Shown here: positions 1 through 64,000 of the stretch, piece after piece
Numbering within the stretch: the stretch's first letter is position 1
How the letters are laid out: the number at the start of each line of letters is the position of its first letter
Origin: Fulvivirga sp.
GTDB lineage: Bacteria > Bacteroidota > Bacteroidia > Cytophagales > Cyclobacteriaceae
Reading direction: 5' to 3'
Assembly (NCBI GenBank): GCA_028280565.1
Contig: JANQLQ010000067.1
Location: 1 to 64,000 of the forward strand
Length of the DNA: 64,000 bases
Notes under the pieces: model-generated
The model's database searches: none
What the model was told of the DNA's origin: nothing
Seen by the model: only the letters and a program-made list of their open reading frames with translations
Position numbers and translations under genes: made by a program

Positions 1-50
1 TACTACCGCTCGTAGTCGCTTCTTTTTTTGCCCCTTTTTTCAAAAGCGAC

Positions 51-83
51 TGCAAAGGTAAACGAAGTTTTTAACTTGGCAAC
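51..83 (-). promoter_or_regulatory. Bacteroidota-type promoter firing off the left edge
   Basis: On the minus strand there is a TACCTTTG box (plus 53-60) that fits the Bacteroidota -7 consensus TAnnTTTG, with a TTG element (plus 80-83) 19 bases upstream. It would transcribe leftward into a gene outside the window. The motif and spacing are seen; the activity is inferred from the known consensus. Confidence 0.55.
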
Positions 84-213
84 ATTCCAAAGAAAAAAAT
101 ATTTTTTTTCTCAAAACCTCCCGGCTAAATCGGACCCCAACATACCAACTCACCAAGCTAACCATCCCCTCAATTCAACTCCTTAATTCCCCCCTTACTT
201 TTGGAAAGGACTG

Positions 214-244
214 CAAAGGTAGAACGGATTTTATTCTTATACAA
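214..244 (-). promoter_or_regulatory. Second leftward Bacteroidota-type promoter
   Basis: A second minus-strand TACCTTTG box (plus 214-221) has TTGT 19 bases upstream (plus 241-244), the same architecture as the box at 53-60. It lies just past the DUF2480 stop codon. Two tandem promoters about 160 bases apart suggest a strongly expressed gene or RNA beyond the left edge. Confidence 0.55.
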
Positions 245-263
245 CTTAGCAGTTAAAATAATC

Positions 264-770
264 TTATTTATTTTTCGGCGCTTTGTATACCGGCACTGTG
301 CTGCATGGCTCACCATACATTAAGCTTGAAACTACCGGCGTCAACAAACGCGTAATTTCCACATAGGCAGCGTGCGGGATAGGTAAATTCCCACATCCTT
401 TTACAACCACTTTTGCACCTTGTAGGTCCTCCAGGTCGATATGAGCCAAAGCCTGGTGGAAGAGTACAAGCTCTAGCCTCTCTAATGAACCTAAAACCAC
501 TAAGTGGGCATTCTTAAGCTTAGTGGTCACCAGCATGTAAGCCCAAGCCGGAACAATGGCTTCAGTAGAGCAAGTGATGGCCACATTTTTTCCTTCGTAC
601 TGGTCCCAGTTGTGCTCTTTGACAGCGGTACGGAACTCTTTTTCCTTCAGCAATAGTCCCTGGAATAGCCAATCCTTAATATCTAACAGTACACGCTCGC
701 CGCTATGATAATGCTCTTCCAAATCAAGGGTAACCAATGAGCTTGCTGCAACTCTATTTACTATTTCCAT
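264..770 (-). CDS. DUF2480 family protein
   Basis: A 168-residue soluble protein without signal peptide or membrane segment. Its overall pattern, with the central stretch EGKNVAITCSTEAIVPAWA and the glycine/cysteine segment KGCGNLPIP, matches DUF2480, a family I know only from Bacteroidota and for which no function is established. It starts at an ATG and ends in a Lys-rich tail. It lies 116 bases downstream of tsaB on the same strand, so it may be the last gene of the rpmH-rnpA-protease-tsaB transcript, although a partial promoter-like TACGTTTT sits directly before its start. The functional role is unknown. Confidence 0.8.
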   Translation of the reverse strand: MEIVNRVAASSLVTLDLEEHYHSGERVLLDIKDWLFQGLLLKEKEFRTAVKEHNWDQYEGKNVAITCSTEAIVPAWAYMLVTTKLKNAHLVVLGSLERLELVLFHQALAHIDLEDLQGAKVVVKGCGNLPIPHAAYVEITRLLTPVVSSLMYGEPCSTVPVYKAPKNK

Positions 771-886
771 ATGAAAAACGTATTTAAAAACCCCATCATT
801 CGGGCTGGGGAGATCCCATTTGTCTAATAACTGGGTCTATCAAGTTCATGCAGAACTTTGAGAATGACCCTGATGAGTAGACAACA

Positions 887-1570
887 CTAAATTTTCACCT
901 TTGGTTTTGTGGCTTGGAATTCTTTGAGGTAAAAGGGCTCAAAATAGGCTAGGTCTTCAAACTCTGAGCGCAAGAATTTTTGGTAAGCTAACCTGCCGAT
1001 TTGGCTAGCTGTTGGCTCTACACCCTCCAAAAATATTGCGTTATCGTCTTGAAGGATATCACGGCATTTACCGGCCCCGTTGCCAAAGAACAGTATTGAT
1101 CGATCTTTTAAATGATCTTTAAAAGAGGTGGCTTCCACCACTAAGGGATGTGTTGCTTCTATTTCATTCAATTGCCCATCCAGTAGCATCGTATATACCT
1201 CCATTCTACGCGCATCCAGCATGGGGCAAAGCCAGTGATGTGCTGTGTTATACTTATGCACACCATGTGCCATCGCTTCCAGTGTGTTGATGGCTATCAA
1301 AGGGATATCCAATGCATAGCAAAGACCTTTGGCCGTAGATGTTCCTATCCTCAGCCCTGTGTAAGACCCTGGACCTTTGGAGAGCGCTATAGCAGAAAGG
1401 ACGCTGAGCTCAAATCCACAATCGTGCATGATGTGTTCAATGCAGGGTGCTAATAGGCTAGAATGCGACCGATCTAAGTAGTAGGAATGTTCAGCCAGCA
1501 GAATTCCTTCCCTGTGCACGGCTACGGAACATGTACTTGTGGCCGTTTCTATTCCTAAGATAAGGTTCAT
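887..1570 (-). CDS. tsaB: tRNA threonylcarbamoyladenosine biosynthesis protein TsaB
   Basis: About 227 residues, the normal TsaB length. TsaB is the inactive ASKHA-fold partner of TsaD that, with TsaE, transfers threonylcarbamoyl to A37 of ANN-decoding tRNAs in the cytoplasm. The N terminus (LGIETATSTCSVAV) and the hallmark KGPGSYTGLRIG around residues 65-76 are clear. I choose the ATG at 1570, because the codon before it is TTG; the ATG overlaps the TGA of the upstream protease gene by one base, which suggests translational coupling. Well conserved, high certainty. Confidence 0.93.
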   Translation of the reverse strand: MNLILGIETATSTCSVAVHREGILLAEHSYYLDRSHSSLLAPCIEHIMHDCGFELSVLSAIALSKGPGSYTGLRIGTSTAKGLCYALDIPLIAINTLEAMAHGVHKYNTAHHWLCPMLDARRMEVYTMLLDGQLNEIEATHPLVVEATSFKDHLKDRSILFFGNGAGKCRDILQDDNAIFLEGVEPTASQIGRLAYQKFLRSEFEDLAYFEPFYLKEFQATKPKVKI

Positions 1571-3222
1571 CAATTCTTGGAGAGCAACCGATTATACCTG
1601 GCTTGGTCTGTTAATATTTCGTGGGAGGTAGTTACATCCGGATCAGCATCAAATGAGGCCTGTATCCCTCCTTTTTCCAGCAAGGCCCTGGATACAATTT
1701 CTTCTCGAAGGATCTGCTTTACCTGGGCTTCAAAAGTCTCAAGGTCAACTTCTTTATTGTGCATGACTTTCTGCTTCAGGTCGAGGAGTTGTTTATCTAT
1801 ATCATTGAAGTATTTTTCCTTTTTGGCTGAAGCTTCTAGTTGATCCAAGGTTTTCTCTACCGTGGTTACATAATCGTAATCTTTATCTTTGAGCCAATCT
1901 TTGAATGAGTCATAATCTTCATCCGTCAGCTTAAAATCTGCCGATGTGATGCGATCTATGTTTTTGTAATAGAACTCGGTACTGAAGTCAAAGACATGCC
2001 CTTTTGAAACTAAGCTGATGGTGATAGGGGCGAGGAAATCATCTTCTATTTCCACGTCGGGATCAAGGCCACCCCCATCAAACACGGGACGGCCCTTTTT
2101 TGTCTTAAATTCCAGCTTCAGGGAATCCGGGACGGTATCTACACTCCCGTCGTCATTACGATGGGTGTAATCCAGGGCCTGGATACATCTCCCGCTTGGT
2201 ATGTAATATTTGGCCGTAGTCACCTTAAGCTGGGAATTGTAAGTGAGTGGCCTGGTGGTTTGTACCAGTCCCTTTCCAAAAGTTTTAGAGCCTACAAGCA
2301 CTCCTCGGTCATAATCCTGTATCACCCCAGAGACTATTTCAGAAGCGGAAGCACTGCCCCCATTGATCAATACGATCAAAGGGATATCTGTATCTACCGG
2401 GTTATTCAAGGTTTTGTAAGTCTTATTCCATTCGGAGACTTTTCCTTTTGTAGATACTACTTCTTTGTTTTTAGGGATAAAAACATTGGAGACATTAACA
2501 GCTTCGCTAAGCAATCCGCCAGGGTTACTACGAAGGTCCAGGATCATTCCCTTGGCCCCTTTGGCCTTTAACTCTTTCACGGCTTCAGCGACTTCCTTAC
2601 CGGCGCCAGGGGTGAAATCATCTAGTTTGACATAGCCGATGGATCCATCTAGCATGCCATGGTAGGGAACATTTCCAACGATTATTTTTTCCCTATTAAA
2701 TTCAAAGGTGAGTGGTTCATCCTGGCCATAGCGTTTTACTTTTATTTTTACCATGGTCTTGGCCTGGCCTTTGAGTAAGGAACTTATCTCTGAAACCGAT
2801 TTGCCTTTTATTTTTACATCGTTTACCGAAATAATTTCGTCGCCTATCTTAAGGCCGGCCTTGTTTGCGGCGAACTTCTCGTAAGGCATAGTGATCACGA
2901 TATTGCCATGCACATTACCGATCAATGCGCCTATACCGGCATATTGGCCCGTAGTAAGTGTTCGGAACGATTCTATTTCTTCTTCTGGAATGTAATTGGT
3001 GTAAGGGTCCAGTGACTCTAACATGGCGTCTATCCCCGTGCGAATGAGCCGGTCAGGATCTACCTCGTCTACATAATATGCATTCACCTCTTTGAAAAGT
3101 GTGGCAAAAATATCCAAGTTCTTGGCGATCTCGAAGTATCTTTCGGTGGGAGTGGTAAATGAAAAAATAGTAGTTACCACTAGTATAAAAACAATCGCTA
3201 TTGTACCCTTTCTGAACTTCAT
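1570..3222 (-). CDS. S41 family C-terminal processing peptidase
   Basis: A 550-residue membrane-anchored periplasmic serine protease of the Ctp/Tsp family, which trims or degrades proteins from their C termini. Residues about 8-24 form a signal anchor, a PDZ domain spans roughly 90-165 (GLKIGDEIISVND), and the S41 catalytic core follows. The catalytic pair is Ser292 in NGGSASASE and Lys317 in TFGKG, inferred by their 25-residue spacing as in E. coli Tsp. The C-terminal 170 residues are helical and charged. The gene lies one base behind rnpA and overlaps tsaB, so it sits inside a translation/tRNA operon, an unusual place for an envelope protease. Confidence 0.92.
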   Translation of the reverse strand: MKFRKGTIAIVFILVVTTIFSFTTPTERYFEIAKNLDIFATLFKEVNAYYVDEVDPDRLIRTGIDAMLESLDPYTNYIPEEEIESFRTLTTGQYAGIGALIGNVHGNIVITMPYEKFAANKAGLKIGDEIISVNDVKIKGKSVSEISSLLKGQAKTMVKIKVKRYGQDEPLTFEFNREKIIVGNVPYHGMLDGSIGYVKLDDFTPGAGKEVAEAVKELKAKGAKGMILDLRSNPGGLLSEAVNVSNVFIPKNKEVVSTKGKVSEWNKTYKTLNNPVDTDIPLIVLINGGSASASEIVSGVIQDYDRGVLVGSKTFGKGLVQTTRPLTYNSQLKVTTAKYYIPSGRCIQALDYTHRNDDGSVDTVPDSLKLEFKTKKGRPVFDGGGLDPDVEIEDDFLAPITISLVSKGHVFDFSTEFYYKNIDRITSADFKLTDEDYDSFKDWLKDKDYDYVTTVEKTLDQLEASAKKEKYFNDIDKQLLDLKQKVMHNKEVDLETFEAQVKQILREEIVSRALLEKGGIQASFDADPDVTTSHEILTDQARYNRLLSKN

Positions 3223-3223
3223 A

Positions 3224-3610
3224 CTACTTATGTTTTTTAACTTCCCTGGCTAAACGTTTTAGTGACAAGAGTAGTTTATTTTCAATCTCTTGATAAGGAA
3301 GAATATCTTTCGCAGTATAAATATAAGCAATCAATAACTTTCCTGGTGTATTAAGAAACTGCTTATTTAATCGATAAGCTTCCCTGGTCCTTCTTTTGAG
3401 CTTGTTTCTATCTACGGCTTTTTTAAATTTCCGGCGGGGAACTGAGATTAAAATTTGATGATGGGCATTCTCATTCCCATCGTCCCCGGCAGGTGCATGC
3501 ATGAACAGTACCTTAAAAGGGTATAAATAAAAAGAGGAACCCTTTTGAAAGAGTTCCTGTATATATTTCTTTTTATTGAGCCTTTCTACCTTTTTAAAGG
3601 TGTTTTTCAT
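3224..3610 (-). CDS. rnpA: Ribonuclease P protein component
   Basis: A 128-residue basic protein that binds RNase P RNA and helps mature tRNA 5' ends. The family signature is seen in the segment SVPRRKFKKAVDRNKLKRRT, followed by REAYR, which is the conserved RNR helix. I choose the ATG at 3610; a longer reading begins with TTG at 3625 and adds five residues. It follows rpmH by about 70 bases, the almost universal rpmH-rnpA order. The usual next genes yidD and yidC are missing here, and an S41 protease starts one base after the stop. Confidence 0.93.
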   Translation of the reverse strand: MKNTFKKVERLNKKKYIQELFQKGSSFYLYPFKVLFMHAPAGDDGNENAHHQILISVPRRKFKKAVDRNKLKRRTREAYRLNKQFLNTPGKLLIAYIYTAKDILPYQEIENKLLLSLKRLAREVKKHK

Positions 3611-3681
3611 AGGTTGATTTTTCAAACGGCTGCCTGCTTTGAAAAACCAATGCCCGTGTTATCGAGCTAGCAACCGGCGTA

Positions 3682-3837
3682 CTACTTATGCGTCTTCTCG
3701 TCAGAAACGGTCAATTTTTTCCGTCCTTTAGCTCTTCTTCTAGCCAAAACAGCCCTTCCGCTAACAGACTCCATCCGTGCCCTGAAACCGTGCTTATTTT
3801 TTCTTTTCCTTTGTGAAGGTTGAAATGTTCTTTTCAT
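3682..3837 (-). CDS. rpmH: 50S ribosomal protein L34
   Basis: A 51-residue, very basic protein starting [20 protein letters not shown], which is the typical L34 N terminus, and ending in TVSDEKTHK. The motif [20 protein letters not shown] is diagnostic. It was found by reading the minus strand directly upstream of rnpA. A strong TACCTTTG promoter lies about 60 bases upstream. L34 is part of the large ribosomal subunit near the peptidyl-transferase region. Confidence 0.97.
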
Positions 3838-3897
3838 AATTATTGTGCTTTGAACCTTTTAAAGAAAGGCTGTAACTTCTAATCAATAAACGGGCTG

Positions 3898-3928
3898 CAA
3901 AGGTAAATAGGTTTTTATTAATTACCAA
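3898..3928 (-). promoter_or_regulatory. rpmH operon promoter
   Basis: Minus-strand TACCTTTG (plus 3898-3905) matches the -7 box TAnnTTTG, and TTGG (plus 3925-3928) lies exactly 19 bases upstream. The predicted RNA start is near 3891, leaving a leader of about 54 bases before rpmH. Confidence 0.7.
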
Positions 3929-4010
3929 TTATAAAAATATTTTTGCGGATCGCTTGCTGAAACCTGTCGCAAGGTAGAATGGTTCTTTTACGAAAGACGA
4001 AATGTTTAAA

Positions 4011-4018
4011 TACGTTTG
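4011..4018 (+). promoter_or_regulatory. -7 promoter box of the M61 peptidase gene
   Basis: TACGTTTG fits TAnnTTTG exactly. No clear TTTG is seen 19 bases upstream, so the call is weaker than for rpmH. It would put the RNA start near 4025, which supports translation from 4045 rather than 3979. Confidence 0.4.
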
Positions 4019-4044
4019 TCGTTCAAAAGTTTCTATCACCGGCC

Positions 4045-5754
4045 ATGCAATATACAATCTCTTACTCCAATCCATTAACGCATCTTTTAGACATTGAAGT
4101 CCTCATAAAGGACATTAAAAGTCCTTACTTGGATCTAAAACTGCCAGCTTGGCGACCTGGCAGGTACGAGGCGGCCCATTATGCCAAAAATGTGCAGCAA
4201 CTTAGGACTTATTCTGTTAAAAATACCCCCCTGAAGGTAATTAAGATCAGCCCTACTACTTGGAGGGTAACTATGGCCGGTGAAAATGACCTGAAAGTAA
4301 AATATCGCTACTATGCCCACCAGTTGGACGCTGGTGGTTCTTTTCTTGACGAGCAATTCCTGTATATCAATTTTGTAAATTGCATGGTGTATACCGAAAA
4401 CAGGACAGGTTCTCCCCACGAGGTACGCCTTGACCTTCCTGGGCAATCTAAAGTAGCTTGTGGGCTGCAAGAAAAAGGAACCACATGGATGGCAAACAGC
4501 TACCATGAGTTAGCAGACAGCCCGCTGGTGGCCAGTGAGGGATTAGAACACCATAGTTACCTCGCGGGTGGGGTGACCTTTCATATTTGGATAGAAGGCA
4601 GGCACTCTTTGAACATGGACACGTTGATCCACCAGTTTGAGCAGTTTAGCCAAACCCAGGTATCGATGTTCGGCGAGTTCCCGACGGAGGAGTACCACTT
4701 TCTTTTTTTATTTCTTCCTTATCGATTCTATCATGGTGTTGAGCATCGCAAGTCCACGGTGATCTGTATCGGGCCAGCGGCTGAATTGGACGATGATGCG
4801 TTATACAAGGAGTTGTTAGGGGTGAGCTCACACGAGTTGTTCCATGCCTGGAACGTGATGAAAATAAGGCCAAAGGAATTAATGCCGGTTAATTTCGATG
4901 TACCCATAATATTTCCGACAGGTTTCGTAGCGGAAGGGTTTACCACTTATTATGGAGACCTTTTACTGGCAAGAAGTGGTGTTTTCAGTCGTACTGAATA
5001 TTTCAAAGAACTGGAGCGCCTGCTTACCCGGCATTTTATGAATTTTGGGCGATTGAATAACTCGCTGGTTGATTCATCCATTGACTTATGGATGGATGGG
5101 TACCAACCTAGCGCACCACATAAGAAAAGTTCTATCTACGTGGAAGGAGCCGTCTTGGCACTGCTCTTAGACCTATCGACCAGGGAGGCTTCAAACGATG
5201 CGAAGAGCTTAGATGACGTGATGAGAATGTTATGGGAGGAACACGGTAAAACCGGGAAAGGATATTCTTTGGAAGAGATCCTGGTGCTGTGCGAACGGGC
5301 CTCGGGGCTCTCCATGAAAACTTTTTTCGAGGATTACGCCTTAGGAACCCGGGACACAAAGGACCTTTTAAAGGAATGCCTTAGTGATTGCGGGATAGAA
5401 CTTTCCTTCGAAGATCGGAGCAACCGGCTGGAGCGAACCCTGGGGGCCAGGATGTTAGACAAAGAGGAGGGATTTGAAATCGTTTCGATAGAACCCGGGA
5501 GCATAGGGGAACAATTCTTCTCACTAAAGGATATTATAACGACTGTCGATAAGACCCCTGTCAAGGAATGGCTAGAGCTCGAGACGGAGAACAATGATGT
5601 GAACATTGAACTATCTCGAAACCATACAAAAAAACATTTGCAGTTACTCATTAATGATGATAACTCCTACTTGAAAGTCCCCAAAGTAATGCTAGGAAAA
5701 TCTTTGAGCAAGAAGCAACAAGCCAGGCTAGACTCTTGGCTGGGTACCCCCTAA
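4045..5754 (+). CDS. M61 family metallopeptidase with PDZ domain
   Basis: A peptidase of the glycyl aminopeptidase M61 family, 569 residues from the chosen start. Zinc site HELFH is at about residues 263-267 within SSHELFHAWNVMKIRP, and the third ligand is probably the Glu in FVAEGFTTYYGD. An N-terminal beta-rich domain precedes it and a C-terminal PDZ-like domain (EGFEIVSIEPGS) follows. An upstream ATG at 3979 would add 22 residues, but a TACGTTTG promoter box (4011-4018) lies inside that extension, so the ATG at 4045 is preferred. No clear signal peptide, so a cytoplasmic location is possible. Diverges from the rpmH operon. Confidence 0.9.
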   Translation: MQYTISYSNPLTHLLDIEVLIKDIKSPYLDLKLPAWRPGRYEAAHYAKNVQQLRTYSVKNTPLKVIKISPTTWRVTMAGENDLKVKYRYYAHQLDAGGSFLDEQFLYINFVNCMVYTENRTGSPHEVRLDLPGQSKVACGLQEKGTTWMANSYHELADSPLVASEGLEHHSYLAGGVTFHIWIEGRHSLNMDTLIHQFEQFSQTQVSMFGEFPTEEYHFLFLFLPYRFYHGVEHRKSTVICIGPAAELDDDALYKELLGVSSHELFHAWNVMKIRPKELMPVNFDVPIIFPTGFVAEGFTTYYGDLLLARSGVFSRTEYFKELERLLTRHFMNFGRLNNSLVDSSIDLWMDGYQPSAPHKKSSIYVEGAVLALLLDLSTREASNDAKSLDDVMRMLWEEHGKTGKGYSLEEILVLCERASGLSMKTFFEDYALGTRDTKDLLKECLSDCGIELSFEDRSNRLERTLGARMLDKEEGFEIVSIEPGSIGEQFFSLKDIITTVDKTPVKEWLELETENNDVNIELSRNHTKKHLQLLINDDNSYLKVPKVMLGKSLSKKQQARLDSWLGTP

Positions 5755-5772
5755 CATCTTACCTAGGCCAAC

Positions 5773-5794
5773 CTTTGCTCAATGCTGGGCAAAG
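5773..5794. terminator. Hairpin between convergent genes
   Basis: CTTTGCTCA and TGGGCAAAG form a nine-base stem with one mismatch and a four-base loop, in the 79-base gap between the convergent M61 and adenosine kinase genes. There is no long T tract, so its role as terminator is inferred from position. Confidence 0.4.
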
Positions 5795-5833
5795 TTATGC
5801 CGCGACCCAACTACTGGATAGGATAAAAGAGGT

Positions 5834-6835
5834 TTAATACTCGAAGAGATGGTTGAGGATCTCTTTTGCCTCGTGCCACTCCAGGCGCGGCCCTAACTTA
5901 GACACGATCCTCGACGAGGCAAGGCTGGCGATCTTACCCGCTTCGGCATGGCTGTGTCCATGTGTGATGCCGAATAGAAAAGCCCCGGCAAACATATCAC
6001 CGGCTCCATTGGTATCGACAGCCTCCACTTTATAGGGTTCGATGTCCACAAAAGTGTCGCCATCAAAAATGATAGCTCCATTAGGGCCTTGTGTGATGGC
6101 AAATCGTTTAGATATTTTTTTTAACTCTTCACGAGCAGCACTTATCGTATCGGCTCCTGTGAAGAGCAGGGCTTCTTCTTCATTACAGAAAAGTAAGTCC
6201 ACCCCCTCCCCGATGATCTCTTCCATTTCTCTCTTGAAGTATTTGACCATGCTTGGGTCGGAGAAGGTTATCGCTATTTTTACCTCGTTTTCTTCGGCTA
6301 TCTTCTTGGCATATCGCATGGCCTCCCTGCCGTTGTCGGAGGTCACGAGGTATCCTTCTATGTAGAGGTAGTCTGAATCTTTTAAGGCTTCTTCGTTGAT
6401 CTCCTCGATTGAAAAGGTGGAAGTGATACCTAAAAAGGTATTCATTGTCCTATTGGCATCGGGGGTGGTCATGATCAAGCTTTTCCCGGTGATCCCTGCA
6501 GGGCAGGTTTCCTCTGTGAGGTTGGTGTCCACTCCATTTTCGTCTAGGTCGGCTAGGTAAAATCTTCCCAAATCATCGTTAGCCACTTTACAAGAATAAT
6601 ATGCTGTGCCTCCGAATTGGCTCACGGCAATAATAGAATTGGCCGCTGATCCTCCGCATTTTTTGTTACTGCCCGAAAGGTCTATCGCTTGTACCAATTC
6701 TTCCTGCCGCTCCTCGTCCACCAAGGTCATCAACCCTTTTTCCACGTTGTGCTTTTCCAGCAAGGTGTCATCTACTTCCGTTAAAATGTCTACGATGGCG
6801 TTTCCAATTCCATACACGTCATACTTCTTTTTCAT
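5834..6835 (-). CDS. Adenosine kinase (PfkB family)
   Basis: A 333-residue sugar kinase of the ribokinase/PfkB fold, most like adenosine kinases, which phosphorylate adenosine to AMP in purine salvage. The N terminus YGIGNAIVDI and the GGSAANSI segment near residues 60-70 form the substrate-binding part; the anion-hole motif DTNGAGD with the catalytic Asp is near residue 270, followed by FAGAFLFG. Length is typical. A generic PfkB carbohydrate kinase is the alternative, but the N-terminal pattern favours adenosine kinase. A TAAATTTG promoter box lies about 110 bases upstream. Confidence 0.87.
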   Translation of the reverse strand: MKKKYDVYGIGNAIVDILTEVDDTLLEKHNVEKGLMTLVDEERQEELVQAIDLSGSNKKCGGSAANSIIAVSQFGGTAYYSCKVANDDLGRFYLADLDENGVDTNLTEETCPAGITGKSLIMTTPDANRTMNTFLGITSTFSIEEINEEALKDSDYLYIEGYLVTSDNGREAMRYAKKIAEENEVKIAITFSDPSMVKYFKREMEEIIGEGVDLLFCNEEEALLFTGADTISAAREELKKISKRFAITQGPNGAIIFDGDTFVDIEPYKVEAVDTNGAGDMFAGAFLFGITHGHSHAEAGKIASLASSRIVSKLGPRLEWHEAKEILNHLFEY

Positions 6836-6943
6836 AGATTTCTTATTTGTAGGGTTGATTTTTCTTCATTGGCGCTGTAATAATGTGCTTATTTTAAAGC
6901 CTGTAACAGGATCGCTTTTTCAACCAGCACATCTAACCGGGGC

Positions 6944-6951
6944 CAAATTTA
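6944..6951 (-). promoter_or_regulatory. -7 box upstream of adenosine kinase
   Basis: The minus strand reads TAAATTTG here, fitting TAnnTTTG. Nineteen bases further upstream is a T-rich stretch rather than a clean TTTG. It implies a leader of about 100 bases. Confidence 0.4.
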
Positions 6952-7016
6952 GAAGTCACGAGGCATTATAAAAATAATCCTAAGTATATTTTAAAAAACC
7001 GCGTGTTGCGAGTCAT

Positions 7017-7700
7017 TTAGGACTGGGGAATGTAAGCTTTACTCATCTTCCCCTTTAGTGAGTTCTCACACACTTTTACCAAATCCTGGTTCAGCACGGG
7101 CTTACCAAACCGGTTGGTATCATAGGCCGTATCAATACAGTGATGTAAAAAGTCGTGGGTAAGTTCTTTATCCCAGTTAGCGCAGGCAATGGCCACAAAG
7201 ATCCTTGGGTCAATAAGACCATATTCTACGCCTACCCTGTCTTTATGCTTATGGATGTCCCAGCAGGCTTTGGTTATCTCTTGGATCTCGCCGGCTGAAG
7301 GCATCATTTGGTCCGCTGCCAATGCTTCCAAGACTCCCGTAACTATCGAGTAACTTCCGTCATGTAACAAATCAATTATGACCTTTACGTCGTGTATGGA
7401 TTCTCTTTTTAGGCGTACATAGGCAGTGGCGGCGGCCATCGGGATCATATCGGTTGGGATATTTTGCTTTATAATGTCCTGGATATCCTCTAAAGCATTT
7501 TTATAATTGATCAGTCCAAGAGATCGTATCATTTCTACTTGGGTCTCCCACGTGCGTTGGTCTTTCTTTTCTTTTAAATATGCCTGGTGCAGGTCCGGTC
7601 CTAGCCCAGTGATCCTGGATTTGCCAATGGCCTTTGCCGCCTTTCTTCTCTCGGCGGATTTTGTCGAGGTTAGTTTTTCAGTGATAAGCTCCGGGGTCAT
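7017..7700 (-). CDS. HEAT-repeat protein of unknown function
   Basis: A 227-residue helical protein. The N-terminal third (SAERRKAAKAIGKSR, then TWETQVEMIRSLGLINYKNAL) has the spacing of HEAT/ARM helical pairs, which usually serve as protein-protein docking surfaces. No catalytic motif, signal peptide or membrane segment is seen. It stands alone between adenosine kinase and a glycerophosphodiesterase, so context gives no role. The HEAT call is from pattern only; a short unrelated helical family is possible. Confidence 0.6.
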   Translation of the reverse strand: MTPELITEKLTSTKSAERRKAAKAIGKSRITGLGPDLHQAYLKEKKDQRTWETQVEMIRSLGLINYKNALEDIQDIIKQNIPTDMIPMAAATAYVRLKRESIHDVKVIIDLLHDGSYSIVTGVLEALAADQMMPSAGEIQEITKACWDIHKHKDRVGVEYGLIDPRIFVAIACANWDKELTHDFLHHCIDTAYDTNRFGKPVLNQDLVKVCENSLKGKMSKAYIPQS

Positions 7701-7775
7701 GACAAGAGTATCGAATTAACGTTGTAATATGTTGAATGGTAAGCATTTGAGTTTATCTGCTAGCGCCCTTTTCGC

Positions 7776-8669
7776 TTATTCCTCCTTTTTAACCACGGTA
7801 AGTCCAAGTTCCTTGGCTATGTTAGGGTAGTCTGTGATGATCCCATCCACTTTCCAATCGACCAGTTTTTTCATCTGGGTGGCATCGTTTACGGTCCAAG
7901 GTATGACCTTGATGCCCCGGCCCCGGAGGTTGTTCACTTTCTGTTGGGAGAGCAATTGATAATAAGGACTATAAATAGCCGGTTTAAACCCGAGGTTGGA
8001 CAGGTTAGTATCAATGGATTTCATATTCTCCACAAGGGCCGCTAAACGAACATTAGAATATTTTTTGTTCCAATATTTTAGTACCCGGAAATCGAAACTT
8101 TGTATGACCACTCGCTCCCAAGGCAAGTATTGATCTATTAATTGGTATACCAAGTCTGAGAACTTCTCCGGGGAAGGGTGATATAGATTATCACCGGAAG
8201 GTTGGCTTTTGATCTCGATATTATAGTCTACTTCGTACCGGGTATGGCTTTTTATATGCCGCTCAGCCGCTTTGATAACATCGCCCAGCAGCGGCTTGAT
8301 GACCTGTATTTTTTCTTGTTCGGGGAACCTGGCGTGCTCCTTCGATCCACAGTCGTAAGATTTTACTTGGTCGTAGGTCATCTTGTAAATATTCAAGCCC
8401 TTGCCCTCCTCCAGGGGTTGTCCTTCGTTGGATAGGCATATTTCAGAGGATATCCATGGCTCGTGAGAAACGACCACTTTGTTATCCGCAGTAATTACTA
8501 CGTCCAGTTCTAACGTGGTGACTCCCTGGTCCAGGGCATAGAGAAACCCCGGTATTGTATTTTCAGGCATGATGCCCCGGGCTCCACGGTGACCTTGTAT
8601 ATCCACTTGCTGTGCTTCAATTTGAAAGCTAACGATGCTTAAAGCAATACTGTAAAAAAAAACTTTCAT
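7776..8669 (-). CDS. Glycerophosphodiester phosphodiesterase, exported
   Basis: A 297-residue GlpQ/UgpQ-type enzyme that hydrolyses glycerophosphodiesters to glycerol-3-phosphate and an alcohol. A signal peptide (residues 1-19, ending in EAQ) directs it to the periplasm. The catalytic region GHRGARGIMPENT near residues 26-38 contains the His, Arg and Glu expected for this TIM-barrel family, and ELDVVITADNKVVVSHE supplies the metal-binding Glu/Asp and second His. The ending VDGIITDYPN is also typical. A near-consensus promoter TACCTTAG lies at plus 8700-8707. Confidence 0.92.
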   Translation of the reverse strand: MKVFFYSIALSIVSFQIEAQQVDIQGHRGARGIMPENTIPGFLYALDQGVTTLELDVVITADNKVVVSHEPWISSEICLSNEGQPLEEGKGLNIYKMTYDQVKSYDCGSKEHARFPEQEKIQVIKPLLGDVIKAAERHIKSHTRYEVDYNIEIKSQPSGDNLYHPSPEKFSDLVYQLIDQYLPWERVVIQSFDFRVLKYWNKKYSNVRLAALVENMKSIDTNLSNLGFKPAIYSPYYQLLSQQKVNNLRGRGIKVIPWTVNDATQMKKLVDWKVDGIITDYPNIAKELGLTVVKKEE

Positions 8670-8751
8670 GGGCTTTAAACCATTAATACGAATGAGTATC
8701 TAAGGTAGGAATTTCGATGCATAATAATTAGGGAACAAAAGTTAAGTAGAG

Positions 8752-9360
8752 ATGAAAAAGTTTATGATCGCCATTATTCTTATTACGGCTGGTATGACAT
8801 CACCGGCTGTTGTGGAAAATAGCCAAGCACAAACACATGTGGAGAGGAAAGTAGTATACACTAAAAAACGCAAAACCAGGAGACGCACGCGGAGAAGGGT
8901 AAGAAGGCGCGTAACACGTCGGGCCCACTATGCCTACCGGCACCTGCCGCGCTACCGGGCCACGGTGCGGGTAGTACCTAAAGGAGCGGTAGTAGTACGC
9001 CGGGGCAGTGTGACGTACCATTATCACAATGGCATATTCTACAGGCCCAGGGCTTCCGCTTTCGTTGTAGCCAGGCCGGCTGTTGGGGTGAGGGTACGGG
9101 TACTCCCCCCGGCTAGGACGAGGATAGTAGTGGCTAAAAGGACCTATTTTTATTACTATGGGACTTTCTACCAAGAAAAAGATGGGGAATACGAAGTAAC
9201 AGGGGCGCCGGAAGGAGCATTGGTAGCTGCACTGCCGGAGGGGTATGACGTAGAAGAAATAGACGGTACGGAATATTATGTATTGGACGGTGTACATTAC
9301 CAGGAAGTAGAAACGGATGAGTTAGAAGACGGGGTAGGGTATGAAGTGGTGAATGTTTAA
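8752..9360 (+). CDS. DUF6515-like exported protein with Arg-rich N region
   Basis: A 202-residue protein with a signal peptide (residues 1-27, ending SQA). It then has a very basic stretch rich in KR and RRR (about residues 38-60), followed by repeated modules of the form YHYHNGIFYRP and FYYYGTFYQEKDGEYEV, in which aromatic residues alternate. The tail (DGVHYQEVETDELEDGVGYEVV) is acidic. The module pattern matches DUF6515, a Bacteroidota family of unknown function. The strong charge separation between the two halves is notable. Diverges from the phosphodiesterase gene and ends at a good hairpin terminator. Confidence 0.7.
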   Translation: MKKFMIAIILITAGMTSPAVVENSQAQTHVERKVVYTKKRKTRRRTRRRVRRRVTRRAHYAYRHLPRYRATVRVVPKGAVVVRRGSVTYHYHNGIFYRPRASAFVVARPAVGVRVRVLPPARTRIVVAKRTYFYYYGTFYQEKDGEYEVTGAPEGALVAALPEGYDVEEIDGTEYYVLDGVHYQEVETDELEDGVGYEVVNV

Positions 9361-9454
9361 TAAAAATCCAATGCTTCCGGTTGATCAAGTATCGACCCAT
9401 CTTGATATTTTGACCAGCCGGTTTACCTCCAATTAGATGCGAAGAATCAATTTC

Positions 9455-9482
9455 ACAGGCTTTTTTTGATAAGCCTGTTTTT
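9455..9482 (+). terminator. Rho-independent terminator after DUF6515 gene
   Basis: ACAGGCTT and AAGCCTGT form an eight-base stem with an eight-base loop followed by a T run. It lies about 95 bases past the stop codon. Confidence 0.7.
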
Positions 9483-9943
9483 GCTTGCTCATGCGTTAGT
9501 CGAAGGGATGGAAGTATCGTGGAGAATGGAAAGTCTTACGGTAAAACTCCAAAGGGGTGGTATTATTTCACCCCCCCGGGGTTGGTGTATTCGGTGTTTA
9601 TTGTTTCCCTATTATCATTTCATCCCTTTGGGATTCAAGATACAGGTTAAAATTCAATGTATTTCCTTAAACTGACGGCTATGGGGTGAGAACCGAGCGA
9701 CTAATGCATGATGAAAGATAAACCCGTGTTAATCACGTATTCGACTATTATTTAAAGCACTGATCGAACATGGGGACCGTCTATTTATTGCCGCGGCCAA
9801 ATGGCACCTATCTTTATGCGATTTGAAACAAGGCTAAATCATTAACGTCTTAAAGCAACTTGAACAAATCAATAGCAGCCAGTGTAAAATCGAAACGAAG
9901 GAACTCTTAGAGGAGATTGAGAAGATAAAACCAGTATATAAGT
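9483..9943. other. Gene-free stretch with a possible decayed ORF
   Basis: No intact gene is seen. In the last 165 bases (about 9779-9943) one plus frame reads as a short peptide-like sequence ending LLEEIEKIKPVYK before a stop, with one internal stop and no start codon, so it may be the remnant of a small coiled-coil gene. The rest shows nothing recognisable. Confidence 0.3.
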
Positions 9944-10017
9944 GAGGCATACTGGACTCGAACCAGTGACCCCTACCCTGTCAAGGTAGTGCTCTGAACC
10001 AACTGAGCTAATGCCTC
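9944..10017 (-). tRNA. tRNA-Val (anticodon GAC)
   Basis: Read on the minus strand, 74 bases fold as a complete cloverleaf: acceptor GAGGCAT/ATGCCTC (7 bp), D arm GCTC/GAGC, anticodon stem CTACC/GGTAG with loop TTGACAG (anticodon GAC), T arm ACTGG/CCAGT with loop TTCGAGT. The CCA end is not encoded. GAC reads valine codons GUC and GUU. Confidence 0.96.
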
Positions 10018-10256
10018 ATTCCCCTCTCGACGAATTGACGTCAAATATACAAGAGTGTTCGTTTCCAACCAAAAACAATCATAACAGGGCATACGAGTCT
10101 TTAGTCGTAAGTGTCAAGTTATAGCCGACTTTCTTGGTAGAACTCACTCCCCGAGACTTGCGGGTGGATACTGCATTTACTCCTATTATTTTATTTCAGT
10201 GTTTCATTTCCTGGGCAGGATCATTTGGATACTTTTACTATTTAGCACGATTGCAC

Positions 10257-11552
10257 ATGGAAACTGCTAGTTCAAAACCAATCTCTTTACTGCCGGTCCT
10301 TTCTGTCAATTTTATTGGCATGCTAGGTTATAGTATCATTATGCCTTTCCTCGTGTTCCTTGTGAACCGGTTTGGTGGGAATGAATTCATTTATGGCGTA
10401 CTGGGATCTATTTATCCTGCCTTCCAATTCTTCGGGGCTCCTGTGCTGGGCAGGTGGTCCGATAAGTTTGGCAGGCGAAAGATCTTGCTGGTGAGCCAGG
10501 TGGGCACTTTATTGGCCTGGTTCATCTTCTTGACGGCATTATATCTCCCGGTCAATGCCCTGTTCGAAGTAGATTCTTCCACATTAGGAGTGTTTGGCAT
10601 TACCGTGCCGTTGGTCTTTCTTTTTATTGCCCGGGCACTCGATGGGCTTACCGGCGGTAACGTTTCTGTTGCTAACGCCTATCTATCAGACATCTCCAAT
10701 GATGAAAATCGCAAAGCTAATTTTGGAAAAATGGCTATGTCTTCCAGTTTGGGCTTTATCATTGGACCTGCCCTAGCCGGTTTGCTAGGCTCTACGGAAT
10801 ATGGTGAAACCATCCCTGTACTAGCGGCTATCCTGATCTCGTCAATAGCCGTATGCCTGATATGGTTCCAGCTCCCAGAGTCCAAGACGGACCTGGTAGA
10901 GCCCAGGACACGGTTCAGCATTAAGCGGATCTTCAGCTTTGAGCATAAAGAGTGTTACAAAATGAAAAAATGTGAAGACACCAATACGCCCGGTGTTTTT
11001 AAGATACCGCATGTCTTTTTCATGTTGATCATATACTTTCTAACTTTTTTAGGCTTCAGCTTTTTCTACGCCTCGTTCCCGATGCATGCCTTAAAACAGC
11101 TCTCTTGGAACTCCTTACAGCTCGGCATTTTCTTTTCCTTTCTCAGCGGTTTGATGATCGTTGTGCAAGGGCCCTTGCTAAGCTATTTATCAAAGAGAAT
11201 TTCAGATGCCCAACTCGTTCTGTTCGGAAGTATTATGCTAGTGATCAATTTTTGCCTGATGGCCACGGGTAGCGAGGTGCTTATTTACACGGCAGCTTTC
11301 TTATTCGCTTTGGGCAATGGGCTGATGTGGCCTTCCTACCTAAGTATACTTTCAAAAGTGGGGGGAGAAAAGCAACAAGGATCTGTGCAGGGGGTTGCTA
11401 ATAGCTCAGGCAGCCTGGCCAGTATTGTAGGGCTCATTTTAGGGGGATACATGTATGGGGTCATAGGTCCTTCTACCTTTTACCTGACTGCTATTATCTT
11501 ATTGGTAGTTTTTTTGTTGTCTTTTCGTATGCTCAAACTGTCTGATGCGTGA
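10257..11552 (+). CDS. MFS transporter, TetA-like drug exporter family
   Basis: About 431 residues with roughly 12 membrane helices, an inner-membrane proton-coupled exporter. The loop 2-3 signature GRWSDKFGRRKILL and helix 5 pattern SSLGFIIGPALAG (motif C, typical of drug:H+ antiporters) are present. The frame is open from 10134, but the extra 41 residues do not look like a first transport segment; the ATG at 10257 gives the usual MFS start with SLLPVLSVNFIGMLGYSIIM as helix 1. Substrate is unknown; resistance to tetracyclines is not implied by family membership. Confidence 0.87.
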   Translation: METASSKPISLLPVLSVNFIGMLGYSIIMPFLVFLVNRFGGNEFIYGVLGSIYPAFQFFGAPVLGRWSDKFGRRKILLVSQVGTLLAWFIFLTALYLPVNALFEVDSSTLGVFGITVPLVFLFIARALDGLTGGNVSVANAYLSDISNDENRKANFGKMAMSSSLGFIIGPALAGLLGSTEYGETIPVLAAILISSIAVCLIWFQLPESKTDLVEPRTRFSIKRIFSFEHKECYKMKKCEDTNTPGVFKIPHVFFMLIIYFLTFLGFSFFYASFPMHALKQLSWNSLQLGIFFSFLSGLMIVVQGPLLSYLSKRISDAQLVLFGSIMLVINFCLMATGSEVLIYTAAFLFALGNGLMWPSYLSILSKVGGEKQQGSVQGVANSSGSLASIVGLILGGYMYGVIGPSTFYLTAIILLVVFLLSFRMLKLSDA

Positions 11553-11631
11553 CACCCATTAAAATTTAGCTTGGGACACGAATCAAAGCGGGGATATCAC
11601 TGTTAAAAATACAGAACCTTTTAATACGTTT

Positions 11632-12246
11632 ATGGAATCAAATATAGCATCACTATCGCCCGCCCAATTCGAGCATTACCTAGGCCGTGGTATTGGCTTT
11701 GACCAGTACCTGGAAGCATTAACCACTACGGTAGAAAAACTTAAGAGTGGAACCACGGAAGAGATCAAATATGCCGAGTATCTCCCTATCAACTTACAGC
11801 GCCTCAAGCGAGGATTGAAAACCGTTGTCCTATCGGATGAATTACAAGCTACGATCCAAACGCTACCTTCCAAAATACATTGGCTTGTTATTACAGAGCA
11901 TTGGTGTGGTGATGCCGCGCAATCGGTAGCCCTACTGCAAAAGATCGCGGAAGCCTCGGGAGGTAAAATTGATATGAAATTGGTATTCCGGGATGAGAAC
12001 CTGGAATTAATGGATACTTTTTTGACCAATGGGTCCCGTTCCATCCCCAAAGTGATCCAATTAGATAATACGCTACAGGTCACCGGCACTTGGGGACCAA
12101 GGCCAAAACCTGCCCAAGAAATCGTAATGGACTTATTGGCAAAGGGGGAGAATTACAACGATGATCTTCATAAATGGTATGCCTTGGACAAGGGTATCCA
12201 TTTGCAAGCAGAATTACGCCAGCTTTTGAGTGGTGGTGATGCATGA
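11632..12246 (+). CDS. Thioredoxin-fold protein lacking the CxxC pair
   Basis: A 204-residue cytoplasmic protein. The segment HWLVITEHWCGDAAQSV (about residues 83-99) aligns with the thioredoxin active-site strand and helix but reads WCGDA, so only one of the two cysteines is present. The cis-proline loop is seen as NGSRSIPKVI. This matches the thioredoxin-like family common in Bacteroidota (the Thioredoxin_9 group). With one cysteine it may act as a monothiol enzyme or binding protein rather than a disulfide reductase. It lies between the MFS exporter and DPP IV with gaps of about 80 bases. Confidence 0.82.
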   Translation: MESNIASLSPAQFEHYLGRGIGFDQYLEALTTTVEKLKSGTTEEIKYAEYLPINLQRLKRGLKTVVLSDELQATIQTLPSKIHWLVITEHWCGDAAQSVALLQKIAEASGGKIDMKLVFRDENLELMDTFLTNGSRSIPKVIQLDNTLQVTGTWGPRPKPAQEIVMDLLAKGENYNDDLHKWYALDKGIHLQAELRQLLSGGDA

Positions 12247-12334
12247 ATCGCTTCTACTTATTACCAGCGGTTCGGTTTTTTTAAGTGGCTTTCATTATTT
12301 TCGCTGATCACACAACTAAGCGAAACACGTCACT

Positions 12335-14509
12335 ATGAAAAACCTTTTTGCAATTCTATTGACCATGGCCTCTTTTTCCGTATGGGGCCAACAGGACATC
12401 ACTATTTCCGATATTTACGAAAAGGGCACCTTCCGGCAAAAATCGGTGCGTGGGATCAACTGGATGAAGGACGGCCGATACTACAGCGCCCAGCAAGGTA
12501 ATGACATCGTGAAGTATGATGTGACCACGGGGGAGCAAGTAGAGACGATCTTGAAAGGAGCTAACCTGCAACCCTCGATCAGTTTTTCTAGCTACAGTTT
12601 CAGCGAAGATGAAAGCAAGCTACTCCTCATGACCGAGCGGGAATCCATCTACCGGCGTTCCTACCGGGCTGAATTTTATGTCTACGACCTGGAAAACAAC
12701 GATCTAAAAAAGTTATCTAACGGGGGGAAGCAATCCTATGCCAGGTTTTCTCCCAATGGCACTAAGGTCGCTTTTACACGCGATAACGACCTGTTTTATG
12801 TCAATATCACCGATATGTCCGAGGTGAGGGTAACGGACGACGGTAAATTTAACCATATCATCAACGGCAGCACGGATTGGGTGTATGAAGAAGAGCTATC
12901 CTTCACACGGGCGTTTGAATGGAGCGGCGATGGTAAAAGTCTCTTTTATCTCACTTTCGATGAAAGCAAAGTAAGAGAATATAATATGCAAGTATGGAGG
13001 AACGGGCAGCTCTACCCGGAAGACTATCGCTTTAAGTATCCCAAAGCCGGGGAAGACAATGCAAAAGTAACCGCCACCCTCTATGACCTGGCCTCTAGGA
13101 AAAAAACACCGGTAGACTTAGGGAACGACCAAGAATATTACATCGCCCGGATCAAGCGTACGCAGTCCCCTACACAATTTTCCCTTGTACGCCTGACCCG
13201 CCTTCAAAACCAACTGGACATCCTGCATGTATCTTCCACGGATGGTAGCGTAAATGTTGTCCTTAGCGAAAAGAATCAGCGATACATAGATATCGATTTT
13301 GTGGATGAACTCACCTATCTAAAAGATGGGAAGCACTTTCTTCACGCCAGTGAGCGGAGTGGGTATAAGCACTTGTATTTATACACGGTAGAAGGAAAAC
13401 TTGTAAACCCGATCACCACGGGCCGGTGGGAAGTATCCTCACTCGAGGGGATCGATGAAAGTGGCAGGAAAGCCAAGGTTTACTTTACCTCTACGGAGAT
13501 GTCTCCCCTGCAAAGGCAGTTTTACGTTATTGATATCCAAGGTAAAGGCAAAAAGACCCTAAGAGGGGAGCAAGGGTGGCATGATATTAATATGAGCAGT
13601 GATACTAAGTATTACATTGATAGCCACAGTAGTCCCAGCCAGCCTTCCATCGTGAGCCTTTCCAGCACCAAAAAGAACGAGCGGGTGAAAGTATTGGAAG
13701 ATAATTCCGAATTGAGAAGTAGGTTAGAAAAGTATTCATTATCTCCGCGGGAATTTTTCACTTTCAAGACCGTCGATGGTACAGACCTGAACGGGTATAT
13801 GATCAAGCCCCCGGGTTTCAACGATTCTAACCAATACCCCGTGCTGGTCTTCCAGTATAGCGGGCCCGGTTCACAGATGGTACGAATGAACTATGCCAGC
13901 GGCTCTAACGATTATTGGCACCAGATGCTGGCACAGAAAGGATATATTATTGCGGTGATAGACCCTAGGGGCACCGGGGGCCGGGGAGAAAAGTTTAAAA
14001 AAATGACCTACAAGGAGCTAGGCAAGTTTGAATCGCAAGACCATATTGCCGGTGCCAAGTACCTGGACGGCCTGCCGTACGTAGATGGATCCAGGATAGG
14101 CATCTGGGGCTGGAGCTATGGAGGATACATGTCATCACTGGCTATGTTTAAAGGTGAAGGACTGTTTAAGGCGGCTATCGCCGTGGCGCCTGTCACGAAT
14201 TGGAGATTTTATGACACCATCTACACCGAGCGTTATATGGCCAAGCCGCAGGACAACGGTTCGGGATACGACGATAACTCGCCGGTAAGTCATTCACAAA
14301 AACTGGAGGGCAACTATCTACTCATTCATGGCACCGGTGACGATAACGTACATTTCCAGAATGCTGTTGTACTCCAAAACAAATTAATTGCCGAGGGAAA
14401 ACAATTCGATTCGTTTTATTACCCGGATCGAGCACACGGCATCTACCGCGATGGCGCCAGGCCTCACCTCTTCACCCTCATGACAAACTGGGTACTGGAA
14501 AACCTGTAA
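12335..14509 (+). CDS. Dipeptidyl peptidase IV (S9 family), exported
   Basis: A 724-residue serine exopeptidase that removes X-Pro dipeptides from peptides in the periplasm. A signal peptide covers residues 1-19 (ending VWGQ). Residues about 40-470 form the DPPIV beta-propeller, including the Glu-Glu substrate-anchoring motif in DWVYEEEL. The C-terminal alpha/beta-hydrolase domain has Ser594 in GWSYGGY, Asp670 in GTGDDNVH and His701 in DRAHGI, the full catalytic triad with spacing like human DPP4. Length is standard. Probably works with the other secreted proteases of the window in peptide scavenging. Confidence 0.95.
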   Translation: MKNLFAILLTMASFSVWGQQDITISDIYEKGTFRQKSVRGINWMKDGRYYSAQQGNDIVKYDVTTGEQVETILKGANLQPSISFSSYSFSEDESKLLLMTERESIYRRSYRAEFYVYDLENNDLKKLSNGGKQSYARFSPNGTKVAFTRDNDLFYVNITDMSEVRVTDDGKFNHIINGSTDWVYEEELSFTRAFEWSGDGKSLFYLTFDESKVREYNMQVWRNGQLYPEDYRFKYPKAGEDNAKVTATLYDLASRKKTPVDLGNDQEYYIARIKRTQSPTQFSLVRLTRLQNQLDILHVSSTDGSVNVVLSEKNQRYIDIDFVDELTYLKDGKHFLHASERSGYKHLYLYTVEGKLVNPITTGRWEVSSLEGIDESGRKAKVYFTSTEMSPLQRQFYVIDIQGKGKKTLRGEQGWHDINMSSDTKYYIDSHSSPSQPSIVSLSSTKKNERVKVLEDNSELRSRLEKYSLSPREFFTFKTVDGTDLNGYMIKPPGFNDSNQYPVLVFQYSGPGSQMVRMNYASGSNDYWHQMLAQKGYIIAVIDPRGTGGRGEKFKKMTYKELGKFESQDHIAGAKYLDGLPYVDGSRIGIWGWSYGGYMSSLAMFKGEGLFKAAIAVAPVTNWRFYDTIYTERYMAKPQDNGSGYDDNSPVSHSQKLEGNYLLIHGTGDDNVHFQNAVVLQNKLIAEGKQFDSFYYPDRAHGIYRDGARPHLFTLMTNWVLENL

Positions 14510-14819
14510 CAAGGAAAAAAAGGCGTGTCGTAGCTTTTTGGGCCATGGTGTACGTAGTATAGCCTATGCCCGCTAAGTGATTTATACTAGGGACTGTTAA
14601 AATCCTATTATTTTATTTTCGAGGAAATCATAGTTTTCTCATGCCAACGTTTTCAAAAACATGTAAATAATTGAAAATCAATTATTTACATGTTTTTATC
14701 TACGTGTTTTTTCAATCGAAAATTCCATACCTACGCAAAAGTACCTAAAAAAAATACAAGTTTGAGCGGATTTATTCGACGCTATCCAGTGCCTAAATTT
14801 GAAGCAAAAGTTAGGAATT
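14510..14819. other. Intergenic gap with long hairpin
   Basis: No gene is seen between DPP IV and the repeat protein. The gap holds one long perfect AT-rich hairpin (14655-14697), listed separately. Confidence 0.5.
14655..14697. terminator. Perfect 20-bp AT-rich hairpin, probable terminator
   Basis: Arms at 14655-14674 and 14678-14697 are perfect reverse complements around a three-base loop; the right arm ends in a T run and the left arm begins with an A run, so it could end transcription from either side. It is 145 bases past DPP IV and 122 bases before the next start. Confidence 0.6.
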
Positions 14820-17291
14820 ATGGGACGGATAACGGGAATACTTTTGGTACTTTTAATGAGCTGGGCAGATATTCAAGCTCAATGTTCTACAGCGCAGGGT
14901 GACGAGGTCAGCTATGGCGCAGGATCGTGGATCGGTTATGTGTACGACGGGGCGAATACTTTCGATAGCAATAATTACCAAGGATATGTCAGCGAGCTCG
15001 AAAAGTTTGATCAAGATTTTGGAGGGAACACGGCCACATTCACTGTTAATGGATGTGACGTTACCGCAGAAACCTTTACGGTTCGTTACAAAATGCAGCA
15101 GACTTTTGCCTGCGGGGCATACGACATTACCATAGGTGGAGATGACGGCGTACGCTTGAGCCTGGACGGAGGCGCCACTTTCATCATTGATTCATATTTT
15201 CTACAAGCCTACACTACCTATACTGAAAGAGTATTTTTAGAAGGCACTTATGACATGGTCTTGGAGTACTACGAAAACAATGGGCAAAACCGGGTTTCAT
15301 TTGATTACAACTATGTAGGCAACGCTTATGCCGGGACTATCTCGGGAGACCAAACTTTTTGCGGGGGTGCCACGATTGACCCAGCGGCTTTTAACAACGT
15401 GAGAGATGCAGCAGTATGCGGGAGTACTGTAAGCTACCAGTGGCAATCTTCAACGGATAACATTACCTTTTCAAACATCGCCGGTGCAACCTCTGCCTCT
15501 TACGACGCGCCTTCGGGATTAACTCAAACCACATACTATCGACGTCAAGCCACGGACGGCACGAATACGTTGACCTCAAATGTAGTTACCGTTACCATAA
15601 ACACCCCCCAAGGTGATGAAACCAGCTATGGCGCAGGATCGTGGATCGGTTATGTATACGACGGCGCAGACAACTATTCAAGCAGCGATTATCGTGGTTT
15701 TATTACAGAAACCGAAACTTTCGATGAGAACTTTGGGGGCTCTTTTACGACTGCCGCTGTAAACGGCTGCGACATTTACACTGAAACCTTTACCGTACGT
15801 TTTAAAATGCAGCAAACCTTTGCCTGTGGAGTGTATGATTTCACCATAGGGGGAGATGACGGGGTGCGTTTAAGTATCGATGGTGGAACCACGTACGTAA
15901 TCGACGGCTATGTACTACAAGGATACCGAACGTATACCGAACGCATCACCCTGGACGGTACTTATGACCTTGTGTTGGAGTATTATGAAAATGGCTCTGC
16001 CAATAGGGTATCTTTCAACTATACCTATGTTGGGTCTTCTTTTGCAGGCTCTATCGAAGGTGATCAAAGCTATTGCAGTAGCAGTGCCGTAGACCCGACG
16101 ATCATTACCAGTAATCAAAACGCCTTGATCTGTGGCAGTTCAATAAGCTACCAGTGGCAGTCCTCTACTGACAATATCAATTTCACGAACATTGCCGGTG
16201 CTACTGCAACCTCATATGATCCTCCTGCCGGGCTTACTAATACCACATACTTCCAGCGCTTAGCAACCGATGGGTCTACAACACTGGCTTCAAATGTGAT
16301 CACAGTGGACGTGACCATGGCAGCGGGCGACCAAACAAGCTATGGAGCAGGATCTTGGATCGGTTACGTATATGATGGTGTCAATAACTTCTCAAGCAAT
16401 GCCTATCATGGCACCATAGCAGAAAATGTAACTTTCGATGAAGACTTTGGGGGGAGCCGCACTACAATGTCACTTAATGGATGTGATATTTACACCGAGA
16501 CTTTTTCCGTACGTTTCAAAATGCAAAGAAATTTTGCCCCCGGGGATTATACCTTCACTGTTGGGGCTGATGACGGCGTTCGTTTGAGTTTAGACGGTGG
16601 CGCTACGTATATCATAGATGATTACAGGGACCATGGATACAGGACCAATTCTACCACCGTGAACCTGGATGGCACCTATGATCTTGTACTCGAGTATTAT
16701 GAAAATGGCGGAGGCAATCGCGTATCTTTCGATTTCACTTCGCTGGTACTCCCAGTAGAATTGCTAGGCTTCGAAGGACGTTATGAAAACGGAAGTACCC
16801 AACTGGACTGGTCAACCGCTACCGAACAGAACAACGACTATTTCGAAGTACAGCATAGCATCAATGGGATAGACTACGAAGTAATAGGAGAAATAGAGGG
16901 AGCCGGAAATAGTGTATCGATCCTTGATTACACCTTTGAAGATCGCAGCCCCAAGGCCGGCATCAACTACTACCGCCTTAAGCAAATTGACTATGACGGG
17001 GGTTTTGAGTACTCCCCTGTGATCTCCGTTACCACCATTAGTGAGGAGAGTTTTCATTTTTATCCTAATCCTTCCAAAGGGATGATCACGTTGAACTTCA
17101 GTGGGCCTGCTGTAGATGAAGGTTCGGTCAGCGTTTACAATGCATCAGGTATGGTCATGAAAACTATCGAGCTTAGCGGGAACTTCTACAATACCCAGCT
17201 AGACCTCTCGACCCTAGGAAGGGGACAATACATCCTGAAGTTTACTATTAACCAAGCTGTAGTTACAAAGAGGTTGATGATCATCGATTAA
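14820..17291 (+). CDS. Secreted three-repeat protein with type IX sorting domain
   Basis: About 823 residues from the ATG at 14820; a TTG at 14799 would add seven residues and is rejected because the ATG gives a clean signal peptide ending in IQA. Three near-identical PA14-like beta units (each starting GD.TSYGAGSWIGYVYDG) are separated by two Ig-like units with SYQWQSSTDNI. The aromatic and Asp-Gly pattern GGDDGVRLSLDGG resembles PA14 sugar-binding folds. The C-terminal 80 residues begin FYPNPSKG and end in VVTKRLMIID, a type A sorting domain recognised by the type IX secretion system, so it is exported across the outer membrane. Likely an adhesin or carbohydrate-binding surface protein. Confidence 0.88.
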   Translation: MGRITGILLVLLMSWADIQAQCSTAQGDEVSYGAGSWIGYVYDGANTFDSNNYQGYVSELEKFDQDFGGNTATFTVNGCDVTAETFTVRYKMQQTFACGAYDITIGGDDGVRLSLDGGATFIIDSYFLQAYTTYTERVFLEGTYDMVLEYYENNGQNRVSFDYNYVGNAYAGTISGDQTFCGGATIDPAAFNNVRDAAVCGSTVSYQWQSSTDNITFSNIAGATSASYDAPSGLTQTTYYRRQATDGTNTLTSNVVTVTINTPQGDETSYGAGSWIGYVYDGADNYSSSDYRGFITETETFDENFGGSFTTAAVNGCDIYTETFTVRFKMQQTFACGVYDFTIGGDDGVRLSIDGGTTYVIDGYVLQGYRTYTERITLDGTYDLVLEYYENGSANRVSFNYTYVGSSFAGSIEGDQSYCSSSAVDPTIITSNQNALICGSSISYQWQSSTDNINFTNIAGATATSYDPPAGLTNTTYFQRLATDGSTTLASNVITVDVTMAAGDQTSYGAGSWIGYVYDGVNNFSSNAYHGTIAENVTFDEDFGGSRTTMSLNGCDIYTETFSVRFKMQRNFAPGDYTFTVGADDGVRLSLDGGATYIIDDYRDHGYRTNSTTVNLDGTYDLVLEYYENGGGNRVSFDFTSLVLPVELLGFEGRYENGSTQLDWSTATEQNNDYFEVQHSINGIDYEVIGEIEGAGNSVSILDYTFEDRSPKAGINYYRLKQIDYDGGFEYSPVISVTTISEESFHFYPNPSKGMITLNFSGPAVDEGSVSVYNASGMVMKTIELSGNFYNTQLDLSTLGRGQYILKFTINQAVVTKRLMIID
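14899..16750 (+). repeat. Three in-frame coding repeats, period about 714 bases
   Basis: The sequence GCAGGATCGTGGATCGGTTA recurs almost unchanged near 14920, 15634 and 16348, giving a period of about 714 bases (238 codons): one PA14-like plus one Ig-like unit. The third copy lacks the Ig-like half and passes into the sorting domain. Such repeats can change copy number by recombination. Confidence 0.8.
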
Positions 17292-17400
17292 GGAGCTTTT
17301 ACGTGGCTTTAAAAAAAACAAGGTTAAAATGAACAACCCGTTATATGAGTAAAAACTGATGTTGCCGAAATAATTCCAAGAAACTTTTTGAACGTAATAT

Positions 17401-17434
17401 ATAAATGGCCTGTCTCGAGAGACAGGCCATTTAT
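17401..17434. terminator. Bidirectional terminator
   Basis: ATAAATGGCCTGTCTC (17401-17416) pairs perfectly with 17419-17434. It lies in the gap between the convergent T9SS protein gene and the S8 peptidase gene. Confidence 0.75.
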
Positions 17435-17464
17435 AGTTATCTAAAATGTAAATTAATCCGGGGA

Positions 17465-18712
17465 CTATCTACAAGCTATCCTATAGGATTGTCCGCGATA
17501 GGAAACCGAGCCACACTGCACAGGCGCGCTATTTCTACTATGCAATATTCCTGCTACTACAGGTGAGGCCATGGACGTACCGCTGAGGGTTGCATATCTC
17601 CCACCCCGGTAAGTAGAAGTAACACTACTCCCTGTAGCAATCCAGTCTACCGGTGGGGTACCAAAGTTAGAGAAAGATGAAAACGCACCGCTGCAGGTCA
17701 TAGAAGCCACGGTATACACACCAGTCAAGTTCTGGCAAGCAGGATCATAAAAGGCTGCGTTATCCGCAGAATTCCCAGCGGCCAACGCTACCCTTGATTG
17801 GTCATTGAGCCTTTCCAGCGCCAAACGATAAGAACTTCCGCTTGAACACCCGGTACGGTTCCTTGGCCCCAAGCTCATGTTCACTACATCTCCTGCAATA
17901 TCATTAGCAGCAATGAAATCCATACCATTAATGATGGTAGAAGTGGGCGCCGAGCCAGAACCCAACACATCTATGGCAACTACTTGTGCCCCTGCAGAAA
18001 CCCCAACAACACCAATGGAATTATTTACCGCGGCAGCTATACCGGCAACGTGAGTGCCATGACCGTTGGAATCATCCGGGTTGCCGTCACGAAAGGCCCT
18101 TGAAAATTGAGTATTTACGTTCAGATCTGGATGATCCAAGTCAATACCGGTATCTACAATCCATAAAAATGTATTCGATCCAGCCCCATTCGTAAAGCCT
18201 CCTGCATTGTTAATAGCGCAAGTAGTGGTTTGGGCTTGTGTTCTACCACCGGGGCGATCTTTTTCAAACTCCTCTGCAGTGAATACCTGTTCTACTTCTA
18301 CATCCAGGGTGATCATTCTATCTTGTTCTACAATAGCAACCCTAGGATCACTTTCGAGTCGGCTCACCTCATCACTCGATAAAGTAGCTGTGAACCCTGC
18401 AAAAATCGAAGTATAACGCCCTTGTACTTGCCCGGCATCTAGGATCCCCTCTTCCAAAAAGCCGTCGATCTGGTTGTTTACTTGGGCAATACGTGACGCA
18501 GTATACCTCATTTTCTCACCCCTATCAACAAACTGGGGTTCAGAAGCTCGTCCAGTAGAAATTGCCCCTTCGTCAAAAACGACAATATACTGGTCTGAAA
18601 TCACATCTTTAGATAACTCCTCTTGGTCACTGATAACTTCCGAGCTTTCTGAGCAAGAGAACACCAGAAATCCCACGGCGAGAAACGCCAAGAAATGTTT
18701 GTAAGTAAGCAT
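17465..18712 (-). CDS. S8 family subtilisin-like protease, lipoprotein
   Basis: A 415-residue protease. The signal peptide ends at FLVFSCSES, a lipobox with Cys20, so it is probably lipid-anchored. An I9-type inhibitor propeptide covers about residues 40-135 (DQYIVVFDEG to VAIVEQDRMI). The catalytic triad is visible: Asp in IVDTGIDLDHPD, His in NGHGTHVAGIAA and Ser in SGTSMASPVVAG. The chain ends soon after with two cysteines (CGSVSYRG and IACR), with no sorting domain. It is closest to proteinase K-type subtilisins. Convergent with the type IX repeat protein. Confidence 0.93.
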   Translation of the reverse strand: MLTYKHFLAFLAVGFLVFSCSESSEVISDQEELSKDVISDQYIVVFDEGAISTGRASEPQFVDRGEKMRYTASRIAQVNNQIDGFLEEGILDAGQVQGRYTSIFAGFTATLSSDEVSRLESDPRVAIVEQDRMITLDVEVEQVFTAEEFEKDRPGGRTQAQTTTCAINNAGGFTNGAGSNTFLWIVDTGIDLDHPDLNVNTQFSRAFRDGNPDDSNGHGTHVAGIAAAVNNSIGVVGVSAGAQVVAIDVLGSGSAPTSTIINGMDFIAANDIAGDVVNMSLGPRNRTGCSSGSSYRLALERLNDQSRVALAAGNSADNAAFYDPACQNLTGVYTVASMTCSGAFSSFSNFGTPPVDWIATGSSVTSTYRGGRYATLSGTSMASPVVAGILHSRNSAPVQCGSVSYRGQSYRIACR

Positions 18713-19444
18713 AATTGTTATTGATTTAGGTTATAAAATTTGGTGTCAAGCTAATATTATTTTTTTTAAATGCAATATTGTTGCTTCAAAAAAATTGCAT
18801 TTTCAATTACATTACATTATAAATATTTAATAATTAGAGAATTATAGATAATATAATTAATTTATAATTTACTTTTTATGCTATAAGAAGCCTGTAGAAC
18901 AAGGAATTACTCCTGGACTGTTACAAGAGCAGGGCTTTCCCTGGATTAAAATAAACCAACTAACAGTACTGGCGCTGATTAAAATAAACCAACTAACAGT
19001 ACTGGCGCTCGGGCTTCAATTCATAGCAGGTAGCCAACAAAAGTCGAAAGTACTCCACCTGGAAAGAACCGTTATGGAAGACAAATAACTGAAAGATTTT
19101 CATATGCTTGTCATGAACATTGGGCTTACAGATGTAATATAAGTTCAAAATATCATTTCACAGGGGGGTAGTACGGTAGGCAACCCCCTGGGTCGATGAG
19201 GCCCTGGTTTTTATATATTTTCTTATTGAGCACATAAAGGCAATTTCTCTCAAAATCATGTTTCCAAAGCTTGCCAAAGTACTTAAGACAAAGCGCTGAT
19301 TTATTCTTTAAACACCCTAGCTCTGCATTCTTTTGAAATTCTTTTATGAGTAATGTTATAGGTCAACATTCACTTAACAGGGGTGATTTTTCTATTAAGA
19401 TTGCATTCGTAAATCAATTATTCAATATAAACCCTAAACCCAAA
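18713..19444. other. Long gene-free stretch
   Basis: About 730 bases between the divergent S8 protease and astacin genes. The first 170 bases are very AT-rich, as expected for promoter DNA. A perfect 33-base tandem duplication lies at 18944-19009. No supported gene or RNA is seen; short frames near 19010-19090 lack starts. Confidence 0.5.
18944..19009. repeat. Perfect 33-bp tandem duplication
   Basis: The unit starting GATTAAAATAAACC and ending AGTACTGGCGCT occurs twice without a spacer (18944-18976 and 18977-19009) with no mismatch. Only two copies are present, suggesting a recent slippage or duplication event. Confidence 0.9.
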
Positions 19445-20464
19445 ATGAGAACGATCAATGCAATCGCAATTCTTGCAATTTTGTTTGCATCAGCCTGTAA
19501 CAATGAGTCCGCACTGGACCCAGTGGCAGATCCCAAAGTGAGTTTTGAACAAGGAGAGTTGGCCCAGCCTTATGCTAAAGGTAAAGTAGTAACTGCTTAT
19601 TACTTGGGGCAAAAAGTGGAACTTGAATTTGTAAATGGCGAGTACATCTTCCAAGGAGACATGCAAATACCCGCAGAACAATTATCTTTTGTACCTCCCC
19701 CGGAAACCACGGGTCCTACTACGGAAAGTACGGGCAGAACACGAGGTAGGTGGTCCAATAACACGGTTTATTATGAGATTGCCCCGGATCTCCCTAACCA
19801 ACGCCGGGCCAGGGATGCCATTGCACATTGGGAAGCTAACACCGCACTCAGGTTCGTAGAACGTACCACCCAAAATGACTATATCTATTTCCGTCCCGGG
19901 AGCGGATGTTCTTCCTATGTAGGACGGATCGGGGGTAGGCAATCCATTAACCTAGCCAACGGCTGCAGTACCGGGAATACGATCCACGAGATCGGTCATG
20001 CGGTAGGACTCTACCACGAGCAATCACGCGCGGATAGGGACAATTTTGTAAACATTCTTTTTGAGAACATACAACCAGGGAGGGAAAACAACTTCAGGAC
20101 CTACGTAGAAAGAGGGAGAGATGGTGAAGATTACACGAATACGTTGGATTTCGGATCCATCATGATGTACGGACCTTATTCCTTTTCCAGGAATGGGAAC
20201 CCTACCATAACACGCAAAAATGGAAGTTTATACAGCTCTCAAAGAAATGGCCTTTCTAGTGATGATAAAGCCGGGATCGCTATCATGTACCCGGGCACCG
20301 GCAATGGAGGTGGCGAGGAAGAATACATCAACGGCCAATGGTATACCATAGATGGGCTGCGTGTCTATCGATACAATGACTTGTGGTATTGGTATGGAAA
20401 TGGCCGCAATGGTACCCGCTGGTACCAGGTGGTCAACCGGAACGGTCAATGGTATTATGCTTAA
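19445..20464 (+). CDS. Astacin-like M12A metalloprotease, lipoprotein
   Basis: A 339-residue zinc protease. The frame opens at 19346, but the ATG at 19445 gives a lipoprotein signal (MRTINAIAILAILFASAC). A propeptide region runs to about residue 95, then the protease starts near GRWSNNTVYYEI. The zinc motif HEIGHAVGLYHEQSR is the full astacin HExxHxxGxxHE, and the Met-turn is SIMMYGPYS. The last 50 residues form a Trp/Tyr-rich tail (YINGQWYTIDG, NRNGQWYYA) of unknown role, perhaps surface or glycan binding. Convergent with the TonB receptor gene across a hairpin. Confidence 0.92.
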   Translation: MRTINAIAILAILFASACNNESALDPVADPKVSFEQGELAQPYAKGKVVTAYYLGQKVELEFVNGEYIFQGDMQIPAEQLSFVPPPETTGPTTESTGRTRGRWSNNTVYYEIAPDLPNQRRARDAIAHWEANTALRFVERTTQNDYIYFRPGSGCSSYVGRIGGRQSINLANGCSTGNTIHEIGHAVGLYHEQSRADRDNFVNILFENIQPGRENNFRTYVERGRDGEDYTNTLDFGSIMMYGPYSFSRNGNPTITRKNGSLYSSQRNGLSSDDKAGIAIMYPGTGNGGGEEEYINGQWYTIDGLRVYRYNDLWYWYGNGRNGTRWYQVVNRNGQWYYA

Positions 20465-20496
20465 GAAATATTCCTAGGAAGATCTAACGATCTTTT

Positions 20497-20521
20497 CGAC
20501 AGGCCTAAATTAGGCCTGTCG
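20497..20521. terminator. Bidirectional hairpin terminator
   Basis: CGACAGGCCTAA (20497-20508) pairs with TTAGGCCTGTCG (20510-20521) between the convergent astacin and TonB-receptor genes. Confidence 0.65.
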
Positions 20522-20570
20522 AATTCTGTGAGGCCATAACGCCCTGTGTGTGAATTACGATGTAGGCACC

Positions 20571-20597
20571 ATTGAAAATTCAAGTGGCGTATGGACG
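20571..20597 (+). repeat. Solo copy of dispersed repeat module A
   Basis: The stretch AAATTCAAGTGGCGTATG is nearly identical to pieces at about 50170, 26300 and 56510, where it accompanies a larger repeat. Here it appears alone, just before the end of the TonB-receptor gene. Confidence 0.5.
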
Positions 20598-20610
20598 GGA
20601 AATTACTCAT

Positions 20611-23067
20611 CTAAAAATCGTCCTCGAAATTATCCCCACCTTCCCTATTTCTTCGTTCGCGATCACGCCGGGCGGGCTTTTGATTGATCCGGTAAGTGAA
20701 GCTCAACGTGTAAGAACGGACCCTGCGCTGAAATTCCGAATCAAAATCAAAGTCTTCATCCACTGTAGTATACCGGTATATCCCCGTGTTAAACACATCC
20801 CGGATATTGAATACGAAGGTGCCTTTCTTATCGAAGGCATTCATACTCCAGCCCAGGTCAAGCATATAAAAAGACCTGCGATCTCCTTGCGGGCGCACTT
20901 CCGGGGCACGGTACCTGAAATTGACCTGCGATTCCAGCTTGTTCCAAAGTGTTATCCGTGAGTTCAACCGGGTGTTGAGCGTGTAAGTATCACTATCCAG
21001 TTCCTGGTCTGAAGCACCACCGTCAATTACTGCCCGGTATAAATTGGCATTTCCATTCACCCTCCACCAGCTGGTAAGCTCATGAGAATAGTTGAACTCG
21101 AACCCATAAGCATTTTCAATGGAAAGGTTTACGGGCATGGAGATATTCACCGAATCCATTCGCGTGGTAATGCGCTGAACTACTCCTTCCGTTCTCCGGT
21201 AATAGATGCTGGAAAACAAGGTCGCTTTTTTCCAGGTTCTTAGATACCCCATTTCGTAAGAGTCTGTAAAGGTGGGATCCAAGTCGGGGTTACCCGTCCT
21301 TAGGTTCCTGTTATCCCCAATGGTGAACGGGAAGGGATTCAGGCTCCTAGATCTTGGCCTGCGGATCCTCCGGCTGTAGCTCGCTTGCAATGAATTACCC
21401 TCGCGGATAGTGTAAGTAAAAAATGCACTGGGAAAAAGATTAGTATAGCTCTTAGGAAAGCTTTCATCCGTCTGTAGTAGCTCGATGTTAATATCGGTAG
21501 CCTCTACCCGTAGCCCTAGCTGGTAGGATATCTTCTCAAATTTGTCACTGTAGATCGCATAGGCAGCGTGTACATCTTCATCGTACCGGAAGTTGTTACT
21601 AAGCGCTGTTTCGTTGATCCATCCTTCACCTGTCAAGGTCTCTACTAAGTAATCGTTAGACAAGTTGCGCAGGTTAGCACGATATCCCACTTCAAAGCTT
21701 TTGAAACCTCCTAAGGGATGGACATAGTCAGCCTGGACCAGCCAGCTGGTTTCTCCTTCCCGGTTGTCAGACCGCTGGCTAGGAGGCAGGTCAGCATCAT
21801 TGTCTATAGAAAAGACGAGTGTTTCTACAATATCTGCCTTTTCTATTTCCGAATTGTCGCGGTATTGGATGTCAGCGGTAAGCTTCTGCCCTTTCTTTTT
21901 GAAATTCTTGCTGTAGCCCAGCGAATATTCCAAGTTAGTGTCTTCCTCGTCTTCTTCCTCTACTCTCAATGTCTCCGAAACCAAGGCATTCGTTACGTCA
22001 AAATCACGGTAGCGGGTATCCCGATCATTGATACCATCCGATACCCGGTAAAGGAAAGCACCCGAAAGGCTACTGCTTTCATCGATTAGCCATTCCGCGC
22101 CTACTCTAAAATTATTGGAGAATCCTCCACGGGTAAAATCAGTATCCTGGTCAGTAATGGCAGTGCCTTCGTCGGAAAAAAAGCGCTGGAAGCTTGATGC
22201 ATTGCCGGGACTTTCACGGTAACGAAAGCCATAATTACCAAAAAAGTTGACCTGCTTTTGCCTAAAATTAAAATTTCCAGATGCACCTTGATTGTTAGGA
22301 TAACCTGTATCCAAGGTAAACGAGCCATTCAAACCGCTTTCACGATCCTTTTTGAGTATTATATTGATGATCCCCGCATTCCCTTCGGCATCATAGCGTG
22401 CGGAAGGATTCGTCACTACCTCGATACTCTCAATGATATCGCCTTGAAGCTGCCTGAGGCCATCGCTACTGCTAATACCAATCAGCCCGGAAGGTTTGCC
22501 ATCCACGAGAATTCGTACGTTTTCGCTGCCTCTTAAACTGACATTACCGTCTTGGTCTACCGAAACGGAAGGCACATTGTCCAAAATATCCTCCGCGGTG
22601 CGCCCGGAATTGCTCAAATCCTTTCCTACATTGAATACGCGCTTGTCCAGTGTCATTTCCATTTGGTCTTTCTCAGCGGTGACCACCACCTCATTGAGGG
22701 TCTCCACATCCGCTGCCAACCGGATCTCACCCATGTCGTATCCCTCTGCGCCCGGGCGAATGGCTATGCCTCTGATCACTTTTTGACGATACGAAATGAA
22801 TTGGACCAAGGCATAAAACCTGCCAGGACGTATGTCTATGGAAAAACGCCCTTTAGCATTGGTGATCCCCCCGGTAACTAATGATGAGTCGCGCTGGGCA
22901 AACAGGCTAATGCTTGCGTACTCCAGGGGTTGCCCGCTGTCGTTGTCTACCACCTTACCCACTAGCTTTTTGGGGGTGAAGCCCTGTTGTCCTCTTTGCC
23001 TCCCTGGACCCTGTGCCAGTGCTGTTCCCAACCAGAAGGCCAAACAACAGGTGAAAAATATTTTCAT
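20611..23067 (-). CDS. TonB-dependent outer-membrane receptor-like protein
   Basis: An 818-residue outer-membrane protein. A signal peptide (ending ALAQ) is followed by a carboxypeptidase-regulatory-like beta domain (about 35-125: LVGKVVDNDSGQPLEYASISL), a plug domain (about 130-240, with ILDNVPSVSVDQDG and LRGSENVRILVDGKPSG) and a 22-strand-type barrel of the OMP_b-brl_3 type ending in a Phe (NFEDDF). It imports or senses an unknown ligand. It ends the ECF sigma operon, with one base between it and the preceding gene, so ligand sensing or envelope stress may control its own transcription. Confidence 0.9.
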   Translation of the reverse strand: MKIFFTCCLAFWLGTALAQGPGRQRGQQGFTPKKLVGKVVDNDSGQPLEYASISLFAQRDSSLVTGGITNAKGRFSIDIRPGRFYALVQFISYRQKVIRGIAIRPGAEGYDMGEIRLAADVETLNEVVVTAEKDQMEMTLDKRVFNVGKDLSNSGRTAEDILDNVPSVSVDQDGNVSLRGSENVRILVDGKPSGLIGISSSDGLRQLQGDIIESIEVVTNPSARYDAEGNAGIINIILKKDRESGLNGSFTLDTGYPNNQGASGNFNFRQKQVNFFGNYGFRYRESPGNASSFQRFFSDEGTAITDQDTDFTRGGFSNNFRVGAEWLIDESSSLSGAFLYRVSDGINDRDTRYRDFDVTNALVSETLRVEEEDEEDTNLEYSLGYSKNFKKKGQKLTADIQYRDNSEIEKADIVETLVFSIDNDADLPPSQRSDNREGETSWLVQADYVHPLGGFKSFEVGYRANLRNLSNDYLVETLTGEGWINETALSNNFRYDEDVHAAYAIYSDKFEKISYQLGLRVEATDINIELLQTDESFPKSYTNLFPSAFFTYTIREGNSLQASYSRRIRRPRSRSLNPFPFTIGDNRNLRTGNPDLDPTFTDSYEMGYLRTWKKATLFSSIYYRRTEGVVQRITTRMDSVNISMPVNLSIENAYGFEFNYSHELTSWWRVNGNANLYRAVIDGGASDQELDSDTYTLNTRLNSRITLWNKLESQVNFRYRAPEVRPQGDRRSFYMLDLGWSMNAFDKKGTFVFNIRDVFNTGIYRYTTVDEDFDFDSEFQRRVRSYTLSFTYRINQKPARRDRERRNREGGDNFEDDF

Positions 23068-23068
23068 T

Positions 23069-23578
23069 TCAATGTCTTTTTCTATGCCTTTTTTTCATTC
23101 TTTCGCGCGAGTGCCCCAGCCTGTCTACGATTTTGTATACCAAACTATCAAACTTGGGACGTTGAGCTTCATTACAAAAACCCCTTAGCTTCTGCATATG
23201 TTTAAAACTAGCCCATTCTAATTCTAGCTGGGTACTCGAGATCTTGCTGATCAGTTGCTCTACTTCAGCAGAATTAGGGTCCTGGGCCAGCAGTTTCATT
23301 AGCCTTTTCCTATCTTTTCGTATTCCTTTTACTAAATCTTTCGTAGCCATAAAATGATCGTGCCGCTCCTCCCTGAAACTCCGGCTTTGGTCCTTGGTAA
23401 GGTCTAGTCTTTTTTGTAAGAAGTGCTCAACGCGGTGGTCACTTTGATCGCCGCGATTTTTCTCAAAAGGCATCGGCCTGACCAGCCAAAAGAAAGAGAT
23501 CGTAGCAATATTGATCACCACCAAGGCAATGATTATCCCTATTAAAACCTTGGTGTTTTTTAACCTATTCATCCACAT
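23069..23578 (-). CDS. Spy/CpxP-like periplasmic sensor protein
   Basis: A 169-residue protein with an N-terminal membrane helix (about residues 11-33), then a helical periplasmic domain containing LDLTKDQSRSFREER, the LTxxQ-type motif of the periplasmic heavy-metal sensor (Metal_resist) group related to CpxP, Spy and CnrX. The end is very basic (HRKRH). It may start at either of two Met codons (23578 or 23572). It overlaps the anti-sigma-like gene by several bases, so the two are co-translated. Such proteins often tune an ECF sigma factor; that role is inferred from context. Confidence 0.75.
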   Translation of the reverse strand: MWMNRLKNTKVLIGIIIALVVINIATISFFWLVRPMPFEKNRGDQSDHRVEHFLQKRLDLTKDQSRSFREERHDHFMATKDLVKGIRKDRKRLMKLLAQDPNSAEVEQLISKISSTQLELEWASFKHMQKLRGFCNEAQRPKFDSLVYKIVDRLGHSRERMKKRHRKRH

Positions 23579-23864
23579 CCGAGTAAAGTGAAGGCCATTC
23601 CAGGTTATACTCTACCACCAGTTGATCCATGGCGTATTCATCAACGGTGGAACCCGGCCAAAATTTAATGTAAGCAACCGTGTTAAGAGCAAGGATAAGC
23701 AACATACCCGCCAACGCCCATTGCCAATGAAAAGGGTTAGCTGCCGCCCGGTCCAGTCGTGTTTGCAGCCGGGTGTAGAAATACGGTTTTGCCTGTAACC
23801 GTTCGATCCCATCTAGGCTCTCTAACGTTTTTTCTATTTCTTCGTCTACATGCTTATCCATCAT
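23565..23864 (-). CDS. Small membrane protein, putative anti-sigma factor
   Basis: A 99-residue protein: an acidic cytoplasmic N part (DEEIEKTLESLDGIERLQA), then one membrane helix (about residues 46-66) and a short periplasmic tail. It directly follows the sigma factor gene with one base between. This size, topology and position fit a small ECF anti-sigma factor, but no zinc-binding ZAS motif is present and sequence similarity alone would not show it. Its function is inferred from context. Confidence 0.65.
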   Translation of the reverse strand: MMDKHVDEEIEKTLESLDGIERLQAKPYFYTRLQTRLDRAAANPFHWQWALAGMLLILALNTVAYIKFWPGSTVDEYAMDQLVVEYNLEWPSLYSDVDE

Positions 23865-23865
23865 A

Positions 23866-24438
23866 TCACTGTTGACTTTTATAATACTGGTAAAGTGACT
23901 TTCTCAAATTGACCTTGGCCCGATGAATTAAAGATTCAACAGAAGCAACCGTAGTTTGCATGACCCCTGCTATTTCCGTGTAACTTAATCCTTCTATTTT
24001 GTGAAGAAGAAAGGCTGTCTTCTGCTTTCCGGGTAAGTCATCGATTTTCGAAAACAGTAAGGTAGCTCTCTCCTGGTTTTCCAATTTTACTCCCGGGTGC
24101 ACTTCATCTTTATGCACAGCTTCTAACCGATCTTCCATGCCAAAGAGGGAATACATGTAGGCCCATCGCTTTTGCCGTTTCATCCTGCGGAGCGTCTCCA
24201 ATGACTTGTTCACAGTGATCCTGTAGATCCAAGTGCCTAACCCGGCATTTTCCCTGAAGCGGCCTATCGATCGGTATACCTCCACGAAAACTTCCTGTGC
24301 CAGGTCCTCCGCATCTCCTTCATTTTTAAGATAACCGTAACAAAGGTTGTAAACTTTGTCCTTATAATTGTCCACCAGGATCCTGAATGCCTCCTCGCTT
24401 CCCTCTTTTACTTGGCGAATAACGTCTTGTTCTTCCAA
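23866..24438 (-). CDS. RNA polymerase ECF-type sigma factor
   Basis: A 190-residue sigma-70 family protein. Region 2 includes DAEDLAQEVFVEVYRSIGRF with the core-binding and -10-reading helices and TWIYRITVNKSLE; region 4 has LPGKQKTAFLLHKIEGLSYT and a helix-turn-helix (EIAGVMQTTVASVESLIHRA). It starts at TTG: an in-frame TAG lies six bases upstream and no Met occurs until well inside region 2, so the TTG is required. It directs RNA polymerase to an unknown regulon, probably including its own operon. Confidence 0.93.
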   Translation of the reverse strand: MEEQDVIRQVKEGSEEAFRILVDNYKDKVYNLCYGYLKNEGDAEDLAQEVFVEVYRSIGRFRENAGLGTWIYRITVNKSLETLRRMKRQKRWAYMYSLFGMEDRLEAVHKDEVHPGVKLENQERATLLFSKIDDLPGKQKTAFLLHKIEGLSYTEIAGVMQTTVASVESLIHRAKVNLRKSLYQYYKSQQ

Positions 24439-24462
24439 TGCCTAGTGGACAATTTATAGTCT

Positions 24463-24930
24463 TTAGCCCTCCATTCTACGGTGTCGCCGGTGATGTTTTG
24501 CTTTCTCCATATGTGTATCAAAGAACAATCGCTGCTCTTCGTTCAATTCAGCCCTGACTTTTTGGTGATGAGCGGCACGTACCTTCATCATTTGAGCCTG
24601 CAAGTTACCGATCTCATCGATAGTGCGATTGATATCATTCATATTGGCCTTTTCGGCGGTAGAAAGTGTTTTTAGCCTGGCCCGCTTTTCCCTAAGCTCA
24701 TTCTTCAGCGGCAAAGTTTCCTTTTGCATAGCCGTTCGTAGCCCCGTGATCTTTTCGCGTTGTTCCTCGGTGAGGCCAGGGATAGCGCTAAGGCGGTCTG
24801 TACGCTCATGCCCTCTCTTTTCTCTCATCTCTCTTCTGGACCCATCACGATCTTGCGCCTGTGACAACTGGAATGTCCCGGCCATCAGCAAAGACAGCAC
24901 ACATACCATCATTAATTTTGAGTTTTTCAT
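24463..24930 (-). CDS. Exported Spy/CpxP-family LTxxQ protein
   Basis: A 155-residue protein with a signal peptide (residues 1-25, ending SQA). The mature part is helical and highly charged with two LTxxQ-type motifs: IPGLTEEQREKI and AELNEEQRLFF. That is the layout of Spy/CpxP periplasmic chaperones and metal sensors. The His-rich end (KHHRRHRR) might bind metal. It lies 24 bases upstream of the ECF sigma gene, heading the operon. Confidence 0.8.
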   Translation of the reverse strand: MKNSKLMMVCVLSLLMAGTFQLSQAQDRDGSRREMREKRGHERTDRLSAIPGLTEEQREKITGLRTAMQKETLPLKNELREKRARLKTLSTAEKANMNDINRTIDEIGNLQAQMMKVRAAHHQKVRAELNEEQRLFFDTHMEKAKHHRRHRRMEG

Positions 24931-24986
24931 TTTTCTATCTGTTTGATCTTACCCTTTAGATGACGTGTAAATGAAAAACTTGCGCC

Positions 24987-25463
24987 CTACCCTAAAATAT
25001 TTGAAAAATAGTAGTAAGCCATAAACAAACTGGCCGTGAGTTTGACCAACGTGCCCAACAAAAATCCGACAAACGAACCCCAGGCCGCACGCATAGCGTC
25101 TTTTGAATCTTTTCCTGCGATGTACTCCCCCACCAGTGCGCCTAACAATGGTCCTAAAATAATCCCTACAGGAGTAAAGAATAAGCCCATCACCAGCCCG
25201 ACAAACGTACCGATCACCCCCAATTTACTCCCCCCGTAGCGTTTAGTTCCATAGGCAGGAATCACATAATCGAGTGCTGTGACTACAATAGCGATCACGA
25301 GCCAGGTGATCATGAAATTCGTTGAAAAGGGCGCCTCCGACTGGAGTTGCATAAGCAATAAGCCCGCGTAGCTGAGCGGCGGGCCCGGCAACACGGGCAA
25401 AAAACACCCCAGGATACCTACCAAGATGAAAAATCCAGCCACTATCAATAGTACGATATCCAT
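24987..25463 (-). CDS. DUF456 family inner-membrane protein
   Basis: A 158-residue protein from the ATG at 25463; a longer reading from 25517 adds 18 polar residues and would run into the divergent gene. It has four or five hydrophobic segments with glycine-rich GIIGPLLGALVGEY-like patterns, seen here as GIILGPLLGALVGEYIAG and FVGLVMGLFFTPVG. This matches DUF456, small membrane proteins of unknown function. It stands alone. Confidence 0.85.
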   Translation of the reverse strand: MDIVLLIVAGFFILVGILGCFLPVLPGPPLSYAGLLLMQLQSEAPFSTNFMITWLVIAIVVTALDYVIPAYGTKRYGGSKLGVIGTFVGLVMGLFFTPVGIILGPLLGALVGEYIAGKDSKDAMRAAWGSFVGFLLGTLVKLTASLFMAYYYFSNILG

Positions 25464-25484
25464 GTGATCTGCTATATTCAAACA

Positions 25485-25997
25485 ATGAACATCAAAGATG
25501 AAATTCTTAGGGAACATTCAAAACAGCAAGTCACAAAAATTGCTGATTACATCGGTAATAACCCGGAAAAGTTCGATGAATTAATGCATCTCTTTTTCGA
25601 CCGGGAATATCGCACCTGCCAACGCGCGGCATGGGTAGTCAGTCATTGTACAGATCGGTACCCGGGGCTGGCGGAGCCTTACATAGGTCCTATGATCATG
25701 AATCTCAAAAAAGAGGTGCACGTGGCCGTGGTGAGGAACTCGCTGCGTATCTTACAGTTCATGGATATTCCTGGTGAGCTTTTAGGCGAAGCTGCCGACA
25801 TTAGTTTCAGATTATTGGAGTCCAAAGATCAGCCCGTAGCTGTAAAAGTGTTTGCCATGACCGTATTGGCCAATATCTGCAAAAAAGTACCCGAACTAAA
25901 AAACGAACTCTCTATCTTGATCAAAGATCAAATGCCTTATGCCTCAGCAGGCTTCAGGAGTAGGGGAAGTAAAATTCTAAAGCAAATGTCTTGTTGA
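25485..25997 (+). CDS. HEAT-like helical protein of unknown function
   Basis: A 170-residue soluble protein starting MNIKDEILREHSKQQ (ATG at 25485; an earlier GTG at 25464 would overlap the divergent start). Helical pairs such as RTCQRAAWVVSHCTDRYP and VAVKVFAMTVLANICKKVP suggest HEAT/ARM repeats. Bacteroidota homologues of this kind are sometimes labelled adenylosuccinate lyase, but no lyase signature is visible here. Its start is 21 bases from the divergent DUF456 start, so both share a compact promoter region. Confidence 0.65.
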   Translation: MNIKDEILREHSKQQVTKIADYIGNNPEKFDELMHLFFDREYRTCQRAAWVVSHCTDRYPGLAEPYIGPMIMNLKKEVHVAVVRNSLRILQFMDIPGELLGEAADISFRLLESKDQPVAVKVFAMTVLANICKKVPELKNELSILIKDQMPYASAGFRSRGSKILKQMSC

Positions 25998-26181
25998 CGT
26001 TATTAACGTGAACTCGATTAAAAAAAGGACCCGGTAAAATGGTAAAGAAGATCCCTTTGTGATTCATGGAGTCTAATGGTAGCCGAGGAAGCTTCGCCGC
26101 CGAGACGCAAAGGCACTAAAGTCCACTAAGCCTATTAGCAAAACTACCCAGGATAACATCGAAGTGATCAATGGTTATCGA

Positions 26182-26207
26182 TGCCAGGTTTTTGGAAAAA
26201 CCAGGCA
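26182..26207. terminator. Imperfect hairpin in intergenic region
   Basis: TGCCAGGTTTTT and AAAAACCAGGCA pair over 12 bases with one mismatch around a two-base loop. It lies 185 bases past the HEAT-like gene and just before a dispersed repeat. Confidence 0.4.
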
Positions 26208-26286
26208 CCTGGAATATGAAACCAGGAAAATAGTGGGGAATGGAAAAACTTAGGCAAGGAGTCAATTTGATCAATTGAATAATTTA

Positions 26287-26548
26287 GGGCATTGGTGAGA
26301 ATCCAAGTGGCGTATCGAGGGGAAAATGGGCTTGGTTGCTGGCGCCCTTTTCTTTTGTTTGGTTTTCTTTCCCCGAAGGGATGCCTATGGCATGGGCACG
26401 CAAAAGAAAATGAAAACCGGGCTCAGAACCACAAAATAACCCGTATACTGCTCATGGCGAGGCTGGCATTACCCGAAACATCCTAAAAAATATAGCTCAA
26501 CTTGTCAAAATTAAACGTTTTACTATCAAAGCTAATTTCAAGGGCACT
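26287..26548 (+). repeat. Dispersed intergenic repeat, copy 1 (modules A, B, C)
   Basis: Three modules in order: A (26291-26315, ATCCAAGTGGCGTATCG), B (about 26326-26420, CTTGGTTGCTGGCGCCC, then an inverted pair TTTTCTTTTG/CAAAAGAAAA flanking GGGATGCCTATGGCATGGGC), and C (26526-26546, AAGCTAATTTCAAGGGC). The same modules recur at about 50 kb and 56.5 kb. The stretch 25998-26555 contains no supported gene; the frame through this repeat is not coding. Confidence 0.75.
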
Positions 26549-26555
26549 TCACCCC

Positions 26556-27887
26556 TTACTTTTTATGCTCTTCTATCATCTCAAACCCCAATGTGGAAAG
26601 TTCTTGTAGGATCGGATCATAGATCTCTCGTTTGATAGGTATATGTACCCCTTTTTCATTGATCTTACCTTCTAATAACAACTTAGCGGCAATTCCAACC
26701 GGCAAGCCTACCGTTTTGGACATGGCAGTGTTGACAGGGTCATCTCCAACAGCTACCAGTGTGCTATGTATCTCCTTTTCCTTCCCCTCTTCCAAGTATT
26801 CAAACTTATGCCACATCACGATCATATCACGATCTTCCTCTTTCAGCGTCCATTTTTTCTTAAGGATATGTTCTAGTATTTGTGCCGGCGTACCTTTTTC
26901 CAGTCCTATTCTTGTTTGATCAAACATACCGATCCATTTGAGCCGGTGCATTTCGGGCCCTTCCAGGTCTAGTCCCAGGTAGTGGGCCAGCTTTAGCTCA
27001 ACAGAATCGTGAGGGTTGTACGATAAGAAGGAGTTGATAAAGTCACGGTGGGTCATTTGTGCTACACCTTCCACCAGGTAAGAATCGTCGGTAGCCCCGA
27101 GCTGGACAAACACATCCCATGCCCGGCAAAACCCGGGCCTCCGGAATGTACCCCGGTAAAGGGTCTTAATGCCTTGTAGCCCATATACATCCAAGTATTT
27201 TAATGAGTCACGATTGGCATAGCCTTCGAAGTACCCGTGCCCAGGTACATATACCTGTTCTGTCCTTCTGAACAGTTTGTGGTAAGGAATGTATTTGTAT
27301 TTGTTTTGCTGTACGAATTTCACAATACCTTGCCCGGCCAATACGACATTCCGAGGGTTCCAGGTGAACTTGTATTCCCATGGGTTTTCATCTTTCCCCG
27401 GGGCGAGCAAGCCGCCTGTAAACGTTTCAAAAGCTGTTAGTTCGCCGCCATTTTCGCGAACCTGGTCGATCACTTTCATGGCCGACATGTGATCGATACC
27501 CGGGTCTAAGCCACATTCATTGAGGATTAAGATCCCCTTTTCACGCGCCTGTTGCTCCAATGTTCTCATTTCCGGTGCCACGTAAGAAGCCGTGACCATA
27601 TTTACCCCATATTCTATACATCGCTGGGCTACCAATGGGTGGAACGCCGCCGGCAACATAGATATGACCAAGTCAGCAGCGGCGATCTCTTTTCGCTGCT
27701 GCGCTTCATCGTTGACATCGAATCGAAAGGGTTCTCCAAGTTCATGGGCACCACATTTTTCTTCTGCCATGGCCAGGGAATGGTCCCCTACCCGGACTTT
27801 CCACTGCCGCTGCCCGGCCTGTTCTAAAAGGTAATTGATCAAGGAATACGTGGACCGACCCGCACCCAATACCAGTATTTTCTTCAT
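26556..27887 (-). CDS. Saccharopine dehydrogenase family oxidoreductase
   Basis: A 443-residue NAD(P)-binding enzyme. The Rossmann start KKILVLGAGRSTYSLINYL has GxGxxx, followed by the family's VISMLPAAFHPLVAQRC and the motif LNECGLDPGIDHMSA near residue 130, typical of saccharopine reductases/dehydrogenases that form or cleave saccharopine in lysine metabolism. Length is full. In Bacteroidota this homologue is usually not beside other lysine genes, as here, so the precise substrate (saccharopine or a related opine-like imine) is uncertain. Confidence 0.87.
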   Translation of the reverse strand: MKKILVLGAGRSTYSLINYLLEQAGQRQWKVRVGDHSLAMAEEKCGAHELGEPFRFDVNDEAQQRKEIAAADLVISMLPAAFHPLVAQRCIEYGVNMVTASYVAPEMRTLEQQAREKGILILNECGLDPGIDHMSAMKVIDQVRENGGELTAFETFTGGLLAPGKDENPWEYKFTWNPRNVVLAGQGIVKFVQQNKYKYIPYHKLFRRTEQVYVPGHGYFEGYANRDSLKYLDVYGLQGIKTLYRGTFRRPGFCRAWDVFVQLGATDDSYLVEGVAQMTHRDFINSFLSYNPHDSVELKLAHYLGLDLEGPEMHRLKWIGMFDQTRIGLEKGTPAQILEHILKKKWTLKEEDRDMIVMWHKFEYLEEGKEKEIHSTLVAVGDDPVNTAMSKTVGLPVGIAAKLLLEGKINEKGVHIPIKREIYDPILQELSTLGFEMIEEHKK

Positions 27888-28015
27888 AGATGAGGTACTA
27901 AACGCCCGAAATTAAGAGAAAAGCTAAGGTTAATTGCCATTAATTGAACATAAAATTTTAGGGACCGATAATGATGATTATATTGCACACATTTTAAATG
28001 TTATGCCGTTTCAAT

Positions 28016-28486
28016 ATGCATACTGAGGATTTCAAAATTTACAAAAGTGATGACTTCCTTGACCCCTCCCATCGAAACTTAGTAAACAAGGCTAGGGAGG
28101 CCTCCCAAACCAGCTATAGCCCTTATTCTAATTTCCAAGTAGGCGCCGCATTGATCTTGGATGACGGACAGGTGATCACAGGCTCTAACCAGGAGAATGC
28201 TTCCTATCCCGCAGGTTTATGTGCAGAAAGAGTAGCCCTTTTCTATGTAGCCTCACAGCAACCCGACCGGGTGATAAAAGCGATTGCCACTGTAGCCAAA
28301 CGGCGTGATGAAGATCATTTTATACCCGTGTCACCTTGTGGGATCTGCCGCCAGGTACTTTTAGAATATGAATTAAAACAAAAATCCCCGATACAAGTTA
28401 TCTTACAATCTCAACAAGGAGAATGGGTGGTTACTCGTAATTCAAAAATATTATTACCATTTTGTTTTGAAAGGGACCATCTATAG
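28016..28486 (+). CDS. cdd: Cytidine deaminase
   Basis: About 156 residues, a homotetrameric-type zinc enzyme that deaminates cytidine and deoxycytidine to uridine forms in pyrimidine salvage. The zinc and catalytic motifs are PAGLCAERVALF (Cys and catalytic Glu) and SPCGICRQVLLE (the Cys pair). Residues SYSPYSNFQVGAALI form the substrate-binding start. The ATG at 27998 would add six residues; 28016 is preferred because a TATATTGC promoter-like box ends only about 12 bases before 27998. Confidence 0.92.
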   Translation: MHTEDFKIYKSDDFLDPSHRNLVNKAREASQTSYSPYSNFQVGAALILDDGQVITGSNQENASYPAGLCAERVALFYVASQQPDRVIKAIATVAKRRDEDHFIPVSPCGICRQVLLEYELKQKSPIQVILQSQQGEWVVTRNSKILLPFCFERDHL

Positions 28487-28565
28487 ATAGATAAAGTAAA
28501 GCTTTAATATTAAGCAATAAATTGTAATTTCGTTGATCTACTATTTTTTTAACGTCTAGGCTTAA

Positions 28566-30827
28566 ATGAACTTCGATTTCCGAAACCTTAAGATAAAGTA
28601 CCAGGCCTACATTATCTTTGGTGCCTTAACGCTTTTGGCCTTTGTTAATTTCTTCTTCATCAATCATTTCCGGCTTTCATTCCAAGAAGAATCGGAAAAG
28701 ATTGAGGTCGCTGGTAAGACCAGGATGTTATCCCAGCGTATCACTCTTCTCGCCAATCAAATTTTTAATGGTGAGGATCACCTCAAAACAGTGCTCCTCG
28801 GCTTGGTGGAAGAACAGGAAGATATTTTTAAAACGTTTCAATATGGCGGCTTGCTCCCGGGATACGATGCCAAGATAGGTCCCGCGAAAGATGCGGAGAT
28901 GATGGCACTTAACAAGGCGCAAGACACCTGGAAAAAGTATCGCGAGGACCTGGATATCTTTTTGTATGGTGGCAGCTCATCACAGGATTCCACCATGACC
29001 ATCGAGGCTACTATCTCGCCGGAAGGGTCCTTGCTCAAGATCAACCACTCTCATGATGCGCTACTGAAAGATTGTCACTCTTTTGTAGAGATTTTGGTAC
29101 TCAATAGCAAAGAGGAGAAAAGAAACCTCAGGAATGGATTGATCATTTTCCTGGTCGTTAATTTGCTCGCCATAGGAAGCCTGTTTTACCTTGTAACCAC
29201 CTATTTGTTCAACCCGCTTAACCATATCGGCGATACAGCCGCAAGGATCAGTAATGGGGATTTGGAAGCAAGGTACGACTATCCGTTCGGGAATGAATTA
29301 GGAGACATTGCTAAAACACTGAATAACGTTGTCGCTAACTTAAAAAATGCTACTACGTTCGTTCAAAAGATCGGCGAAGGCGAACTAGAAGAGAAGCTTG
29401 CCGGGATGGATGAAAGCGAGGTGAATGAAAATAGCCTGGAAGGTGCGCTACTTACCATGCGCGATAAGCTAAAGAATGTACAAGAGCAAGAAGCCGCCAG
29501 GAAATGGAGCACAGAAGGTCTAACCCAGTTTGTAGACATCTTACGGTCCAACGAAACCGATGTGGAGGAACTTGGCAATGGAATTATTTCCAAACTGGTG
29601 GAATACACCAACTCTAACCAGGGTGGGCTTTATCTACTGAATGATGACGACGAACACAATAAGCACCTTGAACTTGTAGCGCTCTATGCCTTTAATTCTA
29701 GGAAATATGACCAAAAAACGATCCGGCTGGGTGAAGGCCTGGTCGGGCAAACCTTCCTGGAAAAGAAAACCACCTACTTACTCGAGATCCCACAGGATTA
29801 TATCACGATAGTCTCGGGGCTTGGAGGAGCCAATCCAAAGGCTATACTGGTTGTACCCCTCATTTTGAACGATGAGATCTACGGGATCATTGAACTGGCC
29901 TCTTTCAACGAGTACCGTGACTATGAAATTGAATTTGTGGAGAAATTAGGAGAAAGCATATCCTCCACCATCTCCGGCGTAAAAACTAACCAGCAGACCA
30001 AGCAACTGTTGGATGACGCACAGTCCATGACCGAGCAAATGCAGGCACAAGAAGAGGAAATGCGACAAAATATGGAGGAGCTCACTGCTACCCAAGAAGA
30101 AATGGCGAGAACGGAAAAAGAGCTTTTTGCACAGCAATCCGCCATCAACAGCACTGTAGGGGTAGCCGAATTTTCAATCGAAGGACAACTGCTCAAGGCC
30201 AATCCATGCTACACTTCTCAATTAGGATATTCTGAAGATGAACTAAGGGAGATGGGCTTTAGACGTATTACTTTGGAGCCTACCCTGCTCGAAAGTATAA
30301 ACGAAGGAAAAGCCCACAAAGGATGGTATAAAAAAACGACCCGTTCGGAAGGGCAAAAAGAAATGCAGTCGAGCTTTTCATTGGTCAACGTTAAGGATGA
30401 GACCAAGATCATAGAACTTGTCACGGAATTCAGCAGGACAAATGGCAAGGAAGAACACCAGGACTTGGATGAGGTAGAAGTGATGCTCCGCCAACAAATG
30501 GAAGAATTAGAAGTGACCCAGGAGCAGCTAAATTCAAAAATAAAACAGGCAGAAAATAAGTTGGGAGCTATAGACTCTGTATTCAGCTTTATCTCATGTG
30601 ATACCCATGGGTTGATCCGGGAGTTCAATGACCGGGCCTTGTCAGTGCTAGGGGCAGGACAAGGCAGCTTAGCGGGGAGCAACGTACGAGAATTTTTTGA
30701 AGAAATAGATCTCACCTTTGGGAAAAAAGACCTGGTTTTAAAAGGTGACGGGCAAAAAGTAGACGCTAGTATCCAGCCCGCGCGTCAAAATGGCACTGAA
30801 AGTTTAATTTTCATAGCTTGGGTATAA
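28566..30827 (+). CDS. Membrane HAMP-GAF-PAS sensor without output domain
   Basis: A 753-residue inner-membrane protein. Helix 1 is at about 14-34, then a periplasmic helical sensor with the PilJ/NarX-like pattern AGKTRMLSQRITLL, helix 2 at about 190-212, HAMP regions to about 315, GAF at about 318-470, a coiled coil at 475-525, and two PAS-like domains (525-620 and 665-750). No histidine kinase, GGDEF or chemoreceptor signalling tip is seen. The coiled coil holds RQNMEELTATQEEMARTEKE and a similar copy RQQMEELEVTQEQL (642-655), Glu-rich heptads that could be methylated by the CheR encoded next. First gene of the 28.5-42 kb signalling block. Confidence 0.82.
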   Translation: MNFDFRNLKIKYQAYIIFGALTLLAFVNFFFINHFRLSFQEESEKIEVAGKTRMLSQRITLLANQIFNGEDHLKTVLLGLVEEQEDIFKTFQYGGLLPGYDAKIGPAKDAEMMALNKAQDTWKKYREDLDIFLYGGSSSQDSTMTIEATISPEGSLLKINHSHDALLKDCHSFVEILVLNSKEEKRNLRNGLIIFLVVNLLAIGSLFYLVTTYLFNPLNHIGDTAARISNGDLEARYDYPFGNELGDIAKTLNNVVANLKNATTFVQKIGEGELEEKLAGMDESEVNENSLEGALLTMRDKLKNVQEQEAARKWSTEGLTQFVDILRSNETDVEELGNGIISKLVEYTNSNQGGLYLLNDDDEHNKHLELVALYAFNSRKYDQKTIRLGEGLVGQTFLEKKTTYLLEIPQDYITIVSGLGGANPKAILVVPLILNDEIYGIIELASFNEYRDYEIEFVEKLGESISSTISGVKTNQQTKQLLDDAQSMTEQMQAQEEEMRQNMEELTATQEEMARTEKELFAQQSAINSTVGVAEFSIEGQLLKANPCYTSQLGYSEDELREMGFRRITLEPTLLESINEGKAHKGWYKKTTRSEGQKEMQSSFSLVNVKDETKIIELVTEFSRTNGKEEHQDLDEVEVMLRQQMEELEVTQEQLNSKIKQAENKLGAIDSVFSFISCDTHGLIREFNDRALSVLGAGQGSLAGSNVREFFEEIDLTFGKKDLVLKGDGQKVDASIQPARQNGTESLIFIAWV

Positions 30828-30901
30828 TCGTAGCAATTTACCTAGGCGCCCTTACGGGTATAGAGTGTATAGAAACAATATAAGAATAGTAACGCGACAG
30901 C

Positions 30902-31720
30902 ATGAAAGACATTGACATAGCAGACCTTAGGAGGATAACAGAGCTGATAAAGACGAAACATAGCTATGACTTTACAAACTATGCGATGTCTTCTTTTAAA
31001 AGGCGTATCGTAAGGATCCTCGAGCTATATAACCTAACTGTTGATAGCTTGATCGTAAAGCTAAGTCAGCCCAAGTTCTTGGAGGAGTTTTTAAACGAGA
31101 TCACGGTCAATGTCACCGAGATGTTCCGTGACCCTTCCTTTTGGCGCGTGTTACGCGATGATATTATCCCTGCTATTCTCCTGAACCACCAAAAGATCAG
31201 GATATGGCACGCGGGATGCTCTTCTGGCGAAGAGGTATTCTCCATGGCCATACTGCTTAAGGAAATGGATATCTTGCATAATGTCCAGGTCATAGCTACA
31301 GACTTAGACACCAATATTCTTGAAAGAGCCAAATCCGGCGCTTACAACCTCAAGAATATGGACCTGAACGAAAAAAATTATATCCGGTTCCAGGGCACCG
31401 GATCTCTTAAAGATTACTACCAGGAGGTGAATGGAAAAGCGGTGATGGATAAATCACTGGTGATGGATGTATCTTTCCGTAAACATGACCTGGTCAAGGG
31501 TGGGATATTCAATAAATTCGACCTGGTGCTATGCAGGAATGTTATGATATACTTTAACCAAGCCCTGCAGAACGAGGTGTTAAAAAAGTTTCATGAAAGC
31601 CTTTTTAAATACGGGTACCTGGCCATAGGTTCCAAAGAATCTCTCATATGGTGTGACATTGCCAATAAGTTCATAGTTGTTAATAATGAAGAAAAGATTT
31701 ATAAGAAAATAAAGGACTGA
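30902..31720 (+). CDS. CheR-type protein-glutamate methyltransferase
   Basis: A 272-residue stand-alone CheR, which transfers methyl from S-adenosylmethionine to glutamates of receptor coiled coils. The N-terminal helical domain ends around residue 75 (NEITVNVTEMFRDPSFW, the classical substrate-side motif); the SAM site is IWHAGCSSGEEVFSMAI and the later motif FDLVLCRNVMIYFN is diagnostic. No TPR or receiver domain is fused. It lies between the HAMP sensor and CheB genes, 20 bases before CheB. No CheA, CheW or classical MCP gene is in the window. Confidence 0.93.
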   Translation: MKDIDIADLRRITELIKTKHSYDFTNYAMSSFKRRIVRILELYNLTVDSLIVKLSQPKFLEEFLNEITVNVTEMFRDPSFWRVLRDDIIPAILLNHQKIRIWHAGCSSGEEVFSMAILLKEMDILHNVQVIATDLDTNILERAKSGAYNLKNMDLNEKNYIRFQGTGSLKDYYQEVNGKAVMDKSLVMDVSFRKHDLVKGGIFNKFDLVLCRNVMIYFNQALQNEVLKKFHESLFKYGYLAIGSKESLIWCDIANKFIVVNNEEKIYKKIKD

Positions 31721-31740
31721 GAGAAGTTTGAGACTAGGCA

Positions 31741-32337
31741 ATGAGTAAGTTCAAATTTAATAAAAAATATAAAGCTATTGTCATCGGGGGGTCGGCCGGA
31801 AGTTTCCAGGGCATTGTAAAAATACTCTCTAACTTACCCGAACACTTTCCAATTCCTATTATTATGTGTCTGCACCGTCTTAAACATGTAAGAAATGGCT
31901 TTGTAGAGGCGCTTTCTATCAAAAGTATTGCTGAAGTGACAGAACCTCACGATAAAGAGAGCATTAAAAAAGGCAAGGTGTACCTGGCCCCGGCCAACTA
32001 CCACCTTTCTATAGAACTGGGCCATTACTTTAGCCTGTCTACTGAAGAAATGATCAATAATTCCAGGCCGGCGATAGACATTACCCTGGGCACCAGCGCT
32101 TATGTATATAGAGACAAACTCATAGGTATCCTACTTTCCGGGGCCAACAGGGACGGGGGACTGGGAATGAAATGGATCAAAGATCGTGGAGGGCTCACCA
32201 TTGTACAGGAGCCCTCGGAATGTATGATCGATACCATGCCGAAAGCAGCCATGGGCTACACGAATATTGATCATGTGTTGAAAATTGACCAAATTGTACA
32301 GTTTTTGAAAGAACTTGATAAACAATACATTAAATGA
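31741..32337 (+). CDS. CheB-type methylesterase domain protein without receiver
   Basis: A 198-residue protein equal to the catalytic domain of CheB only, which removes methyl groups from glutamates. Catalytic residues fit: Ser in VIGGSAGSFQGI, His in MCLHRLKHVRNGF and Asp in LLSGANRDGGLGMKWI. Because there is no N-terminal receiver domain, activity cannot be controlled by CheA phosphorylation in the standard way. Its stop overlaps the start of the next gene (ATGA), so it is translationally coupled to the membrane GAF protein. Confidence 0.9.
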   Translation: MSKFKFNKKYKAIVIGGSAGSFQGIVKILSNLPEHFPIPIIMCLHRLKHVRNGFVEALSIKSIAEVTEPHDKESIKKGKVYLAPANYHLSIELGHYFSLSTEEMINNSRPAIDITLGTSAYVYRDKLIGILLSGANRDGGLGMKWIKDRGGLTIVQEPSECMIDTMPKAAMGYTNIDHVLKIDQIVQFLKELDKQYIK

Positions 32338-33182
32338 TGCTTAACCACCGAAAGTTGGGCCTGGTGCTCGTATTGCTATACATTGTATGTACTATTGTTG
32401 CAGCGTACGTTACCTTTAGCCTCCCAGACGAACTCCTCACCCTTGGCGCCATAGGGCTGGGTGAGTTGCCAGCAGGCCAACCTGCTTTCCTGAAGCTCAC
32501 CGTGGCGGTAATAGCTACGTTACTTCTGGGGCTTGGCAGCTTGGTCTTCCTGCTCAATAATAAAGCGCAGGAAGTGATCTACGTGGAGAAAAAAAGTGGA
32601 AGCAAAGGTGCAGATGACACGGAAGAAAACGAAGATGAAGCTTTTCGTGATGTAGATATCCCTACCATACGTGAGATTGTCAAACGAGAGAAAAATGATG
32701 AAAACAAACTCCTCCAAGATGTACTGAACGAGGTATGCAAGGAGATAGAAGCTGGGATCGGGGCGTTCTATATAGCTAAAAAAGAGCACGGGGTCAGGCA
32801 GTTGGAAATGAAAGCTACGTATGCCTTGGCATTGGGGGAGACTCAAAAACCCACCTTCGAGTTTGGAGAAGGACTCATAGGGCAGGCAGCGGCGGAAGAA
32901 AAGAGTATAAACATTGACGACATTCCTGATGGATACATAAAAATAGTTTCAGGCTTGGGAAGCTCTACCCCAAATTACTTACTCATATTCCCGATCAAAC
33001 TTAAAAGTACACTTTACGGGGTAGTAGAGATCGCCTCCTTCACGGCTTTTGACAAGGGAATAGTAGCGAGTGTAGAAAAAGCTTTTGAAATTACGATGGA
33101 GCAACTAGCCAGCGACACCACGGGGTCCGCCACGAAAAAAGCTAAACCCTCCACTGCGAAAAAAGGAAATAAAGAAGCATAA
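32334..33182 (+). CDS. Membrane-anchored GAF domain protein
   Basis: A 282-residue protein: two membrane helices (about 7-27 and 51-75), an acidic linker (GADDTEENEDEAF), a GAF domain (about 120-265, with FEFGEGLIGQAAAEEKSINI) and a basic Lys/Ala tail. The GAF domain is close to those in the two flanking sensors, for example EGLVGQ and the region near VSGLG, which suggests duplication within the cluster. No enzymatic domain. Overlaps the CheB gene by four bases and precedes the phosphatase gene by 14 bases. It probably works as an adaptor or ligand-binding partner. Confidence 0.78.
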   Translation: MMLNHRKLGLVLVLLYIVCTIVAAYVTFSLPDELLTLGAIGLGELPAGQPAFLKLTVAVIATLLLGLGSLVFLLNNKAQEVIYVEKKSGSKGADDTEENEDEAFRDVDIPTIREIVKREKNDENKLLQDVLNEVCKEIEAGIGAFYIAKKEHGVRQLEMKATYALALGETQKPTFEFGEGLIGQAAAEEKSINIDDIPDGYIKIVSGLGSSTPNYLLIFPIKLKSTLYGVVEIASFTAFDKGIVASVEKAFEITMEQLASDTTGSATKKAKPSTAKKGNKEA

Positions 33183-33196
33183 AACATCGAATACGC

Positions 33197-36100
33197 ATGT
33201 TTAAGAGTTTAAAAATAAGCACTAAAATCACCGGGTTGGTGATTGCAATGGTGATCATCACCTTGCTGGCCATTAGTTATATCTCGTTTACATTGAGTAA
33301 ACAGGCTATCCGTGACCGGTACAATGAAAACCTGGCCGTGGTCACCCAGCACCGTGCCGATAAGATCAACAGCTACTTCGACCAGGTACAAGCAAACTTA
33401 GAATTCCTGGTCAAGACCAATACTATCAAAGAAGGCACTTTAGAACAGGCGGCTCCCGGGGGAGCCCCTGGGTTCGACTTTATGCCAGTAGCTACGGATG
33501 ATGCCACCCCCGCAATGGATGACCCTTTTGCCATAGACGGGGGAGATGACGCTGGTGATTTTGGGCAGGATATGGGATTTGAAACCCCCAGCACACCTGC
33601 CAACAGCTATGACGTTGCGGCCTTTATCGGCGAAGTAAAAGCTATTTACGGGTATGAAAATGTACTTGTGACCGCGCAGGATGGTAAGATCCAATATTCT
33701 ACCGATCCTTCTCAAGGTCAAGGAAGTAATTTTTATGATCCTGACGGCAAGACCGTCTCCCAAGCTTCAAAGTCCACCTACTTCAGCAACGTAGTTAAAA
33801 AAGATGACGGTTACCTCATGTATGCCGGCAGCCCGATCTCCCATGACGACGGCACCAAGTCCTTGTTACTCTTTCAAATACGAGTTTCAGAAGTATACGA
33901 TATCATTATGGATACTACCGGGCTGGGCCAGACCGGCGAGGTCCTAGTGGCCCGGGTCGATACTATATCAAAAAAGATCAACCTGGTAAATCCCTCGAGG
34001 AATAATCCCACCCGGGCGTTGGATTTTATGACCCAAGGGGACCAAGCCGCGCGCATTTTTGAACAGGCACTTTCAGGAAAACCGGGCGCAGGGATAAGCA
34101 CCGACTACCGGGGGGAAGTGGTACAAGCCTCGTGGGCGAATATTCCCACGGTAAAATGGGGCATCGTTTCAAAAATTGATAACGACGAAATATTGCTAGA
34201 AATAGGAAGCCTTACCTGGAAGTATGCCATAGCTGGGGCCATATTGCTCCTACTGGCCATTTTTATATCCTTGATCTTTTCAAGATACCTCACTAACCCT
34301 CTAAACTCCTTAAAGGCTACTTTAGAATTGGTAGGTAACGGTGTACTTCCCGATAAAATAGAACAACGGTCAGACGATGAAATCGGCCTTATGGCCAAAA
34401 GTGTTAACTACTTGGTAAAGACACTGAAAAAAACGGCCCGGTTCGCCCAGCAGATCGGCCAGGGTAACTTCGATGCTAACTTTAAGCCCATTAGCGAAGA
34501 GGATGCCCTTGGAAATGCGCTGGTAGGTATGCGAGATAACCTGATCGAAGGTGAGAAAAGAGATAAGGAAAGGAACTGGATCGTAACGGGAGTAGCCGAG
34601 GTAGGCGAAATACTAAGAGCCCACGACGAGTTGGAAAAACTCGGCGACGAAGTTATCCACTATATCATCGGCAAAATTGATGCGATACAAGGGGCTTTCT
34701 ACGTAGTAAATGACGATGAGACCGCCACTTACTTAGAAATGAAGTCGAGCTTTGCCTACAACAGGAAAAAACATCTCCAATCCAACTTTAAATTTGCCGA
34801 AGGGCTTGTAGGCCAAGCTGCCGCGGAGATGGATACGATCTTACGAGTGGAGATCCCGGAAGATTATGTGACCGTTACCTCTGGCATACTTGGGGACAAA
34901 AAGCCTACGGCCATACTCCTTGTGCCGCTCATTACGGATGAAAAAGTCTACGGGGTACTGGAATTCGCCGGCTTTACAAAATTTGACAGCGGTAAGGTGA
35001 AGTTCGTGGAAGAGCTCAGCCTGATATTGGCCAGGACGGTGTTTAACATCAAGGTTAACGAACGCACCCGGAAACTGCTGGCAGAATCACAGGCTATGAG
35101 TTCCGAGCTACAGGAGAAGCAAGAGATCCTGCGCCAAAACGCCGAAGAGATGCAAGCTACGCAGGAGGAGCTTCAAAAATCCAATACCAAGCTGGAAGAA
35201 CAGATCGAAGAGGTGAACAAAACTCAAAACAGGATGCAGCTCCTGCTTGAAAATGCCTCGGAGGTGATCACGATCTACGAAGAAGACGAAACCATACGCT
35301 ACATCAGCCCTTCTGTAGAAACCATCTTGGGCTACACGCAGAAAGAAATGATGGGCGTAAGCGATGTGGATAAAGTGGGCAAGGAATTTAAAGAGGCTTT
35401 CAAAGATATGTTCCTGCGCTTGAAAGACAACCCCGATGAACAAGTGACCATACAGTACGAATACCGCACTAAGGAAGGGAACTACATTTGGATAGAATCC
35501 ACCGGGACTAACTTCATGTCCAATACGGCGATACATGGTCTCATTGTTAACTCGAGAGACATTACAGAACGTAGAAGGGCGGAGCAAGAGCAGCGCATGA
35601 GAAGTAAAATGCAGGCCCTGTCTGAAAACTCTCCCGACCTGATCACACGACTTGAAAACGGGTCGATCTCCTACATTAATCCTGTAATTGAAGAATATAC
35701 AGGCAAGAACCCGGCGAATTATCTTAATCACCAGTTTGAGGAGCTCGACCTGAACAAGGCAGTCCTTGATAAGTGGCTTGAGATCGTGGAGCAGGTCAAT
35801 AGCAGTAGCAGCAAAGTAGCCACGGAGATGGATTTCCCTTCGGAAATGGGCGATCGTATTATGCAGGTAAATGCTATCCCTGAATTTGACGAAAAAGAAA
35901 AATTAGAATCGGTACTGGTAGTCTCGCATGACATTACCGAGCGTAAGGTGATCGAGCTGGAGATCCAAAACAAAAACAAAAAGATCGCCGACAGTATTAA
36001 TTATGCCAAGCGGATCCAAAATGCCATCCTGCCGAATAACAATGTGATCAATAAAGTGCTGCCCGCATCGTTTATCCTTTATAAACCTAAGGATGTGGTC

Positions 36101-36736
36101 AGCGGGGATTTCCCTTGGTATGTACAAATGGGCGATGACATCTACATGGCAGCCGTAGATTGTACGGGTCATGGAGTTCCCGGTGCCCTGCTTTCGCTGA
36201 TCGGGTATTTCTTATTGAACGACATCGTGCGCAGTAGGAAGATCTCAAACCCCGGGCTGATCTTGGACCAATTGGATGAGGGGGTGACCACTACCCTGCG
36301 GCAGGACCAGGACGATTCTAAAACAAAAGACGGGATGGACATTGCCCTGTGTAAGATCAATCCGAAGACCAGGACCGTAGAATTTGCCGGGGCACACAGG
36401 CCGCTATACATTATGAAAAAAGGCGAAATGGAAGAGATCAAAGGCAACAAATTTGCCATAGGTGGGGGTATCTATAAAAACCAGACCAATTTCACGAACT
36501 TCACCATTGAATTGGAAAAAGATGACTCTATCTATTTCTGCTCAGACGGGTACCCAGATCAGTTCGGGGGGCCGGAAAACCGTAAATTCGGTCCTAAGCG
36601 TACAAGAGAACTTATAAAAACCCTGCATAAGAAACCCATGAAGGATGCTTACAAGGTTTTCGATAAAGAATGGGAGGATTGGAAAGGCGAAGAAAAACAA
36701 ACTGACGATGTTTTATTAATAGGTATAAAATTTTAG
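33197..36736 (+). CDS. SiaA-like sensor phosphatase: Cache-HAMP-GAF-PAS-PAS-PP2C
   Basis: A 1179-residue inner-membrane protein. Helix 1 is at 12-34, a periplasmic Cache-like sensor with a low-complexity insertion (about 85-135) runs to 340, helix 2 at 343-363, HAMP to about 415, GAF at 465-615, a coiled coil at 625-680, PAS domains at about 680-795 and 805-915, and a SpoIIE/PP2C phosphatase at 930-1179. Metal-binding motifs are present: VSGDF (Asp971), DCTGHGVPG (988-996), CSDGYPDQFGG and the terminal TDDVLLIGI. By analogy with SiaA it would dephosphorylate the SiaC-like protein encoded two genes downstream. Confidence 0.88.
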   Translation: MFKSLKISTKITGLVIAMVIITLLAISYISFTLSKQAIRDRYNENLAVVTQHRADKINSYFDQVQANLEFLVKTNTIKEGTLEQAAPGGAPGFDFMPVATDDATPAMDDPFAIDGGDDAGDFGQDMGFETPSTPANSYDVAAFIGEVKAIYGYENVLVTAQDGKIQYSTDPSQGQGSNFYDPDGKTVSQASKSTYFSNVVKKDDGYLMYAGSPISHDDGTKSLLLFQIRVSEVYDIIMDTTGLGQTGEVLVARVDTISKKINLVNPSRNNPTRALDFMTQGDQAARIFEQALSGKPGAGISTDYRGEVVQASWANIPTVKWGIVSKIDNDEILLEIGSLTWKYAIAGAILLLLAIFISLIFSRYLTNPLNSLKATLELVGNGVLPDKIEQRSDDEIGLMAKSVNYLVKTLKKTARFAQQIGQGNFDANFKPISEEDALGNALVGMRDNLIEGEKRDKERNWIVTGVAEVGEILRAHDELEKLGDEVIHYIIGKIDAIQGAFYVVNDDETATYLEMKSSFAYNRKKHLQSNFKFAEGLVGQAAAEMDTILRVEIPEDYVTVTSGILGDKKPTAILLVPLITDEKVYGVLEFAGFTKFDSGKVKFVEELSLILARTVFNIKVNERTRKLLAESQAMSSELQEKQEILRQNAEEMQATQEELQKSNTKLEEQIEEVNKTQNRMQLLLENASEVITIYEEDETIRYISPSVETILGYTQKEMMGVSDVDKVGKEFKEAFKDMFLRLKDNPDEQVTIQYEYRTKEGNYIWIESTGTNFMSNTAIHGLIVNSRDITERRRAEQEQRMRSKMQALSENSPDLITRLENGSISYINPVIEEYTGKNPANYLNHQFEELDLNKAVLDKWLEIVEQVNSSSSKVATEMDFPSEMGDRIMQVNAIPEFDEKEKLESVLVVSHDITERKVIELEIQNKNKKIADSINYAKRIQNAILPNNNVINKVLPASFILYKPKDVVSGDFPWYVQMGDDIYMAAVDCTGHGVPGALLSLIGYFLLNDIVRSRKISNPGLILDQLDEGVTTTLRQDQDDSKTKDGMDIALCKINPKTRTVEFAGAHRPLYIMKKGEMEEIKGNKFAIGGGIYKNQTNFTNFTIELEKDDSIYFCSDGYPDQFGGPENRKFGPKRTRELIKTLHKKPMKDAYKVFDKEWEDWKGEEKQTDDVLLIGIKF

Positions 36737-36836
36737 ACATTTGGATTAAATGCGTATTTTGGAGTGGGTATGTGACATCCAATGATCTTCAAAAAGAGAA
36801 TTCAAGACGATACAAATCAAATTTAAATCAAGACTT

Positions 36837-37367
36837 ATGAAGTATATTTTCGATTTGCACAAGACCATGTTAGACAATCACCTGATATTGGTTTATGAAG
36901 GCGAATTTACCCAAGAGATCACCAAGTCGGTGTTGGCTATGGCAGAAAGAAATATGGACTCTTCGGGGGAAGAATCGACCACCAAGAGAAAGGTGTTCAA
37001 TGTGATGGTGGAGTGCTTACAAAATATAGTAAAACATGCCGATGATGTAAAGAATAACCATTCCGCCATTTTTATGGTAGGCAAGCAGGAGAATGAATAT
37101 ATCATCGTGTCAGGAAATCCCATTCAAAAAGATAGTGTGGATGACCTAACAGAAAGGCTTGATCATATAAATAGTTTAGACAAAGACGGCTTGAAAAACC
37201 TTTACAAGGACATCATCAAAAATACCGAGATATCAGATAAAGGAGGTGCGGGCCTCGGTTTTGTGGATATGGCACGTAAATCCGGTAATCCATTGGAATA
37301 TGAATTTGTGGAGATTGATGGTACTAGTTCATTTTTCTGCTTAAGATCATCTATTGCGAGAGGCTAA
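36837..37367 (+). CDS. SiaB-family protein kinase
   Basis: A 176-residue GHKL-fold kinase of the SiaB family (DUF6272). The N box is FNVMVECLQNIVKHADD and the glycine-rich lid is KGGAGLGFVDMARKSG. In Pseudomonas aeruginosa SiaB phosphorylates SiaC on Thr68 and opposes the phosphatase SiaA. Here the gene lies between a SiaA-like phosphatase and a SiaC-like protein, in the same order as the siaABC genes, which supports the call strongly. Confidence 0.88.
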   Translation: MKYIFDLHKTMLDNHLILVYEGEFTQEITKSVLAMAERNMDSSGEESTTKRKVFNVMVECLQNIVKHADDVKNNHSAIFMVGKQENEYIIVSGNPIQKDSVDDLTERLDHINSLDKDGLKNLYKDIIKNTEISDKGGAGLGFVDMARKSGNPLEYEFVEIDGTSSFFCLRSSIARG

Positions 37368-37406
37368 TCAAACACAACACCAAAAGATTTTTTAAATAAC
37401 ATTAAA

Positions 37407-37769
37407 ATGGAAATATTAAATTTAGAAGGAACTGAAGATACTCCTAAAATCATCCTGGACAAAGGTAACGGCATTTTTGAGATATCAGGAAGGTCACTCC
37501 CCGAGGATTCTGCCGAATTCTACCAACCGGTACTGGATTGGATCTCTGCCTATGCCAACGACACCAACCCCTCCACGGAATTCGTATTTAAACTAGAATA
37601 CTTCAATACAGCTTCGTCCAAGTTAATTTTGGATGTATTATCAGCACTAGAAGATATAGACGGAACCACCATCATGTGGTATTTTCATGAAGACGACGAG
37701 GATATGGAAGAAGCCGGTGAGGAATTTTCCGAATTAGTGGAGATACCTTTCGAATTCAAAACGTATTAA
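37407..37769 (+). CDS. SiaC-family regulatory phosphoprotein
   Basis: A 120-residue protein of the SiaC (DUF1987) family. The phosphorylation segment EYFNTASSKLILDVL puts Thr at residue 68, the same number as the phosphorylated Thr68 of P. aeruginosa SiaC. The unphosphorylated form there binds and activates the diguanylate cyclase SiaD. No GGDEF gene is present in this window, so the output partner must differ or be elsewhere. The acidic C-terminal part (HEDDEDMEEAGEEF) is typical of the family. Confidence 0.9.
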   Translation: MEILNLEGTEDTPKIILDKGNGIFEISGRSLPEDSAEFYQPVLDWISAYANDTNPSTEFVFKLEYFNTASSKLILDVLSALEDIDGTTIMWYFHEDDEDMEEAGEEFSELVEIPFEFKTY

Positions 37770-37831
37770 ACCTATATAGCTTTCTTTTATTTTTTAAACT
37801 AACGTTCTGTTAAAGAACATCATACGATTAC

Positions 37832-40800
37832 ATGAGTGAGGAAATTCTTAAGGCACTGACTCAACTTTTTGCAATAATCACCAAGCAAGATGGTGGTGTT
37901 ACAGAAAAAGAAAGACAGTTTGTCATCAGCTTTTTTAAACAAGAATTGGACCAAGAATCCGTTAGTGAATACTTGGACCTGTATGACAAATACTCAGGAT
38001 ATGCCGAAGAAAAAGAAGAGAATGGTGACGAACCCGTAAAAAAGAAAAGAAAGCTCACCTCGGTAAGAGACTCCGTAAAAACGCTGGGATTATGTAAAAA
38101 AATAAACAAAACTCTCACCCAGAAACAAAAAGTAGTTGTACTGATCAAGATCTTAGAGCTAGTAGGCTCTGACAAGAATTTTACACCCCAGCGAATGGAG
38201 ATCATCGATACGATCAGTACAGTCTTTAACATCGTTAAAGACGAGTACAAGCTGATAGAAAGCTTCGTGATACAGGATGATACCAAAGGCCTGGACTTTG
38301 GAGATATCCTATTGGTAAACTCCAAGGAACAAGGAGAAAATCACGAAGCTGAAAGTGCGAAACATTACCACAGCGGTGTAGACGGTAATATCATATTCCT
38401 GCGGGTAAAGAGTGTTGACATGTACTTTACCAAGTACTTGGGGAGCGACGAGATTGTACTCAACGGGTTCATCATGTTGACCAATCGTGTATACCTCTTC
38501 TCACATGGCAGCACGATCAAAACTCCGCAGGGGGCTGCCATTTATTACAGCGACCTCATTACTATTTTTAACGAGGGCCTTAGAACGACAAAATTATCAT
38601 TCAACGCGGATATAGAGGAGTTCCGGTTCAAGAACGGGGCCTTAGGGCTTCGCGATGTGAACATCTCAGAGGGGCCCGGGAAGCTGATCGGGATCATGGG
38701 TGCCAGCGGGGCAGGTAAAACCACGCTGCTCAATGTACTCGCGGGGATAGAACAGCCCACTAAGGGAAGCATTAAGATCAATGGTTTCGACATCCATAAA
38801 GAAAAGGATAGTATCCATGGAGTGATCGGGTACGTGTCACAAGATGACCTGCTGATCGAAGAGCTTACGGTATATCAAAACCTGTACTACAACGCCAAGC
38901 TATGTTTTGCCAATTTTTCAGAGGAAGAATTGGATAAGCGGGTAATGGAGGTATTAGAAAGCCTAGGGCTGGATCAAAGGAAAGACTTAAGGGTAGGGAG
39001 CGTACTGGATAAAACGATCAGCGGCGGACAACGTAAACGCTTGAATATCGCCCTCGAACTGATCCGCGAGCCGGCAGTGATGTTCGTGGATGAGCCTACC
39101 TCGGGGCTGTCTTCCAGGGATTCGGAAAATGTGATCGACCTGCTCAAAGAATTATCCCTCAAAGGAAAACTGATCTTCGTGGTCATTCACCAGCCCTCTT
39201 CGGACATCTATAAAATGTTCGATAAAATGTATATGATGGACACCGGGGGCTACCCGGTATTCTATGGCAATCCTGTAGCTGCCGTCACCTATTTCAAAAA
39301 GGCAACTAACCAGGTAGACAGTGAAAGAGGACAGTGTGAGACCTGCGGTAATGTAAACCCCGAGCAGATATTCAATATCATAGAAGCCAAGGTAGTAGAT
39401 GAATACGGCCAGCTTACGAATAAAAGAAAAGTAAATCCTAAAGGCTGGAATGAAAGCTTCAAAGAGAATTTTGTCTTAGAAAAGGTAGAGGATGTCAACG
39501 AGGAGCCTCCTCATTCGCTGGACATTCCTAACCGTTTGAAGCAGTCTGCCATTTTTATTGCCCGTGACTTCTTTAGTAAAATAAGTAATCGCCAGTATAT
39601 GCTCATTAATATGCTGGAGGCCCCCCTCCTGGCCCTTATCCTGGCGTTTATTATTCGATATAAAAGCTCCCCTTACAGCGACGAGTACATTTTCAGGTTC
39701 AACGAGAATATTCCTGCCTTTATGCTGATGAGTATTATCGTAGCCTTATTCATGGGACTTACCGTCAGTGCGGAAGAGATCATACGCGATCGAAAGATCC
39801 TGAAAAGGGAATCCTTCCTTAATCTCAGTTGGAATTCGTACCTCGTGTCTAAGCTTGGGATTCTATTTTTACTCTCCGCTATACAGACGCTCTCATTTGT
39901 AATTATCGGTCATTCTCTCTTAGAGATCAAGGGAATGACGCTGGCATTCTGGCTCGTACTTTTTACTTGTTCCTGCTTTGCTAATGTCTTAGGCTTAAAT
40001 ATCTCGAGCGCCTTTAAGAGTGCCGTCACCGTGTATGTGATGATCCCCTTATTGCTCATTCCCCAGATGATCCTGAGTGGTCTGCTGTTCAGCTTTGATA
40101 AACTTAATAATGTACTGAGTACCAAAGGCAAGGTACCTATCGTCGCCGACATGATGGCTTCTCGATGGGCGTATGAAGCTATGGCCGTGTACCAGTTTAA
40201 GAATAATCCCTTCCAGGAGCCTTATTATAATTTCGAAAAGCAAGAGGCAATCGCTGATTTTAATGCCGCATACTTGGCAGAAGAACTGAAAAAAAAGCGG
40301 CAATTCATTTTCGCCAATTACAAAAATGCCGACGACTCCTTGAAGAAGATCATCGATAAAGATCTCAACATCATTAAAACAGAGCTGGGCAAAGCCACAT
40401 TCAAGGAAGGGCTGGAAAGCATTAATGTTGACGATCTTAGCGTCGCCACTTACAATCCTAATGTGGACAAGGCCCTTGAGAGTTACCTTACCGCCTTCAA
40501 AAAGTATAATCAAGACATTTATAACCAAACCGTAGTAAAACGTGATAAGATGGTGACCTTTTTTGAAAGTAACCCGTCTTACGATTACGATTTGAACGAG
40601 TACAAGGATAATTATTTCAATGAAAGCCTAGCGGATCTTGTGAAAAATGTGAACGAGACCGACCGTATAACAGAGTATAGAGGTAAGCTGATACAGCAGT
40701 ACAACCCCATATTCAATGATCCTGAGCCTAACGGGGTCATGGATTATCGTGCCCATTTTTTTGCCCCACAGAAAAACCTTTTTGGAAATTATGTCGGCAC

Positions 40801-40924
40801 TTTTGCGTTCAATATCGCGGTGATCTGGCTCATGACAGTGCTTTTGTATCTCGCACTTTATTACGAGCTTTTAGGTAAAGGTTTGTCTGCCTTTGGTAAA
40901 ATCAAATTGGGCAAAAAGTCATAG
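37832..40924 (+). CDS. TerB-like/ABCG-type ABC transporter fusion
   Basis: A 1030-residue protein. Residues 1-150 are helical and acidic, resembling TerB-type domains; 180-265 form a beta-rich region; the ATPase domain (about 265-480) has Walker A GASGAGKTTL, signature SGGQRKRLNIALE and Walker B VMFVDEPTSG, the ABCG/White type; residues 580-800 hold five to six membrane helices and a last pair at the C terminus, with a large helical insertion (about 800-990) between them. It is a half-transporter that must dimerise. It follows the SiaC-like gene at the place usually taken by a Sia effector. Confidence 0.85.
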   Translation: MSEEILKALTQLFAIITKQDGGVTEKERQFVISFFKQELDQESVSEYLDLYDKYSGYAEEKEENGDEPVKKKRKLTSVRDSVKTLGLCKKINKTLTQKQKVVVLIKILELVGSDKNFTPQRMEIIDTISTVFNIVKDEYKLIESFVIQDDTKGLDFGDILLVNSKEQGENHEAESAKHYHSGVDGNIIFLRVKSVDMYFTKYLGSDEIVLNGFIMLTNRVYLFSHGSTIKTPQGAAIYYSDLITIFNEGLRTTKLSFNADIEEFRFKNGALGLRDVNISEGPGKLIGIMGASGAGKTTLLNVLAGIEQPTKGSIKINGFDIHKEKDSIHGVIGYVSQDDLLIEELTVYQNLYYNAKLCFANFSEEELDKRVMEVLESLGLDQRKDLRVGSVLDKTISGGQRKRLNIALELIREPAVMFVDEPTSGLSSRDSENVIDLLKELSLKGKLIFVVIHQPSSDIYKMFDKMYMMDTGGYPVFYGNPVAAVTYFKKATNQVDSERGQCETCGNVNPEQIFNIIEAKVVDEYGQLTNKRKVNPKGWNESFKENFVLEKVEDVNEEPPHSLDIPNRLKQSAIFIARDFFSKISNRQYMLINMLEAPLLALILAFIIRYKSSPYSDEYIFRFNENIPAFMLMSIIVALFMGLTVSAEEIIRDRKILKRESFLNLSWNSYLVSKLGILFLLSAIQTLSFVIIGHSLLEIKGMTLAFWLVLFTCSCFANVLGLNISSAFKSAVTVYVMIPLLLIPQMILSGLLFSFDKLNNVLSTKGKVPIVADMMASRWAYEAMAVYQFKNNPFQEPYYNFEKQEAIADFNAAYLAEELKKKRQFIFANYKNADDSLKKIIDKDLNIIKTELGKATFKEGLESINVDDLSVATYNPNVDKALESYLTAFKKYNQDIYNQTVVKRDKMVTFFESNPSYDYDLNEYKDNYFNESLADLVKNVNETDRITEYRGKLIQQYNPIFNDPEPNGVMDYRAHFFAPQKNLFGNYVGTFAFNIAVIWLMTVLLYLALYYELLGKGLSAFGKIKLGKKS

Positions 40925-40963
40925 AGCACGCGATCCAAGGACTTCGCTGAATCAAAAATTATG

Positions 40964-40994
40964 TTTGTTATAGATGCTCGAATTTATATTTTTG
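40964..40994 (+). promoter_or_regulatory. Promoter of the lipoprotein gene at 41018
   Basis: TTTG (40964-40967) and TATTTTTG (40987-40994) are separated by 19 bases, an exact Bacteroidota -33/-7 pair. The RNA start would be near 41001, so translation from the earlier ATG at 40961 is unlikely. Confidence 0.7.
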
Positions 40995-41017
40995 TTAAAA
41001 TCACAAAACTTTTTAAT

Positions 41018-41917
41018 ATGAGGAATTCAATTTTTGGATTGTTTTTTGTCTTCGTTGCTGCCTGTGGTCCAGGAAATAAACCCGATGAGCAGGCATTCCT
41101 CGAAACACTGGACTCAACTGCTGTAGAAGGACCCGCTATTTCCGAAGAGGTCATCAGCAGCGTGTTACAGCAGATCCCATCCCCTCTTGAGATCTCCGTA
41201 TTACTCAAGCAGTCGGGTACTCGCTACGATAAAACTTTGTTAAATAGCCCTGACAATATCTCTAAATATAACAGTAACTACCAAAAAGCGCTGAATTTGG
41301 GGATCTATGGCACTGACCTAGGGTATACGAATATCTATGAGCAAAATCAAGACGGACTTGATTATATGAGTTCGATCAAAGAATTGGCCGATGGCCTTAG
41401 CATCGGACAATTTTTTGATATCGAGACCATTGGCAGGTTAGCCACGAACAGTAAAAACTTAGACTCCCTGCTGTTAATTACAACACAGAATTTCAACAGT
41501 ATTAACAGCTATTTGCAGGAACAGAACAGGGCTAACCTGAGTGTGCTACTCCTTACCGGCGGGTGGCTCGAAGCCATGCACATTACTTGCCAGGTAGCCA
41601 TGCAGGACCTGGGGAATACAGAGTTAAAAGAAACGATCGGTTCGCAAAAGATCATTTTAGAGAATATTGCATTGTTGCTATCTTTTTATGAAAAAGTGGA
41701 TCAAAATATGGCATTACTTTTGTCAGATGTCAAAAAGCTACAGGCGGAATATGAATCTATTGAGATCGTTACTACTTATCAAGAATCTACTTTTGAAGTA
41801 ATTGACGGGGTGATGGTGATAAAAGATAATAGTACAAGTGAAATAAAGATTACAGATCAAAACATACAAAACATTAACGAACTGGTTGGTTCCATCCGTA
41901 ACAAAATAATTAGCTAA
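41018..41917 (+). CDS. Lipoprotein of unknown function
   Basis: About 299 residues from the ATG at 41018, chosen because it gives a lipoprotein signal (MRNSIFGLFFVFVAACGPG) and follows a consensus promoter that lies inside the longer reading. The mature protein is alpha-helical and acidic, with no recognisable domain; segments such as NIYEQNQDGLDYMSSIKELADG recall helical-bundle periplasmic proteins of Bacteroidota. It has its own promoter but follows the ABC transporter directly, so it may form an outer-membrane or periplasmic partner of that transporter. Confidence 0.75.
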   Translation: MRNSIFGLFFVFVAACGPGNKPDEQAFLETLDSTAVEGPAISEEVISSVLQQIPSPLEISVLLKQSGTRYDKTLLNSPDNISKYNSNYQKALNLGIYGTDLGYTNIYEQNQDGLDYMSSIKELADGLSIGQFFDIETIGRLATNSKNLDSLLLITTQNFNSINSYLQEQNRANLSVLLLTGGWLEAMHITCQVAMQDLGNTELKETIGSQKIILENIALLLSFYEKVDQNMALLLSDVKKLQAEYESIEIVTTYQESTFEVIDGVMVIKDNSTSEIKITDQNIQNINELVGSIRNKIIS

Positions 41918-41930
41918 GAAGATAAGGCAT

Positions 41931-42362
41931 ATGAAAAAGGCAATATATTTACTATTTATAGTTGGCGTTTTAGCGGTATTCACACTTGATGTACATGCCC
42001 AGTGCAATCCTGAGCCTTATACGACGGCTTGTATCCCCAAACTAGCCTCTGGCTTTAACTTTCTAAAAAGCTATAAAATTGATGGCCAAGGGGGGTCTAA
42101 AACCAAGGTAGAATATTCATACGTATTCACCAAGGGTACACAATATATGATCAATGTATGTGCTACCGGGGAGAACACGGATGGTATCGTAGTGAGCCTG
42201 TACGATAGTAACAGGAATAAGGTAGTGAGCAGCAAGGTGAATGACCAGTATATCTCGGCCATAGCTTATCCTTGTAATACTACGGGGATCTACTATATTC
42301 AATATACCTTCGATACCTCCACCGAGTTTTGTGGTGGCAGTGCCTTAGGGTTTAAGCGGTAG
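41931..42362 (+). CDS. Exported small protein of unknown function
   Basis: A 143-residue protein with a signal peptide (residues 1-24, ending VHAQ). The mature part has six cysteines (CNPE, ACIPK, NVCATG, PCNTTG, FCGG) and a beta-sandwich-like pattern (YSYVFTKGTQYMINVCATGENTDGIVVSLYD) that resembles the C-terminal pre-peptidase or jelly-roll folds. It begins 13 bases after the lipoprotein gene, probably on one transcript, and is followed by a strong terminator. I do not recognise the family. Confidence 0.75.
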   Translation: MKKAIYLLFIVGVLAVFTLDVHAQCNPEPYTTACIPKLASGFNFLKSYKIDGQGGSKTKVEYSYVFTKGTQYMINVCATGENTDGIVVSLYDSNRNKVVSSKVNDQYISAIAYPCNTTGIYYIQYTFDTSTEFCGGSALGFKR

Positions 42363-42390
42363 TAGCTACCTGCTTTTTATCAAAGATATC

Positions 42391-42421
42391 ATAGGCAGGT
42401 TTTTAATAAAAACCTGCCTAT
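42391..42421 (+). terminator. Terminator of the signalling block
   Basis: ATAGGCAGGTTTTT (42391-42404) pairs with AAAAACCTGCCTAT (42408-42421) around a three-base loop and is followed by TCTTT. It ends the block just before the esterase gene. Confidence 0.75.
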
Positions 42422-42431
42422 CTTTCCCAAG

Positions 42432-43076
42432 ATGGAACACGGGAGTCTAAATTTTGGATTCAAGGCCCGGTATTTTCAACTCGGGACACTTGACACTACC
42501 ACAAAAAACTTAATTTTTGTCTTACACGGTCACGGCCAGTTAGCTCCCTTTTTTATCCGAAAATTTAGTGCCTTAGATAACGGCAAAAATTGCATCATAG
42601 CACCAGAGGGCTTATCGCGTTATTATTTACAAGGATTTAGTGGTAAAGTAGGCGCCACATGGATGACCAAAGAGGATCGGTTAACGGATATCGAAAATTA
42701 CCTAAGCTATCTAAATGCTCTACAAGAACAGCTAAAACCCAAGCTTTCTGAAAACACAACCATAACCGTACTGGGCTTCTCGCAGGGAGCCGCCACAGCC
42801 TCACGCTGGGTGACGTCAGGAGGTATGCCTTTTGATCGCCTGGTCTTGTGGGCAGGTATTTTCCCTCCCGACATGGACTTCCCCCAAGCCTCGGAAATCT
42901 TACGACAGAAGGACATTACGTATGTTTACGGCACCGAAGATCCTTTCCTCTCACCTTCAAAACTCCAAGAGATGCAAACCTTATCCTCAAAACTAGGGCT
43001 GTCTCCCAAGACTATCACGTTCAAGGGAGTCCATGAAATTAAAGAGGATACCCTACTCCGCTTGTTCGTTCCCTGA
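42432..43076 (+). CDS. Alpha/beta-hydrolase, carboxylesterase/phospholipase type
   Basis: A 214-residue soluble hydrolase. The oxyanion region NLIFVLHGHGQLAPFF and nucleophile elbow VLGFSQGAATASRW are typical of the small carboxylesterase/phospholipase family; the acid is probably Asp in YGTEDPFL and the His is in KGVHEIKED. It has no signal peptide and is set apart from the signalling block by a terminator 11 bases upstream. The substrate is unknown. Confidence 0.85.
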   Translation: MEHGSLNFGFKARYFQLGTLDTTTKNLIFVLHGHGQLAPFFIRKFSALDNGKNCIIAPEGLSRYYLQGFSGKVGATWMTKEDRLTDIENYLSYLNALQEQLKPKLSENTTITVLGFSQGAATASRWVTSGGMPFDRLVLWAGIFPPDMDFPQASEILRQKDITYVYGTEDPFLSPSKLQEMQTLSSKLGLSPKTITFKGVHEIKEDTLLRLFVP

Positions 43077-43448
43077 GTTTATCTGGATACATGGACCTCA
43101 AAACCTAAACTCGATAACCATTTATCACTTAGATGTTGTTATCCAGGGTAGTTTTGGCGAGTAAGCTTGGTATCCTTTGGTGCATTTGTGCCTTAGTGGC
43201 CTAGGAAACTTCGCCACTAAAGCACCAAAGCTCAAAGAATCACTAAGGGATGGCGAGAGCCGGAACCTGCTGTTTCGTAGAACGGGAGTTAATATCCAGT
43301 TATAGACTTTGAAAGTATTCAATACTTCATTTTAAGCCTAGGCGGCTACAATGATTTTAAATCAAAGTGAAGTTAAAACTAACACCTTCCTATCAAATCT
43401 AATCTTCAAAGTCACCTTGTTCAAACATGCCCAGGATCCGCCCCAAAA
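43077..43448. repeat. Intergenic stretch with repeat family D (minus orientation)
   Basis: No gene is seen. The part 43251-43372, read on the minus strand, matches 56788-56930 on the plus strand over about 120 bases: shared blocks include GATTTAAAATCAT, CTAGGCTTAA, CGTTCTACGA and CGGCTCTCGCCAT. Upstream of it lie short CACTAAAGCACCAAAG-like words similar to those at 26090-26140. Confidence 0.65.
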
Positions 43449-44204
43449 TTAGCTGGATTTATGAACCGTAGTAGCCGTGGTTTGCACGGTTGGGAATACG
43501 ATCATATCGGCCAGGTTCACATGAGCAGGACGCGTGACGGTAAACAATATGATCTCTGCCACATCCTCGGCCGTCAACGGGCTAAAACCTTGGTAGATCG
43601 AGTCTGCGCGCTCTTTATCCCCCTTAAATCGTACTAGTGAAAACTCCGTCTCCACCAGGCCGGGGTTAACAGCAGAGACCTTAATACCATGTTGCCCCAA
43701 GTCAATACGCATACCCTTGTTGATGGCATCTACCGCGTACTTAGAAGCGCAATAAACATTTCCATTGGGATATACCTCTTTACCCGCTATCGAACCTATG
43801 TTTATGATATGACCTGATTTCCTCTCTACCATTCCATTAACTACCACCTTAGAGACATACAACAGCCCTTTTACATTTATATCGATCATAGCGTCCCAAT
43901 CCTCTACGCTACCTTCATTAATTGGTGACAGGCCATGAGCATTGCCAGCGTTATTCACCAAAACATCAATGTTTTTCCACTTACCCGGTAACGAGTCAAT
44001 AGCTTGGTTTACCGTCTGCTGATCCCGGACATCAAATACCAAAGGATGAGTTTCACATGTTCCTTTCAATTCTTCCTGCAGTTTTTGCAGGCGTTCTTGG
44101 CGACGGCCACAAGCGATAATATCGTACCCGTTTTTACCCAAGATGAGGGCGGTAGCCCGCCCGATACCGGAAGTGGCCCCGGTAATTAAAGCTATCTTGC
44201 TCAT
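43449..44204 (-). CDS. SDR family NAD(P)-dependent oxidoreductase
   Basis: A 251-residue short-chain dehydrogenase. The cofactor site TGATSGIGRATALILG has TGxxxGxG, the NNAG motif is VLVNNAGNAHGL, and the catalytic residues are Ser in INIGSIAGKEVY and Tyr-x-x-x-Lys in YCASKYAVDAI. It resembles the YdfG-like group acting on 3-hydroxy acids and serine, but the substrate is not certain. Its start overlaps the porT stop by one base, so it is the third gene of a ubiE-porT-SDR operon. Confidence 0.9.
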   Translation of the reverse strand: MSKIALITGATSGIGRATALILGKNGYDIIACGRRQERLQKLQEELKGTCETHPLVFDVRDQQTVNQAIDSLPGKWKNIDVLVNNAGNAHGLSPINEGSVEDWDAMIDINVKGLLYVSKVVVNGMVERKSGHIINIGSIAGKEVYPNGNVYCASKYAVDAINKGMRIDLGQHGIKVSAVNPGLVETEFSLVRFKGDKERADSIYQGFSPLTAEDVAEIILFTVTRPAHVNLADMIVFPTVQTTATTVHKSS

Positions 44205-44938
44205 TATTGAAATAATAAATAGAGTGTTACTGTATTGGTGGTTAACCTGTCTATGCCTTCACTTAATGGGTTGATTTCAGAGCCCAGCATATTGGCAAAA
44301 CCCCTGGAAAACCGCAGCTCCGGGGAGAATTTAAAGAGAGGGTAGTAAATATCTAAGCCAAAGCCGAACTCCGCTGACAGGTTGAAACCGCGAATAGGCA
44401 GGTTGTCTTCGCCGGCACCTTCTAGCTCATTTTGGGCCGAAACTTCCGTTCCCGGTTTTATCCCTCCTACAATGTACATGCGATTATTGCCTCTCCTCTC
44501 CGATTTATACTTTAGTACCAATGGAAACTCCACCACCGTAGTCTCTACCAACACCTCCTCGGCAGGGCGATCGAGATATAAGTATTCCAATGCGTGTTCA
44601 TAAAAAGCCACCTTAGGGAGCAGCCTTAGGTCAAAAAAGTCTGCGAGTTTCATGTTTACAATGAACCCCAAGGAAAACGCTGAAGACCAACTCGGTGAAA
44701 TTGAATAGAGATTGTCAAATTCACGGGCAAGGAAGGCATCCGAATAACTGAGCTGGTAGCTACTGGTATGCACCCCAATCAGGAAACCATAGCTTAAAAA
44801 GCGGTTGTCGTAGTTCGGGTTGTTCATATTCACCCTTCGCTGTGAAAAAGAAGGGGTACATAATAGCAATAATACCAGCGCTGCTATTATTTTTCCCCTA
44901 TGTAAATAGAGCTTATGCCAAAGGTGAGTGGTTTGCAT
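44204..44938 (-). CDS. porT: Type IX secretion / gliding protein PorT
   Basis: A 244-residue outer-membrane beta-barrel protein with signal peptide (about 1-32, ending FSQ). The pattern of eight strands (GFLIGVHTSSYQLSYS to TLYLLFQ, ending in Gln after aromatic residues) is the PorT/SprT type, needed for type IX secretion in Porphyromonas and Flavobacterium. Its place directly after ubiE, overlapping its end by about 52 bases, is a conserved Bacteroidota gene order and supports the call over a generic barrel protein. Confidence 0.85.
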   Translation of the reverse strand: MQTTHLWHKLYLHRGKIIAALVLLLLCTPSFSQRRVNMNNPNYDNRFLSYGFLIGVHTSSYQLSYSDAFLAREFDNLYSISPSWSSAFSLGFIVNMKLADFFDLRLLPKVAFYEHALEYLYLDRPAEEVLVETTVVEFPLVLKYKSERRGNNRMYIVGGIKPGTEVSAQNELEGAGEDNLPIRGFNLSAEFGFGLDIYYPLFKFSPELRFSRGFANMLGSEINPLSEGIDRLTTNTVTLYLLFQ

Positions 44939-45627
44939 CTGGTGTTTTTAAATCCTACTTTATTCAATACGCTCAAAAAACCGCTGCCATCCGGGAAAGC
45001 CTGGACAGACTCCGGAAGGTAAGTATACGCTGCTTGATCCTTTGAGACCAACCTGCCAATTTTAGGTAAAATTGACTTAAAGTAAAAATTGTAAATATTC
45101 TTAAAAGGGAACTTCGTGGGTTTGGAAAATTCCAGGATCACGGTTTTCCCCCCGGGCTTCAATACACGATACATGTCTGCCAGTCCCATTTCCAAATTTT
45201 CAAAATTCCTTACACCAAAGGAAACGATAACGGCGTCAAAGATATTGTTATCAAATAGTAACTTCTCTGAATCTCCGAGTTGCAAGTCGATGATGTCGTC
45301 TAGCTTTTTCTTTTTGAGTTTTTCCCTGCCTACCTCGAGCATACCTTCGGAGATATCCACACCGATCACCTTTTCGGGTTGCAACTTAAGCGCCTCTATC
45401 GCAAAATCACCCGTCCCTGTGGCAATATCAAGTAATGTCTTCGGCTGGTCTTTTTCCAGTAATTTAACCGCCTTTTTCCTCCATAAAATATCTATCCCGA
45501 GGCTCAGAAAATGGTTCAAAAAATCATATTTCCCACTGATGCTATTGAACATCTCCGCTACCTGTTCCTTCTTACCCGTGGTTTTTTCTTTGTAAGGTAC
45601 AACCGCCATCATATCTTTTTTATTCAT
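44887..45627 (-). CDS. ubiE: Demethylmenaquinone methyltransferase
   Basis: A 246-residue SAM-dependent enzyme that methylates demethylmenaquinone to menaquinone in the last step of the pathway. Characteristic signatures are FNSISGKYDFLNHFLSLGID, the SAM motif LLDIATGTGDFAIEAL, and the UbiE pattern RVLKPGGKTVILEFSKP. Menaquinone supplies the respiratory quinone pool in this phylum. Starts with ATG at 45627 and heads the ubiE-porT-SDR transcript. Confidence 0.95.
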   Translation of the reverse strand: MNKKDMMAVVPYKEKTTGKKEQVAEMFNSISGKYDFLNHFLSLGIDILWRKKAVKLLEKDQPKTLLDIATGTGDFAIEALKLQPEKVIGVDISEGMLEVGREKLKKKKLDDIIDLQLGDSEKLLFDNNIFDAVIVSFGVRNFENLEMGLADMYRVLKPGGKTVILEFSKPTKFPFKNIYNFYFKSILPKIGRLVSKDQAAYTYLPESVQAFPDGSGFLSVLNKVGFKNTRCKPLTFGISSIYIGEK

Positions 45628-45761
45628 TAACCCGCAACCATTGTACGGTGTTTTAAAAATCCGTGCAAATATCCGGTTCTCTCATTCTAAATCCCAATGA
45701 AAAACAGCGGAACAATGGTGCTTTTAATACTTACAAGCCGTGAGCAAGGCAAAATTAGCGG

Positions 45762-45966
45762 CTAGTGTTAAGTTAAGTATAATTGGACGGTTAGCTATTT
45801 TTTCCAATCTCGTTCTTAAAGTCGGCCGTTGGCAATGTCCAATTGGCAACCTTCTATTTTTTGGCTACTGCCCTTTGCCTATTGCCGACTGATCGAGAAC
45901 CTTCCAATACTGCAAATATACCCATCCTGTACCTGGTACGTCATTTGAGCCTTAACTTAACACTAG
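45762..45966. mobile_element. MITE-like element with perfect 16-bp inverted ends
   Basis: CTAGTGTTAAGTTAAG at 45762-45777 and its exact reverse complement at 45951-45966 enclose a 205-base unit with no coding capacity. If CTAG at each end is a 4-bp target duplication, the true inverted repeats would be TGTTAAGTTAAG, as in IS5-type transposition; that reading is inferred. It lies between ubiE and the OmpA-family gene. Confidence 0.6.
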
Positions 45967-45984
45967 GAAACCAACTTACAGAAC

Positions 45985-48057
45985 CTATTTTTTGATCACG
46001 CGGAATTCCACGCGGCGGTTGAGTTCACGGCCTTCTTTTTCGTCATCGTTACTGGCTAAGGGTTGAGCTTCGCCATAGCCTACCGCAGAAACCCTCCTGC
46101 TGTCGATACCTTTGTTCACAAGATAATTTTTAACCGCATTAGCACGCCTTTGGGAAAGGTCCTTGTTATAGGCAGTACCCCCAATCTTATCGGTATGCCC
46201 GCTGATCTCTATCTGCATGTTTAAGTTTTGCGACATCATGGCCTCTAGCTTATTGAGTTCGGTGTAGGACTCATCTTTAAAGGTGGCCTTGTCAAAAGAG
46301 AAATAGATATTTCTTAAAACTCTTCGAGTACCTACCCTGAGCTTACTCATACGTACCGTACGGGTCAACGCTTGGGATTGACCGGTAGAAGCCGGGAGAT
46401 TAATGTCCAAATTTTGAAACGCATATCCCGTTTTTTCTACAGACAGCCGAAATTCCTCGGCAGCCGGAGTTGTCACAGAAAAAGCATAGACCCCGGTACC
46501 CCGTGTAGATTTACCCGCTATCCTGCCATTTTGCTTATTGGTAAGGCTGATCTTAGCATCGGTAGGCTGGTTATTTTCATCCACAACGGTAACCGTCAGT
46601 GTAACCGGTTTGAAACTATCACGAGCTTTCGGGGTTTCCACTTTTTGCGGCTCCTGTGTTTCAGGCTGCTCGGGCTCAGTCTCCGTAGTTTCTATTCCCC
46701 TCGAAGCAATGTTATCACCTATTTCATCCTCTTGCAGGATGGTTACCATGTAAATGTCTGTAAAACCCTGCCCGTCTTCTCGCACCGAAGCATAATAGCC
46801 CCGCTTACCGTCTTCAGTGCTCACGAAATAGATGTCGTCATCCGGGGTATTGATAGGGAAGCCGAGGTTTTCCGGTTCTCCCCACTTACCCTCAGCACTA
46901 TCATACTCAGATTTGAAAATATCATATCCACCCATGCCCTTTCTTCCTTGGCTACTGAAATACAACGTCTTACCATCGTAGTCAATAAAAGGGCCATCGT
47001 CATCATATTCTGTATTGATAATGGGCCCAAGGTTGCGAGACCGGGTCCATTCATCATTTTCGTTTTTTATGCTGTAGTAAATATCGATACCCCCTAACCC
47101 GCCGGGCCGGTCACTCGCAAAGAAAAGGACGCTACCATCCGGCGTAATGGACATAGAACTTTCTTTAAAGCCTTCCGAGTTGATATTTTCACTCATCGGT
47201 TGGGGAAATGTCCAGGTCCCATCCTCTTTTCGGAACGACTCGAAGATGTCCCCGTTGTTATCGTCCTGGTAAATAAAAAGCTGCTCCCCATCAGCAGAAA
47301 GCGCCAGCGTAGAAGAGTGGAATTCGGTATTGACTACATCACCAATGTTTTGTGCCGGCTGCCAAACACCATTCTTTTTTTCACTGAAAAAGATCTCCTC
47401 GTAGGGTTTGTTATCAGAGAACACGTTTTGGTTCAAGTTGCCATCTCTACGCCGCGTAGTGAATACCATAAGCGTTTCATCTTGGTTCACTACAGGTCCA
47501 AAATCATCGTACTCGGAATTGATGGAGCTACCTACATTCACGATCGAAAAATGTGCTGGGTTAGCTATGTACTCGATCGCATTTTGACACTCGTACATCC
47601 TTCTTTCTACCTCGGGAAGCTCTGTTCGGTCACGACCGCGGTATCCATCCCTTTCCAATAGCTTGGTCTTGTAACGATTATAATAAGCTAGTGCCTTATC
47701 GAAATCCATCCCGTATTGATAACTTCTCCCGATCAGGTATGTGATATCAAAACGATATTCTGCGTCTAAATTCAATACATTCAAAAAATATTCTACAGCT
47801 TTCTCCTTCCCTACGGTTTTCATATGAAAATCACCGGCCCTGTAATTCGCTATAATATTTGAAGGGTCAGCTTGTACGGCCTGGATGTAAAGGTCACGGG
47901 CAACATCCATCGCCTGGGTAGCTTCCATTACCAGCTCGGCCTGCTCTACAAGGTCCAGCGCTAATTTTTTGTTATCCTCATCTTGGGAAAAAGTTGTTAT
48001 GGAGGTAGTTAGTAATAGAAAAACAATGAAAAATAAATTCCGACTCCTTTTATACAT
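45985..48057 (-). CDS. PorE-like OmpA protein with TPR and PD40 propeller
   Basis: A 690-residue exported protein (signal peptide ending TTFSQ). Helical TPR-like repeats span about 25-150, then five or so PD40/WD40-like blades (for example SSDRPGGLGGIDIYYS and GRKGMGGYDIFKSE) cover 170-440, a carboxypeptidase-regulatory-like beta domain is at about 490-570, and an OmpA C-terminal domain ends the chain (EISGHTDKIGGTAYNKDLSQ) with the peptidoglycan-binding Asp and Arg (NRRVEFRVIKK). This four-part layout is that of PorE, which anchors type IX secretion to peptidoglycan; paralogues of the same layout exist, so the exact role is not certain. Confidence 0.82.
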   Translation of the reverse strand: MYKRSRNLFFIVFLLLTTSITTFSQDEDNKKLALDLVEQAELVMEATQAMDVARDLYIQAVQADPSNIIANYRAGDFHMKTVGKEKAVEYFLNVLNLDAEYRFDITYLIGRSYQYGMDFDKALAYYNRYKTKLLERDGYRGRDRTELPEVERRMYECQNAIEYIANPAHFSIVNVGSSINSEYDDFGPVVNQDETLMVFTTRRRDGNLNQNVFSDNKPYEEIFFSEKKNGVWQPAQNIGDVVNTEFHSSTLALSADGEQLFIYQDDNNGDIFESFRKEDGTWTFPQPMSENINSEGFKESSMSITPDGSVLFFASDRPGGLGGIDIYYSIKNENDEWTRSRNLGPIINTEYDDDGPFIDYDGKTLYFSSQGRKGMGGYDIFKSEYDSAEGKWGEPENLGFPINTPDDDIYFVSTEDGKRGYYASVREDGQGFTDIYMVTILQEDEIGDNIASRGIETTETEPEQPETQEPQKVETPKARDSFKPVTLTVTVVDENNQPTDAKISLTNKQNGRIAGKSTRGTGVYAFSVTTPAAEEFRLSVEKTGYAFQNLDINLPASTGQSQALTRTVRMSKLRVGTRRVLRNIYFSFDKATFKDESYTELNKLEAMMSQNLNMQIEISGHTDKIGGTAYNKDLSQRRANAVKNYLVNKGIDSRRVSAVGYGEAQPLASNDDEKEGRELNRRVEFRVIKK

Positions 48058-48258
48058 TTGTGAAGATATTAGCCCTCAAATAAAGTTAAAAAAATAGCCA
48101 TTAAAGGCTTCAGCATTTCAATATCGATATAATTTAAGCAATAATAAAATTAATCGTTGATTTGAAGTATCACTTTAAGTTAAAAAAAATACCAGCTTGC
48201 TGTCTAGCGAATAAATATAGCTATTGTTTTGGATTATCACAATTTGGAGCTTTGAACA

Positions 48259-48861
48259 ATGAAGATAAAAACATCTCAATTTATTACCAGCAGCAGCAAA
48301 ATTATCCAATGCCCCGAGGCTAAATTACCGGAGTTTGCATTCATAGGCAGGTCAAACGTCGGGAAGTCTTCCCTGGTCAATATGCTTACCGATAGGAAGA
48401 GCCTGGCCAAAGTCTCGGGGAAACCCGGCAAGACCCAGCTTATCAACCACTTCTTGATCAACAATGCATGGTACTTAGTAGATCTACCCGGGTACGGCTG
48501 GGCCAAAGTGGCCAAAAGCGAAAAACAAAAATGGGGAGTAATGATCCACGACTACATCATCGAAAGAGAGACCCTCATGTGCCTTTTTGTACTGGTAGAT
48601 GCCCGGCTTACCCCACAGCCTATCGATGTAGAGTTTATCAATTGGCTCGGAGAAAAGGGAGTGCCTTTTGCTATTGTGTTCACCAAAGCAGACAAGCAAT
48701 CCAAAAACAAAACGCAGTCCAGTGTAGCCAAGTACAAAAAACAACTTTCCATATCTTGGGAAGAGCTACCGGTCATGTTCACCACCTCCTCTTTTACCCA
48801 GCAAGGAAAGGAAGCACTGTTGGAATATATCGGTGGTCTTGTTACATCCACTACAGGGTGA
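48259..48861 (+). CDS. engB: Ribosome biogenesis GTPase EngB (YsxC/YihA)
   Basis: A 200-residue GTPase needed for 50S subunit assembly. G1 is GRSNVGKSS, G3 is VDLPGYGWA, the G4 motif is TKAD in FTKADKQSKN and G5 is TSSFTQQG. Length is normal for EngB. Runs divergent from the PorE-like gene, with about 200 AT-rich bases between, and alone on its strand before DUF5606. Confidence 0.94.
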   Translation: MKIKTSQFITSSSKIIQCPEAKLPEFAFIGRSNVGKSSLVNMLTDRKSLAKVSGKPGKTQLINHFLINNAWYLVDLPGYGWAKVAKSEKQKWGVMIHDYIIERETLMCLFVLVDARLTPQPIDVEFINWLGEKGVPFAIVFTKADKQSKNKTQSSVAKYKKQLSISWEELPVMFTTSSFTQQGKEALLEYIGGLVTSTTG

Positions 48862-48980
48862 GCACATTTTCCATAAAATATTTTTTTTCTGCTAAGTCTT
48901 TGATGATGAGTAGGGTTAGATTATCAACTGGGAAAAATATTTAATTGAAGTAGCAACAAACTTTTAAGGTCCTTACACGG

Positions 48981-49013
48981 TTGTGTTCAAAAATTATTTA
49001 TTGTATAGCTTTG
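48981..49013 (+). promoter_or_regulatory. Promoter of the DUF5606 gene
   Basis: TTGT (48981-48984) and TAGCTTTG (49006-49013) form a -33/-7 pair with 21 bases between. The predicted RNA start is near 49020, 16 bases before the ATG at 49036. Confidence 0.55.
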
Positions 49014-49035
49014 TTCCGCCAATTTATTGATCAAC

Positions 49036-49512
49036 ATGGAGTACAGTGATATAGCGTCCGTATCAGGAAAAGGAGGCTTGTATAAAATTTTAAAACCTAC
49101 AAGGACCGGCGTCATACTGGAGTCTCTTGATGAACAAAAGAAAAAGCTAGTCGCCGGTGCGACACAGCGCATTTCGGTATTAAGTGATATTAGCATATAC
49201 ACGACCACCCAAGAGGGATCAAAGCCCCTTCCTGAAGTTTTGAAGACCATTTTCAAAGAGTTTGGCAATGACCCCGGGGTTACGCCCACTTCAGATTCCG
49301 ATGAGCTAAGGGCCTTTATGAGGCACGTCTTACCGGAATATGACGAGCAGCGTGTATACACGAGCGATATCAAAAAGCTGGTGAGCTGGTACTCCCACCT
49401 GCTGGTCCAGGCGCCTGGCCTCCTCGAAGAAAAGAAAGAGGAGAAAGTGAAAGAAGACACAGGAAAAGAAGGGGGAGAGAAAGAAACAACTACTGACGAT
49501 AACAATGCCTGA
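49036..49512 (+). CDS. DUF5606 family protein
   Basis: A 158-residue protein from the ATG at 49036; an earlier TTG at 49027 adds three residues and is too close to the promoter. The start MEYSDIASVSGKGGLYKIL with beta strands suggests an SH3-like fold; the middle helical region (LRAFMRHVLPEYDEQRVY, then SDIKKLVSWYSHL) is conserved in DUF5606, a Bacteroidota family of unknown function. The tail is a highly charged Lys/Glu stretch. It overlaps the next small gene by eight bases. Confidence 0.8.
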   Translation: MEYSDIASVSGKGGLYKILKPTRTGVILESLDEQKKKLVAGATQRISVLSDISIYTTTQEGSKPLPEVLKTIFKEFGNDPGVTPTSDSDELRAFMRHVLPEYDEQRVYTSDIKKLVSWYSHLLVQAPGLLEEKKEEKVKEDTGKEGGEKETTTDDNNA

Positions 49513-49819
49513 AAAGGTCTACAACGAAGCTATACCCCTGATCGTAAAAGATCTTTCGCTGGAAACAGGATCTTTACCGGCTACCGTTAGCGGTCTTGAT
49601 GAACTAAAACGCAGGCTTGTACCCATCATTAACTACCTGTTAGATTCTGATTTCAGCCGTCTTTTGAATGCTCTTTATCGCATAGATGTAGATGAGCCTA
49701 AAGCAAAAAGAATATTGGCTACCGGGCTGCCGGGTCTAGTGGCCGACAATCTCGCGGATATTATCATCGAACGTGAGCTGCAAAAAGTAGAGCTCCGCAA
49801 GAAATACAGGCCGGAATAG
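49505..49819 (+). CDS. Small conserved protein of unknown function
   Basis: A 104-residue helical protein with no signal or membrane segment. It contains DELKRRLVPIINYLLDSDFSR and a helical middle LNALYRIDVDEPKAKRIL. The gene starts inside the end of DUF5606 (eight-base overlap, different frame), indicating translational coupling, so the two may work together. I do not recognise a functional family. Confidence 0.7.
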   Translation: MPEKVYNEAIPLIVKDLSLETGSLPATVSGLDELKRRLVPIINYLLDSDFSRLLNALYRIDVDEPKAKRILATGLPGLVADNLADIIIERELQKVELRKKYRPE

Positions 49820-49919
49820 GCAAAATGTGCTAAAAGCATCTCCCGCCTCCGGTTAAAGACCAAGACTACCTTAGCAACAGCACGGCACATTTGAGGCATG
49901 TGGCTCAGCGGCCTATAGC

Positions 49920-50200
49920 GGCTGGGCAGTGCGTTTTGAGAGAAAACGGGCTTGGTTGCCAGCGCCTTTTTCTTTTGGGCGCGCAAAAGAAAACGAAAAC
50001 CTTGACCCTAGTCGTAGGTTAAGCGTAGCGGTCGTACGAACAGTATGGCTAATTTTCAAGAATGCACTTTTATAGGATTATGAATCACAAACGAAAACGC
50101 CCGGATTACAAATCCTATTGCTCGATAAGTACGCATTACGCTACGCTAAATGCGTACTAGGCGAAAGCATTGAAAATTCGAGTGGCGTAAAGAATGTACG
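49920..50200 (+). repeat. Dispersed intergenic repeat, copy 2 (B, C, A order)
   Basis: Within the 485-base gap after the small gene, module B appears at about 49941-50001 (GGGCTTGGTTGCCAGCGCC, then TTCTTTTG and CAAAAGAAAA), module C at 50047-50066 (GGCTAATTTTCAAGAATGC) and module A at 50168-50189 (AAATTCGAGTGGCGTA). The order differs from copies 1 and 3, and B is shorter. A further hairpin AGTACGCATT/AATGCGTACT lies at 50128-50158. No gene is supported in 49820-50304. Confidence 0.65.
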
Positions 50201-50304
50201 TTATGAAAGTGACTCACCTGTAGTCCAGGGCCTCCGCGAAAGACCCTGGGAAGGCGTTTAGGAACTGGAAAGCAAGTCCTTGTAGAGAAAATCGGAACCT
50301 CCAA

Positions 50305-51318
50305 TTATTTCACTACCTGCTTTTCCTTCTTGGAATAGAATGATTCGGCCTGCTCCACCATATTTTTCGAACCTATGAAAAGCGGTACCCTTTGGTGCAG
50401 CTTGCGAGGATGTATTTCCAATACCCGTTTAGTGCCTGTAGATGCACTCCCGCCGGCTTGTTCTATGATAAATGACAAAGCGTTACATTCATACAAGAGC
50501 CGGAGCTTACCGTTGGGAGACTTAGCCGTAGGAGGATAAATGTATATGCCACCCTTCAGCAAGTTTCGATGGAAATCGGCAACCAACGACCCAATGTAAC
50601 GTGCTGAATAGTTGCTATTACGGCAATGTTCCAAGTAACCTTTGACCTCTTCGGAAAAGCTGTTGTAAGACCCTTCGTTGATAGAGTAAATACTTCCGTC
50701 TGCAGGGATGATCATATCAGGATGGGACAAAAAGTACTCTCCTAAGGATGGCTCGTACGTAAAGCCGTTTACCCCATGGCCTGTGGTGTATACCAGCATT
50801 GTCGACGACCCATACAGGAGATACCCGGCAGCGGCCTGCTCTATTCCTTTTTGAAGTACATCTTCTTCCCGGATGGGCTGGCCGGCAGGCGTAATTCTCC
50901 GGTAGATCGAAAATATAGTACCTATGGACACATTCACATCAATATTAGAAGAGCCGTCCAGCGGGTCTATGGCGATCACGTATTTACCGTCGTTTTGTAG
51001 GTCTACGATCTCTTCGTCTTCTTCAGATACGATCGCACAAGCCTCCCCGCCTTTCGTGAGTGCACGAATGAAACGAATATTGGCCAGCACGTCCAATTTT
51101 TGCTGATCTTCTCCTTGTATGTTCTGGGTACCAATAGCCCCTGCTATATTGATCAGCCCAGCTTTGTTGATCTCCCTGTTCACCACCTTCCCGGCAAGGG
51201 CGATATCCCTTAACAGTTGGGATAGCTCACCGGTAGCATATTGGAATTCATCCTGCTTGTTTTTGATGAAACGGTCCAGTGTGGTACCGATGGGAAGGGC
51301 AATGCGCGAATCCTCCAT
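50305..51318 (-). CDS. fbp: Fructose-1,6-bisphosphatase, class 1
   Basis: A 337-residue class I enzyme that converts fructose-1,6-bisphosphate to fructose-6-phosphate, the key gluconeogenic step. The metal-binding motif [14 protein letters not shown] and [14 protein letters not shown] are diagnostic, as are [20 protein letters not shown] and [11 protein letters not shown]. Full length. It diverges from aspartokinase, sharing an 80-base promoter region. Confidence 0.96.
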
Positions 51319-51367
51319 AAGTTAGTCCAATGCTTTAGATTGTAAATATTAGTCTGCTACTTTGAGG

Positions 51368-51397
51368 CAAATTTAAGGATCATTCAAACGTTTGCAA
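51368..51397 (-). promoter_or_regulatory. Promoter of fbp, overlapping the lysC leader
   Basis: Minus-strand TAAATTTG (plus 51368-51375) with TTG (plus 51395-51397) 19 bases upstream fits the consensus. It lies almost directly in front of the lysC ATG on the other strand, so the two genes share control DNA. Confidence 0.5.
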
Positions 51398-51400
51398 GGC

Positions 51401-52657
51401 ATGCAAGTATTCAAATTTGGAGGTGCCTCCATAAAAAATCCCAATGCCGTAAAGAACATGTCGGAAATTATCCGGAAATACAAGCATAATCCCTTGCTGA
51501 TCATCGTATCAGCGATGGGAAAAACCACGAATGCGCTCGAAAAGATTACCGAAGCATATGTACACAAAAAGGATTTTCAGCATGAACTGGGACGGCTAAA
51601 AACTTTTCACCTGGGCATGGCGACAGGGCTATTTCCAAAAGGTCACGAGGTGATGACCAAAATAGATCGGCTCTTTGAGCTGCTCGCCGAAAATTTAAAT
51701 GGAAATAGCTCCTATGACCAGCTTTATGACCAGGTAGTATCCATAGGTGAACTGTTGTCTTCCACGATCATCTCGGCGTACTTGAACCAAGTTGGTATCT
51801 CTACCACTTGGTTAGATGCCCGCGATGTTATAAAAACCGACGATCACTACAGGCAGGCCAATGTAGACTGGGATAAAACAGGCCGCCTCATCACCGCTTC
51901 CATCCCATCTATCCTTACCCAAAGCGTTGTACTTACCCAGGGGTATATCGCTAGCGCCGAGAACGGCATCACCACGACCCTAGGCCGCGAAGGGTCTGAC
52001 TTTTCCGCAGCCGTCTTCGCTTCACTGTTGGATGCCGAGTCCGTAACGGTTTGGAAAGACGTACCCGGCATTCTCAATGCCGACCCTAAATTGATCAAGG
52101 ATGCCGAATTGTTCACCGAATTGCCCTACAAAGAAGCCGCCGAGATGACCTATTACGGCGCCTCGGTGATCCACCCGAAAACGATCCGGCCGCTGGCAAA
52201 CAAAAACATTCCCCTACATGTGAAAAGCTTTTACCAGTACGATGAACCCGGTACGATCATTCATCAATGCGAGATCAACGAACGCCTACCGGTTATCATT
52301 GTTAAGAAAAACCAGTGCCTACTTTCTTTTAAGGTAATGGACTATTCTTTCGTAAACGAGGATAATTTAAGTGTGATCTTCAAAGAGCTTGCTCAAGCGG
52401 ATTTAAGGATCAGCATCATGCAAAATTCTGCCATTTCATTTTCCATAGCACTGGACAATGACCTGGGTAAGGTTGAAAACGTGGTAGAGAACTTACGGCA
52501 CGAGTTCAATATCCTTTACAATACCGGGCTGCAATTGATCACGATCAAAAATTACTCCCCAACACTCATCGAAAAATACCGCAGCGATCAAAAGATCTTG
52601 TTAGAGCAGATCTCAAGAAGTAATTACCGGGCCCTTGTAGCGCCGAATGATCGCTGA
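51401..52657 (+). CDS. lysC: Aspartate kinase
   Basis: A 418-residue aspartokinase, first enzyme of the Asp-family amino-acid pathway (lysine, threonine, methionine and diaminopimelate). The ATG at 51401 gives the classical MQVFKFGGASIKNP; an open TTG at 51392 is not used. The kinase domain includes SIGELLSSTIISAYL and TLGREGSDFSAAVFASLL with the KDVPGILNADP segment; an ACT-type regulatory region follows from about residue 300 (SFVNEDNLSVIFKEL). No homoserine dehydrogenase is fused. Confidence 0.94.
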   Translation: MQVFKFGGASIKNPNAVKNMSEIIRKYKHNPLLIIVSAMGKTTNALEKITEAYVHKKDFQHELGRLKTFHLGMATGLFPKGHEVMTKIDRLFELLAENLNGNSSYDQLYDQVVSIGELLSSTIISAYLNQVGISTTWLDARDVIKTDDHYRQANVDWDKTGRLITASIPSILTQSVVLTQGYIASAENGITTTLGREGSDFSAAVFASLLDAESVTVWKDVPGILNADPKLIKDAELFTELPYKEAAEMTYYGASVIHPKTIRPLANKNIPLHVKSFYQYDEPGTIIHQCEINERLPVIIVKKNQCLLSFKVMDYSFVNEDNLSVIFKELAQADLRISIMQNSAISFSIALDNDLGKVENVVENLRHEFNILYNTGLQLITIKNYSPTLIEKYRSDQKILLEQISRSNYRALVAPNDR

Positions 52658-52846
52658 GTTTTTAGAAGACCATTTACACACTAACCCTTACGCCCGCGCA
52701 GCTTACACAGGTGTGCCCGACCGATTGATAATACAGGGCGCTCACGCAGGAATTTGTAATGCGGGCATTTAATGAACTGGGATCAATACGAAAAACTTCC
52801 CTAATAAAACCGTCACCCGGCGAGTGGCAAGAAGATCGATAATTTA

Positions 52847-53998
52847 CTATCCCCGCAGCCCTATGATCCAATCCAAAATAAACTGGTTAGGGAGATTGAC
52901 CACGAGCGACACCAGGGTAAAGCCTACCGTTCCTCGCCTTAACCATTTCGTTTGGGGCGTATCCCCGGCAGGTACAGAAGCCAGCATACCCATAAAAAGC
53001 ACTACCGAAAACGGGGAAAACATCCTGTAATCAAAGTCTATGGCCGTGATCAATAATTTTAAGGTAGAAATTACCACGAAGTAAAAAACAGCCACCCCGA
53101 GTAAAGGCAGGGCGATCGGGGGGATTTTCCAACGTTTTGATCCACAGAAAATGTATACTCCCCATACCATCAACGCTATTTGTAACCCGGACACCAAGTA
53201 ATAAATAACATCAGAACGATCCACCAGGATGCGTGCAAAAGCCACGGTATCCAAGTATATCATCACCAGCTCCCCGGCAGACAAAGGGGAAACATTAAGG
53301 CGGTGCCCACCAAAAAGAGCGCCTGAGACGGTATAGTTATAGGCCATGTAAGCACCTACGGCCATACTTGAAATAGCAAGTGCCAGGGTATAGTGTTTAG
53401 CCAGCCTCCATCTTTTTTCATACAGGCAGTAAAGGATCACCGCCCCAAGCATCAAAAAATAGATCAGCCCTGCATACCTCAATAAAAATATGGCCACCAG
53501 TATTACACTTAATTCCATCCACCGCCTTGAGGAAGGGCCGTGACGGAAATCCCGGTAGATCAAATAGGCCAGTAGAATTACAAAAAACAGGAAAGGTCCC
53601 TCCGACCATGTGTGCGAAAAGATCTCTATGGAAGAAAAAGAAAAAAGAGCCAAGGCCACTAACCACGCCTCTTTTCTGAACCATAAGTGCAGTACCCATA
53701 ACACCAGCCATGAAAAAATAAAATTCACCACTTTGGAGGACCATAAATAAGAAAGTCCCGTAGCGTGGTGGACCATACGAATGAAGAAAGAGTAGCCAAT
53801 AGGCCAGTTGGCAGAAGGCACTTTTTGCTCTCCTAACCTGTCGTTTACAAAGGTTACCATCCCTCGCTGGTGGTGTACCAAGTGTTCTGCTTTGTACAAG
53901 TAGGCATGAGAATCCGGTGAAGTATAGCCGTCCGGCTGAGAAATTATCCGCAGAAACAGGCACAAAACTACCGCTAACCCAACTAAGATTAATCGCAT
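52847..53998 (-). CDS. Multi-spanning membrane protein, ArnT/GT39-like
   Basis: About 383 residues from the ATG at 53998, chosen over 54046 because a TATATTTG promoter box (plus 54056-54063) would place the RNA start almost on the longer ATG. There are about ten membrane helices. After helix 1 comes the acidic loop SQPDGYTSPDSHAYLYKAEH, which resembles the conserved Asp motif of GT-C glycosyltransferases such as ArnT and PMT, lipid-linked-sugar enzymes of the cell envelope. Substrate unknown. Final loops are short. Confidence 0.7.
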   Translation of the reverse strand: MRLILVGLAVVLCLFLRIISQPDGYTSPDSHAYLYKAEHLVHHQRGMVTFVNDRLGEQKVPSANWPIGYSFFIRMVHHATGLSYLWSSKVVNFIFSWLVLWVLHLWFRKEAWLVALALFSFSSIEIFSHTWSEGPFLFFVILLAYLIYRDFRHGPSSRRWMELSVILVAIFLLRYAGLIYFLMLGAVILYCLYEKRWRLAKHYTLALAISSMAVGAYMAYNYTVSGALFGGHRLNVSPLSAGELVMIYLDTVAFARILVDRSDVIYYLVSGLQIALMVWGVYIFCGSKRWKIPPIALPLLGVAVFYFVVISTLKLLITAIDFDYRMFSPFSVVLFMGMLASVPAGDTPQTKWLRRGTVGFTLVSLVVNLPNQFILDWIIGLRG

Positions 53999-54055
53999 GG
54001 ATTGGATTGAACTTTTGACAATTGTCACGAAACACTGTGTGACCATTTACCCTGG

Positions 54056-54063
54056 CAAATATA
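54056..54063 (-). promoter_or_regulatory. -7 box upstream of the GT-C-like gene
   Basis: Minus-strand TATATTTG fits TAnnTTTG. No clear TTTG is seen at the expected distance, so only the box is called. Confidence 0.4.
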
Positions 54064-54161
54064 TTTATTCTAACGTTTAGGAAAAGCGGTATAACAGTTT
54101 CCCACATCTAACCTTTGGCTGCTTTTGGAGCAGGTTTTCCAAACCTATGCCAACATAATAT

Positions 54162-54181
54162 GCAGGTTTCTCCGAACCTGC
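54162..54181 (-). terminator. Short hairpin after the lipoprotein gene
   Basis: GCAGGTT and AACCTGC form a seven-base stem with a six-base loop, about 85 bases beyond the stop of the minus-strand lipoprotein gene. There is no T run, so confidence is low. Confidence 0.3.
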
Positions 54182-54266
54182 CGGAAAGATTGAACCTAGT
54201 GACGAAAAGGACCATCTCTTTATCCATTCATACTATACTCACTGGATTACCGGCCCGAATTATTCC

Positions 54267-55349
54267 TTATTTATAAGTAAAAAAACGTTCCAGTTCAGTA
54301 TAAAAAAGTCCTGACAAGGTGGTACAGTAAATACGATCGTGATGCTCTTGGATGGAGGTAATATGATGGCCACTCACTCCCCTATTTTCTATCTCCATGA
54401 TCGCCAAAGAATCCGCGTCAAAATTGACTTGAAATAGTTGATCATTGGAAGCCACGATGACCTGGTCTTCAATAATCGTGAAATTGCTGTGATCTAATGA
54501 CATGTTGAACACTGCCAGGTCATTCCAGGCAAATCCATCTGGAGATATTAATAGGGTTTGGTTACTTACAGCGTAATACGCATCGTTATGAAAAAATATC
54601 GTAGAGGCAAAATCAATGTTTTGGCACCTCACAAACTCATCTTCCTGTAAAATATAAAGCCCACGATTATCAATACTCACGAAAAAAATACCGTCGCAAT
54701 AGAATGCACCGGAGTTACCAAAGCTTCCGGGGGCATCAAACTGGAACAATTCGACGTCGGTCAATTCAAAGTTAGGCTCTCCTAACGCAAGTTGACCCGG
54801 TCTGAAGACGTATGAGACCAGCAAATAATTGACCTGGTCAGGATACTCCTCGGACCTATAATCAATAAGAAATTCGTTATCTCCGAAGGCCCCATATTCC
54901 TGGCTCCAAGTAATCTTTTTATCCGCTATCCAAGAATAGGTGCTGTCATATTTAAGAATTGATAAAGTGAGATAGTTAAGACCACTGCCCCAGAGATTAA
55001 AATAGCCAAGTTGAAAAGTCCCATTTTCAAGGGTCGTGGGGTTCCCTTCATTCAATGACAAATAAAAACCATTATTCATGGCCGGCTTTAATGATCTCAT
55101 ATCCCATGTTAGCCCCAGGATCTGCCGTGCAATTTGATGATTCGAATCAATCGTTATTAAAAGCTCGGGGGCCAGGAAAGAAAGATGGTCTTCCGCAACA
55201 GTGGAGTTAAGAATATACTTTCCCGTAGATAGTAAGCCCTGGAACTCTTGCCAAACGTAATCTTCACCGGTTTCAATTTCGGGAGTGTTCTCGTCGTCGC
55301 AACTGGTTAAAAAAGTAACGGTGAATAAATATAGGATGAGTCGTTTCAT
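54267..55349 (-). CDS. Lipoprotein with possible beta-propeller
   Basis: About 360 residues from the ATG at 55349, which gives a lipobox (LTSCDDEN); the reading from 55451 adds 34 basic residues with no signal and is rejected. The mature protein is beta-rich with repeating patterns such as FVRCQNIDFASTIFFHNDAYYAV and FTIIEDQVIVASNDQLFQV, like a surface beta-propeller. The family is not recognised. Stands alone. Confidence 0.7.
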   Translation of the reverse strand: MKRLILYLFTVTFLTSCDDENTPEIETGEDYVWQEFQGLLSTGKYILNSTVAEDHLSFLAPELLITIDSNHQIARQILGLTWDMRSLKPAMNNGFYLSLNEGNPTTLENGTFQLGYFNLWGSGLNYLTLSILKYDSTYSWIADKKITWSQEYGAFGDNEFLIDYRSEEYPDQVNYLLVSYVFRPGQLALGEPNFELTDVELFQFDAPGSFGNSGAFYCDGIFFVSIDNRGLYILQEDEFVRCQNIDFASTIFFHNDAYYAVSNQTLLISPDGFAWNDLAVFNMSLDHSNFTIIEDQVIVASNDQLFQVNFDADSLAIMEIENRGVSGHHITSIQEHHDRIYCTTLSGLFYTELERFFTYK

Positions 55350-55665
55350 GGGTTCAATTCGGTGTTGATATTGGAAGATAAACAATTCACTTTTAAACCT
55401 TTGGCGACGGTTACGAACATTCAAACTTTTACTATTGTGACAATAGTCCATGCCTAGGGTAGGTTAACAATTAAGTGTTAAGTTTAATTAGTACTCGTAT
55501 GATTGATAAGAACAAGTGGTAAAATTACTTCACATACATCCATACATTCCGTTCAAGTCAAACAAATGGACTAAACCTTACCACCATTGCCATCCCAAAT
55601 TATTGCACTTAACAGCGCTTGATGGTCCTCATTGTATTAAGAAAAGAATCTGTTATTTTTAAGGT
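55350..55665. other. Intergenic gap, upstream of the MntA-HepT pair
   Basis: AT-rich, no gene seen. A weak inverted pair TGTTAAGT (55476-55483) and ACTTAACA (55607-55614) resembles the ends of the MITE at 45762-45966 but is only eight bases long. A possible promoter (TTGT near 55633, TATTTTTA near 55653) precedes the mntA-like gene. Confidence 0.4.
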
Positions 55666-55956
55666 ATGCAGACTCCCCAAGAAATAGAAAACAAACTAAA
55701 AACATTAAAGCCCTATATTCAAGATGAATTTGGTGTAGATCAAATTGGTTATTTTGGGTCATTTGCTCGCGGTGATCACAGGAATGATTCCGATTTGGAC
55801 CTATTAGTCACCTTTGGTAGCAAGATCGGCTGGAAGTTCTTTGATCTGAAAGACTACCTAGAAACTGCAATAGGAAGAAAGGTGGACTTGGTTACTGAAA
55901 GGTCCTTAAAAAGACAATGGAAACAAGCTATATTGAAGCAAGTTAAGTATATATGA
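55666..55956 (+). CDS. MntA-like antitoxin nucleotidyltransferase
   Basis: A 96-residue minimal nucleotidyltransferase with the motif FGSFARGDHRNDSDLDLLV (GSxxR then DxD). In the MntA-HepT type VII system, MntA polyadenylates the HepT RNase on a tyrosine and blocks it. It overlaps the hepT gene by four bases (ATGA). Confidence 0.88.
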   Translation: MQTPQEIENKLKTLKPYIQDEFGVDQIGYFGSFARGDHRNDSDLDLLVTFGSKIGWKFFDLKDYLETAIGRKVDLVTERSLKRQWKQAILKQVKYI

Positions 55957-56312
55957 TAGATAAGGGATACCTAGTCTACATTGAGGATATGATCGAAGCT
56001 ATCGACAAAATCATTCGATATTTAGATAAGGTCAAAGGATTAGAGGAGTTTTTGCAAAACGAAATGATGATAGATGCTGTAACTAGAAATTATGAGATCG
56101 TTGGGGAGGCAGCTAACCGGGTTCCTAAAGTGATCCAAGATAAATACCCCAAGCTCCCGTGGCGGCAAATGTATGGATTAAGAAACTTCGCGGCCCACGA
56201 ATATCACATTATTGATCCACAGATACTGTGGGAGATAGCGGAAGATCATCTAGTGGAAAATAAAATCCAACTAGAAGAAGTGTTACAAGAAGAGAGAAAA
56301 AGCCAGCACTAA
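55953..56312 (+). CDS. HepT-like RNase toxin (DUF86)
   Basis: A 119-residue all-helical HEPN protein. The active motif Rx4HxY is intact as RNFAAHEY (about residues 78-85); Tyr is the residue modified by MntA in studied systems. Coupled to the upstream antitoxin gene. Such pairs act in plasmid maintenance or phage defence; which applies here is unknown. It sits at the edge of an accessory region next to the dispersed repeat. Confidence 0.88.
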   Translation: MIDKGYLVYIEDMIEAIDKIIRYLDKVKGLEEFLQNEMMIDAVTRNYEIVGEAANRVPKVIQDKYPKLPWRQMYGLRNFAAHEYHIIDPQILWEIAEDHLVENKIQLEEVLQEERKSQH

Positions 56313-57159
56313 TGACCTAGTCTGAAACACTTGATTACACTTTACTAATCTAAGGTCATAAGAAATCCAAGTCCCGGTCTTATGGTTAAGCATAGCAGTC
56401 CTAAGACCCCAAATCACCAAGAGCGGACGCTCGGTCTTCCTCGCAACCCCATCTACTTGGGTCATATTCCACATATATACGACCATAACTATCCGAATCA
56501 ATGGTATCATTGAAATTCAAGTGCATATCGAAGGGAGACATCCAGAAACAGCGCGGCTGGATAGCGCGTTTCTTGGGAAAAATGGACTTGGTTGCTGGCG
56601 CCCTTTTCCTTTGTTTCATTTTCTTTCCCCAAAGGGATGCCTACGGCATGGGCGTACCAAAGAAAATGAAAACCATACTTAGAACCTCAAAATCCCGCCT
56701 AAACTACTCATTGCAAGGCTGGCATTACCCAAAATATCTTAAAAATATAGTCCAATTTACTAAAATCAAACGTTTTAACCTCAGTTCGATTTAAAATCAT
56801 GGTAGCCTAGGCTTAACATGAGGTTTAGAATACTTCCACGGTCTTCAAACTGGGGAGTAGATTCCGTTCTACGACACCGCAGATTCTCCCAAAGGGCTCC
56901 CAATGGGGCGGCTCTCGCCATTAGCCCTCCCACAACCACCGGCGCGGAATGACGTTCATTTTTTAATCGAGTCCGGGTTTTTACGATCGAAGCTAATTTT
57001 CAAGGACGCCTCGTCTAAAGAACCCTCACCTCATCTCCTGGTACTTTTTGTCCGGGTATTCGGAGATTTCCCCTGGTTCTTGCCTTCCTTTTTATCGTTT
57101 TTATAACAAAGGGCAAACACATTGTCCTTCATGATTTTGAAATAATAAATCCAAAGAAT
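56313..57159 (+). repeat. 847-base gene-free region with nested repeats (copy 3 and D)
   Basis: No gene is supported. The repeat modules follow: A at about 56508-56528 (TTGAAATTCAAGTGCATATC), B at 56582-56674 (CTTGGTTGCTGGCGCCC, then the CAAAGAAAATGAAAACC half), a tail shared with copy 1 to 56778 (GCTGGCATTACCC, CAAACGTTTTA), and C at 56990-57010 (GAAGCTAATTTTCAAGG). Between the tail and C, family D (56788-56930) appears to be inserted relative to copy 1, where tail and C are only six bases apart. Confidence 0.7.
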
Positions 57160-58530
57160 ATGGACCGGGAAAAAGAAGAAAACTCACAAGCTCTTAACCG
57201 GAGGGATTTTATAAAGCTTGGCGCCGTGGCTACCACCCTAGGAGCTACTTCCTTGGCAGCAGCCCAAAGCCAGTCCATAAAAGAGCTAGCGGAACACAAC
57301 AAACAAATGGGGATCAAGGCAGCGGAAAAGGCCTTTGAATTTGACAATACCTATAAACCCTTTGAGCAAAAAAACAACATTTTCATGGCCACCCTCACTG
57401 GCCGTTTGCCAGCCCTTCGAAAAAAGATGATGGGCTTCCACGGGCCGGGTGATATAGACCCCGAAACCCCGGGTATGGACCGCCTGGACTACGCCCTAAA
57501 AGAAGGCGGGTACGCCGGGGTGGAATACATGGCACCGGGTACTCCCGCCTCAATCCCTAATACTGGTGTGAACACCTGGAAGCAACGGACCCAGGCAGAC
57601 AAGCATCACCCTTTTGATTACCAATACCTTTTCGAGGATCAATACCACTTCCAAGACAAGGAACAAGCAACAAATGCCGTTAAGAAAGCCGCCAAACTTT
57701 ACGGCGCTGACCTGGCCGGGATCACCCCGAGAAACCCAAAGTTTGACTACGCCAAGTTCATTGACCCCCTCCATAAAAAAGAATTTGGGTGGGAAGAATT
57801 CCCCTTTGAACCTAAAAGTGTGATCGTTTTAGGGTTCGAAATGGATTACGAAGCATATACTACTGCCCCCACCTATGTATCCGAAGGAGCTACAGGCGAT
57901 GCCTATTCCAGGATCACCAAAACCACCCACCAGCTAGCCGTTTTTTTAAGGATACTGGGGTACAAAGCCGTAGCCAGCTGCAACGATACCGGCTTGAACA
58001 TTCCCTACGCCATATCCGCGGGATTGGGAGAAGGATCTAGGATGGGACTGCTGATCACTCCCGAGTTCGGCCCCAGGCTGAGGATCGGTAAAGTTTACAC
58101 CGAATTTGATGTTTGCAACTATGACCAACCTATCCAATTTGGGGTCACCGACTTTTGCGAACGATGCATGAAATGTGCGGATGCCTGCCCGGCCAGCGCG
58201 ATATCGCGAGACAAAAAGCCATCGTTCCGCCCAACTCACGGAAATAAAAATACTTTCTTCAATAACAAAGGAGTAAAAAAATGGCACCTGGACGCCGAGA
58301 AATGTTTCGGGTACTGGATGGAGATCAACGCAGGCTGTGGCGCCTGTATTGCTGCCTGCCCTTACAACAAACCAGGCTTCTGGCATCATAGGCTAGTAGA
58401 CCGGCTTACCGCCGCATCACCGGGCCCTCTCCACGACCTCATGCGTGAGATGGATGATATATTCGGGTACGGCAATACACATGATGGCCGAGCGGTCAAG
58501 GAATTCTGGAAAAATAAAGACTCGATATGA
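57160..58530 (+). CDS. Reductive dehalogenase-like protein RdhA 1, Tat-exported
   Basis: A 456-residue protein starting MDREKEENSQALNRRDFIKLG, a twin-arginine signal. The family's cobamide domain is in the middle, with Tyr249 in GDAYSRI and Arg294 in GLGEGSRMG, which by position correspond to the active-site Tyr and Arg of PceA. Two 4Fe-4S sites follow: C333-x2-C-x2-C-x3-CP (FCERCMKCADACP) and C382-x10-C-x2-C-x3-CP. The export signal fits respiratory-type RdhA and separates it from QueG, which lacks a Tat signal. Followed at 99 bases by a paralogue. Substrate cannot be told from sequence. Confidence 0.85.
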   Translation: MDREKEENSQALNRRDFIKLGAVATTLGATSLAAAQSQSIKELAEHNKQMGIKAAEKAFEFDNTYKPFEQKNNIFMATLTGRLPALRKKMMGFHGPGDIDPETPGMDRLDYALKEGGYAGVEYMAPGTPASIPNTGVNTWKQRTQADKHHPFDYQYLFEDQYHFQDKEQATNAVKKAAKLYGADLAGITPRNPKFDYAKFIDPLHKKEFGWEEFPFEPKSVIVLGFEMDYEAYTTAPTYVSEGATGDAYSRITKTTHQLAVFLRILGYKAVASCNDTGLNIPYAISAGLGEGSRMGLLITPEFGPRLRIGKVYTEFDVCNYDQPIQFGVTDFCERCMKCADACPASAISRDKKPSFRPTHGNKNTFFNNKGVKKWHLDAEKCFGYWMEINAGCGACIAACPYNKPGFWHHRLVDRLTAASPGPLHDLMREMDDIFGYGNTHDGRAVKEFWKNKDSI

Positions 58531-58629
58531 GCTAAGGCTTTGGCTCTTAACCTCACCGGTAAGAAAATTCCAAAGCTGCATTTGCGATTTGATCAAATGA
58601 TTGAATTAACAAGTTTAGACGTCAACAAA

Positions 58630-60060
58630 ATGAAATCACCAACGAAAACGATCCATAAAAAAGCCGGCAAACTAGGGCGACGCGACTTTTTCAAGCTGGG
58701 TGCCCTGGGAGCAGCATTGGGCGTCACGGGAGCATCCCAGGTGGCGGGAAATGCTGCTTCTAAGGCCTTGGATAAGGCCACGGACGATACCGTCTTCAAA
58801 AGCCCGGGACATGATCCTTTTGAGCTCAAACCCGGCTATCCTTATCGACGGTTCGATGAAATCAACACCTTTCAATCCACGGGACCTATGCGTCGGGATG
58901 CAAAAGTGATCCCTAAGATGGTCAAGTTCATTTGGCCCGGTTTTGATAACGACCAGGTAGGCTACCGGCAGGTAGACTGGGCGCTTTCCAAGGCAGGGCA
59001 ATCCCTGAAATTCAAAATGAAAACCTTAGAAGGAAAGTGGGACCAGGAGCGCTTTGACTTTACCATGCTGGACCTAAAGCCTACCGACATGGAGGATGAC
59101 GGCAAAAAGAAACCTGACATCTTAAAGATCTTGGAGGGGAATTATGTATACCCTGAAAAAGCCCCTTTCAAAACCAAGCAGGAGGCGACCGACGCCATAA
59201 AACGGGCAGCCAGGCTATACGGCGCCGACTTGGTGGGTATCACACCGCGTGACGAACGGTTCGACTACCAAGCGTTCTTCGACCCGAAGAATGGAAGAAG
59301 AAACTGGAAAGACGTCCCTTTTGAGCCAAAATCCGTCATAGTGATGGCTTTCGAGATGGACTATGAGGCCATGACAGCCGCGCCCACCCATGTGGCCGAC
59401 GGCGCCACGGGGGACGGGTATTCTCAAATGCATAAGACCTCCTACCAAATGGCGGTATTTATGAAGTGTCTTGGCTATCAAGCCATCCCTTCGAACAATG
59501 ACGTGGGCTTGAGCATCCCCTACGCCGTAAAAGCAGGCTTGGGAGAGGTAGGGCGGCATGGGTTGCTGATCACCTACAAATACGGCCCCAGGATCCGGCT
59601 GGCGAAGATCTACACGGATTTTGATTTTGTAGAATACGACAAGCCCATCGAATTTGGCGTACAGGAGTTCTGTAAACGTTGCATGCGCTGCGCGGATGTG
59701 TGCCCGTCCAATGCCATTACCAAAGCTATAAACCCTACGTATGAGCCGGAATTCCAGGACGAGAGCAACTGGTTTGTGAACCCGGGCTTTAAAAAATATT
59801 ACAATAACCTGAAAAAATGCTTTGACTTTTGGGTGGAGAACGGCAACGGGTGCAGCTCGTGTATCTCGGTATGCCCGTACAATAAACCTGACTTTTGGCA
59901 TCACCGCCTGGTAGACAAGATCTCCGCTATGCTGCCCGGCCCTGTCCACAGCTTTATGCGGGAGATGGACAAGATCTTTGGCTATGGGAATACCTACGAC
60001 GAAGGCGCCGTAAAAAGATTCTGGTCTAGCAAAAACAAAAAGTATCTCGGCTATAAGTGA
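58630..60060 (+). CDS. Reductive dehalogenase-like protein RdhA 2, Tat-exported
   Basis: About 476 residues from the ATG at 58630, chosen because it gives a proper Tat signal (KLGRRDFFKLGALG); the frame opens upstream with TTG. Tyr264 lies in GDGYSQM and an Arg in GLGEVGRHG. The 4Fe-4S sites are C348-x2-C-x2-C-x3-CP (FCKRCMRCADVCP) and C397-x10-C-x2-C-x3-CP. It is clearly homologous to the protein encoded upstream, differing mainly in an added segment near residues 90-170. Both could form a heterodimer or act on different substrates; which is not known. Confidence 0.85.
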   Translation: MKSPTKTIHKKAGKLGRRDFFKLGALGAALGVTGASQVAGNAASKALDKATDDTVFKSPGHDPFELKPGYPYRRFDEINTFQSTGPMRRDAKVIPKMVKFIWPGFDNDQVGYRQVDWALSKAGQSLKFKMKTLEGKWDQERFDFTMLDLKPTDMEDDGKKKPDILKILEGNYVYPEKAPFKTKQEATDAIKRAARLYGADLVGITPRDERFDYQAFFDPKNGRRNWKDVPFEPKSVIVMAFEMDYEAMTAAPTHVADGATGDGYSQMHKTSYQMAVFMKCLGYQAIPSNNDVGLSIPYAVKAGLGEVGRHGLLITYKYGPRIRLAKIYTDFDFVEYDKPIEFGVQEFCKRCMRCADVCPSNAITKAINPTYEPEFQDESNWFVNPGFKKYYNNLKKCFDFWVENGNGCSSCISVCPYNKPDFWHHRLVDKISAMLPGPVHSFMREMDKIFGYGNTYDEGAVKRFWSSKNKKYLGYK

Positions 60061-60078
60061 CCTAACCCAAACAAACCC

Positions 60079-61170
60079 ATGATCAAGATCAAAAGAATTG
60101 CCGGTATTACGTTGATGGGACTTGGAATTGTTGCCCTCCCGGTAGCACTATTGCTTAACCAGTCCGTAGGCAAACTGTTTTCTGAAAAATTCACCACCCA
60201 AGTCCTCCACGAGCAGGTTTTTTCCACGCCAAAATTAGCCACTCGTCTTAAAGCCGTAGTGAATGAACGTATGGCGGAGGTAACAGACCTCAAAACAGGA
60301 ATGATCATCGCCATTTTTTCAAAGGCTAGTGTACGTAAATGGCAAGAGCTGCTGGATGAGCTACTACCGGCCCGGCTAAGGGACCCGGTCATTGATAATA
60401 CATTTTCCGAAGCTTATCGCTGGATTGATGACGAAGAGCCTTATCCTGGTATCGTGATCTCCACCCAACCGGTGATCCAACACCTGCATCAAAATACGGA
60501 ATTCCTTTTCCGCTGGGCACATTCCGTCACGAGGCCCCCTATGCTGGAGGCCGGGGAGTTGATCGCCCTTAAACAACAGAATTATGGGGATAGCATACCC
60601 CCCTTGCTATTAGCCAATGTACCGGATTCACTTTACGACGAGTTTGCCCGGCGCGGGGGTGAATTGATGGCGTTGCAACTACAGCAGGCACAGCCGCCCA
60701 AGGAACTTAATGTCACGCAAATGATCCGTGAAAAGGTACCGGCGGAAGGGATAAAGGAAGCCAAAGCCGGGATCAAGAAAATACGATTCTTTTCATGTTG
60801 GTTATGGGTGATCATACTGGTCATACTCGCCGGGGGGGTAGGATTGTACGGGCCAAAAATCGGGGACATTTGGTCTCTTGCGATCAACTCCTTTGGCAGT
60901 ATGGCTATGATCATGTTTGCATTAGGGTGGCTGGCCAGCAATTATCTTTTGGACAACCTGGAATTAACGATCCATGCACAGGTCACCGGCATCCCCAGGG
61001 CCATAAGGGACCAATTGCTGGAACTCATTACCTATTACCTTGGGCATGCCAGTACGTTCCTGTACCGGGTCGGTTCCATACTCTTAGGATCGGTAGTGCT
61101 TCTTTCTATTGGGCGCCTGGTCAGCCAGCGGCCTCATTTATTTCTTCATCTAAAAACAAAAAAATCATGA
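60079..61170 (+). CDS. Unknown membrane protein in the rdh cluster
   Basis: A 363-residue protein with one N-terminal helix (about 8-27), a roughly 210-residue polar domain likely outside the cytoplasm, and three C-terminal helices (about 240-260, 272-292 and 328-348). It contains HxxE-like and Trp-rich patches but I do not recognise a family, cofactor site or the RdhB motif. It starts 18 bases after rdhA2 and overlaps the RdhB-like gene by four bases (ATGA), so it is a co-transcribed accessory part. It may shield or anchor the RdhA pair. Confidence 0.65.
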   Translation: MIKIKRIAGITLMGLGIVALPVALLLNQSVGKLFSEKFTTQVLHEQVFSTPKLATRLKAVVNERMAEVTDLKTGMIIAIFSKASVRKWQELLDELLPARLRDPVIDNTFSEAYRWIDDEEPYPGIVISTQPVIQHLHQNTEFLFRWAHSVTRPPMLEAGELIALKQQNYGDSIPPLLLANVPDSLYDEFARRGGELMALQLQQAQPPKELNVTQMIREKVPAEGIKEAKAGIKKIRFFSCWLWVIILVILAGGVGLYGPKIGDIWSLAINSFGSMAMIMFALGWLASNYLLDNLELTIHAQVTGIPRAIRDQLLELITYYLGHASTFLYRVGSILLGSVVLLSIGRLVSQRPHLFLHLKTKKS

Positions 61171-61466
61171 ATATCTTCAGCGGGATCGAGATCTTGTTCT
61201 TTTGGCTAGGTGTACTTACCACGTTATCCGTGGGGGTGTTGTTTTATTTGAACCGGGCGTACCGTTTCGATTGGAAGAGTTGGTCCTTGTCCGGTATGGG
61301 TGTATTCCTGTTGATCTTTTGTGTGGCATGGTCGGCCAGTTCCGTACTGGAGGGAGAACCCCAAGCCGCTGCGCTTGGGCTTGTTTTCTTCGGCTGCCCG
61401 GCAGTAGTCTTCTTTCTCCTCGCGAGGAGACTGGTCATCCCAGGTAAGAACGCAGAAAATGATTGA
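61167..61466 (+). CDS. RdhB-like membrane anchor
   Basis: A 99-residue protein with three hydrophobic segments (about 9-28, 40-60 and 66-87). The conserved RdhB signature around helix 3, WSASSVLEGEPQAAALGLVF (Glu-Gly-Glu, Ala-Ala, Gly), is present, and the chain ends in basic residues. RdhB tethers RdhA to the outer face of the cytoplasmic membrane. The start is the ATG overlapping the previous stop; a much longer open frame from 60795 lies mostly antiparallel in meaning to the 363-residue gene and is not coding upstream of this ATG. Confidence 0.78.
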   Translation: MNIFSGIEILFFWLGVLTTLSVGVLFYLNRAYRFDWKSWSLSGMGVFLLIFCVAWSASSVLEGEPQAAALGLVFFGCPAVVFFLLARRLVIPGKNAEND

Positions 61467-61468
61467 CC

Positions 61469-62710
61469 ATGTGTAGCAGCAGTTGCAAGGAGTGTAGTGT
61501 AAAACACAAGCCGCTGGCAGATAAAAAAGCGCTTAAGAGAAGAGAAACGTGGTGGAAAAAAGCGGTTTTATGGGTGGGTATGATCACCCTATTGGGGGCT
61601 TATGTTTATGGAAAAATATCGAACCTGCCGGACTACCAGTCTGTCTTCAACGAGTACTTTCCTGCCAGCGACATCAAACAGCTAAGTCATGAGCTATTTG
61701 TGATACACCAATCCGATACACTAAGCGCATACTTCAAGATCTCCTCAAATAATGGTTATGGAGGGCCATTGGAGATAGGTGTAGCCATAAAACCAGATAC
61801 CACCATAGGGCAGGTGATCGTGATCTCCGAAAAAGAAACACAGTCGTTTTTCAATAAACTCGTAAACTATGATTTTTTCGAGCAGTTCGAAGGATTACCG
61901 CTTCAAAATAAATTGCAAACCGGCGAAGATATCGACGGGGTTTCAAGCGCTACAGTTTCGTCCGTGGCCTTTACTCATGCGATCCGGGAGGCTGCGCACC
62001 AGTTTGCCGAAAGCAAGTACGGCCTCACAGGTCTTTCTCCCCAGCCACGGCTAAGTTTTGGTTTTAGTGAAATATCCATACTAGCACTATTGACCTGGTC
62101 TATCGCTTTGTATTTTAAAAAGAATAAAAAATTGCTCTACGCATTGCACCTGGTGGCGTTGGTCCTCATCGGGTTTTACCTGAACTTGTCCATCTCCATC
62201 ACTAATTTTGGCAGCTTTCTTCAAGGCTATTTTCCCAATGTATACGACTACCTCGTATGGTATATTTTGGTCATCGGCGTACTTATAGGTGCATTGGTTT
62301 TTGGAAAAAACGTCTATTGCTACCGAATATGCCCGTTTTATTCCGTACAGTGGCTGGCCAACCGCGTCTCCGGCATTAACCTGGACTTAACCACGAAGAT
62401 GGGAATAGTGGCGAAATACATGGCCGGGGTATTGCTTTGGGGATCGTTATTGGTGGGATTCTTAGAAGCCACCCCTTCAGTGGGATCTTACGAGCCCTTC
62501 GCTACCCTTTTTTCTTTTGATGGAGAGGGTGCACAATGGTTTATTTTACCCGCTGTTTTCTTTTCTTCCTTTTTTATCAAGGAGGTCTTTTGCAGGTACT
62601 ATTGTCCCGTAGGTAGCTTCCTCAAGTTTATCATTATCAAGGTGAGAAAACCTATTATCAAGCAAGTACAATCATGGCAAAACCCAAAGGTAAAGCAAGC
62701 TATTTCGTAG
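61469..62710 (+). CDS. RdhC/NosR-like FMN-binding membrane protein
   Basis: A 413-residue protein from the ATG at 61469, two bases after the RdhB stop. The cysteine-rich N terminus (CSSSCKECS) is followed by a membrane helix, a periplasmic FMN-binding domain (about 70-180) with EDIDGVSSATVSS, where the Thr/Ser could carry FMN, and five or so C-terminal helices with CYRICPF and CRYYCPVG, the paired CxxxCP motifs of the NosR/NirI/RdhC family. Such proteins pass electrons from quinol or other donors to periplasmic reductases, or help maturation. The neighbour RdhA and RdhB genes support RdhC over NosR. Confidence 0.83.
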   Translation: MCSSSCKECSVKHKPLADKKALKRRETWWKKAVLWVGMITLLGAYVYGKISNLPDYQSVFNEYFPASDIKQLSHELFVIHQSDTLSAYFKISSNNGYGGPLEIGVAIKPDTTIGQVIVISEKETQSFFNKLVNYDFFEQFEGLPLQNKLQTGEDIDGVSSATVSSVAFTHAIREAAHQFAESKYGLTGLSPQPRLSFGFSEISILALLTWSIALYFKKNKKLLYALHLVALVLIGFYLNLSISITNFGSFLQGYFPNVYDYLVWYILVIGVLIGALVFGKNVYCYRICPFYSVQWLANRVSGINLDLTTKMGIVAKYMAGVLLWGSLLVGFLEATPSVGSYEPFATLFSFDGEGAQWFILPAVFFSSFFIKEVFCRYYCPVGSFLKFIIIKVRKPIIKQVQSWQNPKVKQAIS

Positions 62711-62772
62711 CAGGTATGATGTATGTCATAATTTTAGTGGCAATACTGATTTTCTTCATGTCCGCAACCTGA
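62674..62772 (+). CDS. 32-residue membrane microprotein overlapping rdhC
   Basis: An ATG-initiated frame encodes MAKPKGKASYFVAGMMYVII, continuing LVAILIFFMSAT, so a short basic head and one strongly hydrophobic helix. It overlaps the last 37 bases of the RdhC-like gene in another frame and ends 62 bases past it. The topology (positive head, one helix) is that of a real small subunit rather than a random frame, but there is no homology evidence. It is too short for normal ORF calling. Confidence 0.5.
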   Translation: MAKPKGKASYFVAGMMYVIILVAILIFFMSAT

Positions 62773-62990
62773 TCTTAGCATTGGGGGACCTACATTTTCT
62801 GGCTACTTTAACAAGCGTTGAAACCGGTGGATCTTCATGCCGGTATTAAATGTTAGCATATTGATTTACAGGGGTTACAATCTTGGGGCGGGCGTTGGAA
62901 GCAGGAGTAATCTCCGACTCCAGCTTATGGTTCCCGGCCCCTGGCGATCAAAGAAATCTAAAGGGTTAGGCATTAAATAAAAATAGTCAT
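62773..62990. other. Intergenic gap before korA
   Basis: 218 bases between the microprotein and korA. No gene or clear hairpin is seen, so korA may have its own promoter here, but none of the consensus form is evident. Confidence 0.3.
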
Positions 62991-64000
62991 ATGGAATCTC
63001 TTGACAGCGTCATCATCCTGTTTTCCGGTGATTCTGGGGACGGCATGCAGCTCACAGGCACCCAGTTTTCCAATACCTCGGCTATGATGGGCAATGATAT
63101 CTCCACTTTCCCGGATTACCCGTCGGAGATCCGGGCGCCTTCCGGTACCGTATTTGGTGTGTCCGGCTTCCAGGTCAATATTGGGGCGGAAGAAATATTC
63201 ACCCCAGGCGATCAACCGGATGTATTGGTAGCTATGAACCCGGCAGCACTTAAGGCGAAGTTGCCTTCTTTAAAGAAAAATGCCACGATCATCCTCGATG
63301 ATGATGCCTTTGACAGGGTAAGCATGAAAAAGGCCGGTTACAAAGTATTTACGGTCGGGGAATTGGACGAGCTGCTGGAGTATAAGGTCATCCATGCACA
63401 GATCACCTCGCAGACAGAAAAGGCACTGGAAAACTTAGACCTGTCTACAAAGCAAAAAAGAAGGTGTAAGAACTTCTATGCGCTCGGGCTTTGCTATTTT
63501 GTCTTTTCCCGGAGTAGGGATTCTACCAAAAAATGGATCAAGGAAAAGTTTAAAGACAACCCCGTATTGCTGGAAGCGAATATCCTGGCACTAGACACCG
63601 GCTACCATTTCGGTGAAACCATAGAGGCTTCTATTTCCACCTACCGTATCGATGAGGCCAAGATAGCAAAAGGAACCTACCGCCAGGTCAACGGGAACAC
63701 GGGGGTAGCATGGGGCTTAATGCAAGCTGCGCAGGCATCGGGATTGGATCTATTCGTAGGCTCCTATCCCATAACCCCTGCCACGGATATTTTACAGGAA
63801 CTTGCCAAACACCAGCGTTTCGGGGTAAAAGCCTTCCAGGCAGAAGATGAAATTGCCGGGATATGCTCGGCGATAGGGGCATCCTTTGGAGGGGCGTTGG
63901 CGGCGACTACCACTTCAGGGCCCGGTTTCGCCCTCAAATCCGAGGCTTTGAACCTGGCCGTGATGCTGGAGCTACCGTTGGTGGTCGTGAATGTACAACG
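62991..64000 (+). CDS. korA: 2-oxoacid:ferredoxin oxidoreductase alpha subunit (partial)
   Basis: Starts at ATG 62991 and runs off the window after 336 codons. The N part (FSGDSGDGMQLTGTQFS) is the gamma-type domain and the next part (residues about 225-336, VGSYPITPATDIL) begins the alpha domain, a fused gamma-alpha layout typical of KorA. These enzymes oxidise 2-oxoglutarate or a similar acid and reduce ferredoxin. The gene is a plausible low-potential electron source near the rdh genes, but it is also a normal housekeeping gene, and its partner korB would lie beyond the right edge. Confidence 0.88.
   Translation, partial: MESLDSVIILFSGDSGDGMQLTGTQFSNTSAMMGNDISTFPDYPSEIRAPSGTVFGVSGFQVNIGAEEIFTPGDQPDVLVAMNPAALKAKLPSLKKNATIILDDDAFDRVSMKKAGYKVFTVGELDELLEYKVIHAQITSQTEKALENLDLSTKQKRRCKNFYALGLCYFVFSRSRDSTKKWIKEKFKDNPVLLEANILALDTGYHFGETIEASISTYRIDEAKIAKGTYRQVNGNTGVAWGLMQAAQASGLDLFVGSYPITPATDILQELAKHQRFGVKAFQAEDEIAGICSAIGASFGGALAATTTSGPGFALKSEALNLAVMLELPLVVVNVQ

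Follow-up and report, generated by a model that had tools for sequence, protein, structure and literature searches.

Within the window, the whole 64,000-nucleotide stretch of Fulvivirga sp. DNA that was analyzed, five genes lie on the + strand between positions 57160 and 62710 (rdhA1, rdhA2, rdhX, rdhB and rdhC), and they are followed by korA and korB:

57160..58530, + strand: rdhA1, 456 aa, predicted Tat-exported corrinoid/4Fe-4S reductive dehalogenase (TIGR02486, AF2 model, Tyr249/Asn275/Arg308 kept)
58630..60060, + strand: rdhA2, second predicted Tat-exported reductive dehalogenase (TIGR02486, 44% identity to RdhA1, catalytic and menaquinol-pocket residues)
60079..61170, + strand: rdhX, 363 aa membrane protein between rdhA2 and rdhB (homology to the C-terminal portion of fused RdhB-X proteins)
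61167..61466, + strand: rdhB, 99 aa membrane anchor with three TM helices (EGE motif between helices 2 and 3)
61469..62710 (start at 61463 also possible), + strand: rdhC, FMN-binding, Fer4_5/NosR-like membrane flavoprotein (FMN_bind, Fer4_5)
62991..64000, + strand, truncated where the window ends (complete gene G000:C34:62991-64838): korA, 2-oxoacid:ferredoxin oxidoreductase alpha (POR/POR_N)
64825-65823, outside the window: korB, following korA

For rdhA2, the ATG at 58630 was preferred over the listed TTG at 58540 because the orthologue fit was better (comparison with L041). Family models, motifs and gene calls agree with the preliminary description that an RdhA pair, RdhB and RdhC are encoded in one direction, while the gene overlaps described there hold for rdhX and rdhB, which overlap by ATGA, and not for rdhA1/rdhA2 or rdhA2/rdhX. 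Its end point of 62772 took in an 18-aa hydrophobic ORF (62716-62772), which we did not count and which has no equivalent at the corresponding position of three relatives; rdhC ends at 62710. The 363-aa ORF (rdhX) had not been identified in that description. The genome contains three rdh operons, located on C34 (the window locus), C170 and C333, and encodes TatC. No cobalamin riboswitch or other RNA was detected near the operon in the window stretch 50000-64000, and an RNA scan of eight loci at gathering thresholds returned two tRNAs and nothing else, with one miRNA match below threshold. The promoter and terminator scan of the operon gave nothing informative, and a plasmid search with RdhA2 retrieved no record covering 80% of this protein.

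Both RdhA proteins scored above the NCBI cut-off of 160.35 for TIGR02486 (RDH), with 211.5 bits for RdhA1 and 210.3 bits for RdhA2. They carry the Tat motifs RRDFIK and RRDFFK as well as the 4Fe-4S cluster motifs Cx2Cx2Cx3CP and Cx10Cx2Cx3CP, in keeping with the published definition of RdhA (Tat RRXFXK, cluster motifs CXXCXXCXXXCP / CXXCXXXCP; PMC6797604), and hydropathy revealed no TM segment in either protein. The catalytic Tyr, Asn and Arg were kept in both (Tyr249, Asn275 and Arg308 in RdhA1), so that the Tyr/Arg positions on which the earlier assignment had been made to depend are present in the residue alignment. The corresponding pair of SmPceA is Y246/R305; that of DhPceA is Y337/R396 (PMC10624902). 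The Y/N/R residues and the equivalents of the DhPceA menaquinol-pocket residues K489/H495/D515/Y520 were kept in both RdhA and in eight listed orthologues, and retention of these four pocket residues points to respiration. Pocket residue R499 of DhPceA was not kept, the same alignment showing D in RdhA1 and RdhA2 and E in SmPceA; in the phmmer alignment an Arg was paired with this position by a gap.

The best PDB match of the RdhA1 AF2 model was PceA (8q4h; TM 0.73/0.67, E 5.8e-34), QueG structures reached E 1.8e-7 at best, and 8q4h was also the best PDB sequence match for both RdhA. In the tree both proteins fell into clades of 100% SH-aLRT within the respiratory RdhA, and QueG formed a distant outgroup. 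Membership in the QueG (epoxyqueuosine reductase) group, named beforehand as the outcome that would overturn the assignment, is refuted by TIGR00276 scores of 38.5 and 50.1 bits against a cut-off of 200, by this separation in the tree and by the proximity of the RdhA1 model to PceA. The catabolic type (NpRdhA/BhbA) was rejected, as Tat is present, the reductase domain is absent (Pfam) and the tree position is separate; the catabolic-type rows (Nitratireductor, Comamonas) formed a long separate branch and had no Tat motif in their first 30 residues. A hybrid RdhA with N-terminal TM helices was likewise rejected, since neither protein has a TM segment and both Tat and rdhB are present. By sequence, both RdhA are of the respiratory reductive dehalogenase type, their catalytic function being predicted.

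RdhB combines three TM segments with the motif LEGEPQAAALG, as expected for the EXE motif and TM content of a cognate anchor. RdhC matched FMN_bind (46.1 bits) and Fer4_5 (39.2 bits) in Pfam and contains two CX3CP motifs. Its FMN site reads SSATVS, which keeps the conserved Thr and departs from the published consensus [S/T]G[A/S]TX[S/T] (PMC5928378). An N-terminal CX3CX2C was found in 4/4 cassette RdhCs, whereas all 42 further RdhC ORFs that were inspected lacked it.

The nearest relatives belong to the Flavobacteriaceae, and all three complete loci of this family (3/3) encode orthologues of both RdhA together with RdhX, RdhB, RdhC and KorAB. Gene order differs in these cassettes, with rdhA1 located elsewhere than in the window and adjacent to rdhB in 3/3. 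Identity to the window proteins across the complete cassettes was 80-81% and 82-85% for the RdhA pair, and the A1/A2 pair is a conserved cassette. The bin names of several Flavobacteriaceae cassette records indicate coral skeletons. As the preliminary description had stated, neither a CprK-type regulator nor an RdhT-like (trigger factor) protein lies beside the set (Pfam scan, proteins of 54.2-64.0 kb). A TetR gene precedes the sister operon on C170, and a MarR gene follows KorB in the Flavobacteriaceae cassettes; the latter was rejected as the missing regulator by synteny, as our genome holds only a 30% match on another contig.

We consider the locus to be a cassette that was exchanged horizontally and serves respiratory reductive dehalogenation (probability about 0.72). 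This reading is based on both RdhA exceeding the RDH cut-off and falling in the respiratory clade, the pocket residues, the EGE motif, TatC, the three rdh operons of the genome, the RdhA1 model being nearest to 8q4h, the low dN/dS of both RdhA and the same gene set in 3/3 complete Flavobacteriaceae loci; the observed basis is gene content, residues, the RdhA1 model fold, orthology and the RdhX-RdhB fusion. It is weakened by the loss of R499, by the departure of the RdhC FMN site from the consensus, by rdh-bearing genomes that lack RdhX and by KorAB occurring in a same-genus genome (G010) without rdhA over cut-off. The function would most likely be reduction of natural organohalides by respiratory dehalogenation. 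For electron path, substrate and complex composition we infer that RdhA1 and RdhA2 would fold with cobamide and two 4Fe-4S clusters, then be exported via Tat and be seated on RdhB at the outer face of the cytoplasmic membrane. Menaquinol would be oxidised at the RdhA/RdhB interface, with electrons passing from the distal to the proximal cluster and on to a Co(I) cobamide, which would expel halide from the organohalide while the conserved Tyr donates the proton. RdhC, with its FMN outside, would serve as a second electron path or as a reactivator, RdhX would be a third membrane subunit tied to RdhB with its helical domain on the RdhA side, and KorAB as electron supplier is a conjecture.

It is nearly an even question whether KorAB is instead unrelated to dehalogenation and was placed there by one ancestral insertion or transfer. 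The window KorA piece matched POR/POR_N, with TIGR03710 below cut-off for the cut piece, and korA was the only KorA match in the genome. Together with the Flavobacteriaceae cassette KorAs and that of a same-genus genome (G010) it formed a clade (100% SH-aLRT) distinct from the KorA proteins of the remaining relatives in the sample. This separate clade, the position of KorAB after rdhC in two distant families (directly or behind one DUF6580 gene) and its retention in 3/3 complete Flavobacteriaceae cassettes argue against an unrelated neighbor. On the other hand, G010 has KorAB and downstream Rieske/ThDP genes without an rdhA over cut-off or a full RdhC, and the KorA of a Melioribacteraceae genome (G101) falls outside the cassette clade, both of which favor it.

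The arrangement of two catalytic paralogues under one anchor is indeed unusual: two full rdhA accompanied by only one RdhB domain were present in 5/61 loci (C34 and C170 of this genome, L039, L041 and L042), a count in which many loci are cut by contig ends. The A1/A2 pair would work as one unit, for which an A1-A2 heterodimer and a set of complementary enzymes are about equally likely forms. Two independent homodimers (A1+B and A2+B) with different substrates, sharing one anchor gene and promoter so that the pair extends the substrate range, have a probability somewhat below even. Such homodimers would agree with the active sites of PceA2B2 being independent of each other (PMC10624902), with other operons having an rdhB for each rdhA (L064, L075, L077) or pairing one A with B-X (C333, L085), and with A1 and A2 differing near the active site as well as in their C-terminal tails. 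Against them, A1 and A2 form two separate orthologous groups that occur together in 4/4 complete cassettes with similar divergence, and are under equal purifying selection at a dN/dS of about 0.026 (0.027 for A1, 0.025 for A2) in L041 versus L039, the one genome pair for which it was computable, other pairs tried being saturated. Joint retention and equal dN/dS also fit two complementary enzymes.

RdhX is, we think, the most interesting part of the locus. It combines about four TM helices with an extracytoplasmic domain of helical structure, has no Pfam or NCBIfam entry, and gave nothing usable in Foldseek against PDB and BFVD; its AF2 model (pLDDT 82.6) had no PDB fold match at E <= 0.001. 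Its homology to the C-terminal portion of fused RdhB-X proteins is supported by hhalign (probability 99.8, E 9e-29). All 12 RdhX copies found adjoin an rdhA (12/12), and 6/12 are fused behind RdhB, five of these fusions being accompanied by a single RdhA (C333, G098 C70, L085, L087, G806); A2 and X are adjacent in 6/6 stand-alone cases. The fusion places the RdhX domain on the EGE-loop side of RdhB, consistent with positive charges inside. Among rdh-bearing genomes whose selection did not depend on the presence of the cassette or of RdhX, 14/14 lacked RdhX, which is thus dispensable for dehalogenation in general. RdhX is probably a subunit whose helical domain lies in the periplasm. That it acts in maturation or assembly, in an RdhT-like role outside the finished complex, is less likely: its rapid evolution (46-48% identity where RdhA keeps 80-85%) and the lack of an RdhT-like protein among the scanned neighbors would suit such a factor, but half of the copies form one chain with RdhB, so that the two are held together permanently and in a fixed ratio. 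A correlation between the RdhA C-terminal tail and RdhX was dropped, as tail-less RdhA also occur without RdhX.

Enzymes of detoxification or assimilation in place of respiration are improbable. In their favor, the nearest relatives are Flavobacteriaceae, which are mostly aerobic bacteria, and no dedicated regulator was seen beside the set, from which another substrate or detoxification had previously been deduced; this deduction is weak, since related operons have regulator genes and the pocket residues point to respiration. Tat signals, RdhB, RdhC and the menaquinol-pocket residues speak against such enzymes, as does the separate, Tat-less branch of the catabolic type. Least probable is an asymmetric dehalogenase, with A1 on RdhB and A2 on RdhX as heterodimer and RdhC, through its N-terminal Cys motif, feeding low-potential electrons from KorAB-reduced ferredoxin as well as electrons from menaquinol, which draws on the A2-X (6/6) and A1-B (3/3) adjacencies, RdhX in 5/5 loci where two full rdhA go with one RdhB domain, a second RdhB-like domain in the other tandem-like loci L070 and L082, KorAB adjacency and the cassette-only CX3CX2C of RdhC, but is countered by the five single-RdhA B-X fusions and by KorAB without rdh in G010.

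The respiratory cassette resembles the PceA2B2 architecture of the menaquinol:organohalide oxidoreductase of Desulfitobacterium hafniense TCE1 (8q4h; PMC10624902), the only RdhA-RdhB complex among the PDB matches obtained, in RdhA sequence and fold (RdhA1), catalytic Tyr/Arg, pocket K/H/D/Y and the three-TM anchor with EXE loop, but differs in having two RdhA genes per RdhB, the extra RdhX and adjacent RdhC and KorAB. Single-RdhA clusters of Bacteroidota (Marinifilum, Labilibaculum, Carboxylicivirga and others) share the part of the RdhA tree and the A-B-C order, but have one RdhA, no RdhX or KorAB match in the loci compared and RdhC without the N-terminal CX3CX2C. Hybrid RDases (PMC6797604) also include Bacteroidota hosts and fused complex parts; in those enzymes the anchor is joined to an RdhA without Tat, whereas here RdhA has Tat and no TM, and in relatives the fusion partner of the anchor is RdhX. 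RdhC shares the FMN-binding domain with conserved Thr and two CX3CP with the RdhC/PceC family (PMC5928378), from which SSATVS and the extra CX3CX2C set it apart. For Aarhus Bay bin.26, a member of the Bacillota, PMC12090745 describes RDase genes in tandem whose transcript numbers are equal; adjacency of the rdhA genes is the feature shared with the window.

Both the occurrence of RDases in Bacteroidota and RDase genes in tandem have been published before, and the RdhX family beside rdhA or fused to RdhB and the conserved two-RdhA cassette go beyond this. The electron supply of respiratory dehalogenases is still debated, and a cassette with an anchor-fused extra protein and two retained catalytic subunits offers a direct way to study how the complex is composed and where electrons enter. 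The cassette also indicates a role in natural organohalide turnover for Bacteroidota outside the classical dehalorespirers, perhaps including coral-skeleton lineages.

The preliminary description had placed the genes in a single direction, and inspection of the open reading frames bore out both their positions and their orientation. The five genes and the adjoining korA are as follows.

57160-58530, + strand: RdhA1
ending at 60060, + strand: RdhA2
60079-61170, + strand: RdhX, our name for a 363-aa membrane protein
61167-61466, + strand: RdhB
61469-62710, + strand: RdhC
from 62991, + strand: korA (2-oxoacid:ferredoxin oxidoreductase), cut by the window end, with korB beyond

RdhA1 and RdhA2 share 44% identity. 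Both scored above the RDH cut-off and below the QueG cut-off. The closest PDB sequence for each was Desulfitobacterium PceA (DhPceA, 8q4h), followed by Sulfurospirillum PceA (SmPceA, 4uqu); QueG ranked much lower. An alignment that also uses SmPceA residue numbering shows the catalytic Tyr, Asn and Arg conserved in both. Of five menaquinol-pocket residues checked, K489, H495, D515 and Y520 were conserved in both proteins and R499 in neither (DhPceA numbering of catalytic and pocket residues from PMC10624902). An AF2 model of RdhA1 alone (33-row alignment, pLDDT 83.0, pTM 0.83) matched 8q4h with TM scores of 0.73/0.67. Judged by its sequence, the set appears to be a two-RdhA dehalogenase cassette with all the marks of the respiratory type, in which the two RdhA may form a heterodimer.

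The RdhA tree comprised 77 rows (81 candidates minus four without a core match), namely RdhA ORFs of 400 aa or longer, four plasmid-record reference RdhA, two PDB cores and four QueG, with SH-aLRT support from a quick method without bootstrap. RdhA1 fell into a four-row clade and RdhA2 into a five-row clade (six including Melioribacteraceae locus L043), each with 100% support and amid Bacteroidota respiratory RdhA, while the remaining three RdhA of the genome, on contigs C170 and C333, formed a separate clade with loci L085 and L087. The exact placement of DhPceA, the Dehalococcoides rows and SmPceA is unsure, because the first two lie on long branches and SmPceA occupies less than half of the columns.

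A genome scan returned 58 rdh loci. Three complete Flavobacteriaceae loci, from a Croceivirga MAG (L039), Flavobacteriaceae bacterium GF1 (L041) and a Winogradskyella MAG (L042), exhibited the order A2-X-A1-B-C followed by KorA-KorB and a MarR gene; L040, L043 and L044 were cut by contig ends. Identity of these three loci to the window was 80-81% for RdhA1, 82-85% for RdhA2, 46-48% for RdhX, 59-66% for RdhB, 58-62% for RdhC and 71-72% for KorA. The corresponding dN/dS values, taken from L041 versus L039 alone since other pairs were saturated, were 0.027, 0.025, 0.13, 0.14, 0.065 and 0.074, and neither RdhA is decaying in this pair. G+C content was 49-51% for rdhA1, rdhA2, rdhX and rdhB, 44% for rdhC and 45% for the window. 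In L039 a DUF6580 gene lies between rdhC and korA; the membrane protein it encodes (L130:935-1528, L133:256-849) is also found before korA in genome G103, L041 retains a 32-residue remnant, and the protein is possibly a transporter. A paper on MAGs from coral skeletons (PMC9868349) uses the bin prefix IP29b of L039 and L040 and names its other samples PL23a, PL25a and PL25b, a series that the PL24a and PL23b names of L042-L044 fit; L041 does not belong to it. The main text of that paper contains neither "dehalogen" nor "organohal".

The genome carries three rdh operons.

C34 (window): A1-A2-X-B-C-KorA-KorB
C170 (L036:931-6959): TetR-A-A-(B-X fusion)-C
C333 (L037:4821-8913): A-(B-X fusion)-C

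Among the 98 genomes of the relatives search, this one included, it alone gave an RDH match above the cut-off. A further rdh operon in the Croceivirga MAG (L165:5705-10383, contig C70) consists of a gene judged by eye to be TetR-like, A, a B-X fusion and C; it resembles C170 but has one rdhA instead of two in tandem.

KorA is single-copy in the genome, and KorA matches of any kind were present in 23 of 58 relatives, counting the own genome, and in 13 of 80 Flavobacteriaceae-family genomes, counting G099. One clade with 100% SH-aLRT unites the KorAs of G103 and the same-genus G010 with the cassette KorAs of the window, G098 (the Croceivirga MAG), G099 and G100; Melioribacteraceae G101 KorA fell outside. 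G010 carries KorAB together with the Rieske/ThDP genes that follow it, with no rdhA above the cut-off and no full RdhC, which counts against a strict KorAB-dehalogenase link, although an assembly gap is possible because its contig starts 243 bases ahead of korA. Downstream of KorAB (L038:11125-19420) lie a Rieske-ThDP enzyme, a Na/H exchanger, a Rieske-glutamate synthase-like enzyme and a Rieske-ferric reductase protein, a gene set conserved in G010. A HigB-like toxin (PF05015) and an HTH_3 protein follow korB on the minus strand (L038:10022-10595), and an MntA-like nucleotidyltransferase and a HepT-like toxin (Pfam NTP_transf_2, HepT-like) lie just upstream of the operon (55666-56312).

The window RdhC has the FMN-domain threonine as well as two CX3CP motifs, and its SSATVS departs from the published consensus (PMC5928378, which already includes Bacteroidetes RdhC). 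An N-terminal CX3CX2C (61469-61500) was present in all four cassette RdhCs and in none of the 42 others among the 46 examined, while Endozoicomonadaceae L063 and L075 have CX2CX3C at the corresponding place; our guess is a cluster or ferredoxin docking site. RdhC and MarR-type regulators have been described in Desulfoluna rdh clusters (PMC7031245).

Bacteroidota RDases (112 genomes) and tandem RDase pairs with equal transcription (PMC12090745) as well as hybrid membrane RdhA (PMC6797604) are already published. Five of 61 loci (C34, C170, L039, L041 and L042) combine two full RdhA with just one RdhB domain, and all five have RdhX. L070 and L082 have two full RdhA and a second RdhB-like domain fused to RdhC, with EGVPRA replacing EGE; L064 and L075 have one rdhB per rdhA, and in L077 the second rdhA is in pieces. 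Such RdhC fusions were seen in four Desulfobacterota/Deltaproteobacteria-type loci (L070:9196-10722, L074:7754-9451, L078:5849-7348, L082:7579-9111), and RdhB-like/RdhA fusions in L065:3015-4718 (N-terminal) and L076:119-2002 (C-terminal). In Vibrionaceae loci L079, L080 and L081 (5-9 kb), rdhC lies on the strand opposite rdhAB.

Pfam and NCBIfam searches assigned RdhX to no family. Almost the entire protein is homologous to the segment that follows RdhB in the fusions (hhalign probability 99.8, E 9e-29). A profile of five stand-alone RdhX matched all four fusions at E <= 8.7e-22 and, at E <= 10, not one of the 2000 decoys made by shuffling. All 12 RdhX found (C34, C170, C333, two in G098, and G099, G100, G102, G572, G573, G806 and G101, the last cut by a contig end) adjoin an rdhA, a count biased towards that neighbourhood, as nine entered via rdhA searches or deliberate choice of rdh genomes; the unbiased samples (phylum without own genome; class) added one, G806, likewise beside rdhA. 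Six stand alone directly after an A2-type rdhA and six are fused behind RdhB. RdhX is rare, with 1 of 395 genomes in the phylum sample (our own) and 2 of 389 in the class of G573 (G573, G806). It was present in 7 of 22 rdh-bearing genomes searched (that of L047 left out), namely in seven of eight picked for a known cassette or RdhX, the exception being G103 with its cut rdh contig, and in none of 14 picked without such knowledge. The AF2 model, from eight sequences, is all-helical save a few residues (pLDDT 82.6, pTM 0.65), with no fold match at E <= 0.001 in PDB or BFVD. Hydropathy and positive charges place a domain of about 210 residues on the side of the RdhB EGE loop, which in PceA2B2, the DhPceA complex with its anchor, faces the periplasm and carries RdhA (PMC10624902). 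The literature searched (mostly open-access, no preprints) yielded no description of RdhX or of such an RdhB fusion. RdhX may be related to accessory proteins about which little is known, CprZ for instance, and is the apparently new element of the cassette.
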